64,000 bases of DNA, taken from assembly GCF_004920405.1 (NCBI RefSeq), contig NZ_RFLV01000003.1, positions 310,001-374,000 of the forward strand, in the 5' to 3' direction. A program made the position numbers and the translations under genes. Shown one piece after another: positions 1-64,000 of this stretch (positions are counted from its first letter, which is position 1; the number at the start of each line of letters is the position of its first letter). Under the pieces are notes generated by a model. It saw nothing but the letters and a program-made list of their open reading frames with translations. It ran no database searches and was not told the DNA's origin. Source of the stretch: Pseudomonas leptonychotis. Lineage in GTDB: Bacteria; Pseudomonadota; Gammaproteobacteria; Pseudomonadales; Pseudomonadaceae.

Positions 1-679
1 CGGTCTGCCTAAGGAATACTTTGGCACCGGCCTCGATGCGCGCATCGGTGAAAAAGTCATGGCAGTCGTCGAAGAGCTGAAAAAGCTCGGCGCCACGGTT
101 AAAGAGATCAGCCTGCCGAATATGCAGCACGCGATTCCCGCCTACTACGTGATCGCCCCGGCCGAAGCCAGCAGCAACCTGTCGCGTTTCGACGGCGTGC
201 GCTTCGGCTATCGCTGCGAGAACCCGGTGAACCTGGAAGACCTGTACAAGCGCTCGCGCGGCGAGGGCTTCGGTGCGGAAGTGAAGCGGCGCATCATGGT
301 CGGCACCTACGCGCTGTCCGCCGGCTACTACGACGCTTACTACCTGAAGGCACAGAAGATCCGGCGCCTGATCAAGAATGATTTTGTCGCCGCCTTCAAC
401 GACGTCGACGTGATCCTCGGCCCAACCACGCCAAACCTGGCCTGGAAGCTCGGCGAGAAAAACAACGACCCGGTCGCCGCTTACCTGGAAGACATCTACA
501 CCATCACCGCCAACCTCGCCGGTATCCCCGGTCTGTCGATGCCTGCGGGCTTCATCGATGGCTTGCCGGTCGGTGTGCAACTGCTCGCTCCTTACTTCCA
601 GGAAGGCCGCCTGCTCAACGTCGCTCACCAGTACCAACAGGTCACTGGCTGGCACACCCAAGCTCCGGCTGGATTCTGA
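1..679 (+). CDS. gatA: Glu-tRNA(Gln)/Asp-tRNA(Asn) amidotransferase subunit A, C-terminal part
   Basis: The window opens inside this gene; the open frame starts at base 2 and gives the last 225 residues. GatA is the amidase subunit of GatCAB. It releases ammonia from glutamine for GatB, which amidates mischarged Glu-tRNA(Gln) or Asp-tRNA(Asn). The visible part begins GLPKEYF and contains the late amidase-family segments ([22 protein letters not shown]), which fit GatA closely. The catalytic Ser-cisSer-Lys residues lie upstream and cannot be checked. The stop is 11 bases before gatB, so the two are co-transcribed, as is usual for gatCAB. Confidence 0.95.
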
Positions 680-690
680 GGACGACACGC

Positions 691-2139
691 ATGCAATGGG
701 AAACCGTAATCGGGCTGGAAATCCACGCCCAGCTCAGCACTCAATCGAAGATTTTCTCTGCCAGCGCCATCGCCTTTGGCGCCGAGCCCAACACCCAGGC
801 CAGCCTGGTTGACCTCGGCATGCCGGGCACCCTGCCGGTGCTTAACGCCGAAGCGGTGCGCATGGCCTGCAAGTTCGGCTTAGCCATTGACGCCGAAATC
901 GCGCCAAGCAACATCTTCGCCCGTAAAAACTACTTCTACCCAGACCTGCCCAAGGGCTACCAAACCAGCCAGATGGATCACCCCATCGTCGGCAAGGGTT
1001 TCTTGGACATCACCCTGGAAGACGGCACGCAGAAGCGCATCGGCATCACCCGCGCGCACCTCGAAGAAGACGCCGGTAAAAGCCTGCACGAAGACTTCCA
1101 CGGCATGAGCGGCATCGACCTCAACCGCGCTGGCACGCCGCTGCTGGAGATCGTCTCCGAGCCGGACATCCGCTCGGCAAAAGAAGCCGTGGCCTACGTC
1201 AAAGCCATGCACGCGCTGGTGCGCTACCTCGGTATCTGCGACGGCAACATGGCCGAAGGCTCACTGCGCTGCGACTGCAACGTCTCGGTGCGCCCGGTTG
1301 GCCAAACCGAATTCGGCACACGCGCCGAGATCAAGAACGTCAACTCGTTCCGTTTTATCGAAAAAGCCATCAACCATGAAGTGCAACGGCAGATCGAGCT
1401 GATCGAAGACGGCGGCAAGGTGGTGCAGGAAACCCGCCTGTACGATCCGAACAAAGACCAAACCCGCTCCATGCGCAGCAAGGAAGAAGCCAACGACTAC
1501 CGTTACTTCCCCTGCCCGGACCTGCTGCCGGTGGTGATCGAGCAAAGCTTCCTCGACGAAATTCGCGCCACCTTGCCGGAGCTGCCGGTCGAGAAGCGCG
1601 CGCGCTTTGAAGCCGAGTTCGGCCTCAGCACCTACGACGCCCACGTACTGGCCGCCAGCCGTGAACTGGCCGACTACTTCGAGGCCGTCAACGGTGTGTG
1701 TGGCGATGCCAAGCTGGCCGCCAACTGGGTGATGGGGGAGCTGTCTAGCCTGCTCAACAAGGACAACCTGGAGATCGAACAATCGCCAGTGTCCGCCGAG
1801 CAACTGGGCGGCATGATCCTGCGCATCAAGGACAACACCATCAGCGGCAAGATCGCCAAGATGGTCTTTGAAGCCCTGGCCGCCGGCGAAGGTGCAACGG
1901 CTGACGAGGTGATCGAGAAGAAGGGCCTCAAACAGGTCACCGACACCAAAGCCATCGAAGCCATGTTGGATGAGGTACTGGCGGCCAACGCCGAGCAAGT
2001 CGAACAGTATCGCGCCAGCGACGAAGCCAAGCGCGGCAAGATGTTTGGCTTCTTCGTCGGCCAAGCGATGAAGGCCTCGAAAGGCAAGGCTAACCCCGGG
2101 CAGGTCAACGAACTGCTGAAGAAAAAGCTCGAAGGCTAA
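691..2139 (+). CDS. gatB: Glu-tRNA(Gln)/Asp-tRNA(Asn) amidotransferase subunit B
   Basis: This 482-residue protein is full length for GatB. GatB binds mischarged tRNA, activates the side-chain carboxylate with ATP and transfers ammonia supplied by GatA. The N-terminal [13 protein letters not shown], the central [12 protein letters not shown] and the C-terminal YqeY-like helical tail ([19 protein letters not shown]) are typical. The ATG at 691 follows a GAGGA ribosome-binding site. A strong terminator follows at 2182-2210, which marks the end of the gat operon. Confidence 0.97.
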
Positions 2140-2181
2140 ACCGCAGCGTCAGCCGACGGCAGGCCAAGGATGGCTTGTAAT

Positions 2182-2210
2182 AACAACGCCGGGCTAGCCC
2201 GGCGTTGTTT
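2182..2210 (+). terminator. Intrinsic terminator after gatB
   Basis: Bases 2182-2195 and 2196-2209 form a perfect 14-bp inverted repeat (AACAACGCCGGGCT / AGCCCGGCGTTGTT) rich in GC, followed by a short T run. It lies 43 bases past the gatB stop and should end the gatAB transcript. Confidence 0.85.
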
Positions 2211-2215
2211 TACTC

Positions 2216-2258
2216 GTAGGATGGGGCGAGGCGCGGAGCCTGAGCACAGCGATACCCA
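2216..2258. repeat. Possible degenerate dispersed repeat (GTAGGATGGG...GATACCCA)
   Basis: Directly after the gatB terminator, GTAGGATGGGG and GATACCCA flank a GC-rich core. The pattern resembles short GGATGGGT...ACCCATC intergenic repeats that I recall from Pseudomonas chromosomes. The arms pair only partly, and a second, clearer element of similar style lies at 45185-45234. The call is tentative. Confidence 0.3.
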
Positions 2259-2286
2259 ACAACACGCCAAAACCAGCAGAGGTTCT

Positions 2287-2658
2287 ATGCGCCTGATCTT
2301 GATTGCCATCGCCAGCCTGCTACTCAGTGCCTGCGCCAGCCACAGTCAAATCGACCCAAACGGTTATCGCGCCGAGGGTCAGGCGTCCTATTACGGCGCA
2401 CGCCACCATGGCAATAAAACCGCCAGCGGTGAACGTTTCGACCAGCACGCACTGACTGCCGCGCACCGTAGCCTGCCATTTGGCAGCTTGGTAAAGGTGA
2501 CCAATCTGCGCAATGACAAGAGCGTGGTGGTGCGCATCAATGATCGCGGCCCCTACGCCAGAAAACGCATCATCGACCTGTCGAAAAAGGCCGCTGAGCA
2601 ACTGGGCATGCTGCGCGACGGCATAGCGCCGGTGCGCGTGCAGCAACTGACACAATAA
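2287..2658 (+). CDS. Small RlpA-like septal-ring lytic transglycosylase family lipoprotein
   Basis: This 123-residue protein is a signal peptide with a lipobox (LLLSAC, Cys at about 18) plus one double-psi beta-barrel domain. The domain carries the RlpA hallmarks: [26 protein letters not shown] and VRINDRGP. RlpA proteins cleave denuded peptidoglycan glycan strands; activity here is inferred. Unlike the full RlpA at 35783-36787 it has no SPOR domain, so it should not be targeted to septa the same way. An upstream in-frame start at 2170 exists, but the ATG at 2287 is preceded by AGAGG and begins a clean lipoprotein signal. Confidence 0.85.
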
Positions 2659-2759
2659 ACACAGGCGCTTACAAAAGAAGGTGATGGCGCGCAGAGCTGC
2701 CCTCTGACGCACCGCAAGCCGATGATTAAACTAACGCCACTTTTCTGGAGCCCCTTGCA

Positions 2760-3857
2760 ATGACCCTGATGACCTTTGTTTACCTGATCGCTGGCCTGGT
2801 GCTGCTGGTGGCCGGCGCCGAAGTTCTGGTGCGCGGCGCCGCCAAACTGGCCGCACAGTTCGGCATTCCACCGCTGGTAATCGGCCTCACTGTCGTCGCA
2901 TTCGGCACCAGCGCACCAGAAACCGCCGTCAGCGTACAAGCCGCCTTCAACAACAGTGGCGACCTGGCCATCGGCAACGTGGTTGGCAGCAACATCGCCA
3001 ACGTGTTGCTGATTCTCGGCATGACCGCACTGTTCGCCCCCCTGATCGTTTCACGCCAACTGATCCGCCTGGACGTGCCGATCATGATCGGCGCTAGCCT
3101 GGTGGTGTATGCCCTGGCCTGGGACGGCAGCCTCAGCCGCCTCGACGGCGCTTTGCTGTTCGCTGGCATCATCAGCTACACCGCCTTTTTGATCATCAGT
3201 TCGCGTCGCAGTAAAGACGTTAACGAAGATGATGAGTTCGCCAAGGAGTTCGGCCTCGACGAACCCGCCAAGCCCTACGCTTGGGCGATCAATCTGGGTT
3301 TAATTATTGCCGGCCTGGTGCTGCTGGTCAGCGGCTCCAACTTTCTGGTTGAAGGCGCCGTCAGCCTGGCCCGCACCCTGGGCCTGTCGGAACTGGTGAT
3401 CGGCCTGACCGTGGTCGCCATCGGCACCTCTCTGCCAGAACTGGCCACCTCGATCACAGCCGCCCTTAAAGGCGAGCGCGATATCGCCGTGGGCAACATT
3501 GTCGGCAGCAATATCTTCAACCTGCTCTGCGTGCTGGGCCTGGCGTCGATGGTTTCACCGCAGGCCATCAACGTGGCGGCCAATGCCTTAGCGTTCGACT
3601 TCCCGGTGATGATCGCCGTGGCTGTAGCCTGCTTGCCGATTTTCTTCAGTGGCTACCGTATCAATCGCTGGGAAGGCCTGTTGTTTCTGGCTTATTACGC
3701 AGCCTACACGGTTTATCTGGTGCTGTTCTCCACCGGCAAACCGTTCGCCGAATCCTTCGGTAACGCCATGCTCGGCTACGCCCTGCCGCTAACCGCCGTG
3801 ACCCTGGTGATCATCGCCGGCCGCGCGTGGCGCAAGCAGCGTAATGAGGCGACCTGA
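2760..3857 (+). CDS. Calcium/sodium antiporter (CaCA superfamily, YrbG-like)
   Basis: This 365-residue, very hydrophobic protein has about ten membrane segments in two homologous halves. Each half carries the family's alpha-repeat: GLTVVAFGTSAPE with GNVVGSNIANVLL in the first, and GLTVVAIGTSLPE with GNIVGSNIFNLLC in the second. These repeats line the cation pathway of K-independent Na/Ca exchangers. The short charged stretch between the halves (RRSKDVNEDDEFAKEF) is the cytoplasmic loop. The protein acts in the inner membrane. The next gene starts 3 bases after the stop, suggesting co-transcription. Confidence 0.92.
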   Translation: MTLMTFVYLIAGLVLLVAGAEVLVRGAAKLAAQFGIPPLVIGLTVVAFGTSAPETAVSVQAAFNNSGDLAIGNVVGSNIANVLLILGMTALFAPLIVSRQLIRLDVPIMIGASLVVYALAWDGSLSRLDGALLFAGIISYTAFLIISSRRSKDVNEDDEFAKEFGLDEPAKPYAWAINLGLIIAGLVLLVSGSNFLVEGAVSLARTLGLSELVIGLTVVAIGTSLPELATSITAALKGERDIAVGNIVGSNIFNLLCVLGLASMVSPQAINVAANALAFDFPVMIAVAVACLPIFFSGYRINRWEGLLFLAYYAAYTVYLVLFSTGKPFAESFGNAMLGYALPLTAVTLVIIAGRAWRKQRNEAT

Positions 3858-3860
3858 ACC

Positions 3861-4250
3861 ATGAACGATAGCCACGAGAAAGGCCTGAAAGCGCGCCGCG
3901 AAGTGATGGGCGATGCCTTTGTCGACCGCGCCCTGGGTAACGCCACTGACTTTACCCAGCCGCTGCAGGATTTCGTTAACGAGCACGCCTGGGGCGGCGT
4001 CTGGACCCGCGAAGGCCTGGATCGCAGGACCCGCAGCCTGATCACCCTGTCGGCGCTGACCGCACTGAAATGCCCGCAAGAGCTCAAGGGCCATGTGCGC
4101 GGCGCGCTGAATAACGGCTGCACGGTGGAGGAGATTCGCGAGACGCTGCTGCATTGCGCGGTGTATGCCGGCGTGCCGGCGACCATCGATGCTTTTCGCG
4201 CCGCCCAAGAGGTTATCGAGGCCTGGCAAGCGTCAGCACCTGAGCTCTAA
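3861..4250 (+). CDS. PcaC-like carboxymuconolactone decarboxylase family protein
   Basis: This 129-residue single-domain protein matches the size and motifs of 4-carboxymuconolactone decarboxylase (HAWGGVWTREGL, RTRSLITLSALTAL, GHVRGALNNG). PcaC acts in the protocatechuate branch of the beta-ketoadipate pathway. No other pca gene is in the window. The gene instead follows the antiporter by 3 bases, so it may be an isolated paralogue with another substrate. I am sure of the family and unsure of the reaction. Confidence 0.8.
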   Translation: MNDSHEKGLKARREVMGDAFVDRALGNATDFTQPLQDFVNEHAWGGVWTREGLDRRTRSLITLSALTALKCPQELKGHVRGALNNGCTVEEIRETLLHCAVYAGVPATIDAFRAAQEVIEAWQASAPEL

Positions 4251-4269
4251 CCTGGGAATCACCGGCCCT

Positions 4270-4295
4270 AGCGGTGCTTATTGATAGGCACCGCT
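4270..4295. terminator. Hairpin between convergent PcaC-like gene and magF
   Basis: AGCGGTGC at 4270-4277 pairs with GCACCGCT at 4288-4295 in the 58-base gap between two converging genes. There is no long T run, so it is a plausible but weak bidirectional terminator. Confidence 0.5.
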
Positions 4296-4308
4296 CAGCT
4301 GACGGGGA

Positions 4309-5085
4309 TCACGGATAACTGAATTGTTTGACGAGTGTTAGCTCGCCCGCGGCGCGCATCGGCACCAGAAACGACTGCTGTTTCTCGCTTGGCGTGCCTT
4401 CCTCACTGATCAGGGTGATCTGCGCCACAGTCAGGCTCGATTCCGGGTTGCCCGCTCCACCGTAGTAATTGACATAGACCAGGTACTGCCCCTTGAGCGG
4501 GGTTGGTGAGGCGATCATTTCCGGGCCGAAACCGCTGGTCACATCGACATCCAGCGCCGCCCCGTTAGCCAGTGAACGGTCGCCATACCAAACATGGCCG
4601 CCGTCGGGCGTCACCAAGTGCAGATCAAGGTCGGTGTTGTCGCTGTCCCAGGACAGCACCACACGCAATTTGGCCGGCGTCTCGCCGCTGCCCTGGTGGT
4701 AAAACTGCACGCGGCGCGCCTGCTGTCCATCCGGGCTACGCACCTCGACATTATTACTGCCGGCCGGGAACACGAATGGACGGTCAAAGCCGCCATCTTC
4801 CTGCACCTTGAGCGGCATGCTGATGCCGTTGACGATCAGCCGCGCCGGCGCGCCATCCCCCTTGCTAACGCCATTGATCTGCCCGCGAATACGCGCGGTA
4901 TCGGCCTGATCTGGCGCACTGTTGACCGAGGACGCCGGATAGTTAACTTCTTGGATAAAGTGCACACCCTCTGCCGAGCCCTGGCGCCAGCCACTACGCG
5001 GGGTGTCCAGACGAATTTCGGCCCAGGCAACTATCGGCAATAAAGCCATCAGGCACAGGGCGGTAGAACGCAAACGAAGGGTCAT
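4309..5085 (-). CDS. magF: MagF: DUF2135 (YfaP-like) secreted protein
   Basis: This 258-residue protein has a signal peptide (about 1-22, ending AWA) and a C-terminal DUF2135 domain. The domain core is VVLSWDSDNTDLDLHLVTPDG, followed by YLVYVNYYGG. It is the last gene of the six-gene macroglobulin operon and a paralogue of the first gene (13754-14542). The same WD...DLDLHVVTPDG core and about equal length occur in both. DUF2135 function is unknown; E. coli YfaP is the closest named relative. The start is 5 bases past the magE stop. The mag letter assignment is from memory of the P. aeruginosa operon. Confidence 0.88.
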   Translation of the reverse strand: MTLRLRSTALCLMALLPIVAWAEIRLDTPRSGWRQGSAEGVHFIQEVNYPASSVNSAPDQADTARIRGQINGVSKGDGAPARLIVNGISMPLKVQEDGGFDRPFVFPAGSNNVEVRSPDGQQARRVQFYHQGSGETPAKLRVVLSWDSDNTDLDLHLVTPDGGHVWYGDRSLANGAALDVDVTSGFGPEMIASPTPLKGQYLVYVNYYGGAGNPESSLTVAQITLISEEGTPSEKQQSFLVPMRAAGELTLVKQFSYP

Positions 5086-5090
5086 GGGGT

Positions 5091-6728
5091 CTATTCCAGA
5101 AGCAGGTGACGGGCGAGGCGTTCGATGTAGTCCTCGTCCTGGCCATTGGGGTGAGCTTCGAAGGCCAAGTGCAGGTATTCGTGCGTCAGGTCGAGTCGAT
5201 CCTGCAGCGACAGTAAGCCACGCACGTAGATACGGCGACGCTCACGGTCGATATAAGGATTCCCGGAAAGCAGGCGGCATACGGTGAACTGCGCGGTTTC
5301 GCTGTAGCCCGGCTCACCATCGAGGGTCGCACGCCACTGCCTGCGCTGCGCGTGCAACCAGCCCTCGGCAGCATCCAGCGGCTGGCAGGCGGCTACCGGC
5401 TTATCCCAGCGGCTGAGGCTGGCGCGCGGAAAAGCACGGGCCAGAATGGTGTCGTAACGCAGCCCCGACTCGGCCTGCTCCACCGCCTGCCTCCACACGA
5501 GACGCTCAGGGCCGGGCAAGTCGGCGTGATAGGTCACGGCGCTGCCCGCCAGCACCAGGTCCGCCGTCCACGCGGCGATGGCACGCGCAGTGGCTGAAGC
5601 GGGACGGGGAGCGACGCGCTGACTGGCACTGCTATCGCGTATGGCCAGGCACTCGCCACGCCGCTCGGCGTTCTGCAGCAGGTAGCTGCGAATGGTCACC
5701 GCCAGGGCCTTGGCGGCCTCTGCAGGGTGCGCAGCAGCCTCGCGATCCAGTACCCGCGCCACATATTCCTCACGGCTCAGGCGTGCGACAAGACGCACCT
5801 GGGCACCGTCGCGCAGAAGAAACAACTCACCGGTGCTCTCGATGGGCAAGCGGTTGCCATTGGCAAACTCCACTTCATAGTGCCCACGCAGCTCGCCACT
5901 GACTGCAGTGCGGTCTAGCGGGTAAACCTGCCGCAGCGGGTAACGATCAAACAATGCCACCTCCACGCAGGCACCCAACTCCTGTGGCCAAGGGGCCGGC
6001 AACGTGCGCCCAAGCACCTCGGCATAGTTGCGCAGAATGCTCTGACTGGTACCGGAGCCACCGACCCACAGCGGCGTGCCATCAACCAACCAGCCGGCAA
6101 ACCCGCCTTGGCGGGCCTGTGCATCGTCATCGGCCAGCCAACTCCAGGTCTTCACCCGTAGGCGTCCGCCGAGAGCACCAAGCACCGCCGCATCGGGTGC
6201 ATGCAGCGGCACATCAAGCAACACCCGCCGCGCCTCGGCCTGGGCCGGTAGATTGGCGAGCACCTCAAGCAACTCGCTCACCGCGACTCGGCGCTGCGGC
6301 TGTAGACGGTCGAGGTCAAGCAACCAGGTCGGCGCTCGGCGCGCCGCCCAGTAGCGCTGCCACTCGCCAGCCTGTAGTCCTAAACGCACCGGGGTGAAAT
6401 ACAAACCGCACGACTTGACCAAGGCTTGGTCGCGGTCGATGCGCTCGCCGGCCTGGCAGCAATAGACTTCTTCGCGGTCCTGGCCGCTGCAGGTATAGCC
6501 AGGATCGTCCTGCTGGTTATCCACCAAATAGGCGTAAACAAACAGTTTCCATAAGCTGCCCAGCGGGGCCTGTAGCTGGCTCGGCAAGCTGCCGCGCGCC
6601 AGCACCTGCTCGCGGTCCAACTGCAACAGCTGGTCGCCCTGACTGGTGCGCCACGCCACTTGCAGGGGCGCCTGCCCCGCTTCAGCGAGCAGGGGCAGCC
6701 ACAGCGCCAGCCAGCAGAGTGCACGCAC
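5091..6728 (-). CDS. magE: MagE: DUF2300 (YfaQ-like) protein with PBP-like, SpoIID-like and HExxH modules
   Basis: This 545-residue secreted protein has a signal peptide at about 1-17. Three modules are visible. Residues about 20-235 look like a penicillin-binding transpeptidase fold: GSLWKLFVY at 57-65 (SxxK, Ser58/Lys61), a KT pair at 193-194 and a WLVDGTPLWVGG strand. Residues about 280-440 resemble SpoIID (LSREEYVARVLDREAAAHPAEAAKALAV), with Glu330 at the catalytic-Glu position. Residues 512-525 carry HEYLH (516-520), a zinc-metallopeptidase signature. The family is annotated only as DUF2300; the module calls are my reading. It lies 3 bases after magD, so it is a likely periplasmic partner of the macroglobulin. 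Confidence 0.85.
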   Translation of the reverse strand: MRALCWLALWLPLLAEAGQAPLQVAWRTSQGDQLLQLDREQVLARGSLPSQLQAPLGSLWKLFVYAYLVDNQQDDPGYTCSGQDREEVYCCQAGERIDRDQALVKSCGLYFTPVRLGLQAGEWQRYWAARRAPTWLLDLDRLQPQRRVAVSELLEVLANLPAQAEARRVLLDVPLHAPDAAVLGALGGRLRVKTWSWLADDDAQARQGGFAGWLVDGTPLWVGGSGTSQSILRNYAEVLGRTLPAPWPQELGACVEVALFDRYPLRQVYPLDRTAVSGELRGHYEVEFANGNRLPIESTGELFLLRDGAQVRLVARLSREEYVARVLDREAAAHPAEAAKALAVTIRSYLLQNAERRGECLAIRDSSASQRVAPRPASATARAIAAWTADLVLAGSAVTYHADLPGPERLVWRQAVEQAESGLRYDTILARAFPRASLSRWDKPVAACQPLDAAEGWLHAQRRQWRATLDGEPGYSETAQFTVCRLLSGNPYIDRERRRIYVRGLLSLQDRLDLTHEYLHLAFEAHPNGQDEDYIERLARHLLLE

Positions 6729-6731
6729 CGC

Positions 6732-9700
6732 TTATTTGACCTGCAACTCAGTCAATGCCGGCTTCTGCTCAACGGCCTGCTGCTGCGGGTCGTATAGGCG
6801 CACATAACGCGCCGGCGGGAGGTGAAACTGGCCTTTCTGCGAAAACCGCACCAGGTGGCGCAGCTGCACCGTGCCTTGCAGGCTGTCGAGTGGCACCGCG
6901 TAGAGCATCTGCCCCGGCTCGTGACGTGCCTTCTCCAGCGGCGCAGCCTCAGCCGAGCCCAAACCGCTGACCTGAATACCCCACGTGGTACGTTCGACAT
7001 CGGCGCCCGGAGGCAGTGGCACTTCCAGCAGCCCATAACGATAGGCATGCTCGGCGTCGCCTTGCAGAGTCACCTCATCGAGATACAGCTCAGCGCTGGA
7101 CAACGGACCGTCACCCACCGCCTCAACGCTGAAACTGAAGGCCTTCTCACCCGGCACCAGACGCAGCAAACGGCGGCTAACCTGCACCGGCAGCTCGCCG
7201 CTCGGCGCGGCGGCGCTGTCGAAGCTGAGCGAGGCTTGCACAGTGCCGCTCTGTTCGGTCGGTACCAGCAGCGCGGTAGGTGGTTCCTGGCCTTGCCATT
7301 GCCACCAGCTCTCGCCGGTCGCGCCCTGCTGGGCCAGCCAGCCGGCACCCGGCGCTGGCAGTGCGAGCACCGGTGTCTGCTCGATGCGGTTGTGCAGCCA
7401 GGTCAGAGCCAGCGCCCGCTCCAGGGTCGCTTGCTCTGGTGTCAGGCGCTGCAACAGGGCGTTGACCTGCGCCGAATCGGGTTGGCCATGGGCCTGACGC
7501 AGCGCAGCGGCGAACGGGTGAGTGCTGCTCACCACACGCTGGCGAGCGTCGTCCAGATCGGCAACGAAGGCCGCCGGCAGGCTGACCTTGGTCGTCGTCG
7601 CCAGATCGGCGGCGAGCACCCGCGCCAATGCCAGGCCGAGCGTCGAGTTGGGCGCGGCCATCACCACGCTGGTCATACCGGCATCATCCAGGCTCACCTC
7701 ATCACCCTCGCCGGCTTGGCTCAGGTTAGTCAGTAGACCTTCCAGCAGGCTATTTACCGGTAACTGCATCTCGCGAGCAAAATCGAGAATCAGTGCGCGC
7801 TGCAGCAAAGGTGTAGCCGTCGCTTGCTTGGCGTAAACCTCCAACACCCGTTGCCAGTGCTCAGGCGGTAGGCTGATGCCTAACGCGCGACTGGCATGCC
7901 AATCGGCGTAATAGGCGTAGGCGGTGAGAAAAGCATCCGCCTCGCCGTCTTCGCCCCACCAGGTGAACGCGGCTTCCGGACCGGCCATCTGTACTAGGCG
8001 CAGCCGGCTGTTTTGCATGATCAAACGCAGGCGCTCGCCGATGCGGGCTTCTTCCTTGGCCAGGACCGGGTAGGCCAGGCTCAGCGGCAGCAAGCGGCTG
8101 GCCGTTTGTTCGACGCTGCCATAGGGGTACTCGAGCAAATCGTCGAGGGCCGCGCGAAACAGCGCTTGCGAGCTCGCGTCTAAACGCAGGCGAATAGCCG
8201 TGGCATCGGCCGGCAGGCTCAGGGGATTGCTGCCCGGGCTCAGGCTCAAGCTCTGCGAGTGCAAACGTTGCCAGCCTTCGCCGACGACGCGCAGGGGCAC
8301 GGCAAGGGCATCCACCGGCTTGCCGTCCTGCACCAGCTCAGCGCTCCACTCCCCGGCCACCAGACTGGCAGGCGGCAACGCTAGGTAGTTCACGCCCGTT
8401 TCCAGCTCGACCGACTGGCGTTGCTCCTGGCCGGCATAGCGGGTAACCAGTTCGGCTTGAGCACTCTCGTTGCCCTGGTTGAAGGCGAACAGGCCCAGCT
8501 GCGGCTGGTCACCGGCGCGGAACAGGGTCGGCCCACTCCATTTCAGGTACAGCGGCTTTTCCGAGCGGATGAAGTGCTTGCGCTGCCCCACTTCGCCAGC
8601 CTCATTGACTGCGCGCACGGTGATGCGCCAGCGGGTCAGTGAGTCCGGCATGCGGAAGGTCAAACGCGCTTTACCTTCGGCATCGGTGACCAGGTCAGGC
8701 TGCCAGGCGGCGGTGTCGACTTCCTCACGGCGCGGCCGCTCCAGCACCTTTACCCCTCGCTCGCTGCGGTTGGCCCGCCCCGGTGCGGTTGGGCTACCCG
8801 GCAGTGCCACGTCATAACTAATAAACGACAAACTGGCGCTGGTGCGCACGTTATTGCGCCGCGGGTGATAAAAAAACTGGTCGATGCCCGGTGCGATTTC
8901 CGGCTGCAGGGCATAGATCATCTCGTCCACCACGCTGACAGTCAGGCGTGTGGCGACCGGCTTGCCCTGGAACTGGGTGGCCAGATCGAGCGTCACGGTG
9001 TCCCCCGGTTGATAGCGCTCCTGATCTGCATTGATCGCGATTTCCAACTGCGGCTTGGCTACCTTGATCCCTGCGTTTTGGAAGCTGTAATCACCGCCCT
9101 TGGTGTAAAGCACGGAAAACGTCAGGTTGGGCGCAAAGTGATCGTCGACCGTTATGCGCACGCGGTATTGGGTGTCGTTGAGCTTCTCCAGCTTGAGCCA
9201 ATCGCCGCCCGTGGACAGCAGCGCGGTGGCTTCAACTTGGTCGCGCTCCAAGGTCAGCAGCGCATCACTCACCGGCTCGGGGAAGGTGATCAGTGCCACC
9301 GCTTCGGCGCCGGCCTGATACTCGTCCTGGTCGAACAAGACTTCTACGGTGCCCGCTACCGCCTTAACGCCATCACCACTGACCGAGTGGCCGGTGGCCC
9401 CAAGGATCAGGCCATGCTTGTCCTTAAGCGTGATGCTGTAAGTACCGGGACGTTCGAAGTTGAGGCTGAAACCTGCTGCGTCGTCGTCCAAGCTGGCGCT
9501 CTGCTGGCTCTGGTCCTCCAGACGCACCCACTCATAGCGGGCCGGTTTGAGTTCAGTCGCTTGCTCGCTGCTGTAGGTGAACGACACCGCATCGCCCGCC
9601 GTGCTGAAGCGCGTTGGCGCCTCCAAACGATAACGTGCAGCGCCGCGCTCAATAAGGATTTCCTTGCTGACCTTGACCCTATAAGCAGCACCGTCGCTGG

Positions 9701-11276
9701 CAAATACCGTAAGCAGGTAACGGCTTGGCTTGTCCGCCGCCGGCAGGTCGAGTTCGGCACGCCCCTGGCCATCGGTGGTCAGCTCGGCACTGCTGAGTTC
9801 TACGGGGAATTGACCGAGATACTGCAACTCGTTGTCGATCATCGACAGCTGCTGGGCACGTAGGCTCAATTGCAGGCGGGCATTTTTCACCGGTTTGCCG
9901 TCCGGGTAGAGCAGCACCAGCTTGCCGCTGACTTTCTCGCCAGTACGGAAATCCGCCTTGTTCAGATCAAGGGCGATTTCGAAGTGCGGCTTGATGTAGT
10001 CCGCAACGCGAAAGGCGCTGCTGTAGAGCTGGTCGCGGTAGCTGAAACGCAGTTCGTAGCCACCGGCCACGGCGTTGTCAGGCAACTGGAAACGACTCTG
10101 GGTTCCCGCCAGGCTGTCGAGGGTCAGGTCGAGGTTTTGCAACACCGTGCCCGTGGCATCCAGCACGCTGAGTTTAAGCGCTGCGGTCTGTGCGACCACA
10201 GAGTCGCGGGCATTCTTGAACTCACGACCGACTATTTTTACTTCCACCCAGTCGCCGGGGCGATACAACGGGCGGTCGGTAAAGGCGTAGAGCTTGGTGT
10301 CGTAGATTTCGCTGTCGTAATAAAAATTCTCGGAGACGAATACACCGCCTTCGCTGTCTTCGCCGAGCACGTAAGAGCGCTCCGGACTGGCGTGCGTCAG
10401 GCGCAGCAGGCCTTGCTCGTCGGTGCTACCGCTGCTCATCACGCCCAAGCCGTCACTCCACAGCACCTTGGCCCCCGCCACCGCGCCGCCTTGCTGTTTG
10501 TGCGCAGTCCAGACCAGCAGTTGGTTGCCGGCGATCTTGCTCACCGCCACGGTGTTGGAAACGAATACCACGGTGGTCGCACGGTACTTACCCACCAACG
10601 CTTCAACCAGATACAGCCCCGGCTTGAGCTTGCCCAAGGGGATATACACGTTGCCCGGATTGACGCTGATAAAGGAGCTGGATGAGCCGGCCAGCTCGAC
10701 GCCCTCAGGCGGCTGAATCGGCTTGGCATCCCACAGCGGGTAGCGAAACTGGGCGATAAGCGGCAACCCTTTGATCGGCGCAAACTGCGGCTGCGCCTCG
10801 AATGGGGTCGGCGCCCTGATTGCGTCGCCCATTTTCAGCTCCGGCGCTTCCTCGGTAACGTGCTTGCGCGACTCATAGGAAAAGGCGCGCTGCATCACCC
10901 GACGCGACTTGCGGTACCAGCTATCCCACAGGTAGCTCAGGGTATTGGACAGCCCCTCACCCTTGAACTCGCCTTCGGCCATTACCCGGTGCAAATTCTT
11001 CTGCCGCTTGAGAAAGTCCAACGGCTGGTCGATGCGGTACACACGCATATCGACCCCGCCGTAGGGTTCCATCATGTAACGTCGATAGTCGCGCCCCGGT
11101 GCCTCTAGGCGCACCTGAGCCACTTCGTCGCTGGCGAAACTGGCATCAGCAAGCAGAAAGAACGACTGCCCGGCCACCGGCGCATAGCCGCTCGGTTCCA
11201 CGCTGTCGTCGGCCTGGCTGACACCCAGAGGCAGCAGACTGAGCAGCAGCACGATGCAGCTAGCGCGCGCCTTCAT
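6732..11276 (-). CDS. magD: MagD: bacterial alpha-2-macroglobulin, YfaS-type, lacking the thioester Cys
   Basis: This 1514-residue secreted protein has a signal peptide (about 1-22). It contains the MG-domain series typical of bacterial A2[18 protein letters not shown] near the MG3/MG4 region, and [21 protein letters not shown], where the bait and C-terminal half begin. A2Ms trap proteases after bait cleavage. The thioester site CxEQ reads YGSVEQ here: Ser1054 (codon 8115-8117) replaces Cys, so no covalent capture is expected, as I recall for MagD/YfaS. The ATG at 11276 overlaps the magC stop as ATGA and begins the signal peptide. The in-frame codons at 11354 and 11339 lie deep in magC and are less likely starts. 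Confidence 0.93.
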
Positions 11277-11911
11277 CGACTGAGAAAGTGCAGCCGATAG
11301 ACGCCGATAAAGTTGGGGTTGGATGCGTCGGGTATCCATCGGGTGTCCTTCCATGTCATGAGTTGTTGCAGGCTCACTGAGCGCATGCCGTTGTCTGTTT
11401 GGGTGCTGGTACCGGTGTGATAGGCAATGTGACGGCCCATCCAGATCATCAGGTGCTGGTCGTCACCCTGATCAAAGAACATCAGGTCGCCGGGACGCGC
11501 CTGATTGAGATCACGCCCAACAAACTGACTGTTGAACTGGATCAGCTTGATCGCGTTGACGTAAGGGCCGCTCTGCCCGCCGCCCTGCTGCCACTGCTGG
11601 GCGAGCTGGCGCTGGGCAGCGCTCAGTTCCAGCTCCGGCGGTAAATAACGATTGGACAGGCCATTGGCGCGCAGCCACTTGGCGTCGTGCACCTTGAGCG
11701 CCTCGTTGGCGGCAAAGCGCACCAGGCTCGCACAATCCTGTTGCTGCCACCGTGGGCTAGGACCTTGGCGCAACTGTTCCTGGGCGATACGCACAAACCA
11801 GGCGCGAAACACCTGGGACTGCTGCGCATCCAGCGCCGGAGCTGTCTGAGCCAGCAACACCTGACTGCACAGCAGCAAGCCGGCGAGCAAGGGGAAATAG
11901 CGTGCTTTCAC
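11273..11911 (-). CDS. magC: MagC: DUF1175 (YfaT-like) secreted protein with NlpC/P60-like motifs
   Basis: With a GTG start at 11911 overlapping the magB stop as GTGA, the product has 212 residues and opens directly with a signal peptide (about 1-22). An ATG at 11938 would add nine residues. Motifs resemble NlpC/P60 papain-like hydrolases: [11 protein letters not shown] (Cys60), [10 protein letters not shown] followed by HLMIWMG (His153), and AYHTG (His165). DUF1175 has no assigned function that I know; a peptidoglycan or peptide hydrolase role is inference. The gene overlaps both neighbours by 4 bases, indicating translational coupling and matched amounts with MagB and MagD. Confidence 0.85.
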
Positions 11912-13716
11912 AGGGCGCGCCACTGCAGCGGTAGCCACTGCCAGGCGCTATCCGGCTCGCTGCCAGCCGGCAGGGTCAGGGCGTACTTGCCATGCTCGGA
12001 AAGCGCCCGCAGCTTGGGCAGTAAGTTGTTTTGCGCGGCGTTGCGAAACACCGGCTCCATGTCTTCCGGCAGGCTCTCTAGGGTCTCGCGCTCTAGCAAT
12101 GCGGCCAAACTCTGCGGCGCAAGGTAGGCCGGCACCAACGCATCCTTGGGCAGCACGTCGGCCAGCGGCGGGAAGCGCTTATCCAACGTACTCAGAGCCT
12201 TGGATACCAGGCGGTCGTCCAGCGAGAACAGCAGGGTCGAACCGTGCCGCGCCAGGCTGACGCGAAAATAGCCACGGGCGGCCAGCGCATCGGGCTGAGC
12301 GGCTTGGCTGGCGGGGTACTGGCCGAAGTTGGAGCCCACGTCGCGCTGCCACTGATGCACGGTGCCCCGCTCACTGCTTTCGACCGGGAAGACCCCACCG
12401 TCGGCATTAGCCTCCCAAGCACCGATCAGGCTGCCGAATAACTTACCCAATTCGGCATCGGTCTGCGCACTGGCTTCGCCCTTGAGCGTTCCGACTAGTA
12501 ACGGCGAGTGCAGCCGCGACTCGGCGTACCAGCACAGGCCAGCCGTACCGCTGAGCTGGCTGCCCAGCTCGGCGGAGACCTTGGCTTCAGTCCCCACCTT
12601 GTTTAACAACCGCTCGGGCACAGCCGCAGCCACTGGCAGGGCGACGCAGGCGCTGGCCCCCATGGGCATAGCGCGCCATACCGGACTGAAGTCGAACGCG
12701 GCTTGATCCTCAACCTCATTCAGGGCCAGGAAGCTGTGCCAGCCCTGCTCGTCCATCTCGAAACGTAAACCTGCAAAGGCCGGAATAAAACGCTGATAAC
12801 CAAGGCCAAGAAAATCCGAACTGAGGGTGACGCGCTGGCTCAGTGAGGCGCGGGCGTCCAGGCCGAAGCGCTCAGGAAAAGGGTGCAGACCGGTAAGCAG
12901 GGCTTCAAGCGTGTCGGTCGAAACCTTCGCCAGTAACGGCTCACTGGGCACTGGAGCGGCAACCTCGGTCTCATCCGGTTCCGGGGCCACAGCGTCCGCA
13001 CTCATAGCGGCCGCTGCGCTAGACGCCAGCTCAGGCTCGGGCTCTGCAGCGAACAACATATCGGCGCTGGACAGCAGTAACAGCTGATCGCCATGGGAGG
13101 CGAAGACCAGCGAGCGGTCGTTGTTGTAGCGCAAGCGGTAGAAAGGCACCGCGCTGCCATCGACAATAAATTCGCCTGCCTGGCTCAACTGGCTATCGTC
13201 CAGCGCCACTTTGGCCAACGGCTCTAATGCCTTGGCCAAACCGCCACGCTCAATTATCACCAAGAAGTGCTTGAGTCGCCCGCCAGCATCACGCCACAAG
13301 GCCACCTCGGCCGGCTGATCAAGCAACTCATCGAGCAGGTTGTCGCGCAACTGCAAGTCATGCTCATAGATGATGCGCCGCAGACTGCCCGTCAGGCCTA
13401 AGCGGTCGGCATTGGTCTCGTAATAGAACACCAAGTCCTCGGTGAGGGTGTCGCGCAACAAAGGCACGGCCAGCAGATCCTTGGGCAACCGACTGAGCGA
13501 GGCGCTTTCGATCAGTACATCCGGGCGCGCCAGGTCCAAGCCGAGCAGGTTCGCCTCAGCCAATTGGCGAGTCGCCTGCTGACCCTGCCACAACCAACCG
13601 AAAACCCCAGCCGCCGCCACGGGCAACACCACTGCCAGGGCAAGCAGTAACGGAGGCAAGCGTCGGAGAACCGGTACGTCTGCGCCGGCAGCAGCAGGTG
13701 TGGTGTTTTCGCTCAT
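11908..13716 (-). CDS. magB: MagB: DUF2138 (YfaA-like) inner-membrane-anchored protein
   Basis: This 602-residue protein has a short cytoplasmic N-terminus and one membrane segment at about 20-43 (rich in Leu, Ala and Val) without a clear cleavage site. The rest should be a large periplasmic domain. A disordered acidic Ala/Glu/Pro linker (about 225-260) splits that domain. It matches DUF2138, E. coli YfaA, second gene of the conserved macroglobulin operon. Its function is unknown; a membrane anchor or chaperone for MagD is a reasonable guess from position. An ATG start with GAGG ten bases upstream supports 13716. Confidence 0.85.
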
Positions 13717-13753
13717 GTCTACAAACCTCGGTTCATCCCCGCACAGGGAACAT

Positions 13754-14542
13754 TCAATAGTTGAAAGACTTGATCAGCAGCAGATCACCAATGGTGCGCA
13801 GCGGCACCACAAACGTCTCGCGCTTTTCATTGACGGTGTTCTCGTTGAACACCAGGCTGATCTGCGAGGTAATCACCTCGTTGAGGTTGCTGCCGGCCTG
13901 GAAGTTGTAGCCCTGACTGTTCAGGTTGCCCCAGTAATTCACGTAAATCAGGTAGGTGCCATGCAGCGGCGCGGTCATGGTGAACATTTCCGGACCGGGG
14001 CCATCCACACTGTCGACATCCAGCCCGCCGCCATTGCTCATCACCGGGTCGGCCCAGAAAGCATGCTGGCCATCAGGGGTGACCACGTGCAAGTCGAGCT
14101 CGGCCTGTGGGTCATCCCAGCCGAGCACGATGCGCACCCGGGCCGGGGTCTTCAGCGTGTTGGCTTCATAAAACTGGATGCGCCGCAGCGGCTGACCATT
14201 GGCACGTAGCTCAACGCTATTAGAGCCGGCAGCGAAGTTATACGGGCGGGCAAAGCGCCCTTCGGCGTCGGTATAGAGGGGCAGCGGGTTGCCGTTGACT
14301 GCCAGCTTATGGGGCTGGCGCAAACCTTGGGTACCCGTGAGTTTGCCTTCGATCATGCTGCGGTTGCGTTGCGCACCACGGTCAATCGGCGGCGTCGGGT
14401 AAGCGACGCGAGCATTCTCGGTGCGGTCGAGCAGGCCGGAATAACGCCAACCCGAGGTAGGGCCTTCCAGGCTGGCCGTGGGCTCGGCCAGGGCCATCGA
14501 TGCAGGCAGCGCCAGGCACAAGAGCGACAACAGGCTGCGCAT
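13754..14542 (-). CDS. magA: MagA: DUF2135 (YfaP-like) secreted protein
   Basis: This 262-residue first gene of the mag operon has a signal peptide (about 1-19, ending ALA) and a C-terminal DUF2135 domain. Its core reads VLGWDDPQAELDLHVVTPDG, followed by YLIYVNYWGN. It is paralogous to MagF at the other end of the operon. The ATG at 14542 is preceded by AAAGGA, a good ribosome-binding site that also contains the GGA favoured by RsmA. From memory, the P. aeruginosa mag operon is under RetS/Gac/Rsm control. Confidence 0.88.
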   Translation of the reverse strand: MRSLLSLLCLALPASMALAEPTASLEGPTSGWRYSGLLDRTENARVAYPTPPIDRGAQRNRSMIEGKLTGTQGLRQPHKLAVNGNPLPLYTDAEGRFARPYNFAAGSNSVELRANGQPLRRIQFYEANTLKTPARVRIVLGWDDPQAELDLHVVTPDGQHAFWADPVMSNGGGLDVDSVDGPGPEMFTMTAPLHGTYLIYVNYWGNLNSQGYNFQAGSNLNEVITSQISLVFNENTVNEKRETFVVPLRTIGDLLLIKSFNY

Positions 14543-14561
14543 GATTTAGTCCTTTAAATAG

Positions 14562-14604
14562 GCGCGAAGGCGCGCAGGGTAGCGTCTTGTACCCCCCCTG
14601 ACAA
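14562..14604 (-). promoter_or_regulatory. Candidate mag promoter and leader hairpin
   Basis: On the minus strand, TTGTCA (14599-14604) and TACCCT (14576-14581) are separated by 17 bases and resemble a sigma70 -35/-10 pair. Just downstream, 14562-14575 is a small hairpin (GCGCG-CCTT-CGCGC), then AAAGGA and the magA ATG. The -10 is a poor match, so the start site is a guess. The GGA in the ribosome-binding site is a possible RsmA contact. Confidence 0.4.
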
Positions 14605-14707
14605 TCGCAGCCGGTGACGGCCCTCTGAAGTTTCAGAGTGGCTCACATTTAACCCGGTTGCGTATTGCCTGGAGCCATAACCGCCGACTCCCGGCTCGCT
14701 CTTTTAC

Positions 14708-15649
14708 TTAGATCCAACCGACCCACTGCAGGACCAACAACCCGAGGTTGGTGCTGACCACCGATGCCAAGGTGGTGATCACAATAATCGCGGCCGCCAA
14801 CTGAGCGTTACCACCGACCGCCTTGGCCATGACAAAGCTGGCCGCCGCCGTTGGGCTGACAAAATAAAGAAACAGAATGCCCAGATCAGCACCGCGAAAA
14901 CCGCACAACCCGGCGCCTAGCGTGGCCAGCAACGGCAACCAGAACACTTTCATCAGGCTGGAACTGACGGCCACGCCGCTGCCTTGGCGCAAAGAGTCCA
15001 GGGTTAACGTGGCGCCAATGCAAATCAACGCGAGCGGCAGGCTCATCTGCGCAAAGTAACCGCCGGAGGTCAGCAGCCAAGCCGGCAGTGGGATTTGCCA
15101 CGCGGCAAACGGAATCGCCAATAACACACCGACGATCAAGGGATTAGTGGCAATGCTTTTGCTCAGGCTCCAGACATCGGTCTTGGCCTGCGGGCTATAC
15201 ATAGCCAGGATGATGGCCGACAGCACGTTGTAACTGAGGATCACCACACCGCCGAGCACCGCCCCCACCGACAGCCCGTAATCGCCGTACATGCTGGTCG
15301 CCAAGGCTAAGCCGACAATGCCGTTATTGCCGCGAAAAGCGCCTTGGGTGTAGATACCGCGATCCGCCTCGGGGCAGCGTAAAACCGACCAGCCCCAGGC
15401 CAGCAAAAAGCAGCCCAGCGTGGCCAGGACAAAATACAACAGCAGCGCCGGCTGTAAGGCGGTACTTAGATCGGCCTTGATGATCCCAAGAAACAGCAGG
15501 GTCGGCAGGGTGCCGCGAAATACCAGCGTCGACGCGGTGTTGATAAAACCCGTATCAATCAGCCCGAAACGTTTGAGGGCCACGCCGAGAAACAGCATGG
15601 AAAATACGGGGGCCGTAACGCTGATGGTTTGCTGAACAACGGCGAGCAT
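14708..15649 (-). CDS. AEC-family (auxin efflux carrier type) transporter
   Basis: This 313-residue integral membrane protein has about ten hydrophobic segments. Its features are typical of AEC/malonate-carrier-type permeases: N-terminal PVFSMLFLGVALKRFGLID, the RGNNGIVGLALA crossover segment and C-terminal SPTAAASFVMA. The substrate cannot be told. An upstream TTG at 15664 is in frame, but the ATG at 15649 has AGGGG at proper spacing and is preferred. It is transcribed toward magA and separated from roxR by about 225 bases. That gap holds its promoter and small inverted repeats (15787-15802, 15798-15830). Confidence 0.88.
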   Translation of the reverse strand: MLAVVQQTISVTAPVFSMLFLGVALKRFGLIDTGFINTASTLVFRGTLPTLLFLGIIKADLSTALQPALLLYFVLATLGCFLLAWGWSVLRCPEADRGIYTQGAFRGNNGIVGLALATSMYGDYGLSVGAVLGGVVILSYNVLSAIILAMYSPQAKTDVWSLSKSIATNPLIVGVLLAIPFAAWQIPLPAWLLTSGGYFAQMSLPLALICIGATLTLDSLRQGSGVAVSSSLMKVFWLPLLATLGAGLCGFRGADLGILFLYFVSPTAAASFVMAKAVGGNAQLAAAIIVITTLASVVSTNLGLLVLQWVGWI

Positions 15650-15874
15650 GACAGCCCCTGGCAACTACTTAGATAGGGCGCTAATGATAGCAAGGCCGCC
15701 CCGCGAAAAGCTTTCAGCAACCTTTCATGCGGGAAAAAACGCCGGAAATTATTTTTAACGTCGCACAGCGGCGGCCCGCAGCGTGGCTGCCATGAATGGC
15801 AGGCCACAAAAACAACCTTTAGAGCCTGCCCTTAAGCCAGCAGAGCCGACGCGCCGCAGAGCGTAAGCGGATGC

Positions 15875-16435
15875 TTAACGCCGAACCGGACGTTTCTGCA
15901 ACTTGCGCTGTAAGGTGCGCCGGTGCATGCCCAGGGCGCGCGCCGTGGCGGAGATATTGCCTTCATGCTCGCTGAGTACGCGTTGAATATGCTCCCACTG
16001 CAGACGGTCCACCGACATCGGGTTTTCCGGCACCAGGGTGTCCAAGTCGGCATGCTGAGTCAGCAGTGCGGCCAGCACATCGTCGGCATCGGCCGGCTTG
16101 CACAGGTAGTTGCAGGCGCCGCGCTTGATCGCCTCCACGGCGGTGGCAATGCTCGAATAACCGGTAAGGATCACCACGCGCATCTCGGCGTCCAACTCCA
16201 GCAACTTGGGCAGCAGCACCAGGCCTGAGTCACCTTCCATTTTCAGATCCAGCACGGCGTAATCCGGCATGTCTTGCTCGGCAATGGCCAAACCCTCGTC
16301 CGCCGAACCGGCAGTGGAAACTCGCAAGCCTCGGCGGCTCATGGCGCGTGCCATGACGCGGGTAAACGTGGGGTCGTCATCGACCAGCAGCAGGTGCGGT
16401 TGTTCTTCGCCTTCGAACAGCACTTCATCGCTCAT
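15875..16435 (-). CDS. roxR: RoxR: redox-responsive response regulator (RegA/PrrA family)
   Basis: This 186-residue protein has an N-terminal receiver (acidic Asp19/20, phospho-Asp63 in VLDLKM, Thr91, Lys113 in LCKP). A short Fis-type helix-turn-helix (NISATARALGMHRRTLQRKL) lies at the C-terminus. This two-part layout is that of RegA/PrrA/RoxR, which control respiratory oxidases and, in Pseudomonas, cyanide-insensitive oxidase. It is 12 bases downstream of roxS, so both are in one operon transcribed on the minus strand. Confidence in the pair is high because RoxS carries the family's redox box. Confidence 0.95.
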   Translation of the reverse strand: MSDEVLFEGEEQPHLLLVDDDPTFTRVMARAMSRRGLRVSTAGSADEGLAIAEQDMPDYAVLDLKMEGDSGLVLLPKLLELDAEMRVVILTGYSSIATAVEAIKRGACNYLCKPADADDVLAALLTQHADLDTLVPENPMSVDRLQWEHIQRVLSEHEGNISATARALGMHRRTLQRKLQKRPVRR

Positions 16436-16447
16436 TCGGGTATTTCC

Positions 16448-17701
16448 TTAAGCTCGGCCATAGGCGCGCGGCAACTTCAGCTCAGTGAGCGTGCCGCCTT
16501 CTTCGTGGTTATACAGTTTAACGGTGCCGCCGGCACGGGTGACGCTGGCCTGGCTGAGGAACAAGCCCAGACCAAAGCCTTTGCCCTTGGTGGTAAAGAA
16601 CGGTCGCCCCAGCTGCTCGGCAATTGCCAGCGGCACACCGTCGCCAAAATCCCGAATGCTCAGGCGCAGCCATTGGTGATCCCAGTCCAGGCGAATGTCC
16701 AGTTTGTCCGGGCAGGCATCAGCAGCGTTGTTGAGCAGGTTGAGCAGCGCCTGAGTCAGATCAGCTGGCGGCATCATCCGTGGCGGCGCACCTCGCCCTA
16801 AGCATTGATAGCGGTAACTGGCTTCCGGGCGCATCAGGTGCCAGCGATTGAGCGCAGCCTCCAGCCACTCCACCGACGACAGCTCGACCACCGCCTGACG
16901 CCGATCCGCCTCGGCGGCGCGCACCAGATGCTGCAGGGTTTCCTTGCATAACTTGACCTGTTCCTGCAGCACCGCCAGATCCTCTTGCAGGGTCGGTTCT
17001 TGGTGCTCGCGGCGCAGCTCCTTGATCAGCACACTCATGGTCGCCAGCGGAGTGCCCAATTCGTGGGCGGCGCCGGCAGCCTGGGTTGCCACAGCGAGCA
17101 GCTGTTGGTCACGCAGGCCTTCTTCACGGCGCTCGGCGCGCAGCTCTTCTTGGTGACGCAGCTCTTCGGCCATTTTCGCGACGAAGAAGGTGATCAAACC
17201 GGCAGCCAAGGCAAAGCTCAGCCACATACCGTAAATCAGCAGGCTTTCGCGCGGCCCCTGCGGTAAATCCAGCGGGTGCGACCAGATCAACAAAAAGGTG
17301 TAACCGCCCAACGCCAGCCCCGACAGGGTGATGGTGTAAAGCCAAGGCAGGATCGCCGCAGCAATGGTCAGCGGCACTAGGTAATAGGAAACGAAGGGGT
17401 TGGTCGAGCCACCCGAGTAGTACAGCAGCAGGCTGTGGATAATCAGGTCGCAACCCAGCTGCACCGCATATTCCTGCTCAGTCACCGGCCAGGGCCCGCG
17501 CAAGCGCAGCGCAGTCAGCAAACACAGCACCAGGGAAATCCCGAGGGTGACGCTCAGTTCCAGCCAGGGCAGCGGCAGTGCCCCGGACTTGTAGGCCAAG
17601 CCCACAGAACCGGCCTGCGCCGCCAGCACCAGAATGCGGATCAGGGTCAGGCGCCAGAGGTTTTGCCGACTCGCCGACAGTAGCTGCACAGGTGCGAGCA
17701 T
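16448..17701 (-). CDS. roxS: RoxS: redox-sensing membrane histidine kinase (RegB/PrrB family)
   Basis: This 417-residue protein has six N-terminal membrane segments, a HisKA dimer helix and an HATPase domain (NLLNNAADACPD, FGDGVP, GKGFGLGLFL). The H-box is AAHELGTPLA, with His213. GGSTNPF at 97-103 in the third membrane region matches the GGxxNPF quinone-sensing box of RegB-type kinases. I chose the ATG at 17701, preceded by GGAG; two upstream in-frame ATGs (17731, 17785) lack ribosome-binding sites. The gene diverges from the SIMPL gene across a 219-base promoter region. Confidence 0.95.
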   Translation of the reverse strand: MLAPVQLLSASRQNLWRLTLIRILVLAAQAGSVGLAYKSGALPLPWLELSVTLGISLVLCLLTALRLRGPWPVTEQEYAVQLGCDLIIHSLLLYYSGGSTNPFVSYYLVPLTIAAAILPWLYTITLSGLALGGYTFLLIWSHPLDLPQGPRESLLIYGMWLSFALAAGLITFFVAKMAEELRHQEELRAERREEGLRDQQLLAVATQAAGAAHELGTPLATMSVLIKELRREHQEPTLQEDLAVLQEQVKLCKETLQHLVRAAEADRRQAVVELSSVEWLEAALNRWHLMRPEASYRYQCLGRGAPPRMMPPADLTQALLNLLNNAADACPDKLDIRLDWDHQWLRLSIRDFGDGVPLAIAEQLGRPFFTTKGKGFGLGLFLSQASVTRAGGTVKLYNHEEGGTLTELKLPRAYGRA

Positions 17702-17920
17702 AAAATCTCCAAGATGCTCCAAGGTGCCCATCGAGTGGGCTACAGGAGTATAACCAAGCGTCTGCGCCGCCAACTGCGGCAACACGCCGCAGCCGCAGGA
17801 GCGCCATCCACAAACCGGGAAAAATTCTGGAACCGGATTTAACCCGACCAGTCAGATAGTTACGTCTACCCTCTGGAAAGCCGCGCATAACCCATGCGCC
17901 CACCACATAAAGGAATTGTC

Positions 17921-18634
17921 ATGCTGCCATTGTCCCGCCTCGCCACCGCTCTGCTGCTGAGCGCCACCACCCTGTTGAGCGCCACGGCCATGGCCGAAGA
18001 GGCCCGCTACAACCAAGTCGCGCTGCGCGCCGAGGTCAATCAGGAAATCGCCCACGACCTGATGCACGTCACCCTCTACAGCGAAGCTCAAGACAGCGAC
18101 CCAGCCGCCCTCGCCGCACAGATCAGCAAAACCCTCAACGCCAGCATCGCCCAGGCACGCCAGGTCAAAGGCGTCAGCGTCGCGTCCGGCAGCCGTAACA
18201 GCTACCCGGTGTACGACGATAAAGGCCAGAAAATCACCGCCTGGCGCGAGCGCGCCGAATTGCGTTTGGAAAGCGCCGACTTCAGCGCCCTGTCCAAGCT
18301 CACCGGAGAGATGCTGCAAACCCTGAAAATGGGCGGCATGAACTTCAGCATCGCCGATGACACCCGCAAGACCCACGAAGATGCCCTGCTCAAGGATGCC
18401 GTCACCGCCTTCAAAGCTCGTGCCCAGCTTGCGACTGAAGCCCTGGGTGGCAGCGGTTACAAGCTGGTCAGCCTGAATCTCAACAGCGGTGGTTTCCAGC
18501 GCCCCATGCCGATGCGGATGGAAGCGATGAAAGGCGCTGCGATGATGGATGCGGCGGTGACACCGGAGATCGAAGCCGGCACCAGCCAGGTCAACATCAA
18601 CGCCGATGGGGTGATTGAAGTGCAGATGCCGTGA
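17921..18634 (+). CDS. SIMPL-domain (DUF541) periplasmic protein
   Basis: This 237-residue protein has a signal peptide (about 1-24, ending AMA) and a SIMPL/DUF541 domain with VNQEIAHDLMHVTLYSE near its start. The domain is widespread in bacterial envelopes and its molecular role is not settled. The ATG at 17921 follows AAAGGAA; an in-frame GTG-type extension from 17894 would break the signal peptide. A Met-rich stretch near residues 196-210 (PMPMRMEAMKGAAMMDA) might bind metal, but this is speculation. A terminator at 18655-18682 ends the unit. Confidence 0.85.
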   Translation: MLPLSRLATALLLSATTLLSATAMAEEARYNQVALRAEVNQEIAHDLMHVTLYSEAQDSDPAALAAQISKTLNASIAQARQVKGVSVASGSRNSYPVYDDKGQKITAWRERAELRLESADFSALSKLTGEMLQTLKMGGMNFSIADDTRKTHEDALLKDAVTAFKARAQLATEALGGSGYKLVSLNLNSGGFQRPMPMRMEAMKGAAMMDAAVTPEIEAGTSQVNINADGVIEVQMP

Positions 18635-18654
18635 AAACTGCTACAAACAGAAGC

Positions 18655-18684
18655 AGCGCCGTTATCAGACGATAGCGGCGCTTT
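18655..18684 (+). terminator. Terminator after the SIMPL gene
   Basis: AGCGCCGTTATC pairs with GATAGCGGCGCT (one G-T wobble) around the loop AGAC, followed by TTT. It separates the SIMPL gene from dppA. Confidence 0.75.
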
Positions 18685-18857
18685 GCCATGTTTTCCCCGC
18701 ACAGTTATAAAAATGCGACAACAACATACCGCAGCACCGTCATTCCGGCTCTCACTGCGACATGCCCCTTGCCTCCGGCACACGCCCTGCATAGCTTCTC
18801 CCAAGGTCTCCATAAGAGGCCCCTCAGGATCACAACCATAATAACCATGAGGTCACT

Positions 18858-20456
18858 ATGCGTAAGAACGCCATCATCCAGGCTTTACTCGCCGCTGGGC
18901 TGATCGCCAGCACCCCGCTTGCCAGCGCCGCCGGCAACCTGGTGTTTTGCTCCGAAGGCAGCCCCGCTGGGTTCGACCCAGGCCTGTACACCACCGGCAC
19001 CGACTTCGATGCTGCTGCCGAAACCGTGTTTAACCGCTTGAGCCAATTCGAGCGCGGCGGTACCGCTGTAATCCCTGGCCTGGCCGAGAAGTGGGACATC
19101 AGCGAAGACGGTTTGAGCTACACCTTTCACTTACGCCCGAACGTGAAATTTCATACCACCGAGTACTTCACGCCGAGCCGCAGCTTTAACGCCGATGACG
19201 TGCTGTTCACCTTCCAGCGCATGCTCGACAAAGATCACCCCTTCCGCAAAGCCTACCCGTCGGAATTCCCCTATTTCACCGACATGGGTATGGACGCCAA
19301 CATCGCCAAGATCGAAAAACTCGACGACATGACCGTCAAGTTCAGCCTCAACGAAGTTGACGCCGCCTTTATCCAGAACCTGGCGATGAGCTTCGCCTCG
19401 ATCCAGTCCGCCGAATATGCCGATAGCCTGCTCAAGGCCGGCAAAGCCGCCGACATCAACCAGAAGCCGATTGGCACCGGCCCGTTCGTATTCAGCCGCT
19501 ACCAGAAAGATGCGGTGATTCGCTTCAAAGGCAACAAGGAGTATTGGCAGCCCGACGAGGTCAAGCTCGACAACCTGATTTTTGCCATCAACACCGACGC
19601 CTCAGTGCGCATGCAGAAACTCAAGGCCGGCGAATGCCAGGTCACCCTGTTCCCCCGCCCGGCGGATTTGGATGCACTGAAAAAAGACCCGAATCTGGAT
19701 ATGCCCGAGCAGGCCGGGTTCAACGTCGGCTATATCGCCTACAACGTCACCCACCCGCCCTTCGACAAACTCGAAGTGCGCCAGGCCATGGACATGGCGG
19801 TGAACAAGCAGGGCATCATCGATGCGGTGTACCAGAGCGCCGGTCAGCTGGCGGTCAATGGCATGCCACCTACTCAGTGGTCCTATGACGACAGCATCAA
19901 AGACCCCGCCTACAACCCGGAAAAAGCCAAGGAACTGCTCAAGGCCGCCGGCGTCAAGGAAGGCACCGAAATCACCCTGTGGGCCATGCCCGTGCAGCGC
20001 CCGTACAACCCCAACGCCAAGCTGATGGCCGAAATGCTGCAAAGCGACTGGGCCAAGGTCGGTATCAAGGCCAAGATCGTCAGCTACGAATGGGGCGAAT
20101 ACCTCAAGCGCGCCAAAGCCGGCGAGCATGACGCCATGCTGATCGGCTGGAGCGGCGATAACGGTGACCCGGACAACTGGCTGGGCACCCTGTACGGCTG
20201 CGACGCAGTAGACGGCAACAACTTCTCCAAGTGGTGTGATGCCGACTACGACAAGCTGGTAAAAGCCGCCAAGCGTGTGACTGACACTGCCGAACGCACC
20301 GAGCTGTATAAGCAAGCCCAGGTGATTCTCAAGCGTGAAGTACCGATCACCCCGATCGCCCACTCCACGGTTTACCAGCCGATGAGCAAGAAGGTCGTGG
20401 ACTTCAAGATCAGTCCGTTCGCGCTGAACTCCTTCTACGGCGTCGGCGTCAAGTAA
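18858..20456 (+). CDS. dppA: Dipeptide ABC transporter substrate-binding protein DppA
   Basis: This 532-residue protein has a signal peptide (about 1-22) and a family 5 solute-binding fold. It begins LVFCSEGSPAGFDPGL and contains DASVRMQKLKAGECQV, LWAMPVQRPYNPNAKLMAEM and WSGDNGDPDN, which align closely with E. coli DppA. It delivers dipeptides from the periplasm to DppBC. The ATG has GAGG seven bases upstream. Only one dppA-type gene is present; from memory, PAO1 has several at this locus. A 13-bp hairpin after the stop probably protects the dppA 3' end. Confidence 0.95.
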   Translation: MRKNAIIQALLAAGLIASTPLASAAGNLVFCSEGSPAGFDPGLYTTGTDFDAAAETVFNRLSQFERGGTAVIPGLAEKWDISEDGLSYTFHLRPNVKFHTTEYFTPSRSFNADDVLFTFQRMLDKDHPFRKAYPSEFPYFTDMGMDANIAKIEKLDDMTVKFSLNEVDAAFIQNLAMSFASIQSAEYADSLLKAGKAADINQKPIGTGPFVFSRYQKDAVIRFKGNKEYWQPDEVKLDNLIFAINTDASVRMQKLKAGECQVTLFPRPADLDALKKDPNLDMPEQAGFNVGYIAYNVTHPPFDKLEVRQAMDMAVNKQGIIDAVYQSAGQLAVNGMPPTQWSYDDSIKDPAYNPEKAKELLKAAGVKEGTEITLWAMPVQRPYNPNAKLMAEMLQSDWAKVGIKAKIVSYEWGEYLKRAKAGEHDAMLIGWSGDNGDPDNWLGTLYGCDAVDGNNFSKWCDADYDKLVKAAKRVTDTAERTELYKQAQVILKREVPITPIAHSTVYQPMSKKVVDFKISPFALNSFYGVGVK

Positions 20457-20474
20457 CAGCAGCCCTCAACCATG

Positions 20475-20505
20475 CTGGCGAGCGGTTTATCCAACCGCTC
20501 GCCAG
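20475..20505 (+). promoter_or_regulatory. 13-bp perfect hairpin in the dppA-dppB gap
   Basis: CTGGCGAGCGGTT (20475-20487) and AACCGCTCGCCAG (20493-20505) enclose the loop TATCC. No T run follows, so it is more likely an mRNA-stabilising or attenuating stem than a full terminator. Such stems often let binding proteins exceed the permeases in amount. The rest of the 285-base gap shows no convincing gene: the in-frame extension upstream of dppB is low complexity and unlike any permease. Confidence 0.7.
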
Positions 20506-20741
20506 CCGGGCAACGGCAGCCTACCCGGCCACCGCTTGCACGCTGCGTAAAACCCGAGGATTGCGTTAATGCCTGCACCTATCTGGCTACGTCCAACCGG
20601 CTGGCTCGCCGTTGCCTACCGCGTCCTACCTGCAAAGCGCACGCTCGCCTGGCACCCAGGTGCCGAGCCACACGCCGCCCTACAACAGCGCCAGGCCATG
20701 CAGCCCCGCGCACGCCTACCCTTGATGGAGCACTGACTCGC

Positions 20742-21752
20742 ATGCTGGCTTTTATTGCTCGCCGCCTGGGGCTGCTGATCCCCACCTTTTTCGGCGTCAC
20801 CCTGCTGACCTTCGCGCTGATTCGTATGATCCCCGGCGACCCCGTGGAAGTAATGATGGGCGAACGTCGCGTTGACCCGGTGATGCACGCCGAGGCCATG
20901 GAGCGCCTGGGCCTGAACAAACCGCTGTACGCACAATATTTCGACTACATCGGCCAGTTGGCTCAGGGCGACCTGGGTGAGTCGTTGCGCACCCGCGAAA
21001 GCGTATGGCGCGAATTCATCACCCTTTTTCCCGCCACCCTGGAATTGTCCTTGGCCGCCCTGCTGTTCGCCGGCACGCTCGGCCTGATCGCTGGCGTGAT
21101 AGCCGCCCTCAAACGCGGCTCCTTGTTCGATCATGGCGTGATGGGCATTTCACTGGCCGGCTACTCCATGCCGATTTTCTGGTGGGGCCTGTTGCTGATC
21201 ATGTTCTTCTCGGTGTGGTTGGGTTGGACGCCAGTGTCCGGGCGTATCGACCTGCTCTACGACATTCCACCCGTCACTGGGTTTATGTTGATCGACACCC
21301 TGCTGGCCGACGAACCCGGCGCGTTTACTGATGCGCTGCACCACCTGATTCTGCCGGCCATTGTGCTCGGTACCATTCCCTTGGCGGTGATTGCCCGCAT
21401 GACCCGCTCAGCCATGCTTGAAGTGCTGCGCGAAGACTATGTACGCACTGCCCGCGCCAAAGGCCTGTCGCCGGCGCGCGTGGTGTTCGTGCATGGCCTG
21501 CGCAATGCGCTGATTCCGGTACTCACGGTGTTCGGCCTGCAAATCGGCGCGCTGTTAGCCGGCGCGGTGCTGACTGAAACCATCTTCTCTTGGCCCGGTA
21601 TCGGCAAATGGCTGATCGAGTCGATCGGCGCGCGTGATTACCCGGTGGTGCAGAACGGCATTCTGCTGATCGCCTGCCTGGTGATCCTGGTCAACTTCGT
21701 CGTGGATATTCTCTACGGCCTGGCCAATCCCCGCATCCGCCATCAGCGCTAA
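20742..21752 (+). CDS. dppB: Dipeptide ABC transporter permease DppB
   Basis: This 336-residue inner-membrane permease starts FIARRLGLLIPTFFGVTLLTF, as DppB/OppB proteins do. It has six membrane segments and the EAA loop (EDYVRTARAKGLSPARVVF) that contacts the ATPases. The ATG at 20742 fits the family N-terminus and has GGAG 11 bases upstream. The open frame continues upstream to 20472, but that part is not conserved-looking. The stop codon abuts a 139-bp imperfect palindrome. Confidence 0.95.
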   Translation: MLAFIARRLGLLIPTFFGVTLLTFALIRMIPGDPVEVMMGERRVDPVMHAEAMERLGLNKPLYAQYFDYIGQLAQGDLGESLRTRESVWREFITLFPATLELSLAALLFAGTLGLIAGVIAALKRGSLFDHGVMGISLAGYSMPIFWWGLLLIMFFSVWLGWTPVSGRIDLLYDIPPVTGFMLIDTLLADEPGAFTDALHHLILPAIVLGTIPLAVIARMTRSAMLEVLREDYVRTARAKGLSPARVVFVHGLRNALIPVLTVFGLQIGALLAGAVLTETIFSWPGIGKWLIESIGARDYPVVQNGILLIACLVILVNFVVDILYGLANPRIRHQR

Positions 21753-21891
21753 GAACCTGCTCATGGCCTGCTGCGCGTCGGCGATACCGCGTCAAAACCA
21801 GCTTCGGAATGCTCATGTGCAACAGCACACTCCGCTTCCTCAGCTACTTTTTCCTTGTCTCGCGCTAGCTCGCGAGGCCATGCACAGGTTC
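21753..21891. repeat. 139-bp imperfect palindrome between dppB and dppC (MITE/REP-like)
   Basis: The ends GAACCTG-CT-CATGGCCT (21753-21769) and AGGCCATG-CA-CAGGTTC (21875-21891) pair in 15 of 17 positions. The centre is TGTGC-AACA-GCACA (21816-21829), so both share one symmetry axis near 21822. Shorter matched blocks (CCAGCT/AGCTAC, CGCG) lie between. The whole gap can therefore fold into one long hairpin. No reading frame is visible. It fills the space between two genes that are normally nearly adjacent, which suggests an inserted non-autonomous element or a structured RNA. Confidence 0.6.
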
Positions 21892-21904
21892 TACGGAGCC
21901 CACT

Positions 21905-22816
21905 ATGACCACTGAAACCCTAAACGCCGGCCTCGACCAATCGCTGCTCTACCCATCGCCACTCAAGGAGTTCTGGCAAGCCTTCGCTCACAACAAGGGC
22001 GCGGTTGCCGGGCTGTTGTTTATGATCGTGCTGGTGATCTGCGCGCTGTTCGCGCCGTGGATTGCGCCACACGACCCTAGCGAACAATTCCGCGACTTTA
22101 TGCTGACCCCGCCCGCCTGGCTGGAGGGTGGCCAGTTGCAGTTTTTACTGGGCACCGATGAAGTCGGCCGTGACCTGCTCTCGCGGCTGATCCACGGCGC
22201 ACGCCTGTCGCTGTTGATCGGCCTGGCCTCGGTACTGATGTCGCTGATACCCGGCATTTTTATGGGGCTGATTGCGGGGTTCTTTCCGCGCCTGCTGGGC
22301 CCGTCGATCATGCGCCTGATGGACATCATGCTGGCCCTGCCATCCTTGCTGCTGGCAGTGGCTATCGTCGCCATCCTCGGCCCAGGGCTGATCAACACCA
22401 TCTTCGCTATCGCCATCGTCTCACTGCCATCTTATGTGCGCCTAACCCGCGCGGCGGTCATGAGCGAACTGAACCGCGATTACGTCACGGCGGCACGCCT
22501 GGTTGGCGCCAGCCTGCCGCGACTGATGTTTATCACCGTGCTGCCCAACTGCATGGCGCCGCTGATCGTACAGGCCACCTTGAGTTTTTCCTCGGCGATT
22601 CTCGATGCCGCAGCCCTGGGTTTTCTCGGCCTTGGCGTACAACCGCCGACGCCTGAGTGGGGCACCATGCTGGCCTCGGCGCGCGACTATATCGAGCGCG
22701 CCTGGTGGGTGGTCAGCCTGCCGGGCCTGACCATTCTGCTCAGTGTGTTGGCAATCAATCTAATGGGCGACGGGCTGCGTGATGCACTCGACCCGAAACT
22801 CAAGAATGCGCAGTGA
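21905..22816 (+). CDS. dppC: Dipeptide ABC transporter permease DppC
   Basis: This 303-residue permease has an N-terminal OppC-type cytoplasmic helix ([19 protein letters not shown]), six membrane segments and the EAA loop ([20 protein letters not shown]). It pairs with DppB to form the membrane channel. The next gene, dppD, begins 10 bases after its stop. Confidence 0.95.
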
Positions 22817-22826
22817 GGAACCCTGC

Positions 22827-23801
22827 ATGAGCCTATTGGATATCAAAAACCTCAGCGTGCGCTTCGGCGACGCCACTGCCGTACCCGTGGTCGACGGCCT
22901 CGATTTGCGCATCGAAAAGGGCGAAGTGCTGGCGATTGTCGGCGAGTCCGGTTCTGGCAAGTCGGTGACCATGATGGCGCTGATGGGCCTGATTGATGCC
23001 CCCGGCATCGTCACGGCCGACAGCCTGCAATTCGACGGCACCGACATGCTGCGCCTCAAGGGCCGCCAACGTCGGCACATTGTCGGCAAGGACCTGTCGA
23101 TGATCTTTCAGGACCCGATGACCGCGCTCAACCCCAGTTTTACCGTGGGCTTCCAGATCGAAGAAGTATTGCGCCAGCACCTGGGCCTCAAGGGCCAGGC
23201 CGCCCGCGAGCGTGCGCTGCAGCTGCTCGATCGAGTAGAAATCCCCGCCGCCGCCAGCCGACTCAATGCCTATCCGCATCAACTGTCCGGCGGCATGAGC
23301 CAACGGGTGGCGATTGCCATGGCGATTGCCGCCGAACCCAAGCTGCTGATCGCCGACGAACCGACCACCGCGCTGGATGTGACCATTCAGGCGCAGATCA
23401 TGGAGCTGCTGGTGAGCCTGCAGCGCGAACAGAACATGGGCCTGGTACTGATTACCCATGACCTGGCCGTGGTGGCTGAAACGGCGCAGCGGGTTTGCGT
23501 GATGTATGCAGGGCAGGCCGTGGAGATTGGTCACGTGCCGCAGCTGTTCAATGCCCCAGCTCACCCCTATACCGAGGCGCTGCTCAAGGCGATTCCCGAA
23601 CACAGCCAGGGTCAACGCCGATTGACCACCCTGCCCGGCATTGTCCCTGGGCGCTATGACCGCCCGGCAGGCTGCCTGCTATCCCCACGCTGCCCTTACG
23701 CCCAGCCCCATTGCAGTGAACAACGGCCAACCCTGGATGCCCATGAGCGCGGCGCAGTACGCTGCTTCTATCCGCTCAATCTGACTGCGGAGGTGGCTTA
23801 A
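22827..23801 (+). CDS. dppD: Dipeptide ABC transporter ATPase DppD
   Basis: This 324-residue ATPase has Walker A GESGSGKS, signature LSGGMSQR and Walker [13 protein letters not shown]. Its C-terminal oligopeptide-type extension has four cysteines ([14 protein letters not shown] and a later C) that can bind an iron-sulfur cluster in DppD/OppD proteins. The ATG at 22827 follows GAGGAA; an in-frame ATG at 22779 lies inside dppC and is not used. The stop overlaps the dppF start as TAATG. Confidence 0.95.
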
Positions 23802-24772
23802 TGAGCACTGTTCTAACTGCACGCGACCTGACCCGTCACTACGACATCTCCCGCGGTTTGTTCCAACCCAATGCCCAGGTTCAGGCCCTCAATGGCGTCT
23901 CCTTCGAGCTGCAGGCGGGCAAGACATTGGCCGTGGTCGGTGAGTCCGGCTGCGGTAAATCCACCCTGGCCCGCGCGCTGACGTTAATCGAGGAGCCCAG
24001 CTCCGGCTCGCTGCAGATCGCCGGGCAGGAAGTAACCGGCGCCAACAAGGCCGAGCGCAAACAGCTGCGCCGCGACGTGCAGATGGTCTTCCAGAACCCC
24101 TACGCCTCACTCAACCCGCGGCAGAAAATCGGTGACCAGCTGGGCGAACCGCTGCTGATCAATACCGAGCTGTCGCGCACCGAGCGCCGTGAACGTGTAC
24201 AGGCGATGATGCAACAGGTCGGCCTGCGCCCCGAACACTACCAGCGCTATCCGCATATGTTCTCCGGCGGCCAGCGTCAGCGTATTGCTCTGGCGCGGGC
24301 GATGATGTTGCAGCCCAAGGTGCTGGTGGCGGACGAGCCGACCTCGGCGCTGGACGTGTCGATCCAGGCCCAGGTGCTTAACCTGTTTATGGACCTGCAG
24401 GAGGAGTTCAACACCGGTTACGTCTTTATCTCGCACAACCTCTCGGTGGTGCGACACGTTGCCGACGATGTGCTGGTGATGTACCTCGGCCGCCCGGTGG
24501 AAATGGGCCCCAGCGAGCAGATTTACCAGCGCCCACTGCACCCTTACACCCAGGCACTGCTGTCGGCGACGCCAACTATTCATCCTGATCCGAGCAAACC
24601 CAAGATCAAGATCAGTGGCGAGCTACCCAACCCGCTGTCACCGCCCAGCGGTTGCGCGTTCCACCAGCGCTGCCCGCATGCCAGCGAGCGCTGTCAGGTC
24701 GAACAACCTGCGTTGCGTCTGCTCGATGCACGACAGGTGGCGTGCCACCATGCGGAGTTGATCAATAGCTAG
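23801..24772 (+). CDS. dppF: Dipeptide ABC transporter ATPase DppF
   Basis: This 323-residue second ATPase of the importer has Walker A GESGCGKS, signature FSGGQRQR, Walker B VLVADEPTSALD and the C-terminal oligo_HPY segment (PPSGCAFHQRCPHASERC). It is translationally coupled to dppD by a TAATG overlap and ends the dpp operon. The next gene converges 18 bases later. This gap is also where two blocks that I remember as distant in PAO1 are joined. Confidence 0.95.
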   Translation: MSTVLTARDLTRHYDISRGLFQPNAQVQALNGVSFELQAGKTLAVVGESGCGKSTLARALTLIEEPSSGSLQIAGQEVTGANKAERKQLRRDVQMVFQNPYASLNPRQKIGDQLGEPLLINTELSRTERRERVQAMMQQVGLRPEHYQRYPHMFSGGQRQRIALARAMMLQPKVLVADEPTSALDVSIQAQVLNLFMDLQEEFNTGYVFISHNLSVVRHVADDVLVMYLGRPVEMGPSEQIYQRPLHPYTQALLSATPTIHPDPSKPKIKISGELPNPLSPPSGCAFHQRCPHASERCQVEQPALRLLDARQVACHHAELINS

Positions 24773-24790
24773 TGTTAAAAACCGGGGTTG

Positions 24791-25567
24791 TTACTGCTCA
24801 GCGGGGCCCCGGTAGAACAACCGATACGCCAACAAGCCGATGGCCTCGTTAAGCAGCAGACCGTTTTGCCACACCGCCTTGCTTTCCGGTAACCAACCGC
24901 CAGCAGGGCGGCCATTAGGCGTACCGAGAAAGCCCATCGGCGCACTGACTACCTGCAACCCGGCCTGCTCGAAACTCCAGCGTGACCTGGGCATATGCCA
25001 GGCCTGGGTGACCAACACCACGCGGGTAACCCCCGCCTGCTTCAGCAACTCAGCGCTGTGGGTCGCATTCTCCCACGTGGTGCGGCTCACGCCCTCCTGC
25101 CACCGCACCGGCAAGTTGTAATCGCGCGCCAGCACGTCAGCCATCAATGCCGCCTCACTGGGCGGGACACCATAGTGCAACCCGCCACTGGTTAGCAGCG
25201 GCAAACCCGAGGCTTTGGCCAGGCGCGCAGCGAAACGCACCCGCTCCAACGCCATCAGGCTGGGTTGATCAGCGCCCCAGCCGGGATCATCCAGCTCACG
25301 CCCACCACCCAGCACCACAATCACATCGACCTGTTGATTCAAATCGAGCCACTGCGTTTCTTTTAGCGCCGGCTCAGTTTCCAGTAGCTGCGCCGAATGC
25401 TCGACCACCACCGGCAGGCTAAACAGCCACATACCTCCTAACCCAACAACCATGCAGCCTGCCGCCAATCGCGGGAAACGCCGTCGTAGCCACCAGGCGG
25501 CCAACAGCAAAAGCAGGAACAAGCCTGGCGGCAGGAAAAACTGTTTAAGAATGTAGCGAAGCGGCAT
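24791..25567 (-). CDS. YdcF/ElyC-family (DUF218) envelope protein
   Basis: This 258-residue protein has two N-terminal membrane segments (about 8-26 and 36-56) and a periplasmic DUF218 domain. The domain carries VIVVLGGGRELD, LLTSGG and LVTQAWHMPRS. The E. coli relative ElyC affects peptidoglycan assembly and undecaprenyl-phosphate use; SanA and YdcF are other relatives. The exact role here is inferred. It lies 26 bases downstream of the zinc-ribbon gene on the same strand, so the two probably form an operon. Confidence 0.85.
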   Translation of the reverse strand: MPLRYILKQFFLPPGLFLLLLLAAWWLRRRFPRLAAGCMVVGLGGMWLFSLPVVVEHSAQLLETEPALKETQWLDLNQQVDVIVVLGGGRELDDPGWGADQPSLMALERVRFAARLAKASGLPLLTSGGLHYGVPPSEAALMADVLARDYNLPVRWQEGVSRTTWENATHSAELLKQAGVTRVVLVTQAWHMPRSRWSFEQAGLQVVSAPMGFLGTPNGRPAGGWLPESKAVWQNGLLLNEAIGLLAYRLFYRGPAEQ

Positions 25568-25593
25568 TGGGCACCTCCATGGGTGCGCGCAGC

Positions 25594-26037
25594 CTATCGG
25601 TGATTACTGGCCCGAAACAACTGTGAACCACAGGCCTTACACGCCTGCACACCATTACCCGGCTGCCAACCGGCCAGGGTTCCGCACAGCGCGCAACACA
25701 GCTGTAGGCGCCGCTTAAGCAAGGGCTTTATCTTGCCGGGCAGTGCAGCCGTGGCCTTGCGCCCGGTGCGGCCAACCTTGCGTGAACTTGGCAGTTGCTC
25801 GATCTGCGCCATTTCCTGAGCCGCCGCGTGCCAGCCGCGCAGCCAGTCCAGGTCCCGATCAAGGTAGGCGCGAATCAGCTCCATTTCTGCCGCCGTCAAG
25901 CCGCGCAACTCCAACTCCAGCGGCGGTTGCGTGGACAGCACGCTCAAACTGTCCGCCTCATCCAACGCCATGGCAAGACGCTGCAGCAGCCGTTCATACA
26001 GGCCTGCGCCGGGAACGCCACGCCTTAATTCTGCCAT
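25594..26037 (-). CDS. Zinc-ribbon protein (DUF1451, YbeL-like)
   Basis: This 147-residue cytoplasmic protein has a helical N-terminal region and a C-terminal zinc ribbon made of two CxxC knuckles (CALCG and CKACG). It resembles E. coli YbeL, whose gene also lies in the leuS neighbourhood; its function is unknown. GAGGTGA just upstream of the ATG supports the start. It diverges from leuS over 200 bases, and a GGAGCACG-TCG-CGTGCTCC hairpin sits at 26053-26071 in its leader. Confidence 0.8.
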   Translation of the reverse strand: MAELRRGVPGAGLYERLLQRLAMALDEADSLSVLSTQPPLELELRGLTAAEMELIRAYLDRDLDWLRGWHAAAQEMAQIEQLPSSRKVGRTGRKATAALPGKIKPLLKRRLQLCCALCGTLAGWQPGNGVQACKACGSQLFRASNHR

Positions 26038-26157
26038 CCATCACCTCGCAACGGAGCACGTCGCGTGCTCCATATAATCAGCTTAGCGTTCGCTTTTTCA
26101 GCAGCCGGATGCCGCGACAAACGGCGAACCTCGGCTGCAGCCAGTCAAAGCCGGCGC

Positions 26158-28850
<2,693 letters not shown>

Positions 28851-28907
28851 TTAAGCTCGGCGCAGCCGCTAAGCGGCGCGCCGCACGATACGCCAAGGGG
28901 ATAAAAG

Positions 28908-29519
28908 ATGATCAAACGGAATCTGTTGGTAATGGGCCTGGCCACCCTGCTCAGCGCATGTGGCTTCCAGCTGCGCGGCACCGGTGACGTTCAGTTCGCC
29001 CTCAAAGAGCTCGACGTCAGCGCGCGCAATGCCTACGGCGAAACCGTGAAGGACGTGCGTGAAGTGCTGGAGACCAACGGCGTACGGGTCTACCCGGGTG
29101 CGCCGTATAGCCTGGTTCTGAGCAACGAACAGGAAGACCGTCGCGCGGCCAGCTTCACCAGCTCCGCCCGCACGGCCGAGTACGAACTGAACAAAACCCT
29201 CGAGTACGAAATTCGCGGCAGCAAAAACTTGCTGTTGCTCAGCGATAAACTGGAAGCACAGAGCTTCTACGCACAGGACGGCAACAACCTGATCGGCAAT
29301 GACCAGGAAGCTGAGCAAACTCGCAAGGAAATGAACCGCGAACTGATCCAGCAGCTGGTACTGCGCCTGCAGCAGATCACTCCGCAGCAGCTCGACCAGC
29401 TGCAGCAAACTGCAGAAGCCAAGGCGCAGGCCGAAGCCGATGCCCTGGAAGCGGCTCGCCAGCAACAGGCGGCTCAACCGCAACAGTCACCGATTCAGCT
29501 GCCAATCCCTGCCCAGTAA
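28908..29519 (+). CDS. lptE: LPS-assembly lipoprotein LptE
   Basis: This 203-residue outer-membrane lipoprotein has lipobox LLSAC at about 13-17, followed by the family's GFQLRGTG. LptE plugs the LptD barrel and helps insert lipopolysaccharide in the outer leaflet. A Gln/Ala-rich C-terminal tail (about 150-203) is longer and lower in complexity than the conserved core. It lies 57 bases after leuS and 56 before holA. The second gap has a GGGCCGC-GCAA-GCGGCCC hairpin (29527-29544) with a GNRA loop. Confidence 0.95.
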   Translation: MIKRNLLVMGLATLLSACGFQLRGTGDVQFALKELDVSARNAYGETVKDVREVLETNGVRVYPGAPYSLVLSNEQEDRRAASFTSSARTAEYELNKTLEYEIRGSKNLLLLSDKLEAQSFYAQDGNNLIGNDQEAEQTRKEMNRELIQQLVLRLQQITPQQLDQLQQTAEAKAQAEADALEAARQQQAAQPQQSPIQLPIPAQ

Positions 29520-29575
29520 GGCTGCCGGGCCGCGCAAGCGGCCCCGCTTCGCACCGCGATGAAACTCAACCAGCC

Positions 29576-30607
29576 ATGAAACTCAACGGGGCACAACTCG
29601 GCAAGCACCTGCAGGGCAACCTGAGCCCGGTGTATGTGGTCAGCGGCGATGAACCGCTGCTCTGCCAGGAAGCGGCTGACGCCATCCGTGCCGCCACCCG
29701 CCAGCAAGGCTTTAGCGAGCGCCAGGTATTCAACGCCGACAATAACTTCGACTGGGGCAACCTGCTACAAGCCGGCGCCAGCCTGTCGCTGTTTGCCGAT
29801 AAGCGCTTATTGGAGTTACGCGTGCCCAACGGCAAGCCTAGCGACAAGGGCGCAGCCCTCCTCGAATACCTGGCACGCCCTGCCGAAGACACCGTACTGT
29901 TGGTCAGCCTGCCAAAGCTCGATGGCAGCGCACAGAAGAGCAAATGGGGTAAGGCGCTGATCGAAGGCGCACAGACTCAATTCGTGCAGATCTGGCCGGT
30001 TGATGCCCACCAGCTACCGCAATGGATTCGCCAGCGCCTGGCGCAGTCCGGCCTTAGCGCCAGCGCCGAAGCGGTAGACATGATTGCCATACGCGTTGAA
30101 GGCAACCTGCTCGCCGCCGCCCAGGAAATCGAAAAACTTAAACTGTTGGCCGAAGGCACACAGATCGATGTCGACACCGTGCACGCCTCGGTGGCAGATA
30201 GTGCGCGCTTTGATGTGTTCGGCCTAATCGACGCGGCCCTCAATGGTGAAGCCGCGCATGCCTTGCGCATCCTCGAAGGCCTGCGCGGCGAAGGGGTGGA
30301 GCCGCCGGTAATCCTTTGGGCGCTGGCGCGGGAAATCCGTCTACTGGCCACCCTCGCCCAGCAACATGCCCAAGGCATGCCGCTGGATAAAGCGTTTAGC
30401 TCAGCCCGCCCCCCAGTCTGGGACAAACGCCGCCCTTTGGTCAGCAAAGCCCTGCAACGCCTAACTGCCGCACGCTGGGCTGCTCTCCTGCAAGACGCCC
30501 AACAGATTGACGCCCAGATCAAGGGCCAAGCGGCAGGCAACCCATGGAGCGGCCTGAGCTTACTGACCCTGAGCGTCTGCGGCCAACGCCTTGGGCTAAG
30601 CCACTAG
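29576..30607 (+). CDS. holA: DNA polymerase III delta subunit
   Basis: This 343-residue clamp-loader subunit opens the beta ring. The N-terminal region (VYVVSGDEPLLCQEAADAIR) and the C-terminal PPVWDKRRPLVSKALQRL match HolA, and the length is normal. It follows lptE as in other gammaproteobacteria and precedes arfA by 83 bases. Confidence 0.95.
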   Translation: MKLNGAQLGKHLQGNLSPVYVVSGDEPLLCQEAADAIRAATRQQGFSERQVFNADNNFDWGNLLQAGASLSLFADKRLLELRVPNGKPSDKGAALLEYLARPAEDTVLLVSLPKLDGSAQKSKWGKALIEGAQTQFVQIWPVDAHQLPQWIRQRLAQSGLSASAEAVDMIAIRVEGNLLAAAQEIEKLKLLAEGTQIDVDTVHASVADSARFDVFGLIDAALNGEAAHALRILEGLRGEGVEPPVILWALAREIRLLATLAQQHAQGMPLDKAFSSARPPVWDKRRPLVSKALQRLTAARWAALLQDAQQIDAQIKGQAAGNPWSGLSLLTLSVCGQRLGLSH

Positions 30608-30690
30608 CGTTCGACCTCTGGACATTCAGCAAGCAGCGGATCATGCTTCAGCCGCCTGCAAAGGTGCAGACCATTTCCTGAGGACACGCC

Positions 30691-30849
30691 ATGGCGAAGA
30701 AAGCCAAAAACCGGCCTAACAAGGCCAAATCCCTGATTGCCCAGCCACTGTTTCGCTCACGCCAGGAAACACCCAGCAAAGGCAAAGGCAGCTACCGCCG
30801 CGAAGCCTCCCAGCAAAACTGGGAGGCTTCATACTTTCTGGCTGCTTGA
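30691..30849 (+). CDS. arfA: Alternative ribosome-rescue factor ArfA
   Basis: This small gene encodes 52 residues. It shows the ArfA core in order: AQPLFRSR (about 17-24), KGKGSYRRE (30-38) and NWEAS (43-47). ArfA enters the empty mRNA channel of stalled ribosomes and recruits RF2 when tmRNA fails. The start has GAGGA upstream. The last third of the frame contains a perfect 12-bp hairpin (30802-30830). In other proteobacteria such a hairpin makes arfA mRNA end before its stop codon, so tmRNA normally tags the product and ArfA accumulates only when tmRNA is short. That regulation is known for the family and inferred here. Confidence 0.9.
   Translation: MAKKAKNRPNKAKSLIAQPLFRSRQETPSKGKGSYRREASQQNWEASYFLAA
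30802..30840 (+). terminator. Intragenic hairpin/terminator within arfA
   Basis: GAAGCCTCCCAG (30802-30813) and CTGGGAGGCTTC (30819-30830) form a perfect 12-bp stem with loop CAAAA, followed by a T-rich ATACTTTCTG. It lies before the arfA stop (30847-30849), so termination or RNase III cutting here gives a non-stop mRNA. Confidence 0.85.
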
Positions 30850-30921
30850 AACGCCCGCTGCAGCCCGCATAACGCCTCAATCGTGCTAAGGTTACGGCCT
30901 GCAAAATGTGCCGAGACCACC

Positions 30922-32205
30922 ATGCCTTACCTGCTTATTCGGGGCCTGTCCCACAGCGCTACTGCGTGCATCCTACTGCTCTTGACGGCTTGCGCCGACG
31001 CACCCGCCCAACCGCTTGCCGCCGCGCCGATCACGGCTACCGCTGCACCCGCGAGCCCAATTGCGAGCGCCGTCCTCAGCCCCACGCCGCTACTCAGCTT
31101 TGATGAATGGCGCACGTTGCTACGCAGCGATGCCATCGCCGCCGGGATCGATGCAGACCTGTTCGACCGCACATTTGCCGGTATCACCCTTGACCCGCGG
31201 GTTGTCACCTCAGATAGCAGCCAGCCAGAGTTCACGCGTCCGGTATGGGAGTACATCGACGGCGCCGTCTCGGTTTCGCGCATCGCCCAGGGCCGCGTGC
31301 TCAAAGCACAGCACCGGCCAACGCTGAAAGCCATTCGCAGCACCTATGCCGTAGACCATGAAGTGCTGATCGCTATCTGGGGCATGGAAAGTAACTACGG
31401 CAGCAATATCGGCAGCCACAACGTGATCCGTTCCCTGGCCACCCTGGCCTATGACGGCCGCCGCCAAGTATTCTGGCGCAGCCAGTTGTTGGCCGCACTG
31501 CAGATACTGCAAGCCGGTGACGGCCCTGCGCAGGGGCTGATTGGCTCATGGGCGGGCGCCATGGGCCAAACTCAATTTATGCCGACCACCTTCAATCAGC
31601 ATGCCGTGGATTTTGATGGTGACGGCCGTCGCGACTTATGGAGCTCGCCCCCTGACGCCTTGGCCTCCGCCGCACACTACCTGCAAGCATCCGGCTGGGA
31701 AAATGGTCAACCTTGGGGCTTTGAAGTAAACCTGCCCCAGGCTTTCGACTACGCCCTGGCCGACCCGGAAGTGCGCCGCAGCGTGGCGCAATGGCGCACC
31801 CTTGGGATCAACCCAGTTAGAGCCGTCGATGCCGATGAGCAAAGCCTGGCCACACTGTTTCTACCTGCCGGCCATCGCGGCCCGGCGTTCCTGCTGCTGA
31901 ACAACTTCCGCAGCATTCTCAAATACAACAACTCCACTGCCTACGCGTTGGCCATTGGCCTACTCAGCGATGCGCTGGATGGCAATCCGGGCGTACAAGC
32001 CGCATGGCCGCGAGGCGACCGTCAACTGGGACGCAGCGAACGCATCGAACTGCAGGAACTGCTCGCCAGCAAAGGCTACGAACCTGGCCCCGCAGACGGC
32101 ATCATCGGCGCTAATACGCGCAAGGCGGTACGCGCATTCCAGCAGAGCCAAGGGCAACCTGCGGACGGCTACCCCAGCCATGATTTGTTGCTGCAACTCA
32201 GATAA
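30922..32205 (+). CDS. Lytic murein transglycosylase, MltB family with peptidoglycan-binding domain (SltB3-like)
   Basis: This 427-residue lipoprotein has lipobox LLTAC at about 24. The SLT/MltB catalytic domain has Glu in IWGMESNYGSNIG and carries GSWAGAMGQTQFMPTTF. A C-terminal peptidoglycan-binding domain (about 365-427) contains GYEPGPADGIIGANTRKAVRAFQ. It cleaves glycan strands with anhydro-muramyl ends. By domain layout and position it matches P. aeruginosa SltB3 (identity from memory). The ATG at 30922 starts the signal sequence; an upstream in-frame codon at 30883 adds 13 unlikely residues. Confidence 0.9.
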   Translation: MPYLLIRGLSHSATACILLLLTACADAPAQPLAAAPITATAAPASPIASAVLSPTPLLSFDEWRTLLRSDAIAAGIDADLFDRTFAGITLDPRVVTSDSSQPEFTRPVWEYIDGAVSVSRIAQGRVLKAQHRPTLKAIRSTYAVDHEVLIAIWGMESNYGSNIGSHNVIRSLATLAYDGRRQVFWRSQLLAALQILQAGDGPAQGLIGSWAGAMGQTQFMPTTFNQHAVDFDGDGRRDLWSSPPDALASAAHYLQASGWENGQPWGFEVNLPQAFDYALADPEVRRSVAQWRTLGINPVRAVDADEQSLATLFLPAGHRGPAFLLLNNFRSILKYNNSTAYALAIGLLSDALDGNPGVQAAWPRGDRQLGRSERIELQELLASKGYEPGPADGIIGANTRKAVRAFQQSQGQPADGYPSHDLLLQLR

Positions 32206-32359
32206 CTAACTGCGCCGCGTCCAAACCCTGCGCGCCGGCCGCTCCAACCGAGCAGCTGGAACCGCACGGCGCTCAACGGACTGCACAGTCACACCCTGTG
32301 ATAGACTGCGCGGCGGCCACAAGCCGCCTCGTCCCCCGGAGCCTCTAGCGGAGCCCAGA

Positions 32360-33418
32360 TTGCCGATGTCCGATACCTCCCCGCCTAAAACCGTTGCCAG
32401 CGGCGAAAAATTTCGCACCACTCAAGGCATCACCGCAATCAAGGACGGGCAAAAGCGCCGCGCCTCAAGCGAACCTCAGGTCTTCGAGCCCAAGCCAAAA
32501 TGGCTGCGGGTCAAGGCGCCCGGCGGCAGTCGCTTCGAAGCGGTCAAGCGCAATGTCAGCGAACACCGCCTGAGCACGGTATGCCAGGAATCCCATTGCC
32601 CGAATATGGGTGAGTGCTGGTCCAACGGCACCGCCACCATCATGCTGATGGGCTCGGTGTGTACTCGCGCCTGCCGCTTCTGCGCCGTGGATACCGGCAA
32701 CCCGAATGGCTGGTTGGATCTGGAAGAGCCGCAGAACACCGCCAAGTCGGTGGAGCTCATGGCGCTGCGCTATATCGTGCTGACCTCGGTGGATCGCGAC
32801 GACCTGGACGACGGCGGTGCTGCGCACTACGCCGCCAGCGTTCGGGCCATAAAAGAACGCACCCCGCATGTCGTGGTAGAAGCCCTGACCCCGGACTTCG
32901 ACGGCGACCTGCAGGCCATCGAGCGCGTAGTCGATTCGGGTCTTGAAGTGTTCGCGCAAAACGTTGAGACGGTTAAGCGCCTGACTCATGCCGTGCGCGA
33001 CCCGCGCGCCGGCTACGAGAAGACCCTGCGCGTACTGGAGCATGCCAAACGCCATCGCCCGGACGTGCTGACCAAGACCAGCCTGATGCTCGGTCTCGGT
33101 GAGACCGACGAAGAAATCCTGGAAACCATGGATGACCTGCGGGCCATCGGCGTGGACATCCTCACCCTTGGTCAATACCTACAACCCACGCGCAACCACT
33201 TGAAGGTCCAGCGCTGGGTCAGCCCGGAAGCGTTCAATCATTTCCGCGAGCTCGGCCTGCAAAAAGGCTTTATGGAAGTGGCCGCCGGTCCGCTGGTACG
33301 CTCCAGCTACCGCGCCGACAAGGTGTTTGAGAAGAACAACCTGGGCCTGGCTGCGCCGGTACCCGTGCCAGGCCAGCCGCTCGACAACAGCCTGATTCCG
33401 ACCCTGAATCTGAATTAA
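32360..33418 (+). CDS. lipA: Lipoyl synthase
   Basis: This 352-residue radical SAM enzyme inserts two sulfurs into protein-bound octanoyl groups. The radical SAM cluster motif CTRACRFC and the auxiliary cluster ligands [12 protein letters not shown] are both intact. The distal part has [10 protein letters not shown] and [15 protein letters not shown] 32360 has GGAG six bases upstream; ATG 32366 is an alternative. It converges on lipB, with a shared terminator between them. Confidence 0.97.
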
Positions 33419-33427
33419 TCGGACCAT

Positions 33428-33472
33428 AAAAAAACGCCTGACCCTGGATTTACCTAGGGTCAGGCGTTTTTT
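33428..33472. terminator. Bidirectional terminator between lipA and lipB
   Basis: AACGCCTGACCCT and AGGGTCAGGCGTT form a long stem with A and T runs on the two sides, so it can end transcription from both lipA (plus) and lipB (minus). Confidence 0.92.
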
Positions 33473-33485
33473 ATTCTGCCGCTAT

Positions 33486-34139
33486 CTAACAGTCCATTAC
33501 GCCGGCCAGGGTCTGCTGTTGCGGGTAGTCCAGGTGTTTGCCCAGCTGTTCGCGCAGCCGCGCACTGACGTCGGAAATGTCTATCGACCCCTCGACCTGA
33601 TCGGCCAGCTGCGTCATGGCCATGCCGGCATAGCCACAGGGGTTGATGCGCTGGAACGGTTGCAGGTCCATGTCCACATTTAGCGCCAGGCCGTGGAAAG
33701 AACGACCATTACGGATACGCAGCCCCAGCGAGGCGATCTTCGCCCCATCCACATACACCCCGGGTGCATCGGGCTTAGCAGTGGCGTTGACGCCATAGCT
33801 GGCCAGCAGATCAATCAGGCTGCGCTCGATCCGGCTGACCAGCTCACGCACGCCAATGCCACTGCGGCGCACGTCCAGCAGCAGGTAAGCCACCAACTGG
33901 CCGGGGCCGTGGTAAGTCACCTGACCGCCGCGATCAACCTGCACCACCGGAATGTCACCCGCAAACAACACATGCTCGGCTTTGCCGGCCTGCCCCTGGG
34001 TAAAGACGGGGGAGTGTTCAAGCAGCCAGACCTCGTCTGGTGTATCCGCGCCACGCGTGTCAGTAAAGCGCTGCATCGCATGCCAGGTAGGCTCGTACTC
34101 AACCCGACCCAACTGACGAAAGCCGAGCGGCAGGCTCAT
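33486..34139 (-). CDS. lipB: Octanoyl-[ACP]:protein N-octanoyltransferase
   Basis: This 217-residue enzyme moves octanoate from ACP to lipoyl domains, supplying LipA. Family motifs visible are [35 protein letters not shown] and NPCGYAGM with the active-site Cys. The N-terminal ORDER of motifs and length are normal. The start codon overlaps the stop of the DUF493 gene by one base, suggesting coupling. Confidence 0.95.
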
Positions 34140-34414
34140 CAGAGCACCATATGGACGATACCGGTCGCACGCAGCGCACTGTTGATATCGCGCAACTGGT
34201 CTTCACCCGTGGCGATGATATGCAATTGCACCGTGGTGTATTTGCCGTTGCTGCTTTGGCGCTCGGCCAGGGTAGTGAGATCGACCTTGGCATATTTGCT
34301 GAGGACTTCGATCACCGTGTCCTTGTAGGTTTCTCCGCTGTCGCCAACCACCTTGATCGGGTAATCGGCGCAGGGAAATTCGATCTTGTGCGTTTTAACG
34401 TCAGGTTGACTCAT
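34139..34414 (-). CDS. YbeD-family (DUF493) small protein
   Basis: This 91-residue protein contains [15 protein letters not shown] and a ferredoxin-like alpha/beta plan typical of YbeD. The family has an ACT-like fold and no settled function. It sits between dacC and lipB, exactly as ybeD does in E. coli, and overlaps lipB by one base. Confidence 0.92.
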
Positions 34415-34486
34415 GGTGGTAACGGCCTCGTAAGCCGTGGCAACAACAGCGCTCCCGCGGCCTGCAGGAGCGTGTCGGTCACGATA

Positions 34487-35662
34487 TCAGTTGAAGAGTC
34501 CAAAGAAGAACAGGCTGATGCTATCCCACAGGCGGCGGAAGAAACTACCTTCCTCGATGGCTTCCAGGGCAATCAAGTCGGCGCTGTGCACCACTTCCTC
34601 GCCCAGTTTCACCTCAACTTTACCAATCACATCACCCTGGGCAATTGGCGCAGTGAGCTGCGGGTTGAGGATCATGCCGGCTTGCAGCTTTTCCAGCTGA
34701 CCTTTGGGCAGGGTCAGGCTCAAATCAGACGCCAAACCTGCTTTAACCTGACGCACAGTGCCTTTCCAAACCTGAGCCTGAGCCAGTTCCTGGCCTTGCT
34801 TGTAGAAGGTGCGGGTTTCGAAGAAGCGGAAACCATAGGTCAGCAGCTTCTGGGTTTCAGCCGCGCGGGCCGACTCACTGACGGTGCCGAACACCGAGGT
34901 AATCATTCGCGCGCCATCACGCACAGCGGAGGCGACCAGGCAGTAACCCGCTTCCTCGGTGTGGCCGGTTTTCAGGCCATCAACAGTCTTGTCGCGCCAC
35001 AACAGCAGGTTACGGTTACCCTGCTTGATGTTGTTCCAGAGGAACTCTTTCTGCGCATAGATGGCGTAGTGTTCCTGATCTTCATTGATGATGGCGCGAG
35101 CGAGAATGGCCATGTCGTGAGCGCTGGAGTAATGCTCGGCGTGCGGCAAACCCGTGGCATTCATAAAGTGGCTGTTGCTCATGCCCAGGCGTGCAGCCGT
35201 TTCGTTCATCATGTCAGCGAATGCGTCTTCACTGCCGGCGATGTACTCAGCCAGTGCGATACTCGCGTCGTTACCCGACTGGATAATCACACCGTGCAGC
35301 AGGTCATCCACAGAAGCTTGGCTGTTGAGCGGCAGGAACATGGTCGAACCACCGGACGAAGCACCACCGGTGCGCCACGCATGCTCACTGATCGGCACCA
35401 GGTCTTGTACGCCGATCTTACCTTTGCGAATTTCCAGGGTGGCGATGTAAGCGGTCATCAGTTTGGTCAGGCTGGCCGGCGGTAGACGCTGGTCGCCGTT
35501 GTTTTCCACCAGCACCTTGCCACTGGCGGCATCCAGCAGCACATAGGATTTGGCCGCCAACTGCGGTGCAGAAGGGATCACTTGCTGATTGGCCCAGACA
35601 GCCGGTGCGCTGAGCAGAAAAAGTGACAAGAACACGCGTTGCGCAAAGCTGGTGATATTCAT
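34487..35662 (-). CDS. dacC: D-alanyl-D-alanine carboxypeptidase (PBP5/6 family)
   Basis: This 391-residue protein has a signal peptide (about 1-24, ending VWA). Its active-site motifs are SLTK (PPASLTKLMTAY), SGN (IIQSGNDASIALAEY) and KTG (DGLKTGHTEEAGY). The C-terminal beta domain ends in an amphipathic helix (FFRRLWDSISLFFFGLF) that anchors it to the membrane face. It trims the terminal D-Ala from stem peptides. The ATG at 35662 fits the signal peptide; a longer frame from 35728 does not. Its own promoter may lie in the 120 bases before rlpA. Confidence 0.95.
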   Translation of the reverse strand: MNITSFAQRVFLSLFLLSAPAVWANQQVIPSAPQLAAKSYVLLDAASGKVLVENNGDQRLPPASLTKLMTAYIATLEIRKGKIGVQDLVPISEHAWRTGGASSGGSTMFLPLNSQASVDDLLHGVIIQSGNDASIALAEYIAGSEDAFADMMNETAARLGMSNSHFMNATGLPHAEHYSSAHDMAILARAIINEDQEHYAIYAQKEFLWNNIKQGNRNLLLWRDKTVDGLKTGHTEEAGYCLVASAVRDGARMITSVFGTVSESARAAETQKLLTYGFRFFETRTFYKQGQELAQAQVWKGTVRQVKAGLASDLSLTLPKGQLEKLQAGMILNPQLTAPIAQGDVIGKVEVKLGEEVVHSADLIALEAIEEGSFFRRLWDSISLFFFGLFN

Positions 35663-35782
35663 CCGTCTCTCTAAGTTGCTGATGGTGGAACAGCCCCTAA
35701 GGGCATAGTCAGTGCGACTCCTGGCCAATCGTAAACGGACAGGGGTGCTGTTTAGTCCCGCAGAAAAGCCATAAGTGCCACG

Positions 35783-36787
35783 TCAGTCTGCCTTGACCAG
35801 GGTTGGCTCGCCGAGGTTAGCCAAGCGCACGCTGCTCTGCAGCTGCTCAGCCTCGCTTTGGCTGCTCACCGGCCCCAGACGCACGCGGTGCAAGATCTGC
35901 TGGTTGCGCACCACTGAGCTGACGAACACTGGCGCAGCCACTGTCTCGCTCAGCTTGGCCTTGAGTAGCTCCGCAGCGTCCGGATTGGCGAAGGCGGCCA
36001 CTTGGAGATACAGGCCAGAGGCTCCGACTGAAACGTTTTTTTTTGCGTCAATCTGCACGGGGAGCACCGCGGAGGCATGCTGCTGCGGTGGCGGTGAGTA
36101 CTGTTCAAACGGCTGAGCAACGGGCTGCGGTGTGGTCTGGACCTGAGCCGTCTGTTGTGGCGCTGCCAGCACCATAGGCACCGGCCGGCCCTGTTGAGCC
36201 CACCACTCGTGCGGATCAATACCTTCAACTTTAACCCGTGCGGTGCCGCTTTCGGCGTAACCCAACTTCTTGGCTGCAGCGAAGGACAGGTCGATGATTC
36301 GGTCGGAATAGAACGGCCCACGGTCATTAACCCGCAAAATGGCGGTTTTGCCGTTATCCAGGTTGGTCACTCGTACGTAGCTGGGCAGTGGCAAGGTCTT
36401 GTGCGCGGCGGTCATGCCGTACAGGTCGTACGTCTCACCGTTAGCGGTGGCCTGACCGTGGAACTTGGTGCCATACCAAGACGCGGGGCCAACCGCCTGA
36501 TAACGACGGGCATCGGGGATGGGATAGTACTGCTTGCCGAATACGGTGTAAGGGCTGGCCTTGACCGCGCCGTAGTGAGGCATCGGCACGGCATCGGGAA
36601 TCCGCGAGACGTCAACATCCCACCAGGGTGCACCATCCTTGTGTGGACGATTGAAGTCTCCCGGCCCAGAAATCGCCCCGCCCTGCTTTACCGGTGCAAC
36701 CGGTTGCGGCGCACGGGTGGACGAGCAGCTGGCCAGCAGCAGCGCCAAGCTGCCATAAGCAGCCAATTTGAATGGTAAACGCGACAT
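35783..36787 (-). CDS. rlpA: RlpA septal lytic transglycosylase with SPOR domain
   Basis: This 334-residue lipoprotein has lipobox LLASC at about 19. A double-psi beta-barrel spans about 90-190 (GPASWYGTKFHG, TANGETYDLYG, TAAHKTLPLPS, VNDRGPF). A Pro/Gln-rich linker leads to a C-terminal SPOR domain (SGLYLQVAAF to the end). In Pseudomonas, RlpA cleaves glycan strands lacking stem peptides at division sites. ATG 36787 shares one base with the mltB stop (TGATG). It is the full-length counterpart of the small protein at 2287-2658. Confidence 0.95.
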   Translation of the reverse strand: MSRLPFKLAAYGSLALLLASCSSTRAPQPVAPVKQGGAISGPGDFNRPHKDGAPWWDVDVSRIPDAVPMPHYGAVKASPYTVFGKQYYPIPDARRYQAVGPASWYGTKFHGQATANGETYDLYGMTAAHKTLPLPSYVRVTNLDNGKTAILRVNDRGPFYSDRIIDLSFAAAKKLGYAESGTARVKVEGIDPHEWWAQQGRPVPMVLAAPQQTAQVQTTPQPVAQPFEQYSPPPQQHASAVLPVQIDAKKNVSVGASGLYLQVAAFANPDAAELLKAKLSETVAAPVFVSSVVRNQQILHRVRLGPVSSQSEAEQLQSSVRLANLGEPTLVKAD

Positions 36788-37806
36788 CAATTCTTACCCC
36801 GTGCATCAACCAGCAACTCGGCCAGCTGATTGACCGCCATGGCATACATCACACTGCGATTGTAGCGGGTGATCACAAAGAAGTTGGGTTGGCCCATCCA
36901 GTACTCGGCGCCCTCGGCACCCTCCAGGCGGAAGGCCGTCACCGGTAAGTCGTCCGCCAGCGGGTCGGCACTGGTCCAGCCTAGCGCCCGCAACTCAGCC
37001 ACATTTTTCACCGGATCCAGCCCTACAGTCAGGCCTTGCTCGGCCTGCGTACCCGTGACAGTAGCGGCGCTGACCACGGGCTGCCCTGGCTGCCAGTGGT
37101 GACGCTTGAAGTAGCTGGCGACGCTGCCGATGGCATCCGCCGGATTAGTCCAAATATTGATATGGCCATCGCCGTCAAAATCTACGGCGTAAGCGCGGAA
37201 ACTGCTCGGCATAAATTGCGGCAAGCCCATGGCCCCGGCGTAGGAGCCCGTCATGCTCAATGGCTCGACCTGCTCTTCGCGGGTCAGCAGCAGAAACTCG
37301 CGCAGCTCCTTACGAAAGAATGGCGCGCGTGGCGGGTAGTCGAAGGCTAGCGTCGACAGTGCATCCATCACTCGATAGCTGCCAGTGTTACCACCGTAAA
37401 AGGTTTCCACCCCGATGATGGCCACAATCACCTGGGCTGGCACACCGTATTCGGCTTCGGCACGGGCCAGGGTCGCCTCGTGTTGCGCCCAGAACTCCAC
37501 GCCCTTACTGATGCGTTTGTCCGTAATAAAGATCGGCCGGTAGTCTTTCCACGGCTTGGCCTTCTCCGCTGGCCGCGAAATGGCATCAAGAATCGCTTGT
37601 TTACGCTCGACTTCAGCAAACATGCTGGTTAGCTGCTCGCTGGCAAAACCATAATCGCGGGTCATTTCGGTGACGAACTCAGCCACCTGCGGTGACTGCT
37701 GGTAGTCCCCGGCAGCGGCCGGCTGAACTATCCCACACACCCCGGCGATCGCCAGCCAAGGTGCAGTACGTACCATCCAACCACGCGTGCTTTGCATTAA
37801 ATTCAT
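36787..37806 (-). CDS. mltB: Lytic murein transglycosylase B (SltB1/MltB)
   Basis: This 339-residue protein has an N-terminal signal-like segment and the MltB catalytic domain, with Glu in IIGVETFYGGNTG and SYAGAMGLPQFMPSSFRAYAVDFDGDG. Unlike the paralogue at 30922-32205 it has no C-terminal peptidoglycan-binding domain and no clear lipobox. The start is uncertain: ATGs at 37833 (inside rodA), 37806 and 37797 are in frame. I chose 37806 as the first past the rodA stop, with GGGG just upstream. It belongs to the mrdA-rodA-mltB-rlpA-dacC elongasome/trimming operon. Confidence 0.93.
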   Translation of the reverse strand: MNLMQSTRGWMVRTAPWLAIAGVCGIVQPAAAGDYQQSPQVAEFVTEMTRDYGFASEQLTSMFAEVERKQAILDAISRPAEKAKPWKDYRPIFITDKRISKGVEFWAQHEATLARAEAEYGVPAQVIVAIIGVETFYGGNTGSYRVMDALSTLAFDYPPRAPFFRKELREFLLLTREEQVEPLSMTGSYAGAMGLPQFMPSSFRAYAVDFDGDGHINIWTNPADAIGSVASYFKRHHWQPGQPVVSAATVTGTQAEQGLTVGLDPVKNVAELRALGWTSADPLADDLPVTAFRLEGAEGAEYWMGQPNFFVITRYNRSVMYAMAVNQLAELLVDARGKN

Positions 37807-37814
37807 AACCCCAA

Positions 37815-38960
37815 TCAAGCTTGCGTCATCCACTTACGATGAGTGTGGATCGACATCAAAATCCCAAATCCTGCCAGTAGCGTAATCAGTGACGTGCCGC
37901 CGTAGCTGATAAATGGCAATGGCACACCCACCACGGGCAACAGGCCGCTGACCATACCGATATTGACGAATACATAAACAAAGAACGTCATCGTCAGCGC
38001 GCCGGCGAGAAGCTTACCGAACAGCGTCTGCGCTTGCACGGTAATCACCAGGCCGCGTGCGATCAACAGCATGTACACCAGCAGTAACAAACACACCCCC
38101 ACCAGGCCAAATTCCTCGGCCAAAACGGCGATGATGAAGTCGGTGTGACTCTCTGGGAGAAAATCTAAGTGCGATTGGGTGCCCTGTAACCAGCCCTTGC
38201 CCAGCACCCCGCCCGAACCGATGGCCGCCTTGGACTGGATGATGTTCCAGCCACTGCCCAACGGATCACTTTCCGGGTTGAGGAAGGTCAGCACACGCTG
38301 CTTCTGATAGTCGCGCAGCACGAATAGCCACATGCCGATGGCAATCGGCACCACAGCGGCCACAGCACTGAGAATCCAGCGCCATTGCAGGCCGGCGATA
38401 AATAACACGAAGCCGCCAGAGGCAATGATCAACAACGAGGTGCCCAGATCAGGCTGCAGCAGAATCAGCACAAAGGGCACGATGATCATCGCCAGGCTGA
38501 TACAGATGTGCTTCAGGCGAGGCGGCAAACTGCGGCTGGATAGGTACCAGGCGATGGTCGCCGGCATGATGATCTTCATAAACTCCGAAGGCTGAAAGCG
38601 AATCACCCCTGGGATATTGATCCAGCGCGTCGCCCCCATGGCGTTGTGACCCATCACATCCACGGCCACCAGCAAAGCCACACCACCGATATACGCCAGC
38701 GGCACCCAACGCGCCATAAAGCGCGGCTCGAGCTGGGCAATGATAAACATGCCGACCAAGCCGATACCGAACGAGGTCGCCTGCTTGGTCAGCAAATCGA
38801 TGTTCTTGCCGCTGGCGGAATACAGAATAAACAAGCTGCCGGTCGCCAGAATCAGCAACAGCAACAGCAAAATACCGTCGATATGCAGGCGTTGCAGCAC
38901 GCTCGCGCGTCGGCGCAGCAGGTCATCGGTGGAAAGGTTACGGTCGAAATTATTGCTCAT
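37815..38960 (-). CDS. rodA: Peptidoglycan glycosyltransferase RodA (SEDS family)
   Basis: This 381-residue protein has about ten membrane segments. SEDS motifs visible are GHNAMGATRWINIPG, FQPSEFMKI, LQPDLGTSLLI and the late GVPLPFISYGGTSLI. RodA polymerises glycan strands during elongation together with PBP2. ATG 38960 overlaps the mrdA stop by four bases (ATGA), matching the obligate RodA-PBP2 partnership. Confidence 0.96.
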   Translation of the reverse strand: MSNNFDRNLSTDDLLRRRASVLQRLHIDGILLLLLLILATGSLFILYSASGKNIDLLTKQATSFGIGLVGMFIIAQLEPRFMARWVPLAYIGGVALLVAVDVMGHNAMGATRWINIPGVIRFQPSEFMKIIMPATIAWYLSSRSLPPRLKHICISLAMIIVPFVLILLQPDLGTSLLIIASGGFVLFIAGLQWRWILSAVAAVVPIAIGMWLFVLRDYQKQRVLTFLNPESDPLGSGWNIIQSKAAIGSGGVLGKGWLQGTQSHLDFLPESHTDFIIAVLAEEFGLVGVCLLLLVYMLLIARGLVITVQAQTLFGKLLAGALTMTFFVYVFVNIGMVSGLLPVVGVPLPFISYGGTSLITLLAGFGILMSIHTHRKWMTQA

Positions 38961-40846
38961 GGCTTAACGACCTCAGCCGCCACAGGCGGAGCATATTCGG
39001 CTTTCAACTGACCCTTTTCATCGAGCAGCCAGGCATCGATAACTTGTTTAACCACCGGCGCGGCAACCCCGGAACCGGACTCACCGTTTTCCACCATCAC
39101 CGACACGGCAATCTGCGGGTTGTCCGCTGGGGCAAACGCGACGAACAGCGCATGGTCACGATGGCGCTCGGCCACCTTGCTGCGGTCATATTTTTCGCCT
39201 TGCTTGATCGCCACCACCTGCGCGGTGCCGCTCTTGCCGGCAATCCGATAAAGCGCAGCGTCGCCGACCTTGCGCGCGGTGCCGCGAGGGCCGTGCATCA
39301 CCTGCTCCATGCCATGCCGCCCGTTATCCCAAAACTTCGGGTCACGCAGCACGAGATCCGGCAGTGGGTTCGGGTCCTGGGGAATTCGCCCCTGGATGGT
39401 TCTAGCCAAATGCGGACGAATCCACTTGCCGCGCGTAGCCATCAGCACGGTGGCCTGGGCCAGCTGCAGCGGCGTGGTTTGCATATAACCCTGGCCGATA
39501 CCGAGGATCAGGGTTTCCCCCGGATACCAGGCCTGACGGTAACGCGCACGCTTCCATTCGCGCGACGGCATCAAACCAGAGGTTTCTTCGAACATGTCCA
39601 ATGACACGCGCTGACCCAAGCCAAAGCGGCTCATGTAGTCATGCATGCGGTCGATGCCCATTTTGTGCGCCAGCGAGTAGAAGTAGGTGTCGTTGGAGCG
39701 CGAGATGGCCAAGTCCATATCCACCCAGCCGTCGCCTGTACGGTTCCAGTTGCGGTATTTATGACTGTGATTGGGCAGCTGATAGAAGCCAGGATCGAAC
39801 ACCCGGGTTTGCGGGGTAACGACCCCAGCATCCAGCCCAGCCACGGCCATCATCGGTTTGATGGTTGAGCCCGGTGGGTAGAGCCCGCGCAGTACTCGGT
39901 TGTACAGCGGCCGATCAATCGAATCACGCAGATCGGCATAGGCTTTAAAACCGATACCGGTCACGAAAGGGTTGGGATCAAAACTGGGCTGACTGACCAT
40001 CGCCAACACCTCGCCGGTTTGCGGCTGAATCGCCACAATCGCCCCACGCCGCCCCGCCAGGGCGATTTCAGCGGCTCTCTGCAGATTCACATCGAGACTC
40101 AGGACAATATCCTTGCCAGGCGTCGGGTCGGTGCGTTTGAGCACGCGCAGCACGCGGCCCCGGGCGTTGGTTTCGACCTCTTCGTAGCCCACCTCGCCGT
40201 GCAGGTCATCCTCATAGAAACGCTCGATACCGGTCTTGCCGATATGGTGCGTGCCGCTGTAGGACACCGGATCAAGGGTCTTCAACTCTTTCTCGTTGAT
40301 GCGCCCGACATAACCCACCGAGTGGGCAAAGTGCTCACCCAACGGGTAATGCCGCACCAGCTGCGCGGAGACTTCCACCCCGGGCAAACGGAACTGGTTA
40401 ATCGCCACGCGGGCGATTTGCTCCTCAGACAGCTCGAACAGCACCGGCACCGGCTCGAACGGCCGACGCCCCTGACGCACGCGCCGCTCGAACAAGGCGC
40501 GTTCATCCGGGCCCAGCTCCAGCACTTCGACGATCACGTCGAGCACCTGCGGCCAGTCGCCGGCACGCTCACGGGTCAGGGTCAGGCTAAAACTGGGGCG
40601 GTTGTCGGCAATGATCACGCCATTGCGGTCATAGATCAGCCCGCGGTTTGGCGGAATCGGCTGTACATGGATGCGGTTATTTTCCGCCAGCGTGGTGTGG
40701 TGCTCGAACTGCACCACCTGCAAGTAATACAGACGCGCAACCAGCACCGAGGTCAACAGCAACACCAGCACAGCACCCACCAACGCCCGCTTGCGGATCA
40801 GGCGGCCGTCTTTCTCGTGGTCTTTAAGGCGGATAGGTTGCGGCAT
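38957..40846 (-). CDS. mrdA: Penicillin-binding protein 2 (elongation transpeptidase)
   Basis: This 629-residue class B PBP has an N-terminal membrane anchor (about 21-43), a dimerisation domain (PNRGLIYDRNG, at about 66) and a transpeptidase domain. Active-site motifs are STIK (Ser327, in PPGSTIKPM), SRSNDTYF (SxN) and KSGTAQVV. It cross-links lateral wall with RodA. The gene is 27 bases after rlmH on the same strand and overlaps rodA by four bases. Confidence 0.96.
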   Translation of the reverse strand: MPQPIRLKDHEKDGRLIRKRALVGAVLVLLLTSVLVARLYYLQVVQFEHHTTLAENNRIHVQPIPPNRGLIYDRNGVIIADNRPSFSLTLTRERAGDWPQVLDVIVEVLELGPDERALFERRVRQGRRPFEPVPVLFELSEEQIARVAINQFRLPGVEVSAQLVRHYPLGEHFAHSVGYVGRINEKELKTLDPVSYSGTHHIGKTGIERFYEDDLHGEVGYEEVETNARGRVLRVLKRTDPTPGKDIVLSLDVNLQRAAEIALAGRRGAIVAIQPQTGEVLAMVSQPSFDPNPFVTGIGFKAYADLRDSIDRPLYNRVLRGLYPPGSTIKPMMAVAGLDAGVVTPQTRVFDPGFYQLPNHSHKYRNWNRTGDGWVDMDLAISRSNDTYFYSLAHKMGIDRMHDYMSRFGLGQRVSLDMFEETSGLMPSREWKRARYRQAWYPGETLILGIGQGYMQTTPLQLAQATVLMATRGKWIRPHLARTIQGRIPQDPNPLPDLVLRDPKFWDNGRHGMEQVMHGPRGTARKVGDAALYRIAGKSGTAQVVAIKQGEKYDRSKVAERHRDHALFVAFAPADNPQIAVSVMVENGESGSGVAAPVVKQVIDAWLLDEKGQLKAEYAPPVAAEVVKP

Positions 40847-40873
40847 CGGTGGCTGCTGGTTACTTATGAAAAA

Positions 40874-41341
40874 TCATTTGTGGTAAGGATGGCCGGACAA
40901 CACGGTCCAGGCACGGTACATCTGCTCGCCAATCAGAATACGCACCAAGGGGTGCGGCAGCGTCAACGGCGACAACGACCAGCGCTGTTCACTGCGCGCC
41001 TGCACCTCAGGCGCCAGCCCTTCCGGGCCACCCACCATAAGGTTGACGGTGCGCGCATCCAAACGCCATTTATCCAACTCAACCGCCAATTGCTCGGTGC
41101 TCCAAGGCCGCCCTTCGACTTCCAGGGTGACAATGCGTTCCCCCGGCGCGACTTTGGCCAGCATGGCCTCGCCTTCCTGGCGAATCATCCGCGTTACGTC
41201 GGCATTCTTGCCGCGGGTGGTCAGTGGGATTTCCACCAGTTCCAGGGACAGCTCACTGGGCATGCGCTTGGCATATTCCTGCCAACCATCCTCCACCCAG
41301 CGCGGCATCCGCGAACCCACGGCGATCAGCTTGATACGCAC
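40874..41341 (-). CDS. rlmH: 23S rRNA pseudouridine-1915 N3-methyltransferase
   Basis: This 155-residue SPOUT methyltransferase has the knotted SAM site in [13 protein letters not shown] and the C-terminal [24 protein letters not shown]. It starts [16 protein letters not shown] as usual. It modifies helix 69 of assembled ribosomes. It lies 12 bases after rsfS, the order conserved in most proteobacteria. Confidence 0.96.
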
Positions 41342-41353
41342 AGAAGCGCGCCC

Positions 41354-41743
41354 TTACTGCTGATCAGCGTCAGGCTCAGCACTGAACTGTGCACGGCTCT
41401 GCTCAGCGCCCTGCCAAAGACGCTCAAGGTCATAGAACTGGCGAGCGGTCGGCAGCATCACGTGAACCACGATGTCACCAAGGTCGAGCAATGCCCACTC
41501 GCCGGTGTCCATGCCTTCAGTACCGATAGGGCGCACGCCCTGCTCCTTGACCTTCTCCAATACGTTGTCGACCAGCGACTTAACGTGACGACTGGAGGTG
41601 CCACTGGCGATCAGCATGAAGTCAGTGATGCTGGTCTTGCCGCGCACATCGATGGTGGTGATGTCCTGCGCCTTGATTTCTTCCAGAGCGGTGATGGCCA
41701 GCTTGACCAGGTCTTCGCTCTGCATTTTTTTTGCGTTTGTCAT
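41354..41743 (-). CDS. rsfS: Ribosomal silencing factor RsfS
   Basis: This 129-residue RsfS/Iojap protein has [20 protein letters not shown] and [17 protein letters not shown]. It binds uL14 on the 50S subunit and blocks joining when nutrients fall. Starts at 41797 and 41725 are also in frame. The first lies inside nadD; 41743 or 41725 give family-like N-termini. The C-terminal acidic tail (about 110-129) is longer than the core needs. Confidence 0.94.
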
Positions 41744-41765
41744 AAGTAACTCGTTTGCCTCGTGT

Positions 41766-42425
41766 TCAATTCGCGCCACGGTACAGTCCGTGTGCATGGA
41801 TATAGGCCAGTACCGCGTCAGGCACTAGAAAACGTGCCGACTTTCCGCGCGCCAGTAACGAGCGGATCTGGGTGGCAGACACCGCCAGGGGGGTCTGCCA
41901 GATAAAAGCAATTTGACCATTAGGCCCGTTGAAGGCCGAAGGGTCGTTCACACTGCGAGCTGCGAGCAGGTTACGCAGCGCCTCCGGCGCCTCACTGTCA
42001 GCATCCGGACGCTGCAACACCAGAATATGGCAATGCAGTAATAACTCTTCCCAACGCTGCCAGCTTGGCAGGCCGCAAAACGCGTCCCAGCCGAGCAGCA
42101 GCACCAACTGATCATCAGCGGCCAACTCAGCGCGCAGCGACTCCAGGGTGTCGATGCTGTAGGACGGTTTATCGCGCAGCAACTCGCGATCATCCACCTG
42201 CAAAACATCCGCACCTGCCACCGCCAGCCGAACCATCGCCAGACGGTCCACAGCACTGGTTTGCGGCGCAGTGCGGTGCGGCGGCCGCGCGCTGGGAATC
42301 AGCCGTAACTCGTCCAAACGCAGCGACTCCGCCACTTCCACGGCGCTGCGCAAATGACCAATGTGCACCGGGTCAAAGGTGCCTCCGAGCAGGCCAATGC
42401 GTCGGGCGCCGCTGCGCTTGGCCAT
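41766..42425 (-). CDS. nadD: Nicotinate-mononucleotide adenylyltransferase
   Basis: This 219-residue enzyme makes nicotinate adenine dinucleotide from NaMN and ATP. The N-terminal nucleotidyl-transferase motif [15 protein letters not shown] (HxGH) and the late [20 protein letters not shown] (SxTxxR) are intact. It overlaps the proA stop by one base and precedes rsfS by 22. Confidence 0.96.
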
Positions 42426-43690
42426 CAGGTGCGGATATGCCCGTCGCCGAACACCACATACTTTTCACTGGTCAAGCCATCCAGACCGACCGGACCACGG
42501 GCGTGCAGCTTATCCGTGGAAATACCGATCTCCGCACCCAAGCCATATTCAAAACCATCGGCAAAGCGGGTCGATGCATTGACCATCACCGAGGCAGAGT
42601 CCACTTCGGTAAGGAAACGCCGCGCATCACTGAAGTTCTCGGTAATGATCGAATCGGTGTGCTGCGAACCGTAATGGTTGATGTGCTCAATGGCCACGTC
42701 CAACGATTCGACGATGCGAATTGCCAGAATCGGTGCATTGTATTCGGCGAACCAATCGTCCTCGCTTGCCTCCAGCACATCACCACCAAGCAGTGCCCGA
42801 GTTGCCGCGTCACCGCGCAGCTCAACGCCTTTGTCGCGGTAGATCGCAGCCAACGGCGGCAACACCTTGGCCGCCACAGCGGCGTGCACCAGCAAGGTTT
42901 CCATGGCATTGCACGGCGAATAACGATGCGTCTTGGAGTTATCCGCGACACGAATAGCCTTATCGAGGTCGGCGGCGCTGTCGATGTAGACATGGCACAC
43001 GCCATCCAGGTGCTTGATCACCGGCACCTTGGCATCGCGACTGATGCGCTCGATCAAGCCCTTGCCGCCACGCGGCACAATCACGTCAACAAATTCTGGC
43101 ATGGTGATCAGCGCGCCCACCGCCGCGCGATCCGTGGTTTCCACCACTTGCACGGCGCTGGCAGGCAAACCGGCTTCGGCCAAGCCGAGCTGAATGCAGC
43201 GCGCAATCGCCTGATTGGAATGAATCGCCTCGGAGCCGCCGCGCAAAATGGTGGCGTTACCGGACTTCAGGCACAGGCTCGCGGCGTCGATGGTCACGTT
43301 CGGCCGCGACTCATAGATGATGCCAATCACGCCCAGCGGCACGCGCATCTTGCCGACCTGAATCCCGGACGGCAGAAAGCGCATATCGCGGATCTCGCCA
43401 ATCGGGTCCGGCAGGGTCGCGACCTGACGCAGGCCCTCGATCATCGAATCAATCACCGCCGGGGTCAGCGCCAGACGATCAACCATCGCCGGCTCTAGAC
43501 CATTGGCGCGCGCGGCAGCCAGGTCCAGCTCATTGGCAGCGGTCAAATCGCTGCGGGCCGCATCCAGCGCGGCGGCGGCGGCCTGCAACGCGCTGTTCTT
43601 CTGCCCTGTACTGGCGCGCGCGAGCACACGCGAAGCGCTACGGGCGGCCTGTCCCAGGCGGGTCATATAGTCGAGCACGGACTCAGTCAT
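42425..43690 (-). CDS. proA: Gamma-glutamyl phosphate reductase
   Basis: This 421-residue aldehyde-dehydrogenase-fold enzyme makes glutamate semialdehyde in proline synthesis. Visible motifs are [26 protein letters not shown] and the catalytic Cys in [16 protein letters not shown] 43690 gives the normal N-terminus; a longer frame from 43813 has an unconserved Arg-rich start. It leads the minus-strand block. Upstream is a 264-base divergent region with an inverted repeat at 43877-43907. Confidence 0.95.
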
Positions 43691-43876
43691 GGTCTTGGTG
43701 GGTCTGGCGGTTGAAAAAAGTCGCTGAGTATAACGGCCGCGCTGCTTCACGCCCAGCACTGCGCGGCGGACGGTAGCCAACGCACGCACTAGCACCGACG
43801 GTAACGTCCTCATGCAATGCCCCGCCAGACACAGCTACACGGGGTGACACCCACAACACGATGCCGGCCGAAGGTT

Positions 43877-43907
43877 AGGTAAACAAACCTTTAACGAGTG
43901 TTTACCT
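43877..43907. promoter_or_regulatory. Inverted repeat in the proA / PilZ-hydrolase divergent region
   Basis: AGGTAAACA (43877-43885) and TGTTTACCT (43899-43907) form a 9-bp inverted repeat. A second, nested repeat (AAGGTT 43871-43876 and AACCTT 43886-43891) shares its left side. It lies 47 bases before the hydrolase ATG, where an operator is plausible. No regulator can be named. Confidence 0.35.
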
Positions 43908-43954
43908 TGCCCATAAAAGAAAAACAGGCGGCCGAGTGCCAAGGCGGGACAAGC

Positions 43955-45184
43955 ATGCACTACCGCACCGACTACAGCCCCGCGCACCTGAGCGAAGCCC
44001 CACAGGTGCTGCACCTCGGCGAACTGCGCCTGCATTACCAGGCTTATGCCCATCGCAGCCATGACCCACGTCCGCCGGTGCTGCTGCTGGGCGGCGCGTT
44101 CCAGAGCTTTCGCTCGTTTGCCAGCGAAGTCAGCGAGCTGCTTGAGCACCACCCCGTGATTCTGCTCGATTTGCCAAGCCAGGGCGGCAACCTGCAGCTG
44201 GCGCCACAGCTGAGCCTGGAGCAACTGGCTGACCTGATTGCCGTGTTCGCCGATGAACTGCAACTGCCCGCCCTGATGCCGATAGGTCTCTCATATGGCT
44301 CGGCTCTGGCCGCGTTGTTTGCCGCACGCCACCCGACACGGTGCGCCCGCGTGTTGCTGGCGGGCATTACCGCGTTCGGACGCCCCGGTGCGCGCCTGCT
44401 CTTACAAGAAGGCTTGGCCTTATTGGCCGAAGGCCGCACCGAAGCTTTTGCCCATGGCGCACTGACCGGCTTGCTCAACCCTTTACGCCTGCAGCAAACC
44501 GGCGTGGCACCGGTGTTTCGCAAAGCCCTGCTGCGGCAGATCCAACGCTTATCCGCAGCCGATATCGAACGCTACCGGCAGAACAGCCAGCGTCTTCTGG
44601 ATTTTCCAGGGTTTGCCACGCACCCCAGCTGTCCGACCTTGGTGCTGGCCGGTGAATATGACCACTTCACCCAGCCCTGGGAGCACGCGCACTTTGCCGC
44701 GGCCTGCACTGACGCCAGCTGCGCCTTGATCCACAATGCCGATCACCTGGCACAATTCGAGCAGCGCGAGGCCTGCACCAACCTGTATCGCCCGTTTTTG
44801 CGCGGCGAAGCCCTGCCCAGCCGCAGCCCAGGCAGCAGCCTGCTGGCCAAACAGCAACTGCTGCAGCTGGACAAACGCCACGAGCCGCGCCTGCCGCCCA
44901 GCCAACGCCAGGCCCGCCTGCAACATGCTGATGGCGGCGAGTGGTCGGTAGATATCAGCGAGCTGGGCTTCTTCGGCGGGCTGCTGCACGCCGACCTGCC
45001 GCAAACGACCGACCTGCGCGGCTGGCAGTTGCTGTGCAAGGACTTGCCCGCTCAGCCGCTGCTGGCGCTGCGTCAGAATGAAAATGGCCTGGCCTTCGTT
45101 TTCCCACACAGCGATCAGCAGGCCAGCCAGGCGTTGGCGACGCAGTTCCAGTCACAGCCGCTACCGACCGCAGCCTGCGCCTAG
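43955..45184 (+). CDS. RhlA-like alpha/beta hydrolase fused to a PilZ c-di-GMP domain
   Basis: This 409-residue protein has an N-terminal alpha/beta hydrolase (about 20-285) with nucleophile Ser113 in GLSYGS, Asp236 in GEYDHFT and His264 in NADHLAQFE. This triad pattern is much like RhlA, which makes hydroxyacyl-hydroxyacids for rhamnolipid. Residues about 305-395 look like PilZ, with RHEPR (308-312) and DISELG (333-338) matching RxxxR and D/NxSxxG. A c-di-GMP-controlled acyl or ester enzyme is my inference. ATG 43955 is preceded by GGCGGGA; a GTG at 43898 is in frame but less likely. No rhl genes are adjacent. Confidence 0.8.
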   Translation: MHYRTDYSPAHLSEAPQVLHLGELRLHYQAYAHRSHDPRPPVLLLGGAFQSFRSFASEVSELLEHHPVILLDLPSQGGNLQLAPQLSLEQLADLIAVFADELQLPALMPIGLSYGSALAALFAARHPTRCARVLLAGITAFGRPGARLLLQEGLALLAEGRTEAFAHGALTGLLNPLRLQQTGVAPVFRKALLRQIQRLSAADIERYRQNSQRLLDFPGFATHPSCPTLVLAGEYDHFTQPWEHAHFAAACTDASCALIHNADHLAQFEQREACTNLYRPFLRGEALPSRSPGSSLLAKQQLLQLDKRHEPRLPPSQRQARLQHADGGEWSVDISELGFFGGLLHADLPQTTDLRGWQLLCKDLPAQPLLALRQNENGLAFVFPHSDQQASQALATQFQSQPLPTAACA

Positions 45185-45234
45185 GGTGGGTTAGCGGCAA
45201 ACCGTTACATCTTGCCTACGCCGCGTAACCCACC
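45185..45234. repeat. Dispersed-type intergenic inverted repeat (GGTGGGTTA...TAACCCACC)
   Basis: GGTGGGTTA-GCGG (45185-45197) and CCGC-g-TAACCCACC (45221-45234) form a hairpin directly after the hydrolase stop. The pattern is that of short dispersed GTGGGTTA/TAACCCAC repeats I recall from Pseudomonas and related chromosomes. It may also act as a 3'-end stem for both converging genes. Confidence 0.6.
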
Positions 45235-45271
45235 GAACCTCAACCCCGGCTACACGCCCTGGCGCGGTCGC

Positions 45272-46126
45272 TTACACCCGCGCCTCAATTACCCGCACCA
45301 GCCCTGCGCTGCGCGATGGCGCCAGGCCAAGCGCCTGGCTTGTACGGCTCGGATCAAACACCACAACCTGGCTAAAGCCACACTTCTCAAAGCCCTGCAC
45401 AATCGCCGGGTCATTGCGGTAGTGCAGCGGGTAGTTGCCGCGGGTCAGCCGGCCAATCAGCCCGACACCCCAGCGCAACTGACGGTAACGTGGATGCTCG
45501 CGCAGGTCGGGGTACAGCTCGGTGAGGTAAGTGGCCTGGGGGAACGCACGCAACTGTTCGGCCAGACGCGTCCAGAACGACTCGACCAGCGCCAGCTCGA
45601 AGTAATTCACCAGCCCTTCGGTAATCACCACCACCGGCTTGCTCTGATCCAGTTCGGCGAACAGCGCCGCCAAACAGTTCGCTCCTTCTTCGGCGAGAAT
45701 ATCTACCGCACGTACCTGATGCTGGCTGCCCAGCCAGCCTTCTGCATTCAGCAGCAGGCGCTTGCGCGCCGCCATCACCGGCAGATCCGCCTCGATATAA
45801 CGCAGCTGCGGGTAACGCAGACTAAAGCGCCGACCGCGTGGCGATAGGCCGCAAGCAATCTCCACCACCTGACACACCCCGCCCTGCTCAATTGCCGCAG
45901 TCAGCTGGGCATCGATCTGCAAATGCCGCTGCAGCAGCAACTGCTCGATATCCAGGTCAAAGGCCATCCGCGCGCCCCAGGTAATCGGGCTGAGCAAACC
46001 ATGCACAAAACGCCCAAACCGGGTGACAAAGGCCGTGTCCGCCAACTGATGGCGGTACCAGACATACCCGGTGTAGTGGGCGCTGGGGCTGATATGGGCG
46101 CTGCTGACGCGGGCACGTTCAGGCAT
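45272..46126 (-). CDS. SAM-dependent methyltransferase, leucine-carboxyl-methyltransferase-like
   Basis: This 284-residue protein has SAM motif I as VVEIACGLSPRGRRF and an acidic motif II (YIEADLPVMAARK). VVVITEGLVNYFEL at about 160 is diagnostic of the LCMT/PPM1-like group. The bacterial members have diverse or unknown small-molecule or protein substrates, so the target is not known. It converges on the PilZ hydrolase gene and diverges from mpg across a 119-base gap with a hairpin. Confidence 0.75.
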   Translation of the reverse strand: MPERARVSSAHISPSAHYTGYVWYRHQLADTAFVTRFGRFVHGLLSPITWGARMAFDLDIEQLLLQRHLQIDAQLTAAIEQGGVCQVVEIACGLSPRGRRFSLRYPQLRYIEADLPVMAARKRLLLNAEGWLGSQHQVRAVDILAEEGANCLAALFAELDQSKPVVVITEGLVNYFELALVESFWTRLAEQLRAFPQATYLTELYPDLREHPRYRQLRWGVGLIGRLTRGNYPLHYRNDPAIVQGFEKCGFSQVVVFDPSRTSQALGLAPSRSAGLVRVIEARV

Positions 46127-46158
46127 GATTCAGGCTCTTATTGTTATTCTAGAGGCTA

Positions 46159-46203
46159 TTAGCGCTTCATTCGTGAGCCGCGTAGCCGCGAACACAGCGC
46201 TAA
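46159..46203. repeat. Symmetric hairpin between methyltransferase and mpg (REP-like)
   Basis: TTAGCGCT (46159-46166) and AGCGCTAA (46196-46203), with inner TTCG/CGAA (46170-46173, 46189-46192), share one axis near 46181. The core GCCGCGTAGCCGCG is GC-rich. It fits a REP-like element or a divergent operator. Confidence 0.4.
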
Positions 46204-46245
46204 CAGACCCGCAGCCTATGCCCTGCCGAGTGACCGTGACATCGC

Positions 46246-46962
46246 ATGCTAGCCGATCCCATCATTAGTTTGCCCTGGCCCCAGGGCCGCGCATTGCCAG
46301 CCAGCTTCTTCGACCGCGATGCATGCCTGCTCGCCCGCGAGCTGCTAGGCAAGATAATCCGCCATAAACAGGGCGAGCGCTGGCTAAGCGCGCGGATCAT
46401 CGAAACCGAGGCTTACTACCTGAGTGAAAAAGGCAGCCATGCCTCACTGGGTTACACCCATAAACGGCGCGCGTTGTTTATGGATGGCGGGCATATCTAT
46501 ATGTACTACGCCCGCGGTGGTGACTCGCTGAACTTCAGCGCCAAGGGCCCGGGGAATGCGGTGCTGATTAAATCCGCCTTTCCCTGGCAAGACAGGCACA
46601 GTGACACGGATGCCTTGGCCCAGATGCAGGCCAACAACCCCGACGCCCAGGGCCGGCCGCGCACAATTCAAACCCTCTGCGCCGGGCAAACGCTGCTGTG
46701 TAAAGCCATGAACTTGAAGGTGCCCGACTGGGATGCGCAACACTTCGATGAACAGCGTTTGTTTGTTGAAGATATCGGCGAGCAGCCACAACAGATCGTG
46801 CAATGCGCGCGCCTGGGCATCCCCCATGGCCGTGACGAACAGCTGCCTTATCGTTTTGTCGACGCGGCCTTCGCGCGCCATTGCACACGCAACCCGTTGC
46901 GCCGCGGCCAACGCGCCGGTCAGGACTATCATTTACTCAACCCCACGGATGACCATCAATGA
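46246..46962 (+). CDS. mpg: DNA-3-methyladenine glycosylase (AAG/Mpg family)
   Basis: This 238-residue base-excision enzyme removes alkylated purines. AAG-family features are LARELLGKIIRH, IIETEAYYL (catalytic Glu in the ETEAY motif), SHASLGYTHKRRALFMDGGHIYMYYARGG split across the centre, and GPGNAVLIK. The length is normal. The last four bases overlap the next start (ATGA), so the DedA-PAP2 gene is co-translated. Confidence 0.93.
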   Translation: MLADPIISLPWPQGRALPASFFDRDACLLARELLGKIIRHKQGERWLSARIIETEAYYLSEKGSHASLGYTHKRRALFMDGGHIYMYYARGGDSLNFSAKGPGNAVLIKSAFPWQDRHSDTDALAQMQANNPDAQGRPRTIQTLCAGQTLLCKAMNLKVPDWDAQHFDEQRLFVEDIGEQPQQIVQCARLGIPHGRDEQLPYRFVDAAFARHCTRNPLRRGQRAGQDYHLLNPTDDHQ

Positions 46963-48275
46963 GCCAATGGTTCGACACCCTGACCTCCTGGCTAAGCGCC
47001 AACCCCGAATGGCTGGGCCTGGCTATTTTCTTACTGGCCTGCACTGAATGCCTGGCGATTGTCGGCATTCTGGTACCCGGCACCGTGCTGCTGTTTGCGG
47101 TTGCGGCTCTGGCAGGCAGCGGGGCGCTGGGCCTGGGGGAAACCTTGCTGCTGGCGTTTTTCGGTGGACTACTGGGCGATTGTCTGTCCTACGCCCTTGG
47201 GCGCTACTTCCATCAAGACATTGCTCGCCTGCCCGTGCTGCGCAACCACCCTCAATGGCTGAACAGCGCCCACGGCTACTTTGTTCGCTACGGTGTTGCC
47301 AGCCTACTGATCGGCCGCTTTATCGGCCCGCTGCGGCCCATGTTGCCGATGGTCGCCGGCATGTTTGACATGCCCTTCGGGCGTTTTTTTATCGTCAGCC
47401 TGCTGGCCGGAGTGGGATGGTCAATCGCCTACATGCTGCCCGGTTGGGCTACAGGCGCTGCGTTGCGTCTACCACTGCCAGAGGGCTTCTGGTCGCAGGC
47501 TGGGGCCATAGCAGCCGGTGTCGCACTGGTGGTGGGTATCAGCGTGCAAGGCAGCCTGCGCGGACAACGGCACACCAGCCTGCTGACCGCAGCGGCAAGT
47601 CTGGCTCTGTTGGCGGGGCTGATGTTCAGCTGGCCACACCTGAGCCAGCTCGATCAGGGCCTGCTGACGCTGGTGCAGGAACATCGCAAGCCGGCGCTGG
47701 ACACGCTGATGGTGCTGGTTACCCGTCTCGGCGATATGCACACGCAACTGGCAGCCGCCGTGCTGCTGTGCATGATTCTGCTGGTTACCCGGCAGTGGCG
47801 CACGCTCTGCCTGGCCATTGGCATTCTGCTCGGCACAGCCCTGGCCAACGGCGCATTAAAGGCATTCTTCGCCCGCAGCCGCCCCGATGTGCTGTTGGAA
47901 CCACTGGGCAGTTTCAGCTTCCCCAGCGGTCACAGCTCGGCAGCCTTCGCCTTCTTTCTGCTGCTCGGGGTGCTGGCAGGCCGTGGGCAACCGGCCCGCA
48001 TGCGCCTGACCTGGCTGCTGCTGGCCAGCCTGCCCGCCGCGGCGATTGCTGGTTCGCGGATTTACCTAGGCGTGCATTGGCCCAGTGACATTATTGCCGG
48101 CGCCCTACTGGCCGCCTGTTTCTGCGCCCTGAGCTTAGCCTTGGTGCAATGGCGTGCGCCACTGCCAGCGTTGCCAGGGAAAGTGTGGTGGTTGTTGCTA
48201 CCGGCGATTATCGCGCTGCTCGGCGGCATCACCACCTGGCAGCTGTCCGCCGGATTGCTGCTGTACCGTTACTGA
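46959..48275 (+). CDS. DedA-family / PAP2 phosphatase fusion membrane protein
   Basis: This 438-residue protein has an N-terminal DedA (SNARE-associated) domain (about 1-200) with GVLxPGT-like VGILVPGTVLL and IGRFIGPLRPMLPMVAG. The C-terminal PAP2 domain (about 210-420) keeps all three phosphatase motifs: KAFFARSRP, FPSGHSS and GSRIYLGVHWPSD. DedA members flip undecaprenyl phosphate or other lipids, and PAP2 enzymes dephosphorylate polyprenyl or lipid pyrophosphates. The fusion would couple dephosphorylation and recycling of a lipid carrier (inferred). The stop overlaps the converging LON-domain gene by 7 bases. Confidence 0.88.
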   Translation: MSQWFDTLTSWLSANPEWLGLAIFLLACTECLAIVGILVPGTVLLFAVAALAGSGALGLGETLLLAFFGGLLGDCLSYALGRYFHQDIARLPVLRNHPQWLNSAHGYFVRYGVASLLIGRFIGPLRPMLPMVAGMFDMPFGRFFIVSLLAGVGWSIAYMLPGWATGAALRLPLPEGFWSQAGAIAAGVALVVGISVQGSLRGQRHTSLLTAAASLALLAGLMFSWPHLSQLDQGLLTLVQEHRKPALDTLMVLVTRLGDMHTQLAAAVLLCMILLVTRQWRTLCLAIGILLGTALANGALKAFFARSRPDVLLEPLGSFSFPSGHSSAAFAFFLLLGVLAGRGQPARMRLTWLLLASLPAAAIAGSRIYLGVHWPSDIIAGALLAACFCALSLALVQWRAPLPALPGKVWWLLLPAIIALLGGITTWQLSAGLLLYRY

Positions 48276-48856
48276 CGCTCGCCCTGCAACAGCTCCAGCA
48301 GCTGCTGCAAGCGCTCAAGACGTACGGGGGCTTCTGGCATTTCGAGTAGCTGCAGTTTCTGCTCGACCTCCAGTGGCAGTAGGTATGCCAACTGATTGGC
48401 CAATGCCTCTTGACCATCTGGCGTGCTCGGCATGCCCAGCGACGCTACCAGCGGGTGTGCGCTGAGCGCACCGAGCAGCGCAAGCAGATCGGCATGTTCG
48501 GCGGTCAAGGGCTGCTCAGGCGGCTCGTCCAGCCATTCGATCTCAGCCAGAGTCAGCTGATCCGGCAACACCTGAGCGCGCTGCACGCGAAAACGCCGCC
48601 CCCCTTCAACACGAATCCCAAGCAGCCCATTGGGGCGCTGCTCAAAGTCGCGCACGATTGCCTCGCAACCAATGGCCGAGAACTGCCCAGCAGCCTCCCC
48701 CACCTCTGCGCCCTCAATGATGCAGACCACACCAAAACCTTCGCCCTGCTTCATGCAGCGGCTGATCATGTCCAGATAACGCGCTTCGAATATCTGCAAA
48801 TCCAGCATGCAGCCGGGAAACAATACGGTATTGAGTGGAAACAACGGCAGGGTCAT
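48269..48856 (-). CDS. LON substrate-binding-domain protein
   Basis: This 195-residue protein consists of the Lon N-terminal domain only (LPLFPLNTVLFPGCMLDLQIFEARYLDM) with no ATPase or protease part. Such stand-alone proteins are common and of unclear function. ATG 48856 follows AGAGGT; a longer frame from 48955 runs into lrgB. It is the third gene of an lrgA-lrgB-LON operon with 11 bases to lrgB. Confidence 0.88.
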   Translation of the reverse strand: MTLPLFPLNTVLFPGCMLDLQIFEARYLDMISRCMKQGEGFGVVCIIEGAEVGEAAGQFSAIGCEAIVRDFEQRPNGLLGIRVEGGRRFRVQRAQVLPDQLTLAEIEWLDEPPEQPLTAEHADLLALLGALSAHPLVASLGMPSTPDGQEALANQLAYLLPLEVEQKLQLLEMPEAPVRLERLQQLLELLQGERQ

Positions 48857-48867
48857 ACATACCTCTT

Positions 48868-49584
48868 TCATAGCCACAACAAAATCGCCAGCGGCAGCAA
48901 TACGGCGGTGAATACGCCCATCAGGCTCATGGCCAGGGCTGAAAACGCGCCGCATTCTTCACCCTCCTGCAGCGCCCGCGCGGTGCCTACTGCATGTGCA
49001 GTCAGGCCCAGCGCCATGCCCAGCGCCGCCGGATGCTGCACGCCGAAGCGCTTGAGCAGGGACGGGCCGACGATGGCGCCAATGATCCCCGTGATCATCA
49101 CAAATACCGCCGCCAACGCGGCAATCCCGCCAATCTGGTTAGCCACCAGCATGGCAATCGGCGACGTCACTGATTTAGGCGCCATGCTCATCAGCATGAT
49201 GTGCTCGGCGCCGAAGGCCCAGGCCAGGGTAATCCCCAGCACCGTGGCGACTACACCGGCCACCAGCAAGGTGATCAGCGTCGGCCAGAACAGCTGACGG
49301 ATGCGCCGCAAATTGACAAACAACGGGACCGCCAGCGCCACCGTGGTCGGCCCAAGAAACAGGGTCAGGGCCGCTGCGCTGTCTTTGTACTCGGCAAAAG
49401 TCAGCCCGCACGCCAGCAGAATACCGATCACCGCCAGCATCGACACCAACACCGGCTGCAGGAACACCCAACGGGTTTTCTCATAGGCGGCAATCGCCAA
49501 CTGGTAAGCACCAAGAGTGATGCCCACACCGAAGAGGGGATGGTGGATCAGCGCCTGCCAGGCGGCCTGCCATTCCATTGTCAT
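48868..49584 (-). CDS. lrgB: LrgB-family membrane protein
   Basis: This 238-residue protein has about seven membrane segments and the LrgB/CidB core (GPTTVALAVPLFVNLRRI, SMAPKSVTSPIAMLVA, GLTAHAVGTARALQ). Family members work with LrgA/CidA in holin-like control of autolysis and, in some bacteria and plants, in export of small organic acids. It overlaps the lrgA stop by four bases. Confidence 0.92.
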   Translation of the reverse strand: MTMEWQAAWQALIHHPLFGVGITLGAYQLAIAAYEKTRWVFLQPVLVSMLAVIGILLACGLTFAEYKDSAAALTLFLGPTTVALAVPLFVNLRRIRQLFWPTLITLLVAGVVATVLGITLAWAFGAEHIMLMSMAPKSVTSPIAMLVANQIGGIAALAAVFVMITGIIGAIVGPSLLKRFGVQHPAALGMALGLTAHAVGTARALQEGEECGAFSALAMSLMGVFTAVLLPLAILLWL

Positions 49585-49940
49585 GCATCCTCCCGGCGCT
49601 GCTGGCGGTCGATCAACTTCTGCATCAGCCAGCCAGCGAACACAATCGAGATCAACAACGACAACAGCAGTGCGCCAACAATGGCCCAGAAGTCGGCGAA
49701 AATAGCTTCGGCATAGGCCATCACGCCTACCGCTGGCGGCACCAGCAGCAACGGCAGGTATTTCAGCAGGCTGCTGGAGGCTTGGTGCAGCGGTTCACCC
49801 ACCTCACCGCGCAGCAGCAGAAAGCCGAACAGCAGCAACATGCCGATGATCGGCCCCGGCAGAATTGGAATCAGCAGGACATTCAGCGCAGTGCCGAGCA
49901 ACTGGCACAGCACCAGCCAGGAAAGGCCGCGTAACAGCAT
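49581..49940 (-). CDS. lrgA: LrgA/CidA-family holin-like protein
   Basis: This 119-residue protein has four membrane segments, ILPGPIIGMLLLFGFLL and LKYLPLLLVPPAVGVM, both typical of CidA/LrgA. ATG 49940 has GGAG 11 bases upstream; the frame stays open to 50147, but that part is not membrane-like and is not conserved-looking. It leads the operon, divergent from the MaoC gene over 216 bases. Confidence 0.9.
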   Translation of the reverse strand: MLLRGLSWLVLCQLLGTALNVLLIPILPGPIIGMLLLFGFLLLRGEVGEPLHQASSSLLKYLPLLLVPPAVGVMAYAEAIFADFWAIVGALLLSLLISIVFAGWLMQKLIDRQQRREDA

Positions 49941-50156
49941 GACGGGTAATCTCCGAATCGTATGATGCCAGACGCAATGCCGCGCATTATAAGCAGATGC
50001 GCCCGGCAAGGGCCGGTTTACAGCGGTCGCGCAGCACTCACGGCAGCTTGCCGCGCACGCACGAGGCACTTGACCCTGCGACAAACCCATGATGATCTTA
50101 GGGCAGAAGGATTTACGCCCCAAAAAAAACAACACTCGCGTCTTCAAGGAGAAACC

Positions 50157-50612
50157 ATGACATCAGTACCCGCCGCCGAACTGCCCAGCTATATCGGTAA
50201 AGAGCTCGGTCGTTCCGAATGGCTGACCATCGACCAGGATCGTATCAACCAGTTTGCTGAATGCACCGGCGATCACCAGTTCATCCACGTAGACCCAGAA
50301 AAAGCCAAGCTCACCCCTTTCGGCTCCACCATCGCACATGGTTTCCTTTCGTTGTCGCTGGTGCCCAAGCTGATGGAAGGCATCATGATCATGCCTAAAG
50401 GACTGAAGATGGCCGTCAACTATGGCCTGGACAGCGTGCGCTTTATCCAGCCAGTGAAGGTCAACTCCAAGGTGCGCCTGGTGGTCAACTTGACCGATGC
50501 CACCGAGAAGAACCCCGGCCAGTGGCTGCTTAAAGCCAAGGTCGTACTGGAGATTGAAGGCTCGGAAAAACCTGCTTATATCGCCGAACCACTGACCCTC
50601 TGCTTCGTCTGA
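50157..50612 (+). CDS. MaoC-family (R)-hydratase-like protein
   Basis: This 151-residue single hot-dog-fold protein has the hydratase-2 motif FAECTGDHQFIHVDPEKA, and STIAHGFLSLSLVPKL carries the conserved Asp and His. Members hydrate enoyl-CoA or relate to NodN. The substrate here is not known; the PhaJ-type supply of hydroxyacyl-CoA is one option. It has an ideal AAGGAGA ribosome-binding site. A terminator at 50629-50660 follows. Confidence 0.88.
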   Translation: MTSVPAAELPSYIGKELGRSEWLTIDQDRINQFAECTGDHQFIHVDPEKAKLTPFGSTIAHGFLSLSLVPKLMEGIMIMPKGLKMAVNYGLDSVRFIQPVKVNSKVRLVVNLTDATEKNPGQWLLKAKVVLEIEGSEKPAYIAEPLTLCFV

Positions 50613-50628
50613 TCGCAGCCGCCGAACC

Positions 50629-50660
50629 AAGGCGCACAGGCAAATGCCTGTGCGCCTTTT
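50629..50660 (+). terminator. Intrinsic terminator after the MaoC gene
   Basis: AAGGCGCACAGGC pairs with GCCTGTGCGCCTT around AAAT, followed by TTCTATTTC. It is a clear rho-independent terminator. Confidence 0.92.
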
Positions 50661-50751
50661 CTATTTCATGTACCTGCCGGTGCGCTCAATCACGGTACTT
50701 AGAGCGCTTTAAGGCATACTCGGCAACGACCTCCCAGCCTGGATTCTCTGC

Positions 50752-52410
50752 ATGCGCCCTCTCTCCCTCCTGGCCCCACTGAGCCTCGCCCTGCTGCTGA
50801 TCGCCTGTGGTGATAGCGAACCCTTGCTGCCGCCCGACGCAGTGCTGCCTGATGGCGGGCGCTACCGTGGCGAGGTTGTAGACGGCCTGCTGCAAGGTCC
50901 TGGCCGCTTGGATTACAGCGACGGCAGCTACTACCAGGGGCCGTTCAAGGACGGTCAATTCAGCGGCCTGGGCGAATGGCGCAGCAAGCACGGCGAGCTC
51001 TATACCGGCGAATTCCAGCGCGGCGATTTTCATGGCCAGGGCAGCCTCACCTACAGCGATGGCAGTCGCTATGAGGGCGGTTTTGCCAACGGCATGCCCA
51101 GCGGTGAAGGTCACCTGAAAAGCAGCCAACTGGAATACCGCGGCGAGTTCAGCAAGGGGCAATACAACGGGCTGGGCAAGCTGCAGTGGAGCAACGGCGC
51201 CAGCTTCCAGGGCCAGTTCAAGAAAGGCGAGCCCGACGGCCAGGGCGTACTGACCGACGCCGAAGGCAATGAGTACGTCGGTACATTCGACAACAGCCAA
51301 CTCAATGGCCAGGGCAGCTTCAAGAGCCTGGGCGGCGATCTCTACAGTGGCCAGTTCCGCGACAACCAGTTCCACGGCAAGGGCCGCTATCAGAGCGCCG
51401 ATGGCGATGTCTGGAGCGGGCGCTTCGCCCATGGCAGCCTGACTGGCAAAGGCGAATTCAAGGGCAGCGACGGCAGCCATTATGCCGGCCTGTTCAGTGA
51501 TTGGAGTTACCACGGCGAGGGACGCCTGAGCCTGGCCGATGGCAGCCAGCAGAGCGGCACCTGGCAGAACGGCCGGCTGATTCGTGACGCTCAAGGCAAT
51601 GCCATACCCGACGCACTGGCCACCGGCCTGCTGGAACAAGGCCGACTGCTCGATGCTGCCATCGCCAAACTGCCCGCCTCAACGCCTGCCATCGAGCTGT
51701 ATGCCCTGACCCTGGCAGGCGATGGCAAGCAGAGCGTGTTTATGCGCGAAGCCGATTATGTCGGCAACCTGCTGCAGGAGCGCTTCGCTGCCCACGGCCT
51801 GATCACCCTGGTCAACCACCGCGACCACCTAGCCGATCGCCCGCTGGCCACCAGTGCCAGCCTGAGCCGCAGTGTTCAGGCCCTGGCTGAACGCAGCGGT
51901 GAGGAAGACCTGATATTTATCTACCTGACCAGCCATGGCTCAGCCCAGCATGAACTGAACCTCGACCAGCCGCGCATGCAGCTTGACGACCTGCCCGCCA
52001 GCGAACTGGCAGCGCTGCTCGAACCGCTGAAGGATCGGCACAAGGTGCTGGTGATTTCGGCCTGCTACTCCGGCGGATTTATCCCCAAGCTACAGGATGA
52101 AAAGACCCTGGTGATCACCGCTGCGCGGGCCGACCGGGTGTCCTTCGGCTGCTCGGAAGAGAACGATTTCACCTACTTCGGTCGCGCCCTGTTTGCCGAG
52201 GCCCTGCAACAGACCGACGACCTGCAACGCGCCTTCACATTGGCCAAGGCCAGCGTCGCCGAACGTGAAAAAACCGATGGCTTTGAGCCGTCAGAACCGC
52301 AGATCTGGCCCGCCAAAGCGGTGCTTGCACAGTGGCGCAAACTGCGCGAGCAGCAGGCTGAGCGCGCCCTTAACACTGCACTTGAGGTGCAATCTGCGGT
52401 CAACCCCTAA
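50752..52410 (+). CDS. MORN-repeat lipoprotein with caspase-like (C13 family) peptidase domain
   Basis: This 552-residue protein has lipobox LLLIAC (Cys19) with Gly at +2, which favours the outer membrane. Residues about 35-276 are ten full MORN repeats and a partial one, each near 23 residues (pattern YxGxFxxGxxxGxGxxxxxDG). Residues about 315-530 are a C13/legumain- or caspase-like domain with His395 in YLTSHGSA and Cys438 in [10 protein letters not shown], so the dyad is intact. MORN arrays bind membranes or lipids in eukaryotes and are little studied in bacteria. Substrate and activation are unknown. It stands alone between a terminator and the NAD(P)-binding gene. Confidence 0.88.
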
Positions 52411-52471
52411 CAGCCATGCGCGTACCCAACAGCCTGATAAGCTGATTAATATCAGCGGAGAACTCCACACT

Positions 52472-53113
52472 ATGTATTTGACGCCCCAGCACATCCTTCT
52501 CGCAGGCGCCACCGGCCTAACTGGCGAGCACCTGCTGGACCGCTTGCTGAACGAGCCCACGGTCGCTCGCGTGCTGGCCCCCAGCCGCCGCCCACTGGCC
52601 GCGCACGCACACCTGGAAAACCCGCAGGGCGAACTGCTGACCTTGCTGCCGCAACTCGACGGCAAGGTCGATACCGCCTTCTGCTGCCTGGGCACCACCA
52701 TTAAGCAGGCCGGCTCGCAGGAAGCCTTTCGCGCAGTCGACCATGACCTGGTGATCGCTTTTGCCACGCGCGCTCGCGCGCTTGGCGCGCGCCACCTACT
52801 GGTGATCAGCGCCCTCGGCGCAGACGCCAATTCCACGGTGTTCTACAACAAGGTCAAAGGTGAAATGGAACAGGCCCTGCGCGCGCAGAATTGGCCGCAG
52901 CTGACCATCGTTCGCCCATCGCTGCTGCTCGGGGCGCGCCAGGATTTTCGCCTCGGCGAGCGTCTTGCCGCACCGTTTATGCGCTGGCTACCGGGCAAAT
53001 ACCGCGGCATCGAAGCCACCGTCCTGGCCCGCGCCCTGTGGCGGCTGGCGCTGGAAGAGGGCTCTGGCACCCGAGTGATCGAATCAGACCAACTGCGCCG
53101 TCTCGGCCGCTAA
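52472..53113 (+). CDS. NAD(P)-binding Rossmann-fold protein (TIP30/NmrA-like)
   Basis: This 213-residue atypical short-chain dehydrogenase has the dinucleotide motif [13 protein letters not shown] at the N-terminus, FCCLGTT near 62 and an [21 protein letters not shown] segment with the Tyr/Lys pair (FYNKVK). The group includes HTATIP2/TIP30 relatives; the substrate is unknown. The start at 52472 is the first Met giving a complete Rossmann strand, although an unrelated open frame continues upstream into the MORN gene. Confidence 0.82.
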
Positions 53114-53128
53114 CAGAAGAGTCTATTT

Positions 53129-53479
53129 ATGAGCACCACCGCGCACGACCTGATCACCGCCCTGAGCCAGGCAGATATGCTGGAAATCGACGATTTGCAT
53201 GCCTGGCAGTTCAGCCTGAACGCCGAACAACTGGCGCAGCACCAGGCCGGTAGCCCGCCGGCTGGCGACGCGCCCCTGCTGAGCATCGAATGCATGGATG
53301 GTCGCGCCTTACGTAAGTGGCATTTCAGCCTGAGCCAGGTAATGGCCGCACGCTTCGATGGTGAAGCCGACGCCTGGGTTATCGACGGCACCAGCAGCCC
53401 GCACCGGATCAAATGTTTTGCCGCCACCAGTGGCGACAACAATGACCAACCGGACGACGCCAGCAACGACGCTGATTAA
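53129..53479 (+). CDS. Conserved hypothetical protein (DUF5629-like)
   Basis: This 116-residue acidic cytoplasmic protein is predicted as a small alpha/beta fold: LSQADMLEIDDLHAWQFSLN, a middle strand pair (LLSIECMDG / KWHFSLSQVMAARF) and a disordered Asp/Asn tail (about 100-116). It seems to belong to a Pseudomonas-limited family; the DUF number is from memory and uncertain. It lies 15 bases after the Rossmann gene and 20 before a methyltransferase, so the three may form an operon. Confidence 0.6.
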   Translation: MSTTAHDLITALSQADMLEIDDLHAWQFSLNAEQLAQHQAGSPPAGDAPLLSIECMDGRALRKWHFSLSQVMAARFDGEADAWVIDGTSSPHRIKCFAATSGDNNDQPDDASNDAD

Positions 53480-53499
53480 GTACCAACCGAGGCAACACC

Positions 53500-54111
53500 G
53501 TGGGCATGTATGACCGCTACCTACTACCGCACCTGATCGACTTCGCCTGCGGCATGGGCGCGGTGATGAAAGCCCGCTCGCAACTGGTGCCCCAGGCCCA
53601 TGGCCGGGTGCTGGAGATCGGCATTGGCAGCGGCCTTAACCTGGCCTTCTACGACGCCGCCAAGGTCAGCATTATTATCGGCGTAGACCCCAGCGCCGAT
53701 ATGCAGAAACTGGCCAAGCAACGCGCCGCTGCCATCAGTATTCCGGTAGAGATGATTGCCCTCGAACTCGGGCAGATCCAGGCAGAAGACGCCAGCTTCG
53801 ACAGCATCGTCTGCACTTTTACCCTGTGCACCATCCCCGACGCCGTGGCCGCGCTGAAAGAAATGCGCCGTGTGCTCAAACCCGGCGGCCGTCTGCTGTT
53901 TTGCGAACACGGCATGGCCCCGGAACTGCCCGTGCTGCGCTGGCAGAATCGCCTGACCCCGCTGTGGAAGCCATTAGCTGGTGGCTGCCACCTCAATCGC
54001 GACATCAAAGCACTGATCACGGCGGGCGGCTTTCAGATTGGCGAGCTGAGCAACCGCTACCTCAAGGGCCCGAGGCCCATGACCTATATCTACCAAGGCT
54101 GGGCCGAGTAA
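53500..54111 (+). CDS. Class I SAM-dependent methyltransferase
   Basis: This 203-residue protein has motif I GRVLEIGIGSGLNLAF, motif II IGVDPSADM, FTLCTIPD (motif post-II) and LKPGGRLLFCEHG (motif III). This order is typical of UbiE-like and METTL7-like methyltransferases; the substrate is unknown. GTG 53500 has GAGG at seven bases and is preferred to ATG 53506 (13 bases). Confidence 0.85.
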   Translation: MGMYDRYLLPHLIDFACGMGAVMKARSQLVPQAHGRVLEIGIGSGLNLAFYDAAKVSIIIGVDPSADMQKLAKQRAAAISIPVEMIALELGQIQAEDASFDSIVCTFTLCTIPDAVAALKEMRRVLKPGGRLLFCEHGMAPELPVLRWQNRLTPLWKPLAGGCHLNRDIKALITAGGFQIGELSNRYLKGPRPMTYIYQGWAE

Positions 54112-54201
54112 CCCCTAGCTAATTGCCAGCATCCGTCTGCGCCGAGGCCATATTCTGACTATCGTTAGTCCATGGACTACCGAATGGAAGTTGGCCCACG
54201 C

Positions 54202-56811
54202 ATGAAGCGCCTGTTACACCCCCTGCTCGCTCGCTGGCTTCTCTCGCTAAGCGCCTTAACCTTGATGGTTCAGGCCGCCTGGGCTGAACCGCGCCAGGTC
54301 AGTGTTGGCGTATACGCCAATGAGCCGAAACTGCTCCTGGGCACTGATGGCAAGCTCTCCGGCATCCTTGGCGAGCTGCTTAACGAAATTGCCCGCCAAG
54401 AAAACTGGCAACTGAGGCCGGTGCCTTGCGAGTGGCAACACTGCCTGGAGCTGACGCAGCGCGGCCTCATCGATCTGATGCCCGACGTTGCCTTCAACGA
54501 GAATCGCGCCCTGGCTCTCGACTTCCATAAAATCCCCTCACTATTCAGCTGGTCGCAGCTGTACAGCGCAGAAAACCTGCAGCTCAGCTCAATTATCGAC
54601 CTACAAGACCTGCGCATTGCCGTGCTGCAAGGCTCGGTGCAAGAACAATACCTGCAAGAGCTGTTGCACAGCTTTGGTCTGAAGGCCCAACTGATCGGCG
54701 TACAGAGCCTGCCGCAAGGTTTTGCGCAGGTTGCAGCAGGCCAGGCCGATGCGGTTGTGGCCAACCAGCGTTTTGGCGACTTCCATGCGCAGGAGTACCA
54801 GCTGCAAAACAGCTCGGTGATGTTCCTACCGGCACAGCTGTTCTACGCCACTCGCAAGGGCAGCAATGCCGACCTGCTGGCACGTATCGACAAGCACCTT
54901 CTGAACTGGCAAGACTCGCCCAACTCGGTGTACTACCAGATCCTGCAGCGCTGGGGTGGCGAGCGCCCTAGATTGCTGGTGCCGACCAGCGTGTGGTGGG
55001 GGCTGGCGGTCCTCACTGCGTTGTTAGTAGTGACCCTGGCGAGCGCCCTGCTGTTACGCCGCCAGATCAGAGACAAAACCCAACACCTGCAGGCCAGCGA
55101 GCAACGCCTAAACACCATTCTCGATAGCGTCGAAGCCTATATCTACATCAAGGATGAACAGCTGCGTTATCAGTACGCCAATCGCAAGGTGTGTGAGTTG
55201 TTCGGCCAGAACGTGCAGCAGGTCACCGGCAAGACCGATGAGCAGTTCTTCGATATCGACACGGCCACCAACCTGCATGAAAACGATCGCCGTGTACTCA
55301 AGCTCGGCGAGCGGGTCGAGACCGAAGAAATCAACCGCAGCCTGGACGGCAGCAGCGAGCGGGTCTTTCACTCGATCAAACTGCCTCTGCGCGATTGCAA
55401 CGGCAAAATTTACGCCTTATGCGGCATTTCCACCGACATCTCCGAGCACAAAAAAAACCTGGAAAAGATCAACCAGCTGGCCTTCTACGACCCGCTCACT
55501 GGTCTGCCCAATCGCCGCCTGCTGCTAGATCGCCTGCACCAGGCGCTGGCTAAGCATGCGCGTGGCCTGCAACAGGGCGCGTTGTTGTTTATTGACCTGG
55601 ATAACTTCAAAGACCTCAATGACACCCTCGGCCATGACATGGGCGACCAACTACTGCAGCAAGTGGCTGAGCGATTGAGCAATCACGTACGCGCCCAAGA
55701 CACCCTGGCCCGTCTAGGCGGCGATGAATTTGTGCTGATGCTCGAAGGCCTTAACCTGAACCCTGCGCAGGCCGGACAACAGGTCGAAAATGTCGGTAAA
55801 AAGATCAACGCCGCACTGGCGGCGCCTTATGCCCTGAAAGGGCGCAGCCATATCAGCACAGCCAGTATCGGCATCGCGCTGTTCCCCAGTGAGCGCAGCA
55901 CGGTTGATGAAGTGCTCAAGCGGGCCGACATGGCCATGTACCAGGCCAAGGCCGCCGGGCGCAACGCCTTGTGCTTCTTCGATCCAAAGATGCAGGCCGA
56001 GGTCAACGCCCGTGCTCGTCTGGAAGTCGACCTGCGCCACAGCCTCGGCCAGCGCGATTTTATTCTGCACTACCAGCCCCAAGTAGACGTAAACGGGCAA
56101 CTGGTCGGCGCCGAAGCCCTGGTCCGCTGGCAACACCCCACACGCGGTTTGGTGCCACCAGCCGAGTTCATCCCGTTGGCAGAAAGCACCGGGCTGATTC
56201 TGCCCCTGGGCCGCCTGATTCTGCACAGTGCTTGCCTGCAACTGGTGGCCTGGGCCGCACACCCACAGCTGGCCCAGCTCACCCTGGCCGTTAACGTCAG
56301 TGCGCGGCAATTCCACCACCCCGATTTTGTTGAGGATGTCATTGCCGCCCTGACAGAAAGCGGCGCGAACCCTCAGCGATTGGAACTGGAGCTGACCGAA
56401 AGCCAGCTGGTGGAGGATGTGGAAACACTGATCGGCAAGATGAGCCAACTGAAAGCGCGCGGCGTGCTCCTGGCGCTGGATGACTTTGGCGCCGGCTACT
56501 CCTCGCTCAACTACCTCAAGCGTCTACCGTTGGATCAGCTGAAGATTGACCAATCCTTCGTCCATGACCTGCTCGAACACACCAGTGACGCCGCCATCGT
56601 CCGCACCATCCTGGCGCTGGGCGCCAACCTCAACCTGGCAGTCACCGCCGAGGGTGTAGAAACCCAGGAGCAGTACGATGCATTGCAGCACATGGGCTGC
56701 AGGCGCTTTCAAGGTTATTTGTTCGCTAAGCCAGGGCCGGCGCACGCCCTTGAGCACTGGCCGGTGGCCGCGACCTGGCAGAACAAGGGTGCTCGTATTC
56801 CGGATGCTTGA
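54202..56811 (+). CDS. Periplasmic-sensor diguanylate cyclase/phosphodiesterase (SBP-PAS-GGDEF-EAL)
   Basis: This 869-residue protein has a signal peptide (about 1-28), a periplasmic solute-binding (SBP_bac_3) domain (30-255), a membrane helix (264-285), PAS (300-415), GGDEF (425-595) and EAL (605-860). GGDEF is intact at 506-510 with I-site RAQD at 497-500. EAL at 638-640, DDFGAGYSS and EGVETQEQ are also intact, so both cyclase and phosphodiesterase activity are possible. The binding domain suggests control by an amino acid or similar ligand. ATG 54202 starts the signal peptide; ATGs at 54172 and 54184 are possible. It converges on the YceK gene 6 bases away. Confidence 0.92.
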   Translation: MKRLLHPLLARWLLSLSALTLMVQAAWAEPRQVSVGVYANEPKLLLGTDGKLSGILGELLNEIARQENWQLRPVPCEWQHCLELTQRGLIDLMPDVAFNENRALALDFHKIPSLFSWSQLYSAENLQLSSIIDLQDLRIAVLQGSVQEQYLQELLHSFGLKAQLIGVQSLPQGFAQVAAGQADAVVANQRFGDFHAQEYQLQNSSVMFLPAQLFYATRKGSNADLLARIDKHLLNWQDSPNSVYYQILQRWGGERPRLLVPTSVWWGLAVLTALLVVTLASALLLRRQIRDKTQHLQASEQRLNTILDSVEAYIYIKDEQLRYQYANRKVCELFGQNVQQVTGKTDEQFFDIDTATNLHENDRRVLKLGERVETEEINRSLDGSSERVFHSIKLPLRDCNGKIYALCGISTDISEHKKNLEKINQLAFYDPLTGLPNRRLLLDRLHQALAKHARGLQQGALLFIDLDNFKDLNDTLGHDMGDQLLQQVAERLSNHVRAQDTLARLGGDEFVLMLEGLNLNPAQAGQQVENVGKKINAALAAPYALKGRSHISTASIGIALFPSERSTVDEVLKRADMAMYQAKAAGRNALCFFDPKMQAEVNARARLEVDLRHSLGQRDFILHYQPQVDVNGQLVGAEALVRWQHPTRGLVPPAEFIPLAESTGLILPLGRLILHSACLQLVAWAAHPQLAQLTLAVNVSARQFHHPDFVEDVIAALTESGANPQRLELELTESQLVEDVETLIGKMSQLKARGVLLALDDFGAGYSSLNYLKRLPLDQLKIDQSFVHDLLEHTSDAAIVRTILALGANLNLAVTAEGVETQEQYDALQHMGCRRFQGYLFAKPGPAHALEHWPVAATWQNKGARIPDA

Positions 56812-56817
56812 GCGGAG

Positions 56818-57117
56818 TTATAGCCCGCCGCTGATGCCCAGGTTTAGCCCAATAGCGGTGGCCAGGGACAACGGCAGCAACAGGGTATCCAGCAGCGCAC
56901 TGACGGGCAGGTCAGCCGCCGGATAAACTGGCGGTTCGGCGCCGAAGCGCTCGCTCGCGCAGCAACCCCCTTGCAGCGCATACAGATTCAATCGGGTACC
57001 GGCATACACCACCGGAGCTCCTGGCTTAGCCGCATCCAGGGTGCGCACAGTGGCGCAACCGCTGACCGTCAGGCTCAACAACACAGCACTTAGCGCGCAA
57101 GCCAGCCGCTTATTCAT
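56818..57117 (-). CDS. YceK/YidQ-family lipoprotein
   Basis: This 99-residue lipoprotein has lipobox TVSGCA (Cys about 20) and the family segments [14 protein letters not shown] and [21 protein letters not shown], the second being a membrane-like helix. The function is unknown. The start at 57117 overlaps the ubiX end by eight bases, indicating coupling; an open frame to 57207 lies fully in ubiX and is not used. Confidence 0.85.
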
Positions 57118-57742
57118 CAGGCGTGCTTTGATGATGCTCACCCCAGCGCGGCAACATGTCCTGCGGCACACCCAGGCAGTTAAGAATCCGCGCCACAACG
57201 AAATCAATCAGGTCATCAATGGTTTGTGGCTGATGATAAAAGCCCGGTGATGCCGGCAGGATAGTCGCGCCCATGTTCGATAACTTGAGCATGTTCTCCA
57301 GGTGGATGCTGGAAAACGGCGCCTCACGCGGCACTAGAATCAACTGACGACGCTCTTTCAACACCACGTCCGCCGCGCGCTCAATAAGGTTGTTGCATGC
57401 TCCATTGGCGATTGCCGACAGGGAACCCGTGCTGCAGGGCACCACCACCATCGCCGAGGGCGCGCCGGAACCGGAGGCCGCCGGGGCCATCCAGTCCTCC
57501 TTGCCATACACACGAATCTGCCCCGGCGCAGCGCCGGTGTACTCATTCAAGAACATCTGCATCGCCTGCGGCTTGGCCGGCAGGATGACGTCGGTTTCCG
57601 TGGCCATCACCAATTGCGCAGCCTTGGAAATCAAAAAGTGCACCTCGCGGTCTTCGCGCACCAGGCAGTCGAGCAAGCGCAAACCGTACTGAGCGCCAGA
57701 AGCGCCAGTCATGGCCAAAGTAATACGTTCAGGTCCGGACAT
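57110..57742 (-). CDS. ubiX: Flavin prenyltransferase UbiX
   Basis: This 210-residue enzyme makes prenylated FMN, the cofactor of UbiD decarboxylase in ubiquinone synthesis. Family motifs are [32 protein letters not shown] and [16 protein letters not shown]. The ATG abuts the mpl stop directly (TAAATG), and yceK overlaps its end, giving an mpl-ubiX-yceK operon. ubiD is not in the window. Confidence 0.96.
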
Positions 57743-59095
57743 TTATGCCTCCAAAGCTGCAGCCAACTTGCCATGCAGGCCGCCGAAGCCGCCGTTGCTC
57801 ATCACCACTATCTGGGTGCCCGGCGCTGCTTCGGCTTTTACCCCGGCAATGATCGCTTCCAGCGAGTCGCAAACCTGGGTCGGTACAGTCGAAGTGGCCA
57901 CGGCGCCTGCAAGGTCCCAGCCCAGGTTTGGCGGGGCATACCAGTACACCGAGTCGGCTTGCGCCACGGATTCAGGCAAGCCATCGCGGTGCGCGCCGAG
58001 CTTCATTGAGTTGGAGCGCGGCTCGACGATGGCAATCAGCTTGGCATCACCGATGCGTTTGCGCAGGCCATCCAAGGTGGTGGCGATTGCCGTCGGGTGG
58101 TGAGCGAAGTCATCAAAGATGGTCACGCCATTCACTTCAGCAACCTTCTCCATGCGCCGTTTGGCGTTAATAAAGCTACACAGTGCGGCAATACCCAGCT
58201 CCGGCACCACACCGACATGCCGCGCCGCCGCCAGTACGGCCAAGGCGTTGGCGACGTTGTGCTGGCCGGTCAGCTGCCAATCCACGGTGCCGGCAACCTT
58301 GCCCTCGAAACTCACCTCGAAACGCGAGCCATCGGCGCTGAGCAGGTGCGCCTGCCATTGCCCACCCTCACCGGTGGTGGCTACCTGCGTCCAGCACCCC
58401 ATCTCGATCACACGCTTGAGCGCAGGCTCGGTGGTGGGATGAATGATCAGCCCTTCGCCAGGAATGGTGCGCACCAGATGATGGAACTGACGCTCGATGG
58501 CCGCTAGATCAGGGAAGATATCCGCGTGATCGAATTCCAGATTATTGAGAATCGCGGTGCGTGGGCGGTAGTGAACAAACTTGCTGCGCTTGTCGAAAAA
58601 AGCGCTGTCATATTCGTCGGCCTCCACCACAAAGAATGGCGTGTCACCCAGGCGAGCGGAAATGCCAAAGTTCTGTGGCACGCCACCAATCAAGAACCCC
58701 GGGCTCATCCCGGCATGTTCCAGCACCCAGGCCAGCATGCTCGAGCTGCTGGTTTTGCCATGCGTACCCGCTACGGCCATGACCCAACGGCCCTGCAACA
58801 CGTGATCAGCCAGCCATTGCGGACCGCTGACATAGGGCAGGCCTTTATTCAGAACATACTCCACCGCAGGATTACCACGCGACAGAGCATTGCCAATCAC
58901 CACCAGATCAGGCGCAGGCTCAAGCTGCGCGGCGTCGTAACCTTGAGTCAGCTCAATGCCTTGGGCTTCCAATTGGGTGCTCATGGGGGGATAGACATTG
59001 GCGTCAGAGCCGGTCACACGGTGACCGAGGGCCTTGGCCAACACGGCAAGCGAGCCCATAAAAGTGCCGCAAATACCGAGAACATGGATATGCAT
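57743..59095 (-). CDS. mpl: UDP-MurNAc:L-Ala-gamma-D-Glu-meso-DAP ligase
   Basis: This 450-residue Mur-ligase-fold enzyme attaches recycled tripeptide to UDP-MurNAc. Motifs are IHVLGICGTFMGSLA (UDP-sugar binding), AVAGTHGKTSSSSMLAW (P-loop) and FDDFAHHPTAI. ATG 59095 has GAGGG at seven bases and gives the usual start; a frame open to 59227 is upstream leader. It diverges in neither direction: the signalling operon lies upstream on the same strand behind a terminator. Confidence 0.96.
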   Translation of the reverse strand: MHIHVLGICGTFMGSLAVLAKALGHRVTGSDANVYPPMSTQLEAQGIELTQGYDAAQLEPAPDLVVIGNALSRGNPAVEYVLNKGLPYVSGPQWLADHVLQGRWVMAVAGTHGKTSSSSMLAWVLEHAGMSPGFLIGGVPQNFGISARLGDTPFFVVEADEYDSAFFDKRSKFVHYRPRTAILNNLEFDHADIFPDLAAIERQFHHLVRTIPGEGLIIHPTTEPALKRVIEMGCWTQVATTGEGGQWQAHLLSADGSRFEVSFEGKVAGTVDWQLTGQHNVANALAVLAAARHVGVVPELGIAALCSFINAKRRMEKVAEVNGVTIFDDFAHHPTAIATTLDGLRKRIGDAKLIAIVEPRSNSMKLGAHRDGLPESVAQADSVYWYAPPNLGWDLAGAVATSTVPTQVCDSLEAIIAGVKAEAAPGTQIVVMSNGGFGGLHGKLAAALEA

Positions 59096-59223
59096 GGGTG
59101 CCCTCAAAACCTGTGAAATGGCCACAACAGAATGGCCGCAGGTTAGCACAGCAGTCGCCCACAAAGCGTTGCACAAGCAGCCAGGGCTATCACGCGAGAA
59201 GCTGGCAGACGGGCGCCTGCCTA

Positions 59224-59265
59224 GCAAAAAAGGGAGAGCGCCCCGCCACCCGATCGTGGCGAGGC
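59224..59265 (-). terminator. Terminator after the CheA-like kinase gene
   Basis: Read on the minus strand, GCCTCGCCAC pairs with GTGGCGGGGC (one wobble), followed by six T residues. It lies 11 bases past the kinase stop and separates the operon from mpl. Confidence 0.8.
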
Positions 59266-59276
59266 AACGTCGAACA

Positions 59277-62200
59277 TCAGCTCGCCTGGGCGAACTCCGG
59301 CGGGATCACGCAGAACTTGGCCGGCAAGTGAATCAAGGTGGTAAACGCCCGGAAGTCCGCGGCTTCATCGCCTGCATCCAACTGCACTTGAATACTGCCA
59401 CCTTCGGCTTCGAGGAACTCACGCACCGCGTCCATACCTACACCGCGCCCGGACACCTCAGTGACTTGCTCGGCAGTGGAAAAGCCAGAGGCAAAGATCA
59501 AGTTAGCCACTTCGCGCGCCGATGGACGCGCCGTACCGGCAGGATAAATGCCCACCTCCAGCGCCTTTTCAAACAGCTTAGTGATGGCGATGCCGCGGCC
59601 ATCATCACGTATCGCAAAGGTTATTCCGTCGTCATTTTCCAGGGTATCGATACCAATCAACCCCTGCTCAGGCTTGCCCACAGATAGCCGCTCGGCAGCA
59701 CTCTCAATGCCGTGATCCATCGCGTTACGCAGCACATGCATAAAGATATTGTTGAGCATGCTGTGCGCTTCTCTGCGCGTGTAGACATCATGCTCGGCTA
59801 TCTCGATACGCGGCGCCGGCTTGCCCAGTTCAGCAGCCAGGGACTGCACCGAGGTCAGCACGTCAGCGATTACTGCACCCAACGGCTCGGCATCAATCGA
59901 GGCCAGTGAGTGGTAGGTATCTCGCACAATATTGATCACATTGGCCGGCAACTCAGTGTTGGATAGGGCGGCAATGCTCTCCATCAGGCGGCTGATCTGC
60001 TCGCGATCAACGCGCGCACCAGCGATGCCTTGCTTGCCATCGCGGCCTAACTTGTCCTTGAAAATACCGCGATACACCTTGATCGCTTGCTCGGCAAACG
60101 CCAGCTCACCGAGCAGCTCCTGCGGCTGCCATTGCATGTCGTCATTCTTACGCAGCTGGTCGTAGGTGTTCTCGATACGGTGCACGGTGTCGGTAATGTG
60201 CTTAAGCCCATAGGTGCGCGCATTGCCTTTAACCGTATGGATATTGCGGAACAGCTCAGCCAACTTGCCCAGATCTTTCTGTTGAGTTTGCTCAATGATG
60301 GTGCGGCATTTACCGACAAAGGACTCGGAGCCTTCAATGAAGTCGCTGAACTTGTCAGCATCTACCGAGAGCACTTCGCCAATGATCATCAGCTCTTGCT
60401 TCTGCCCTTCCGCCTCGGCCTGTAGCGCTTTGAGTGCAGTGACGTCGCGCACTGTGACCATCAATTTGGTGATCACGTCCTGATCATCCACGATCGGGTC
60501 CCAATCCAACTCAATCAGCTTGTTCGGCTTATCGACAAACTCCAGCGTCAGTTCGGTGACCAGCAGGTGCGAGTTGAACTCGTACATCATCGAATCTTCA
60601 CCCACGATGGACGCCACCGCAGTGGATGCCGCGTCGATAACGTCGGCGCCAAGCGTCGAGCTACGGAACATCAAATCGACAAAGTTACGGTTGGCGATTT
60701 CCTTGGTCTCGAAAATGGTTTCCAGATACGCCGCGTACTCGGGATGGATCAAGCCGCCTTCGATGATGGTAAACAGCCCCTGGTGCATGTTGGAGAACAT
60801 GTTGGCAATGTCATCGTTCTTCTGTTTCAGCGCCGCTGTGCGCTCCTCGACTTTGCGCTCCAGGGTGCGGTTATGCTCTTCGATTACCTCAACCATGCGG
60901 ATGTTTTTGATGGTGGTCACCAATGAACGCGCCACGGAGGCCACAAACTCGTAATCGCTGTCCGCGAAGACCACTTTGTTGACATCGCCGGAGAAGTTCA
61001 TCACGCCGATAAGAATGTCTTTGTCCACCAGCGGGACGCAGAGCAATGCCTTGGACTTCTCGTTTTCACCACCCACATAGGTGGAGTCGCGGCTGGTATC
61101 GGGTACAAACAAGGCTTTCTTCGAGGACGCTGCACGGCCAATGATGCCCTCGCCCATGGTGAAGGTAATCGCCGAAGGCGCACCGTCCATTTGCTTGGGC
61201 GGCAGGAAGGCTTTGGCCTCCAGCTCGTTGTCCTTGTTGAACAGGTACACCGAACCGCGCTCAATGCCGATTTTTTCGTACATGGCGTGCAATACCAGCT
61301 CCAGTGCTGAGTCCTGATCACGCGCAGCGGCCAGGGTGCCACCTATGCCGTTGAGCTTGGCCAGATCAATCATCTTTTTACGAATAGCCAGGCGCATGGA
61401 GTTGAAGTTTTGCGTGGCCAGTGCCAGCAAAATGATCAAGATCATAATGGTGCTTTTGAACCCGAAGCTCACACTGTCGCCGAGCTCCGCTTGCAGGCGA
61501 TTGAACTGCGCATCGGCCGAAACCAAAACCTCATCAAGCCCCGTCACCGATTTTTCCACGGCGGCCTTGGACGCACTCAGCTGCTCGCGGGCAGTTTCCG
61601 CCTGGGTGAGCTGCTCAATTTTGTAGTCCACAAGGCTCGGTTGCGCTTTGAGCCGTGCACGCAGGGCCTCCACGCTGTCACGTGCGGTTTGGATGATATT
61701 GGCATCATCCATGGGCTCGAAAAGTGGGGCGGCCTTATCGAACCACGACATCGATCCGTTGATGATGAACTCGAAGTCATCCTGGGCGCTTTCCAGGCGG
61801 TCACTGGCTTCACTGACCTGAATTTCCTGGGCGGCCTTGGCCACACCTGCCATCAAGGCATCGGCCTGGTTGGCAAAGCCCTGAGCCAACTCCAAATCCT
61901 TTTCCAAGGCTTTGCTTGGCGCACGGGCGTTAACGATTTCCATAAAAGCAAAACCGACATCGTCGGAGCGCTCCATGACCACCGCAACCTCATCTTCAGC
62001 CTGCTGCTTGGCCACCAGCACAGCAAGTTTGGCGTCGAACATCTGGCGCACGGCCGCGGTGTACACCTCGTAATTACGCTTAATTTCGGCGACCAGCTCA
62101 GCACGTTGCGGGTCCGCCTGAGCGAGGCTTTCAAGTTGCTTGAAGCCTTCTGCAAACTCCCCAGCCCCTCTCTCGAAGTCATCGCGATAAGGTCGAATAT

Positions 62201-62438
62201 CCGCTTCGCTTAACGCGTTAAAGCCCAGTGCGCTGAGATTAGCCAATTTGAGCAGGCGAATTTGCACTTTGTTGACTTCGGTAACAACGGGCACCGCTGT
62301 TTCCTGCACCCGTTGATTGGACCGGCTGATGTCACTCAATGTCCACAATGACATTCCGCCGGATATCGTCAACAACACCAGAATAATGGCAAATCCAAAC
62401 GCCACTTTCTGGTTGAAGCTCAATTTGAGACTGGGCAT
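59277..62438 (-). CDS. Membrane CheA-like histidine kinase with GAF, PAS-like, HPt and HATPase domains
   Basis: This 1053-residue protein begins with a membrane helix (11-34), a long periplasmic helical sensor (35-327) and a second membrane helix (328-345). Then follow GAF (about 375-512), a coiled coil (515-545), a PAS-like region (545-670), HPt (690-795) with His734 in NIHTVKGNARTYG, a linker and HATPase (890-1040). ATPase boxes are intact: MHVLRNAMDHGIE, IRDDGRGI and GRGVGMDAVREFLEAEGG. There is no HAMP, no P2-type CheY-binding domain and no CheW-like P5. It is the last gene of a three-gene operon with CheY and CheX-like genes. An in-frame start at 62501 is less likely. Confidence 0.85.
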   Translation of the reverse strand: MPSLKLSFNQKVAFGFAIILVLLTISGGMSLWTLSDISRSNQRVQETAVPVVTEVNKVQIRLLKLANLSALGFNALSEADIRPYRDDFERGAGEFAEGFKQLESLAQADPQRAELVAEIKRNYEVYTAAVRQMFDAKLAVLVAKQQAEDEVAVVMERSDDVGFAFMEIVNARAPSKALEKDLELAQGFANQADALMAGVAKAAQEIQVSEASDRLESAQDDFEFIINGSMSWFDKAAPLFEPMDDANIIQTARDSVEALRARLKAQPSLVDYKIEQLTQAETAREQLSASKAAVEKSVTGLDEVLVSADAQFNRLQAELGDSVSFGFKSTIMILIILLALATQNFNSMRLAIRKKMIDLAKLNGIGGTLAAARDQDSALELVLHAMYEKIGIERGSVYLFNKDNELEAKAFLPPKQMDGAPSAITFTMGEGIIGRAASSKKALFVPDTSRDSTYVGGENEKSKALLCVPLVDKDILIGVMNFSGDVNKVVFADSDYEFVASVARSLVTTIKNIRMVEVIEEHNRTLERKVEERTAALKQKNDDIANMFSNMHQGLFTIIEGGLIHPEYAAYLETIFETKEIANRNFVDLMFRSSTLGADVIDAASTAVASIVGEDSMMYEFNSHLLVTELTLEFVDKPNKLIELDWDPIVDDQDVITKLMVTVRDVTALKALQAEAEGQKQELMIIGEVLSVDADKFSDFIEGSESFVGKCRTIIEQTQQKDLGKLAELFRNIHTVKGNARTYGLKHITDTVHRIENTYDQLRKNDDMQWQPQELLGELAFAEQAIKVYRGIFKDKLGRDGKQGIAGARVDREQISRLMESIAALSNTELPANVINIVRDTYHSLASIDAEPLGAVIADVLTSVQSLAAELGKPAPRIEIAEHDVYTRREAHSMLNNIFMHVLRNAMDHGIESAAERLSVGKPEQGLIGIDTLENDDGITFAIRDDGRGIAITKLFEKALEVGIYPAGTARPSAREVANLIFASGFSTAEQVTEVSGRGVGMDAVREFLEAEGGSIQVQLDAGDEAADFRAFTTLIHLPAKFCVIPPEFAQAS

Positions 62439-62550
62439 GCAACCACCATTTATTGGATATTTTGTTTTTATATTCCAACTAGCAAGCGAGGCCTCCAACA
62501 CGACCGGCCAAGGTCGCTGGGTCGACGCGTGTGCAACCTAGGTATTACTG

Positions 62551-62919
62551 TCAGCCGGCAACCAGTTTCTGAATTGCACCTAATGCATTGGCGCCGTTGA
62601 AGGGTTTAACAATCCAGCCTTTGACCCCAGCCGCTTTACCCCGGCTTTTCATATTGGGGTCGTTTTCCGTGGTCAACATAATGATATTGACGGTCTGATT
62701 GCCCAATTCGCTGCGGATTTTCTCGGCCATGGTCAAGCCATCCATATTCGGCATATTGACGTCCGATATCACCAGTTTGACCGCCGAATCCATCTTCAGC
62801 TTGGTGAGCCCATCTTTGCCATCCACCGCGACCTCAACGCTAAAACCGTTATTTTTGAGGAATGCTGCCACTTCGTTACGGATTGCAGCGCTGTCATCTA
62901 CTACGAGTATTTGTGCCAT
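62551..62919 (-). CDS. CheY-like single-domain response regulator
   Basis: This 122-residue stand-alone receiver has a complete phosphorylation site: Asp8/Asp9, Asp53 in VISDVNMP, Thr83/84 in MLTTEND and Lys105 in IVKPF. With no output domain it must act by binding a partner or as a relay. Its neighbours are a pseudo-receiver/CheX protein (upstream by 67 bases) and a CheA-like kinase (downstream by 112). The likely flow is His734 of the kinase to Asp53, then removal by the CheX domain. It resembles CheY, PilG and PilH in general features. Confidence 0.9.
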   Translation of the reverse strand: MAQILVVDDSAAIRNEVAAFLKNNGFSVEVAVDGKDGLTKLKMDSAVKLVISDVNMPNMDGLTMAEKIRSELGNQTVNIIMLTTENDPNMKSRGKAAGVKGWIVKPFNGANALGAIQKLVAG

Positions 62920-62986
62920 TGGATTCAGCCTTACCTATTTTTATTGTTAAGCCTAAAAGCTAGAAATGCCCGCGCCCCTGGGTCAT

Positions 62987-63979
62987 CTAGAACAACTCCA
63001 GACAACCACTTTCTACCAGCTCTTCCACGCTGTTTTCGTCAGCCTGGCGATACTCTTCTGGCGACCAGCGGATATTGAAGATGAACTTCTGGTACAGCGT
63101 GACCGGGGCCAGCCGATCGTGACGATCGCGCAAGGTGTACTTGAAACACAGCTGAGAACGGTCGGTGCCAAAGGAGATGTACTCTTTGTACTGATTGACC
63201 GTGATCGGGACGCTGATACGGGTTTCCTCACCACTTTGCACAGGATGCAGGGCGAGTAAACGGGTGCGCAGCCCCCCCCATGCCAGGTTGGTAATCTCGC
63301 TCAGCATGCCCATCACATCGCGAAAATCGACATGCGTGCCATCAATAGACGTCCGCCCGTCCTTGATCAACTCGAGCATCGGCTGCTCTTCGGATTGCAC
63401 CATCATGTATCCGCTGAACCAGGGGGCCTCGACCGGCAACAAACTGAGGATGTCGCCATAGGTCAGCTTGTCCTTGACCAGATAAGGCAGCTCATTGCTC
63501 ACCTCGATATCGCGGAACAGGGCATTCAAGGAGCTATGGGTGATTTCTTCGATGCGGCGAATTAACGAGATAGGGTATTCGGTGTCGGCCAAGTACTGAT
63601 CGAGCAGCAGCTTGAAGCTTTCGGGACGTTCGATGTCATAGGCACCCGCGATGCCCTTGCGCGCCTCTGGGCTCAAATCATCCAGATCGCTGCGACCCTC
63701 GCGGCGGATAAAGATGGGGAGTTCCCGGCGTAACTGATGAATGTGTCGAGCCAGGGCAAACCCGTCGGCAATGCCGGAGGCCGGGTCCGTACAGCTTTCT
63801 GAAATCAGCACGGCGCCTAGGTCGATGTTACTTTCCAGCATGTTCATCGCCGAGTGCTGGGCTTGTTTCAAGCCAATCAGTCCATACTCGGCACACAAGG
63901 CCTTGAGCTCGACCTGGGCCGACGCCACATCCTCGAAGATCAACACCTTACTCACCAACTGCCTGTCAAAACCAATCAT
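62987..63979 (-). CDS. Pseudo-receiver fused to a CheX-like phosphatase domain
   Basis: The N-terminal part of this 330-residue protein (about 10-130) has a receiver-like layout (VLIFEDVAS; LISES; IERPES). Glu61 stands at the phospho-Asp position and Arg118 replaces the conserved Lys, so phosphorylation is unlikely. Residues about 165-315 resemble CheX/CheC phosphatases, with the ExxN signature at Glu228-Ile-Thr-Asn231. CheX dephosphorylates CheY in bacteria lacking CheZ. It is the first gene of the operon; the stretch from 63980 to the window end holds its start region (AGGGG upstream). The fold assignment is inferred from motifs. Confidence 0.7.
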   Translation of the reverse strand: MIGFDRQLVSKVLIFEDVASAQVELKALCAEYGLIGLKQAQHSAMNMLESNIDLGAVLISESCTDPASGIADGFALARHIHQLRRELPIFIRREGRSDLDDLSPEARKGIAGAYDIERPESFKLLLDQYLADTEYPISLIRRIEEITHSSLNALFRDIEVSNELPYLVKDKLTYGDILSLLPVEAPWFSGYMMVQSEEQPMLELIKDGRTSIDGTHVDFRDVMGMLSEITNLAWGGLRTRLLALHPVQSGEETRISVPITVNQYKEYISFGTDRSQLCFKYTLRDRHDRLAPVTLYQKFIFNIRWSPEEYRQADENSVEELVESGCLELF

Positions 63980-64000
63980 CGTTACGCTACCCCTGCCATA

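Follow-up and report, generated by a model that had tools for sequence, protein, structure and literature searches.

In chemosensory systems, by definition, the receptors sense and CheA does not. Among 13673 CheA proteins, a set possibly chosen by the CheW-like P5 domain, 100% had that domain, according to the accessible text of the report on them (PMC10542144). Array heights of 25 nm for the F6 class and 38 nm for the F7 class are given in the accessible text of another (PMC7534058). For V. cholerae CheY4, the portion of the published work available to us places the gene in cluster III with cheA3, cheW2/3, cheR3, cheB3 and cheD, states that the protein does not bind FliM, and proposes a role as a phosphate sink (PMC3774744). 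Our search, confined to the open-access literature (subscription papers lay outside it), found no description of a P5-less CheA with CheX, or of the cassette described here.

The window, a stretch of 64,000 nucleotides from Pseudomonas leptonychotis, contains three same-strand genes that a sequence-only reading had taken for a compact CheA/CheY/CheX-type operon. All three lie on the minus strand at the expected coordinates (Table 1), and belong to a five-gene operon that crosses the window edge past base 64000, with two more genes beyond RecX. CheX2 ends 34 bases before RecX, and the gap between the mini-MCP and CheX2 genes is 3 bases. The initial claim that the operon has no MCP was an artefact that arose because the window edge cuts the operon: a gene with an MCP signalling domain is found two genes upstream of RecX, an upstream MCP gene being among the findings that the reading had itself named as refuting, and with it the description of the module as self-contained and free of a receptor falls. 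The finding stands in altered form, because the MCP of the operon comes without a sensor domain, and both P5 and CheW are missing from the module. That CheW is not encoded in the operon was borne out, as the 14 CheW-domain matches of the genome all lie on contigs C1, C2 and C6 and none on C3, the contig of the module. Neither CheR nor CheB was seen among the genes read in the extended locus (L003).

Table 1. Features of the operon. Plain numbers are window positions; L003 is the stretch G000:C3:368000-386000.
Feature	Position	Strand	Description
RecX	62987..63979	-	330 aa; pseudo-receiver + CheX + tail
CheY	62551..62919	-	122 aa; complete single-domain receiver
Sensor kinase	59277..62438	-	1053 aa from ATG; the 1074-aa version of the ORF list starts at an upstream GTG
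CheX2	L003:6015-6608		Second CheX-like gene; same operon, upstream of RecX, outside the window
Mini-MCP	L003:6612-7478		Same operon, outside the window; PF00015, E 2.7e-16
FliA-like site	L003:7629-7654		Upstream of mini-MCP, outside the window

The kinase consists of a transmembrane segment with a helical periplasmic sensor (about residues 49-310), a GAF domain (375-507), an HPt domain with His734 (residue 733 when the initial Met is not counted) and CheA-type P3/P4 regions. Pfam places GAF, HATPase_c, Hpt and TarH above cut-off and 4HB_MCP_1 below it, and matches to CheA in the PDB reach E values down to 1e-30. The combination of an HPt domain with a CheA-like P4 core (Pfam Hpt and HATPase_c) is a trait that it shares with CheA-type chemosensory systems. 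Its length, its own sensor, the GAF domain, His734 and the HATPase domain had all been read correctly, whereas the PAS-like region (about 552-664) finds no support in Pfam. The kinase has no match to CheW/P5 at E<=1 in Pfam and just 48 residues after the G2 box, in agreement with the earlier statement that P5 is missing; HisKA likewise gives zero matches at E<=1. None of the 11 module kinases scanned has a CheW domain, and PF01584 has no carrier among the 120 listed of 3697 relatives. The sensors differ between loci (TarH/4HB-like with GAF, HAMP with GAF, PAS, or 4HB with HAMP), while HPt-P4 is constant; our motif patterns missed the N-box in 6/16 cases and G2 in 2/16 (L019 and L040). In four loci a gene pair lies next to the module or the kinase, one member of which has an ABC_sub_bind domain in L040, and such a pair would fit sensing by the kinase. 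Kinase activity is probable, given the domains and catalytic motifs seen.

A Response_reg match (Pfam, E 5e-25) and intact residues support the description of the CheY protein as a complete CheY-like receiver. The best PDB match is the CheY of 4h60/4hnr (E 2.9e-25), which is named V. cholerae CheY4. The beta5 motif of the window protein reads GWIVKPF, with a Trp, and WIVKPF is present in all 14 module CheYs read.

RecX was rightly described as a pseudo-receiver/CheX protein: its CheX domain lies above the Pfam cut-off (E 1e-6, 29.2 bits against 27), its predicted fold is a receiver plus CheX, and it has the ExxN pair that, with the CheX fold, characterizes CheX phosphatases. The pair was judged from alignment columns, in alignments without L026-L029, L039-L043, L062 and L063. 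The C-terminal tail of RecX is disordered and terminates in GCLELF; one of 19 RecX tails (L040) has one extra residue beyond the tail motif. CheX2 is, to judge from its sequence, a divergent CheX-like protein. It scores 22.4 bits against Pfam CheX, below the cut-off of 27, its profile matches CheX in the PDB at E 0.11 only, and its ExxN pair is found in 15/15 cases. The ExxN pair and a GxLExF-type C-terminal tail are common to both proteins. Further tail-bearing proteins in the same genome were considered and rejected, as a strict DNA pattern matched CheX2 alone, a narrow test that misses the GCLELF of RecX itself.

The mini-MCP (288 aa) has one transmembrane helix, a long coil and a classical signalling tip. 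MCPsignal is its sole Pfam domain above cut-off, and it has neither the sensor domain nor the HAMP domain of a classical MCP. The strict tip pattern LxLNA[AS]IEAARAG[ED]xGRGFAVVAxEV is present in 13 of 15 mini-MCPs, and the distance from membrane helix to tip is 159-165 residues in all 13 gammaproteobacterial proteins; the two from Betaproteobacteria are shorter (146-147) and fail the strict pattern. Mean identity of the coil is about 18% among ten representatives (nine gamma, one beta), and the predicted membrane-to-tip length is about 24 nm. Tip sequence and length would fit incorporation into a CheA/CheW array. Against PHROGs the protein matches one unnamed family only. A CheZ-like phosphatase activity of its FQD motif was rejected: all 15 proteins read FQD[VI]QA, the next residue being G, S, C or V, so that the catalytic Gln of CheZ is absent from what we take to be its position relative to this motif.

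All five genes occur together in 14 of the 19 RecX loci inspected, in Gamma- and Betaproteobacteria, and the full set is not nearby in the remaining five. The order MCP-CheX2-RecX-CheY is identical in each of the 15 loci holding all four, and the original trio belongs to a quintet kept between families. In L017 the kinase stands without the other four genes on its 7.3-kb contig. These counts leave out L038 (the same locus as L012), L036 (a partial match in G703) and L015 (at a contig end), and take the identical matches of G485 and G982 as one; two of the six plasmid records with RecX were inspected.

The cassette is an accessory insertion beside mpl, as had been suspected. It sits between mpl and an acoR/ALDH/eut block, and in G382, whose Mpl is 96% identical, mpl and acoR are about 150 bases apart with no module between them. 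The module-less Pseudomonas stretches used, 15 in all, were hand-picked and not drawn at random from the 58 genomes with an Mpl match. The GC content of the module (54.8%, against 60.5% for the window) and its different site in G505 (L039) suggest transfer. Carriage by a phage or a tRNA was rejected: L003 has no tRNA, L003:1-10000 has no Rfam match, a search of the phage collection yielded no relative of RecX, and the pattern matches in 24 stretches of viral contigs gave no confirmed case. A general scan for sigma-70 promoters and terminators did no better than shuffles.

A putative FliA-like promoter precedes the mini-MCP gene in four of five Pseudomonas loci, and also in L028. Overall, such a site was found in 5 of the 16 upstream regions tested (12 loci) and was absent from the other 11; in the Pseudomonas locus L039, the 720 bases scanned around the start hold none above 10 of 16. 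The deciding scan used a spacer of 11 and allowed either A or C at position 2; its null, random windows of the same locus, equalled the five kept sites 1-4 times in 300, windows with the site itself included. With a stricter core (spacers 10-12, T-A-A-A required, shuffle null), L020 (13 of 16, spacer 10) and L019 (12 of 16) also exceeded shuffles; both were rejected at 11 of 16 (before the L020 kinase) and 10 of 16 (L019) in the spacer-11 scan. The kinase gene lies upstream of the MCP gene in L020. The genome of the window has two other matches to the FliA pattern, one of them upstream of motY. FliM and CheW are present in all 14 distinct RecX-carrying genomes tested, a count that ignores kinship; the comparison figure, for FliM only, is 190 of 369 genomes of the class overall. 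Among the 14 are partial modules, with RecX alone in G593, CheY and RecX in G577, and no kinase nearby in G239. Indirectly, the evidence points to the chemotaxis or flagellar machinery as a possible output partner.

We propose that the module is a CheY phosphorelay with a sensing kinase, reset by CheX phosphatases and linked by the mini-MCP to the host chemotaxis array. We give this reading as a whole an even chance; its phosphorelay part is well supported, and we infer the mini-MCP link. The kinase would sense through its periplasmic helical domain and the GAF/PAS-like region and autophosphorylate His734. The phosphoryl group would then pass to the module CheY, a transfer suggested by operon linkage and intact residues. 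CheX2 and RecX would dephosphorylate CheY~P, and their shared acidic-aromatic tail may dock one partner, most likely CheY; the fold of RecX, the ExxN pair and the tail are what suggest these roles. The mini-MCP would serve as a sensorless membrane rod with its tip at the baseplate depth of the host 25-nm array, and so might place the phosphorelay at the array, or feed into it, beside the flagellar motor. Its insertion and the direction of signalling are predicted from the tip and the fixed length. A more specific version, which we hold tentatively and consider unlikely, makes the mini-MCP an output adaptor: its bare tip would sit in the host F6 array, the pseudo-receiver and GxLExF tails would couple CheY~P to the rod, and the phosphorelay would alter the state of CheA through it.

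The tip could instead work solely inside the cassette and dock either the kinase, which has no P5, or the CheX-like proteins to the membrane, with a non-chemotactic output from CheY. The mini-MCP gene is indeed co-linear with CheX2, RecX and CheY in 15/15 loci, the operon has no CheW or P5, and CheY resembles a protein that, in the accessible text, does not bind FliM (PMC3774744). However, a classical tip and an array-like fixed length are hard to explain if P5/CheW contacts have been abandoned, and the FliA-like promoter of the Pseudomonas loci also counts against such autonomy, which we regard as possible but rather unlikely.

The same promoter, the completeness of CheY and the presence of FliM in every distinct RecX-carrying genome tested would suit direct control of the motor, with CheY~P binding FliM/FliN and switching it as the main-pathway CheY does. 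This is doubtful because CheY4, the closest solved CheY, is reported not to bind FliM in the text available (PMC3774744), and all the module CheYs read share its beta5 Trp; we consider it improbable. Least probable, and by our estimate very much so, is that CheY and two CheX-like phosphatases merely drain phosphoryl groups, tuning another pathway and carrying no signal. Two CheX-like proteins per CheY, and the same proposal for CheY4 in the accessible text (PMC3774744), speak for such a sink, but the same unit encodes a kinase of its own, equipped with a large sensor, that would be superfluous in a pure sink.

If the mini-MCP does enter arrays, as our preferred reading has it, the module would offer a route by which separate kinases could signal to chemotaxis arrays. 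Chemosensory cross-talk could then be tested with one small gene cassette. Were the output-adaptor version true, a transferable cassette would give chemotaxis a new sensory input without a new chemoreceptor.

With respect to the canonical CheA/CheW/MCP system (F6 flagellar class; V. cholerae cluster II), the module shares the MCP tip, HPt, CheA-type P3/P4 and CheY, and the predicted tip depth of its mini-MCP is close to the height of F6 arrays. It differs in a kinase that bears the sensor and has no P5, in a unit without CheW, and in an MCP with no sensor domain or HAMP match. The helical sensor of the kinase is similar to those of TorS-type kinases and of the receptors McpS, McpZ and PilJ; TorS, however, is a HisKA hybrid kinase, whereas the module kinase has the layout HPt-P3-P4 and its CheY is a separate protein. 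The closest solved CheY by sequence, V. cholerae CheY4, has the same beta5 Trp, but the genes around the module CheY encode CheX-like proteins and a kinase that lacks P5. Unlike known CheX proteins (T. maritima CheX, the B. burgdorferi CheX-CheY complex 3hzh and V. vulnificus CheX 6vpw), RecX has a pseudo-receiver in front and is accompanied by a second, divergent CheX2 with a GMSTP motif; the GxLExF-type tail at the end of both module proteins may be a further difference. Read from their sequences, the parts of a chemosensory system are rearranged here, with the sensor on the CheA-like kinase and the receptor stripped of its own.

The genes for a sensor kinase, CheY and a pseudo-receiver/CheX protein (RecX), which the sequence-only reading had placed together on one strand, have coordinates and Pfam domains that agree with that description (see table). 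The same reading had called the operon free of an MCP, and this did not survive when the operon was followed from the window (G000:C3:310001-374000) into the adjoining stretch, L003. The operon runs on through a second CheX-like gene (CheX2) and an MCP-domain gene (mini-MCP), 3 bases apart, and the missing MCP was therefore an effect of the window edge. Beyond the mini-MCP lie genes whose sequence suggests an acoR-like regulator, an aldehyde dehydrogenase and a transporter, as well as eutB-like genes.

Genes of the operon (window coordinates unless marked L003)
Gene	Position	Strand	Length	Pfam or other assignment
Sensor kinase	59277-62438	minus		GAF, Hpt, HATPase_c, TarH/4HB-like sensor
CheY	62551-62919	minus		Response_reg
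RecX	62987-63979	minus		CheX
CheX2	L003:6015-6608		197 aa	CheX-like
Mini-MCP	L003:6612-7478		288 aa	MCP-domain protein

Against the PDB (E<=1e-4), 10 of the 12 sequences matched by the kinase are CheA kinase-core structures (best E 1e-30). These alignments stop by residue 1023, so none covers a P5, and the G2 box lies 48 residues from the C-terminus; the proposed absence of a CheW-like P5 thus holds. Residues 552-664 are probably a PAS-like region: in the AF2 model their elements follow one another in a way that fits PAS, but the protein has no PAS match in Pfam.

Comparison across genomes indicates that the cassette is real and conserved, and no description of it was found in the open-access literature searched. 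Scanning named genomes for the kinase yielded nine loci, seven of which (three Pseudomonas, Oleiphilus, two Pleionea and Algicola) carry the other four genes; of the remainder, L015 is cut by a contig end and L017 has none of the four on its 7.3 kb. The suggested survey of the trio's co-conservation found all five genes together at 14 of 19 inspected RecX loci, the others being a module without kinase (L028), CheY with RecX (L043) and RecX alone (L027, L041, L042). Six of the 11 loci recruited via RecX are complete, so completeness is not merely an effect of recruiting by kinase. The order MCP, CheX2, RecX, CheY is constant in all 15 loci having these four, while the kinase may lie downstream, upstream or divergent.

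RecX profile matches were few, in 3/368 other genomes drawn from the class, 2/198 of the genus and 5/389 of the order, where one match is partial and another had been counted in the class draw as well; the module is therefore rare and scattered. None was found in 39 other genomes from the order of the RecX carrier G239. Large replicons of Caballeronia and Burkholderia gave six RecX records, both inspected ones being full quintets. A large protein set contained 468 RecX relatives; among the matches listed from it were a mini-MCP relative from Rhodocyclaceae and a kinase and mini-MCP in gammaproteobacterium HdN1. Neither gene was found in two 19-kb stretches around the RecX genes of G593.

Other genes also occur near these loci. 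A conserved pair of binding-protein-like genes adjoins the module or kinase at L018:4527-6220, L019:4416-6178, L017:660-2356 and L040:13214-14907, with ABC_sub_bind over cut-off in L040 only; beyond it lie Peripla_BP_4 and HATPase_c kinase genes in L019 and a TonB-dependent receptor in L040. L027:6284-9883 encodes a diverged second RecX (25% identical, same tail); a kinase with HAMP and HATPase_c domains and a receiver-PAS protein lie close by, and neither CheX2 nor mini-MCP was found in that stretch. At L026:6473-7981 two further genes come after the module's CheY, one for another MCP-domain protein, of 384 aa, and one for a STAS-domain protein.

In Pseudomonas, the module adjoins mpl in four carriers: between mpl and acoR in the window genome and L013, with eutB on the far side in L014 and other genes there in L012. 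In G382 (Mpl 96% identical) acoR and mpl are adjacent, with about 150 bases between them. Among 15 hand-picked Pseudomonas stretches without a RecX match, the module was absent at mpl in all and acoR still adjoined mpl in seven; G505 carries the module at another site. Together with module GC (54.8% vs 60.5% for the window), this site comparison supports the accessory insertion beside mpl that had been suspected. On the far side of mpl and of a presumed ubiX-like gene lies a periplasmic-binding-domain/PAS/GGDEF/EAL protein (window 54172-56811), which showed no connection with the module.

The window mini-MCP has a single transmembrane helix, and neither a sensor-domain nor a HAMP match was found in it. 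The tip LxLNA[AS]IEAARAG[ED]xGRGFAVVAxEV is kept in 13 of 15 mini-MCPs; two betaproteobacterial proteins fail this strict pattern, but retain EAARA. With the helix end set by the best 19-residue hydropathy window, the tip Glu follows after 159-165 residues in each of the 13 proteins from Gammaproteobacteria and after 146-147 in the betaproteobacterial pair, and tip to C-terminus is 69-74 residues in 14/15. Mean coil identity is only 18% (10 representatives, one betaproteobacterial); length is therefore conserved where sequence is not. By comparison, the last transmembrane helix of the full-length MCP of L039 ends near residue 230 and its tip lies at 421, with a presumed HAMP between. After the tip, FQD[VI]QA is conserved in 15/15 mini-MCPs, including the window copy; it resembles the FQD motif of CheZ, without the catalytic Gln. 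As an α-helix rises 0.149 nm per residue, 160 residues compute to about 24 nm. The literature gives membrane-to-baseplate distances of 25 nm (F6) and 38 nm (F7) for V. cholerae arrays (PMC7534058) and likewise 25 nm for E. coli (PMC8064477). Because its length compares with the 25-nm array height, we read the mini-MCP as a rod built to span to the baseplate of the common array.

PMC7286023 gives the FliA consensus as TAAAGTTT-N11-GCCGATAA. Scored over 16 positions (A or C accepted at the second), a FliA-like site precedes the mini-MCP in L003 (150 bases ahead of its start), L012, L013 and L014 with 13-14 positions and in L028 with 14. Of the 16 upstream regions tested, the remaining 11 gave no such site, nor did a wider L039 stretch. 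A pattern built from the Pseudomonas site has three matches in the window's own genome, one of them exact and two with a single mismatch, against 0 for the reversed control. The matches belong to the module operon, to motY and to an uncharacterised 161-aa protein; the last (L061, G000:C8:2137-2162) has one mismatch and lies just upstream of that protein. FliM and CheW are both present in all 15 genome entries tested, which represent 14 distinct RecX-carrying genomes, against a FliM background of 190/369 class genomes (raw counts, kinship ignored in both); carriers were defined by RecX, and three of the 14 (G239, G577, G593) show a partial module near it.

Since the domain anatomy of its parts fits, a CheA/CheY/CheX-like phosphorelay is a well supported reading of the cassette. 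It departs from CheA chemosensory systems in the feature that defines them, CheW/P5 coupling. The mini-MCP tip and its fixed length, the promoter and the hosts suggest that the cassette connects with the host's array and with motility.
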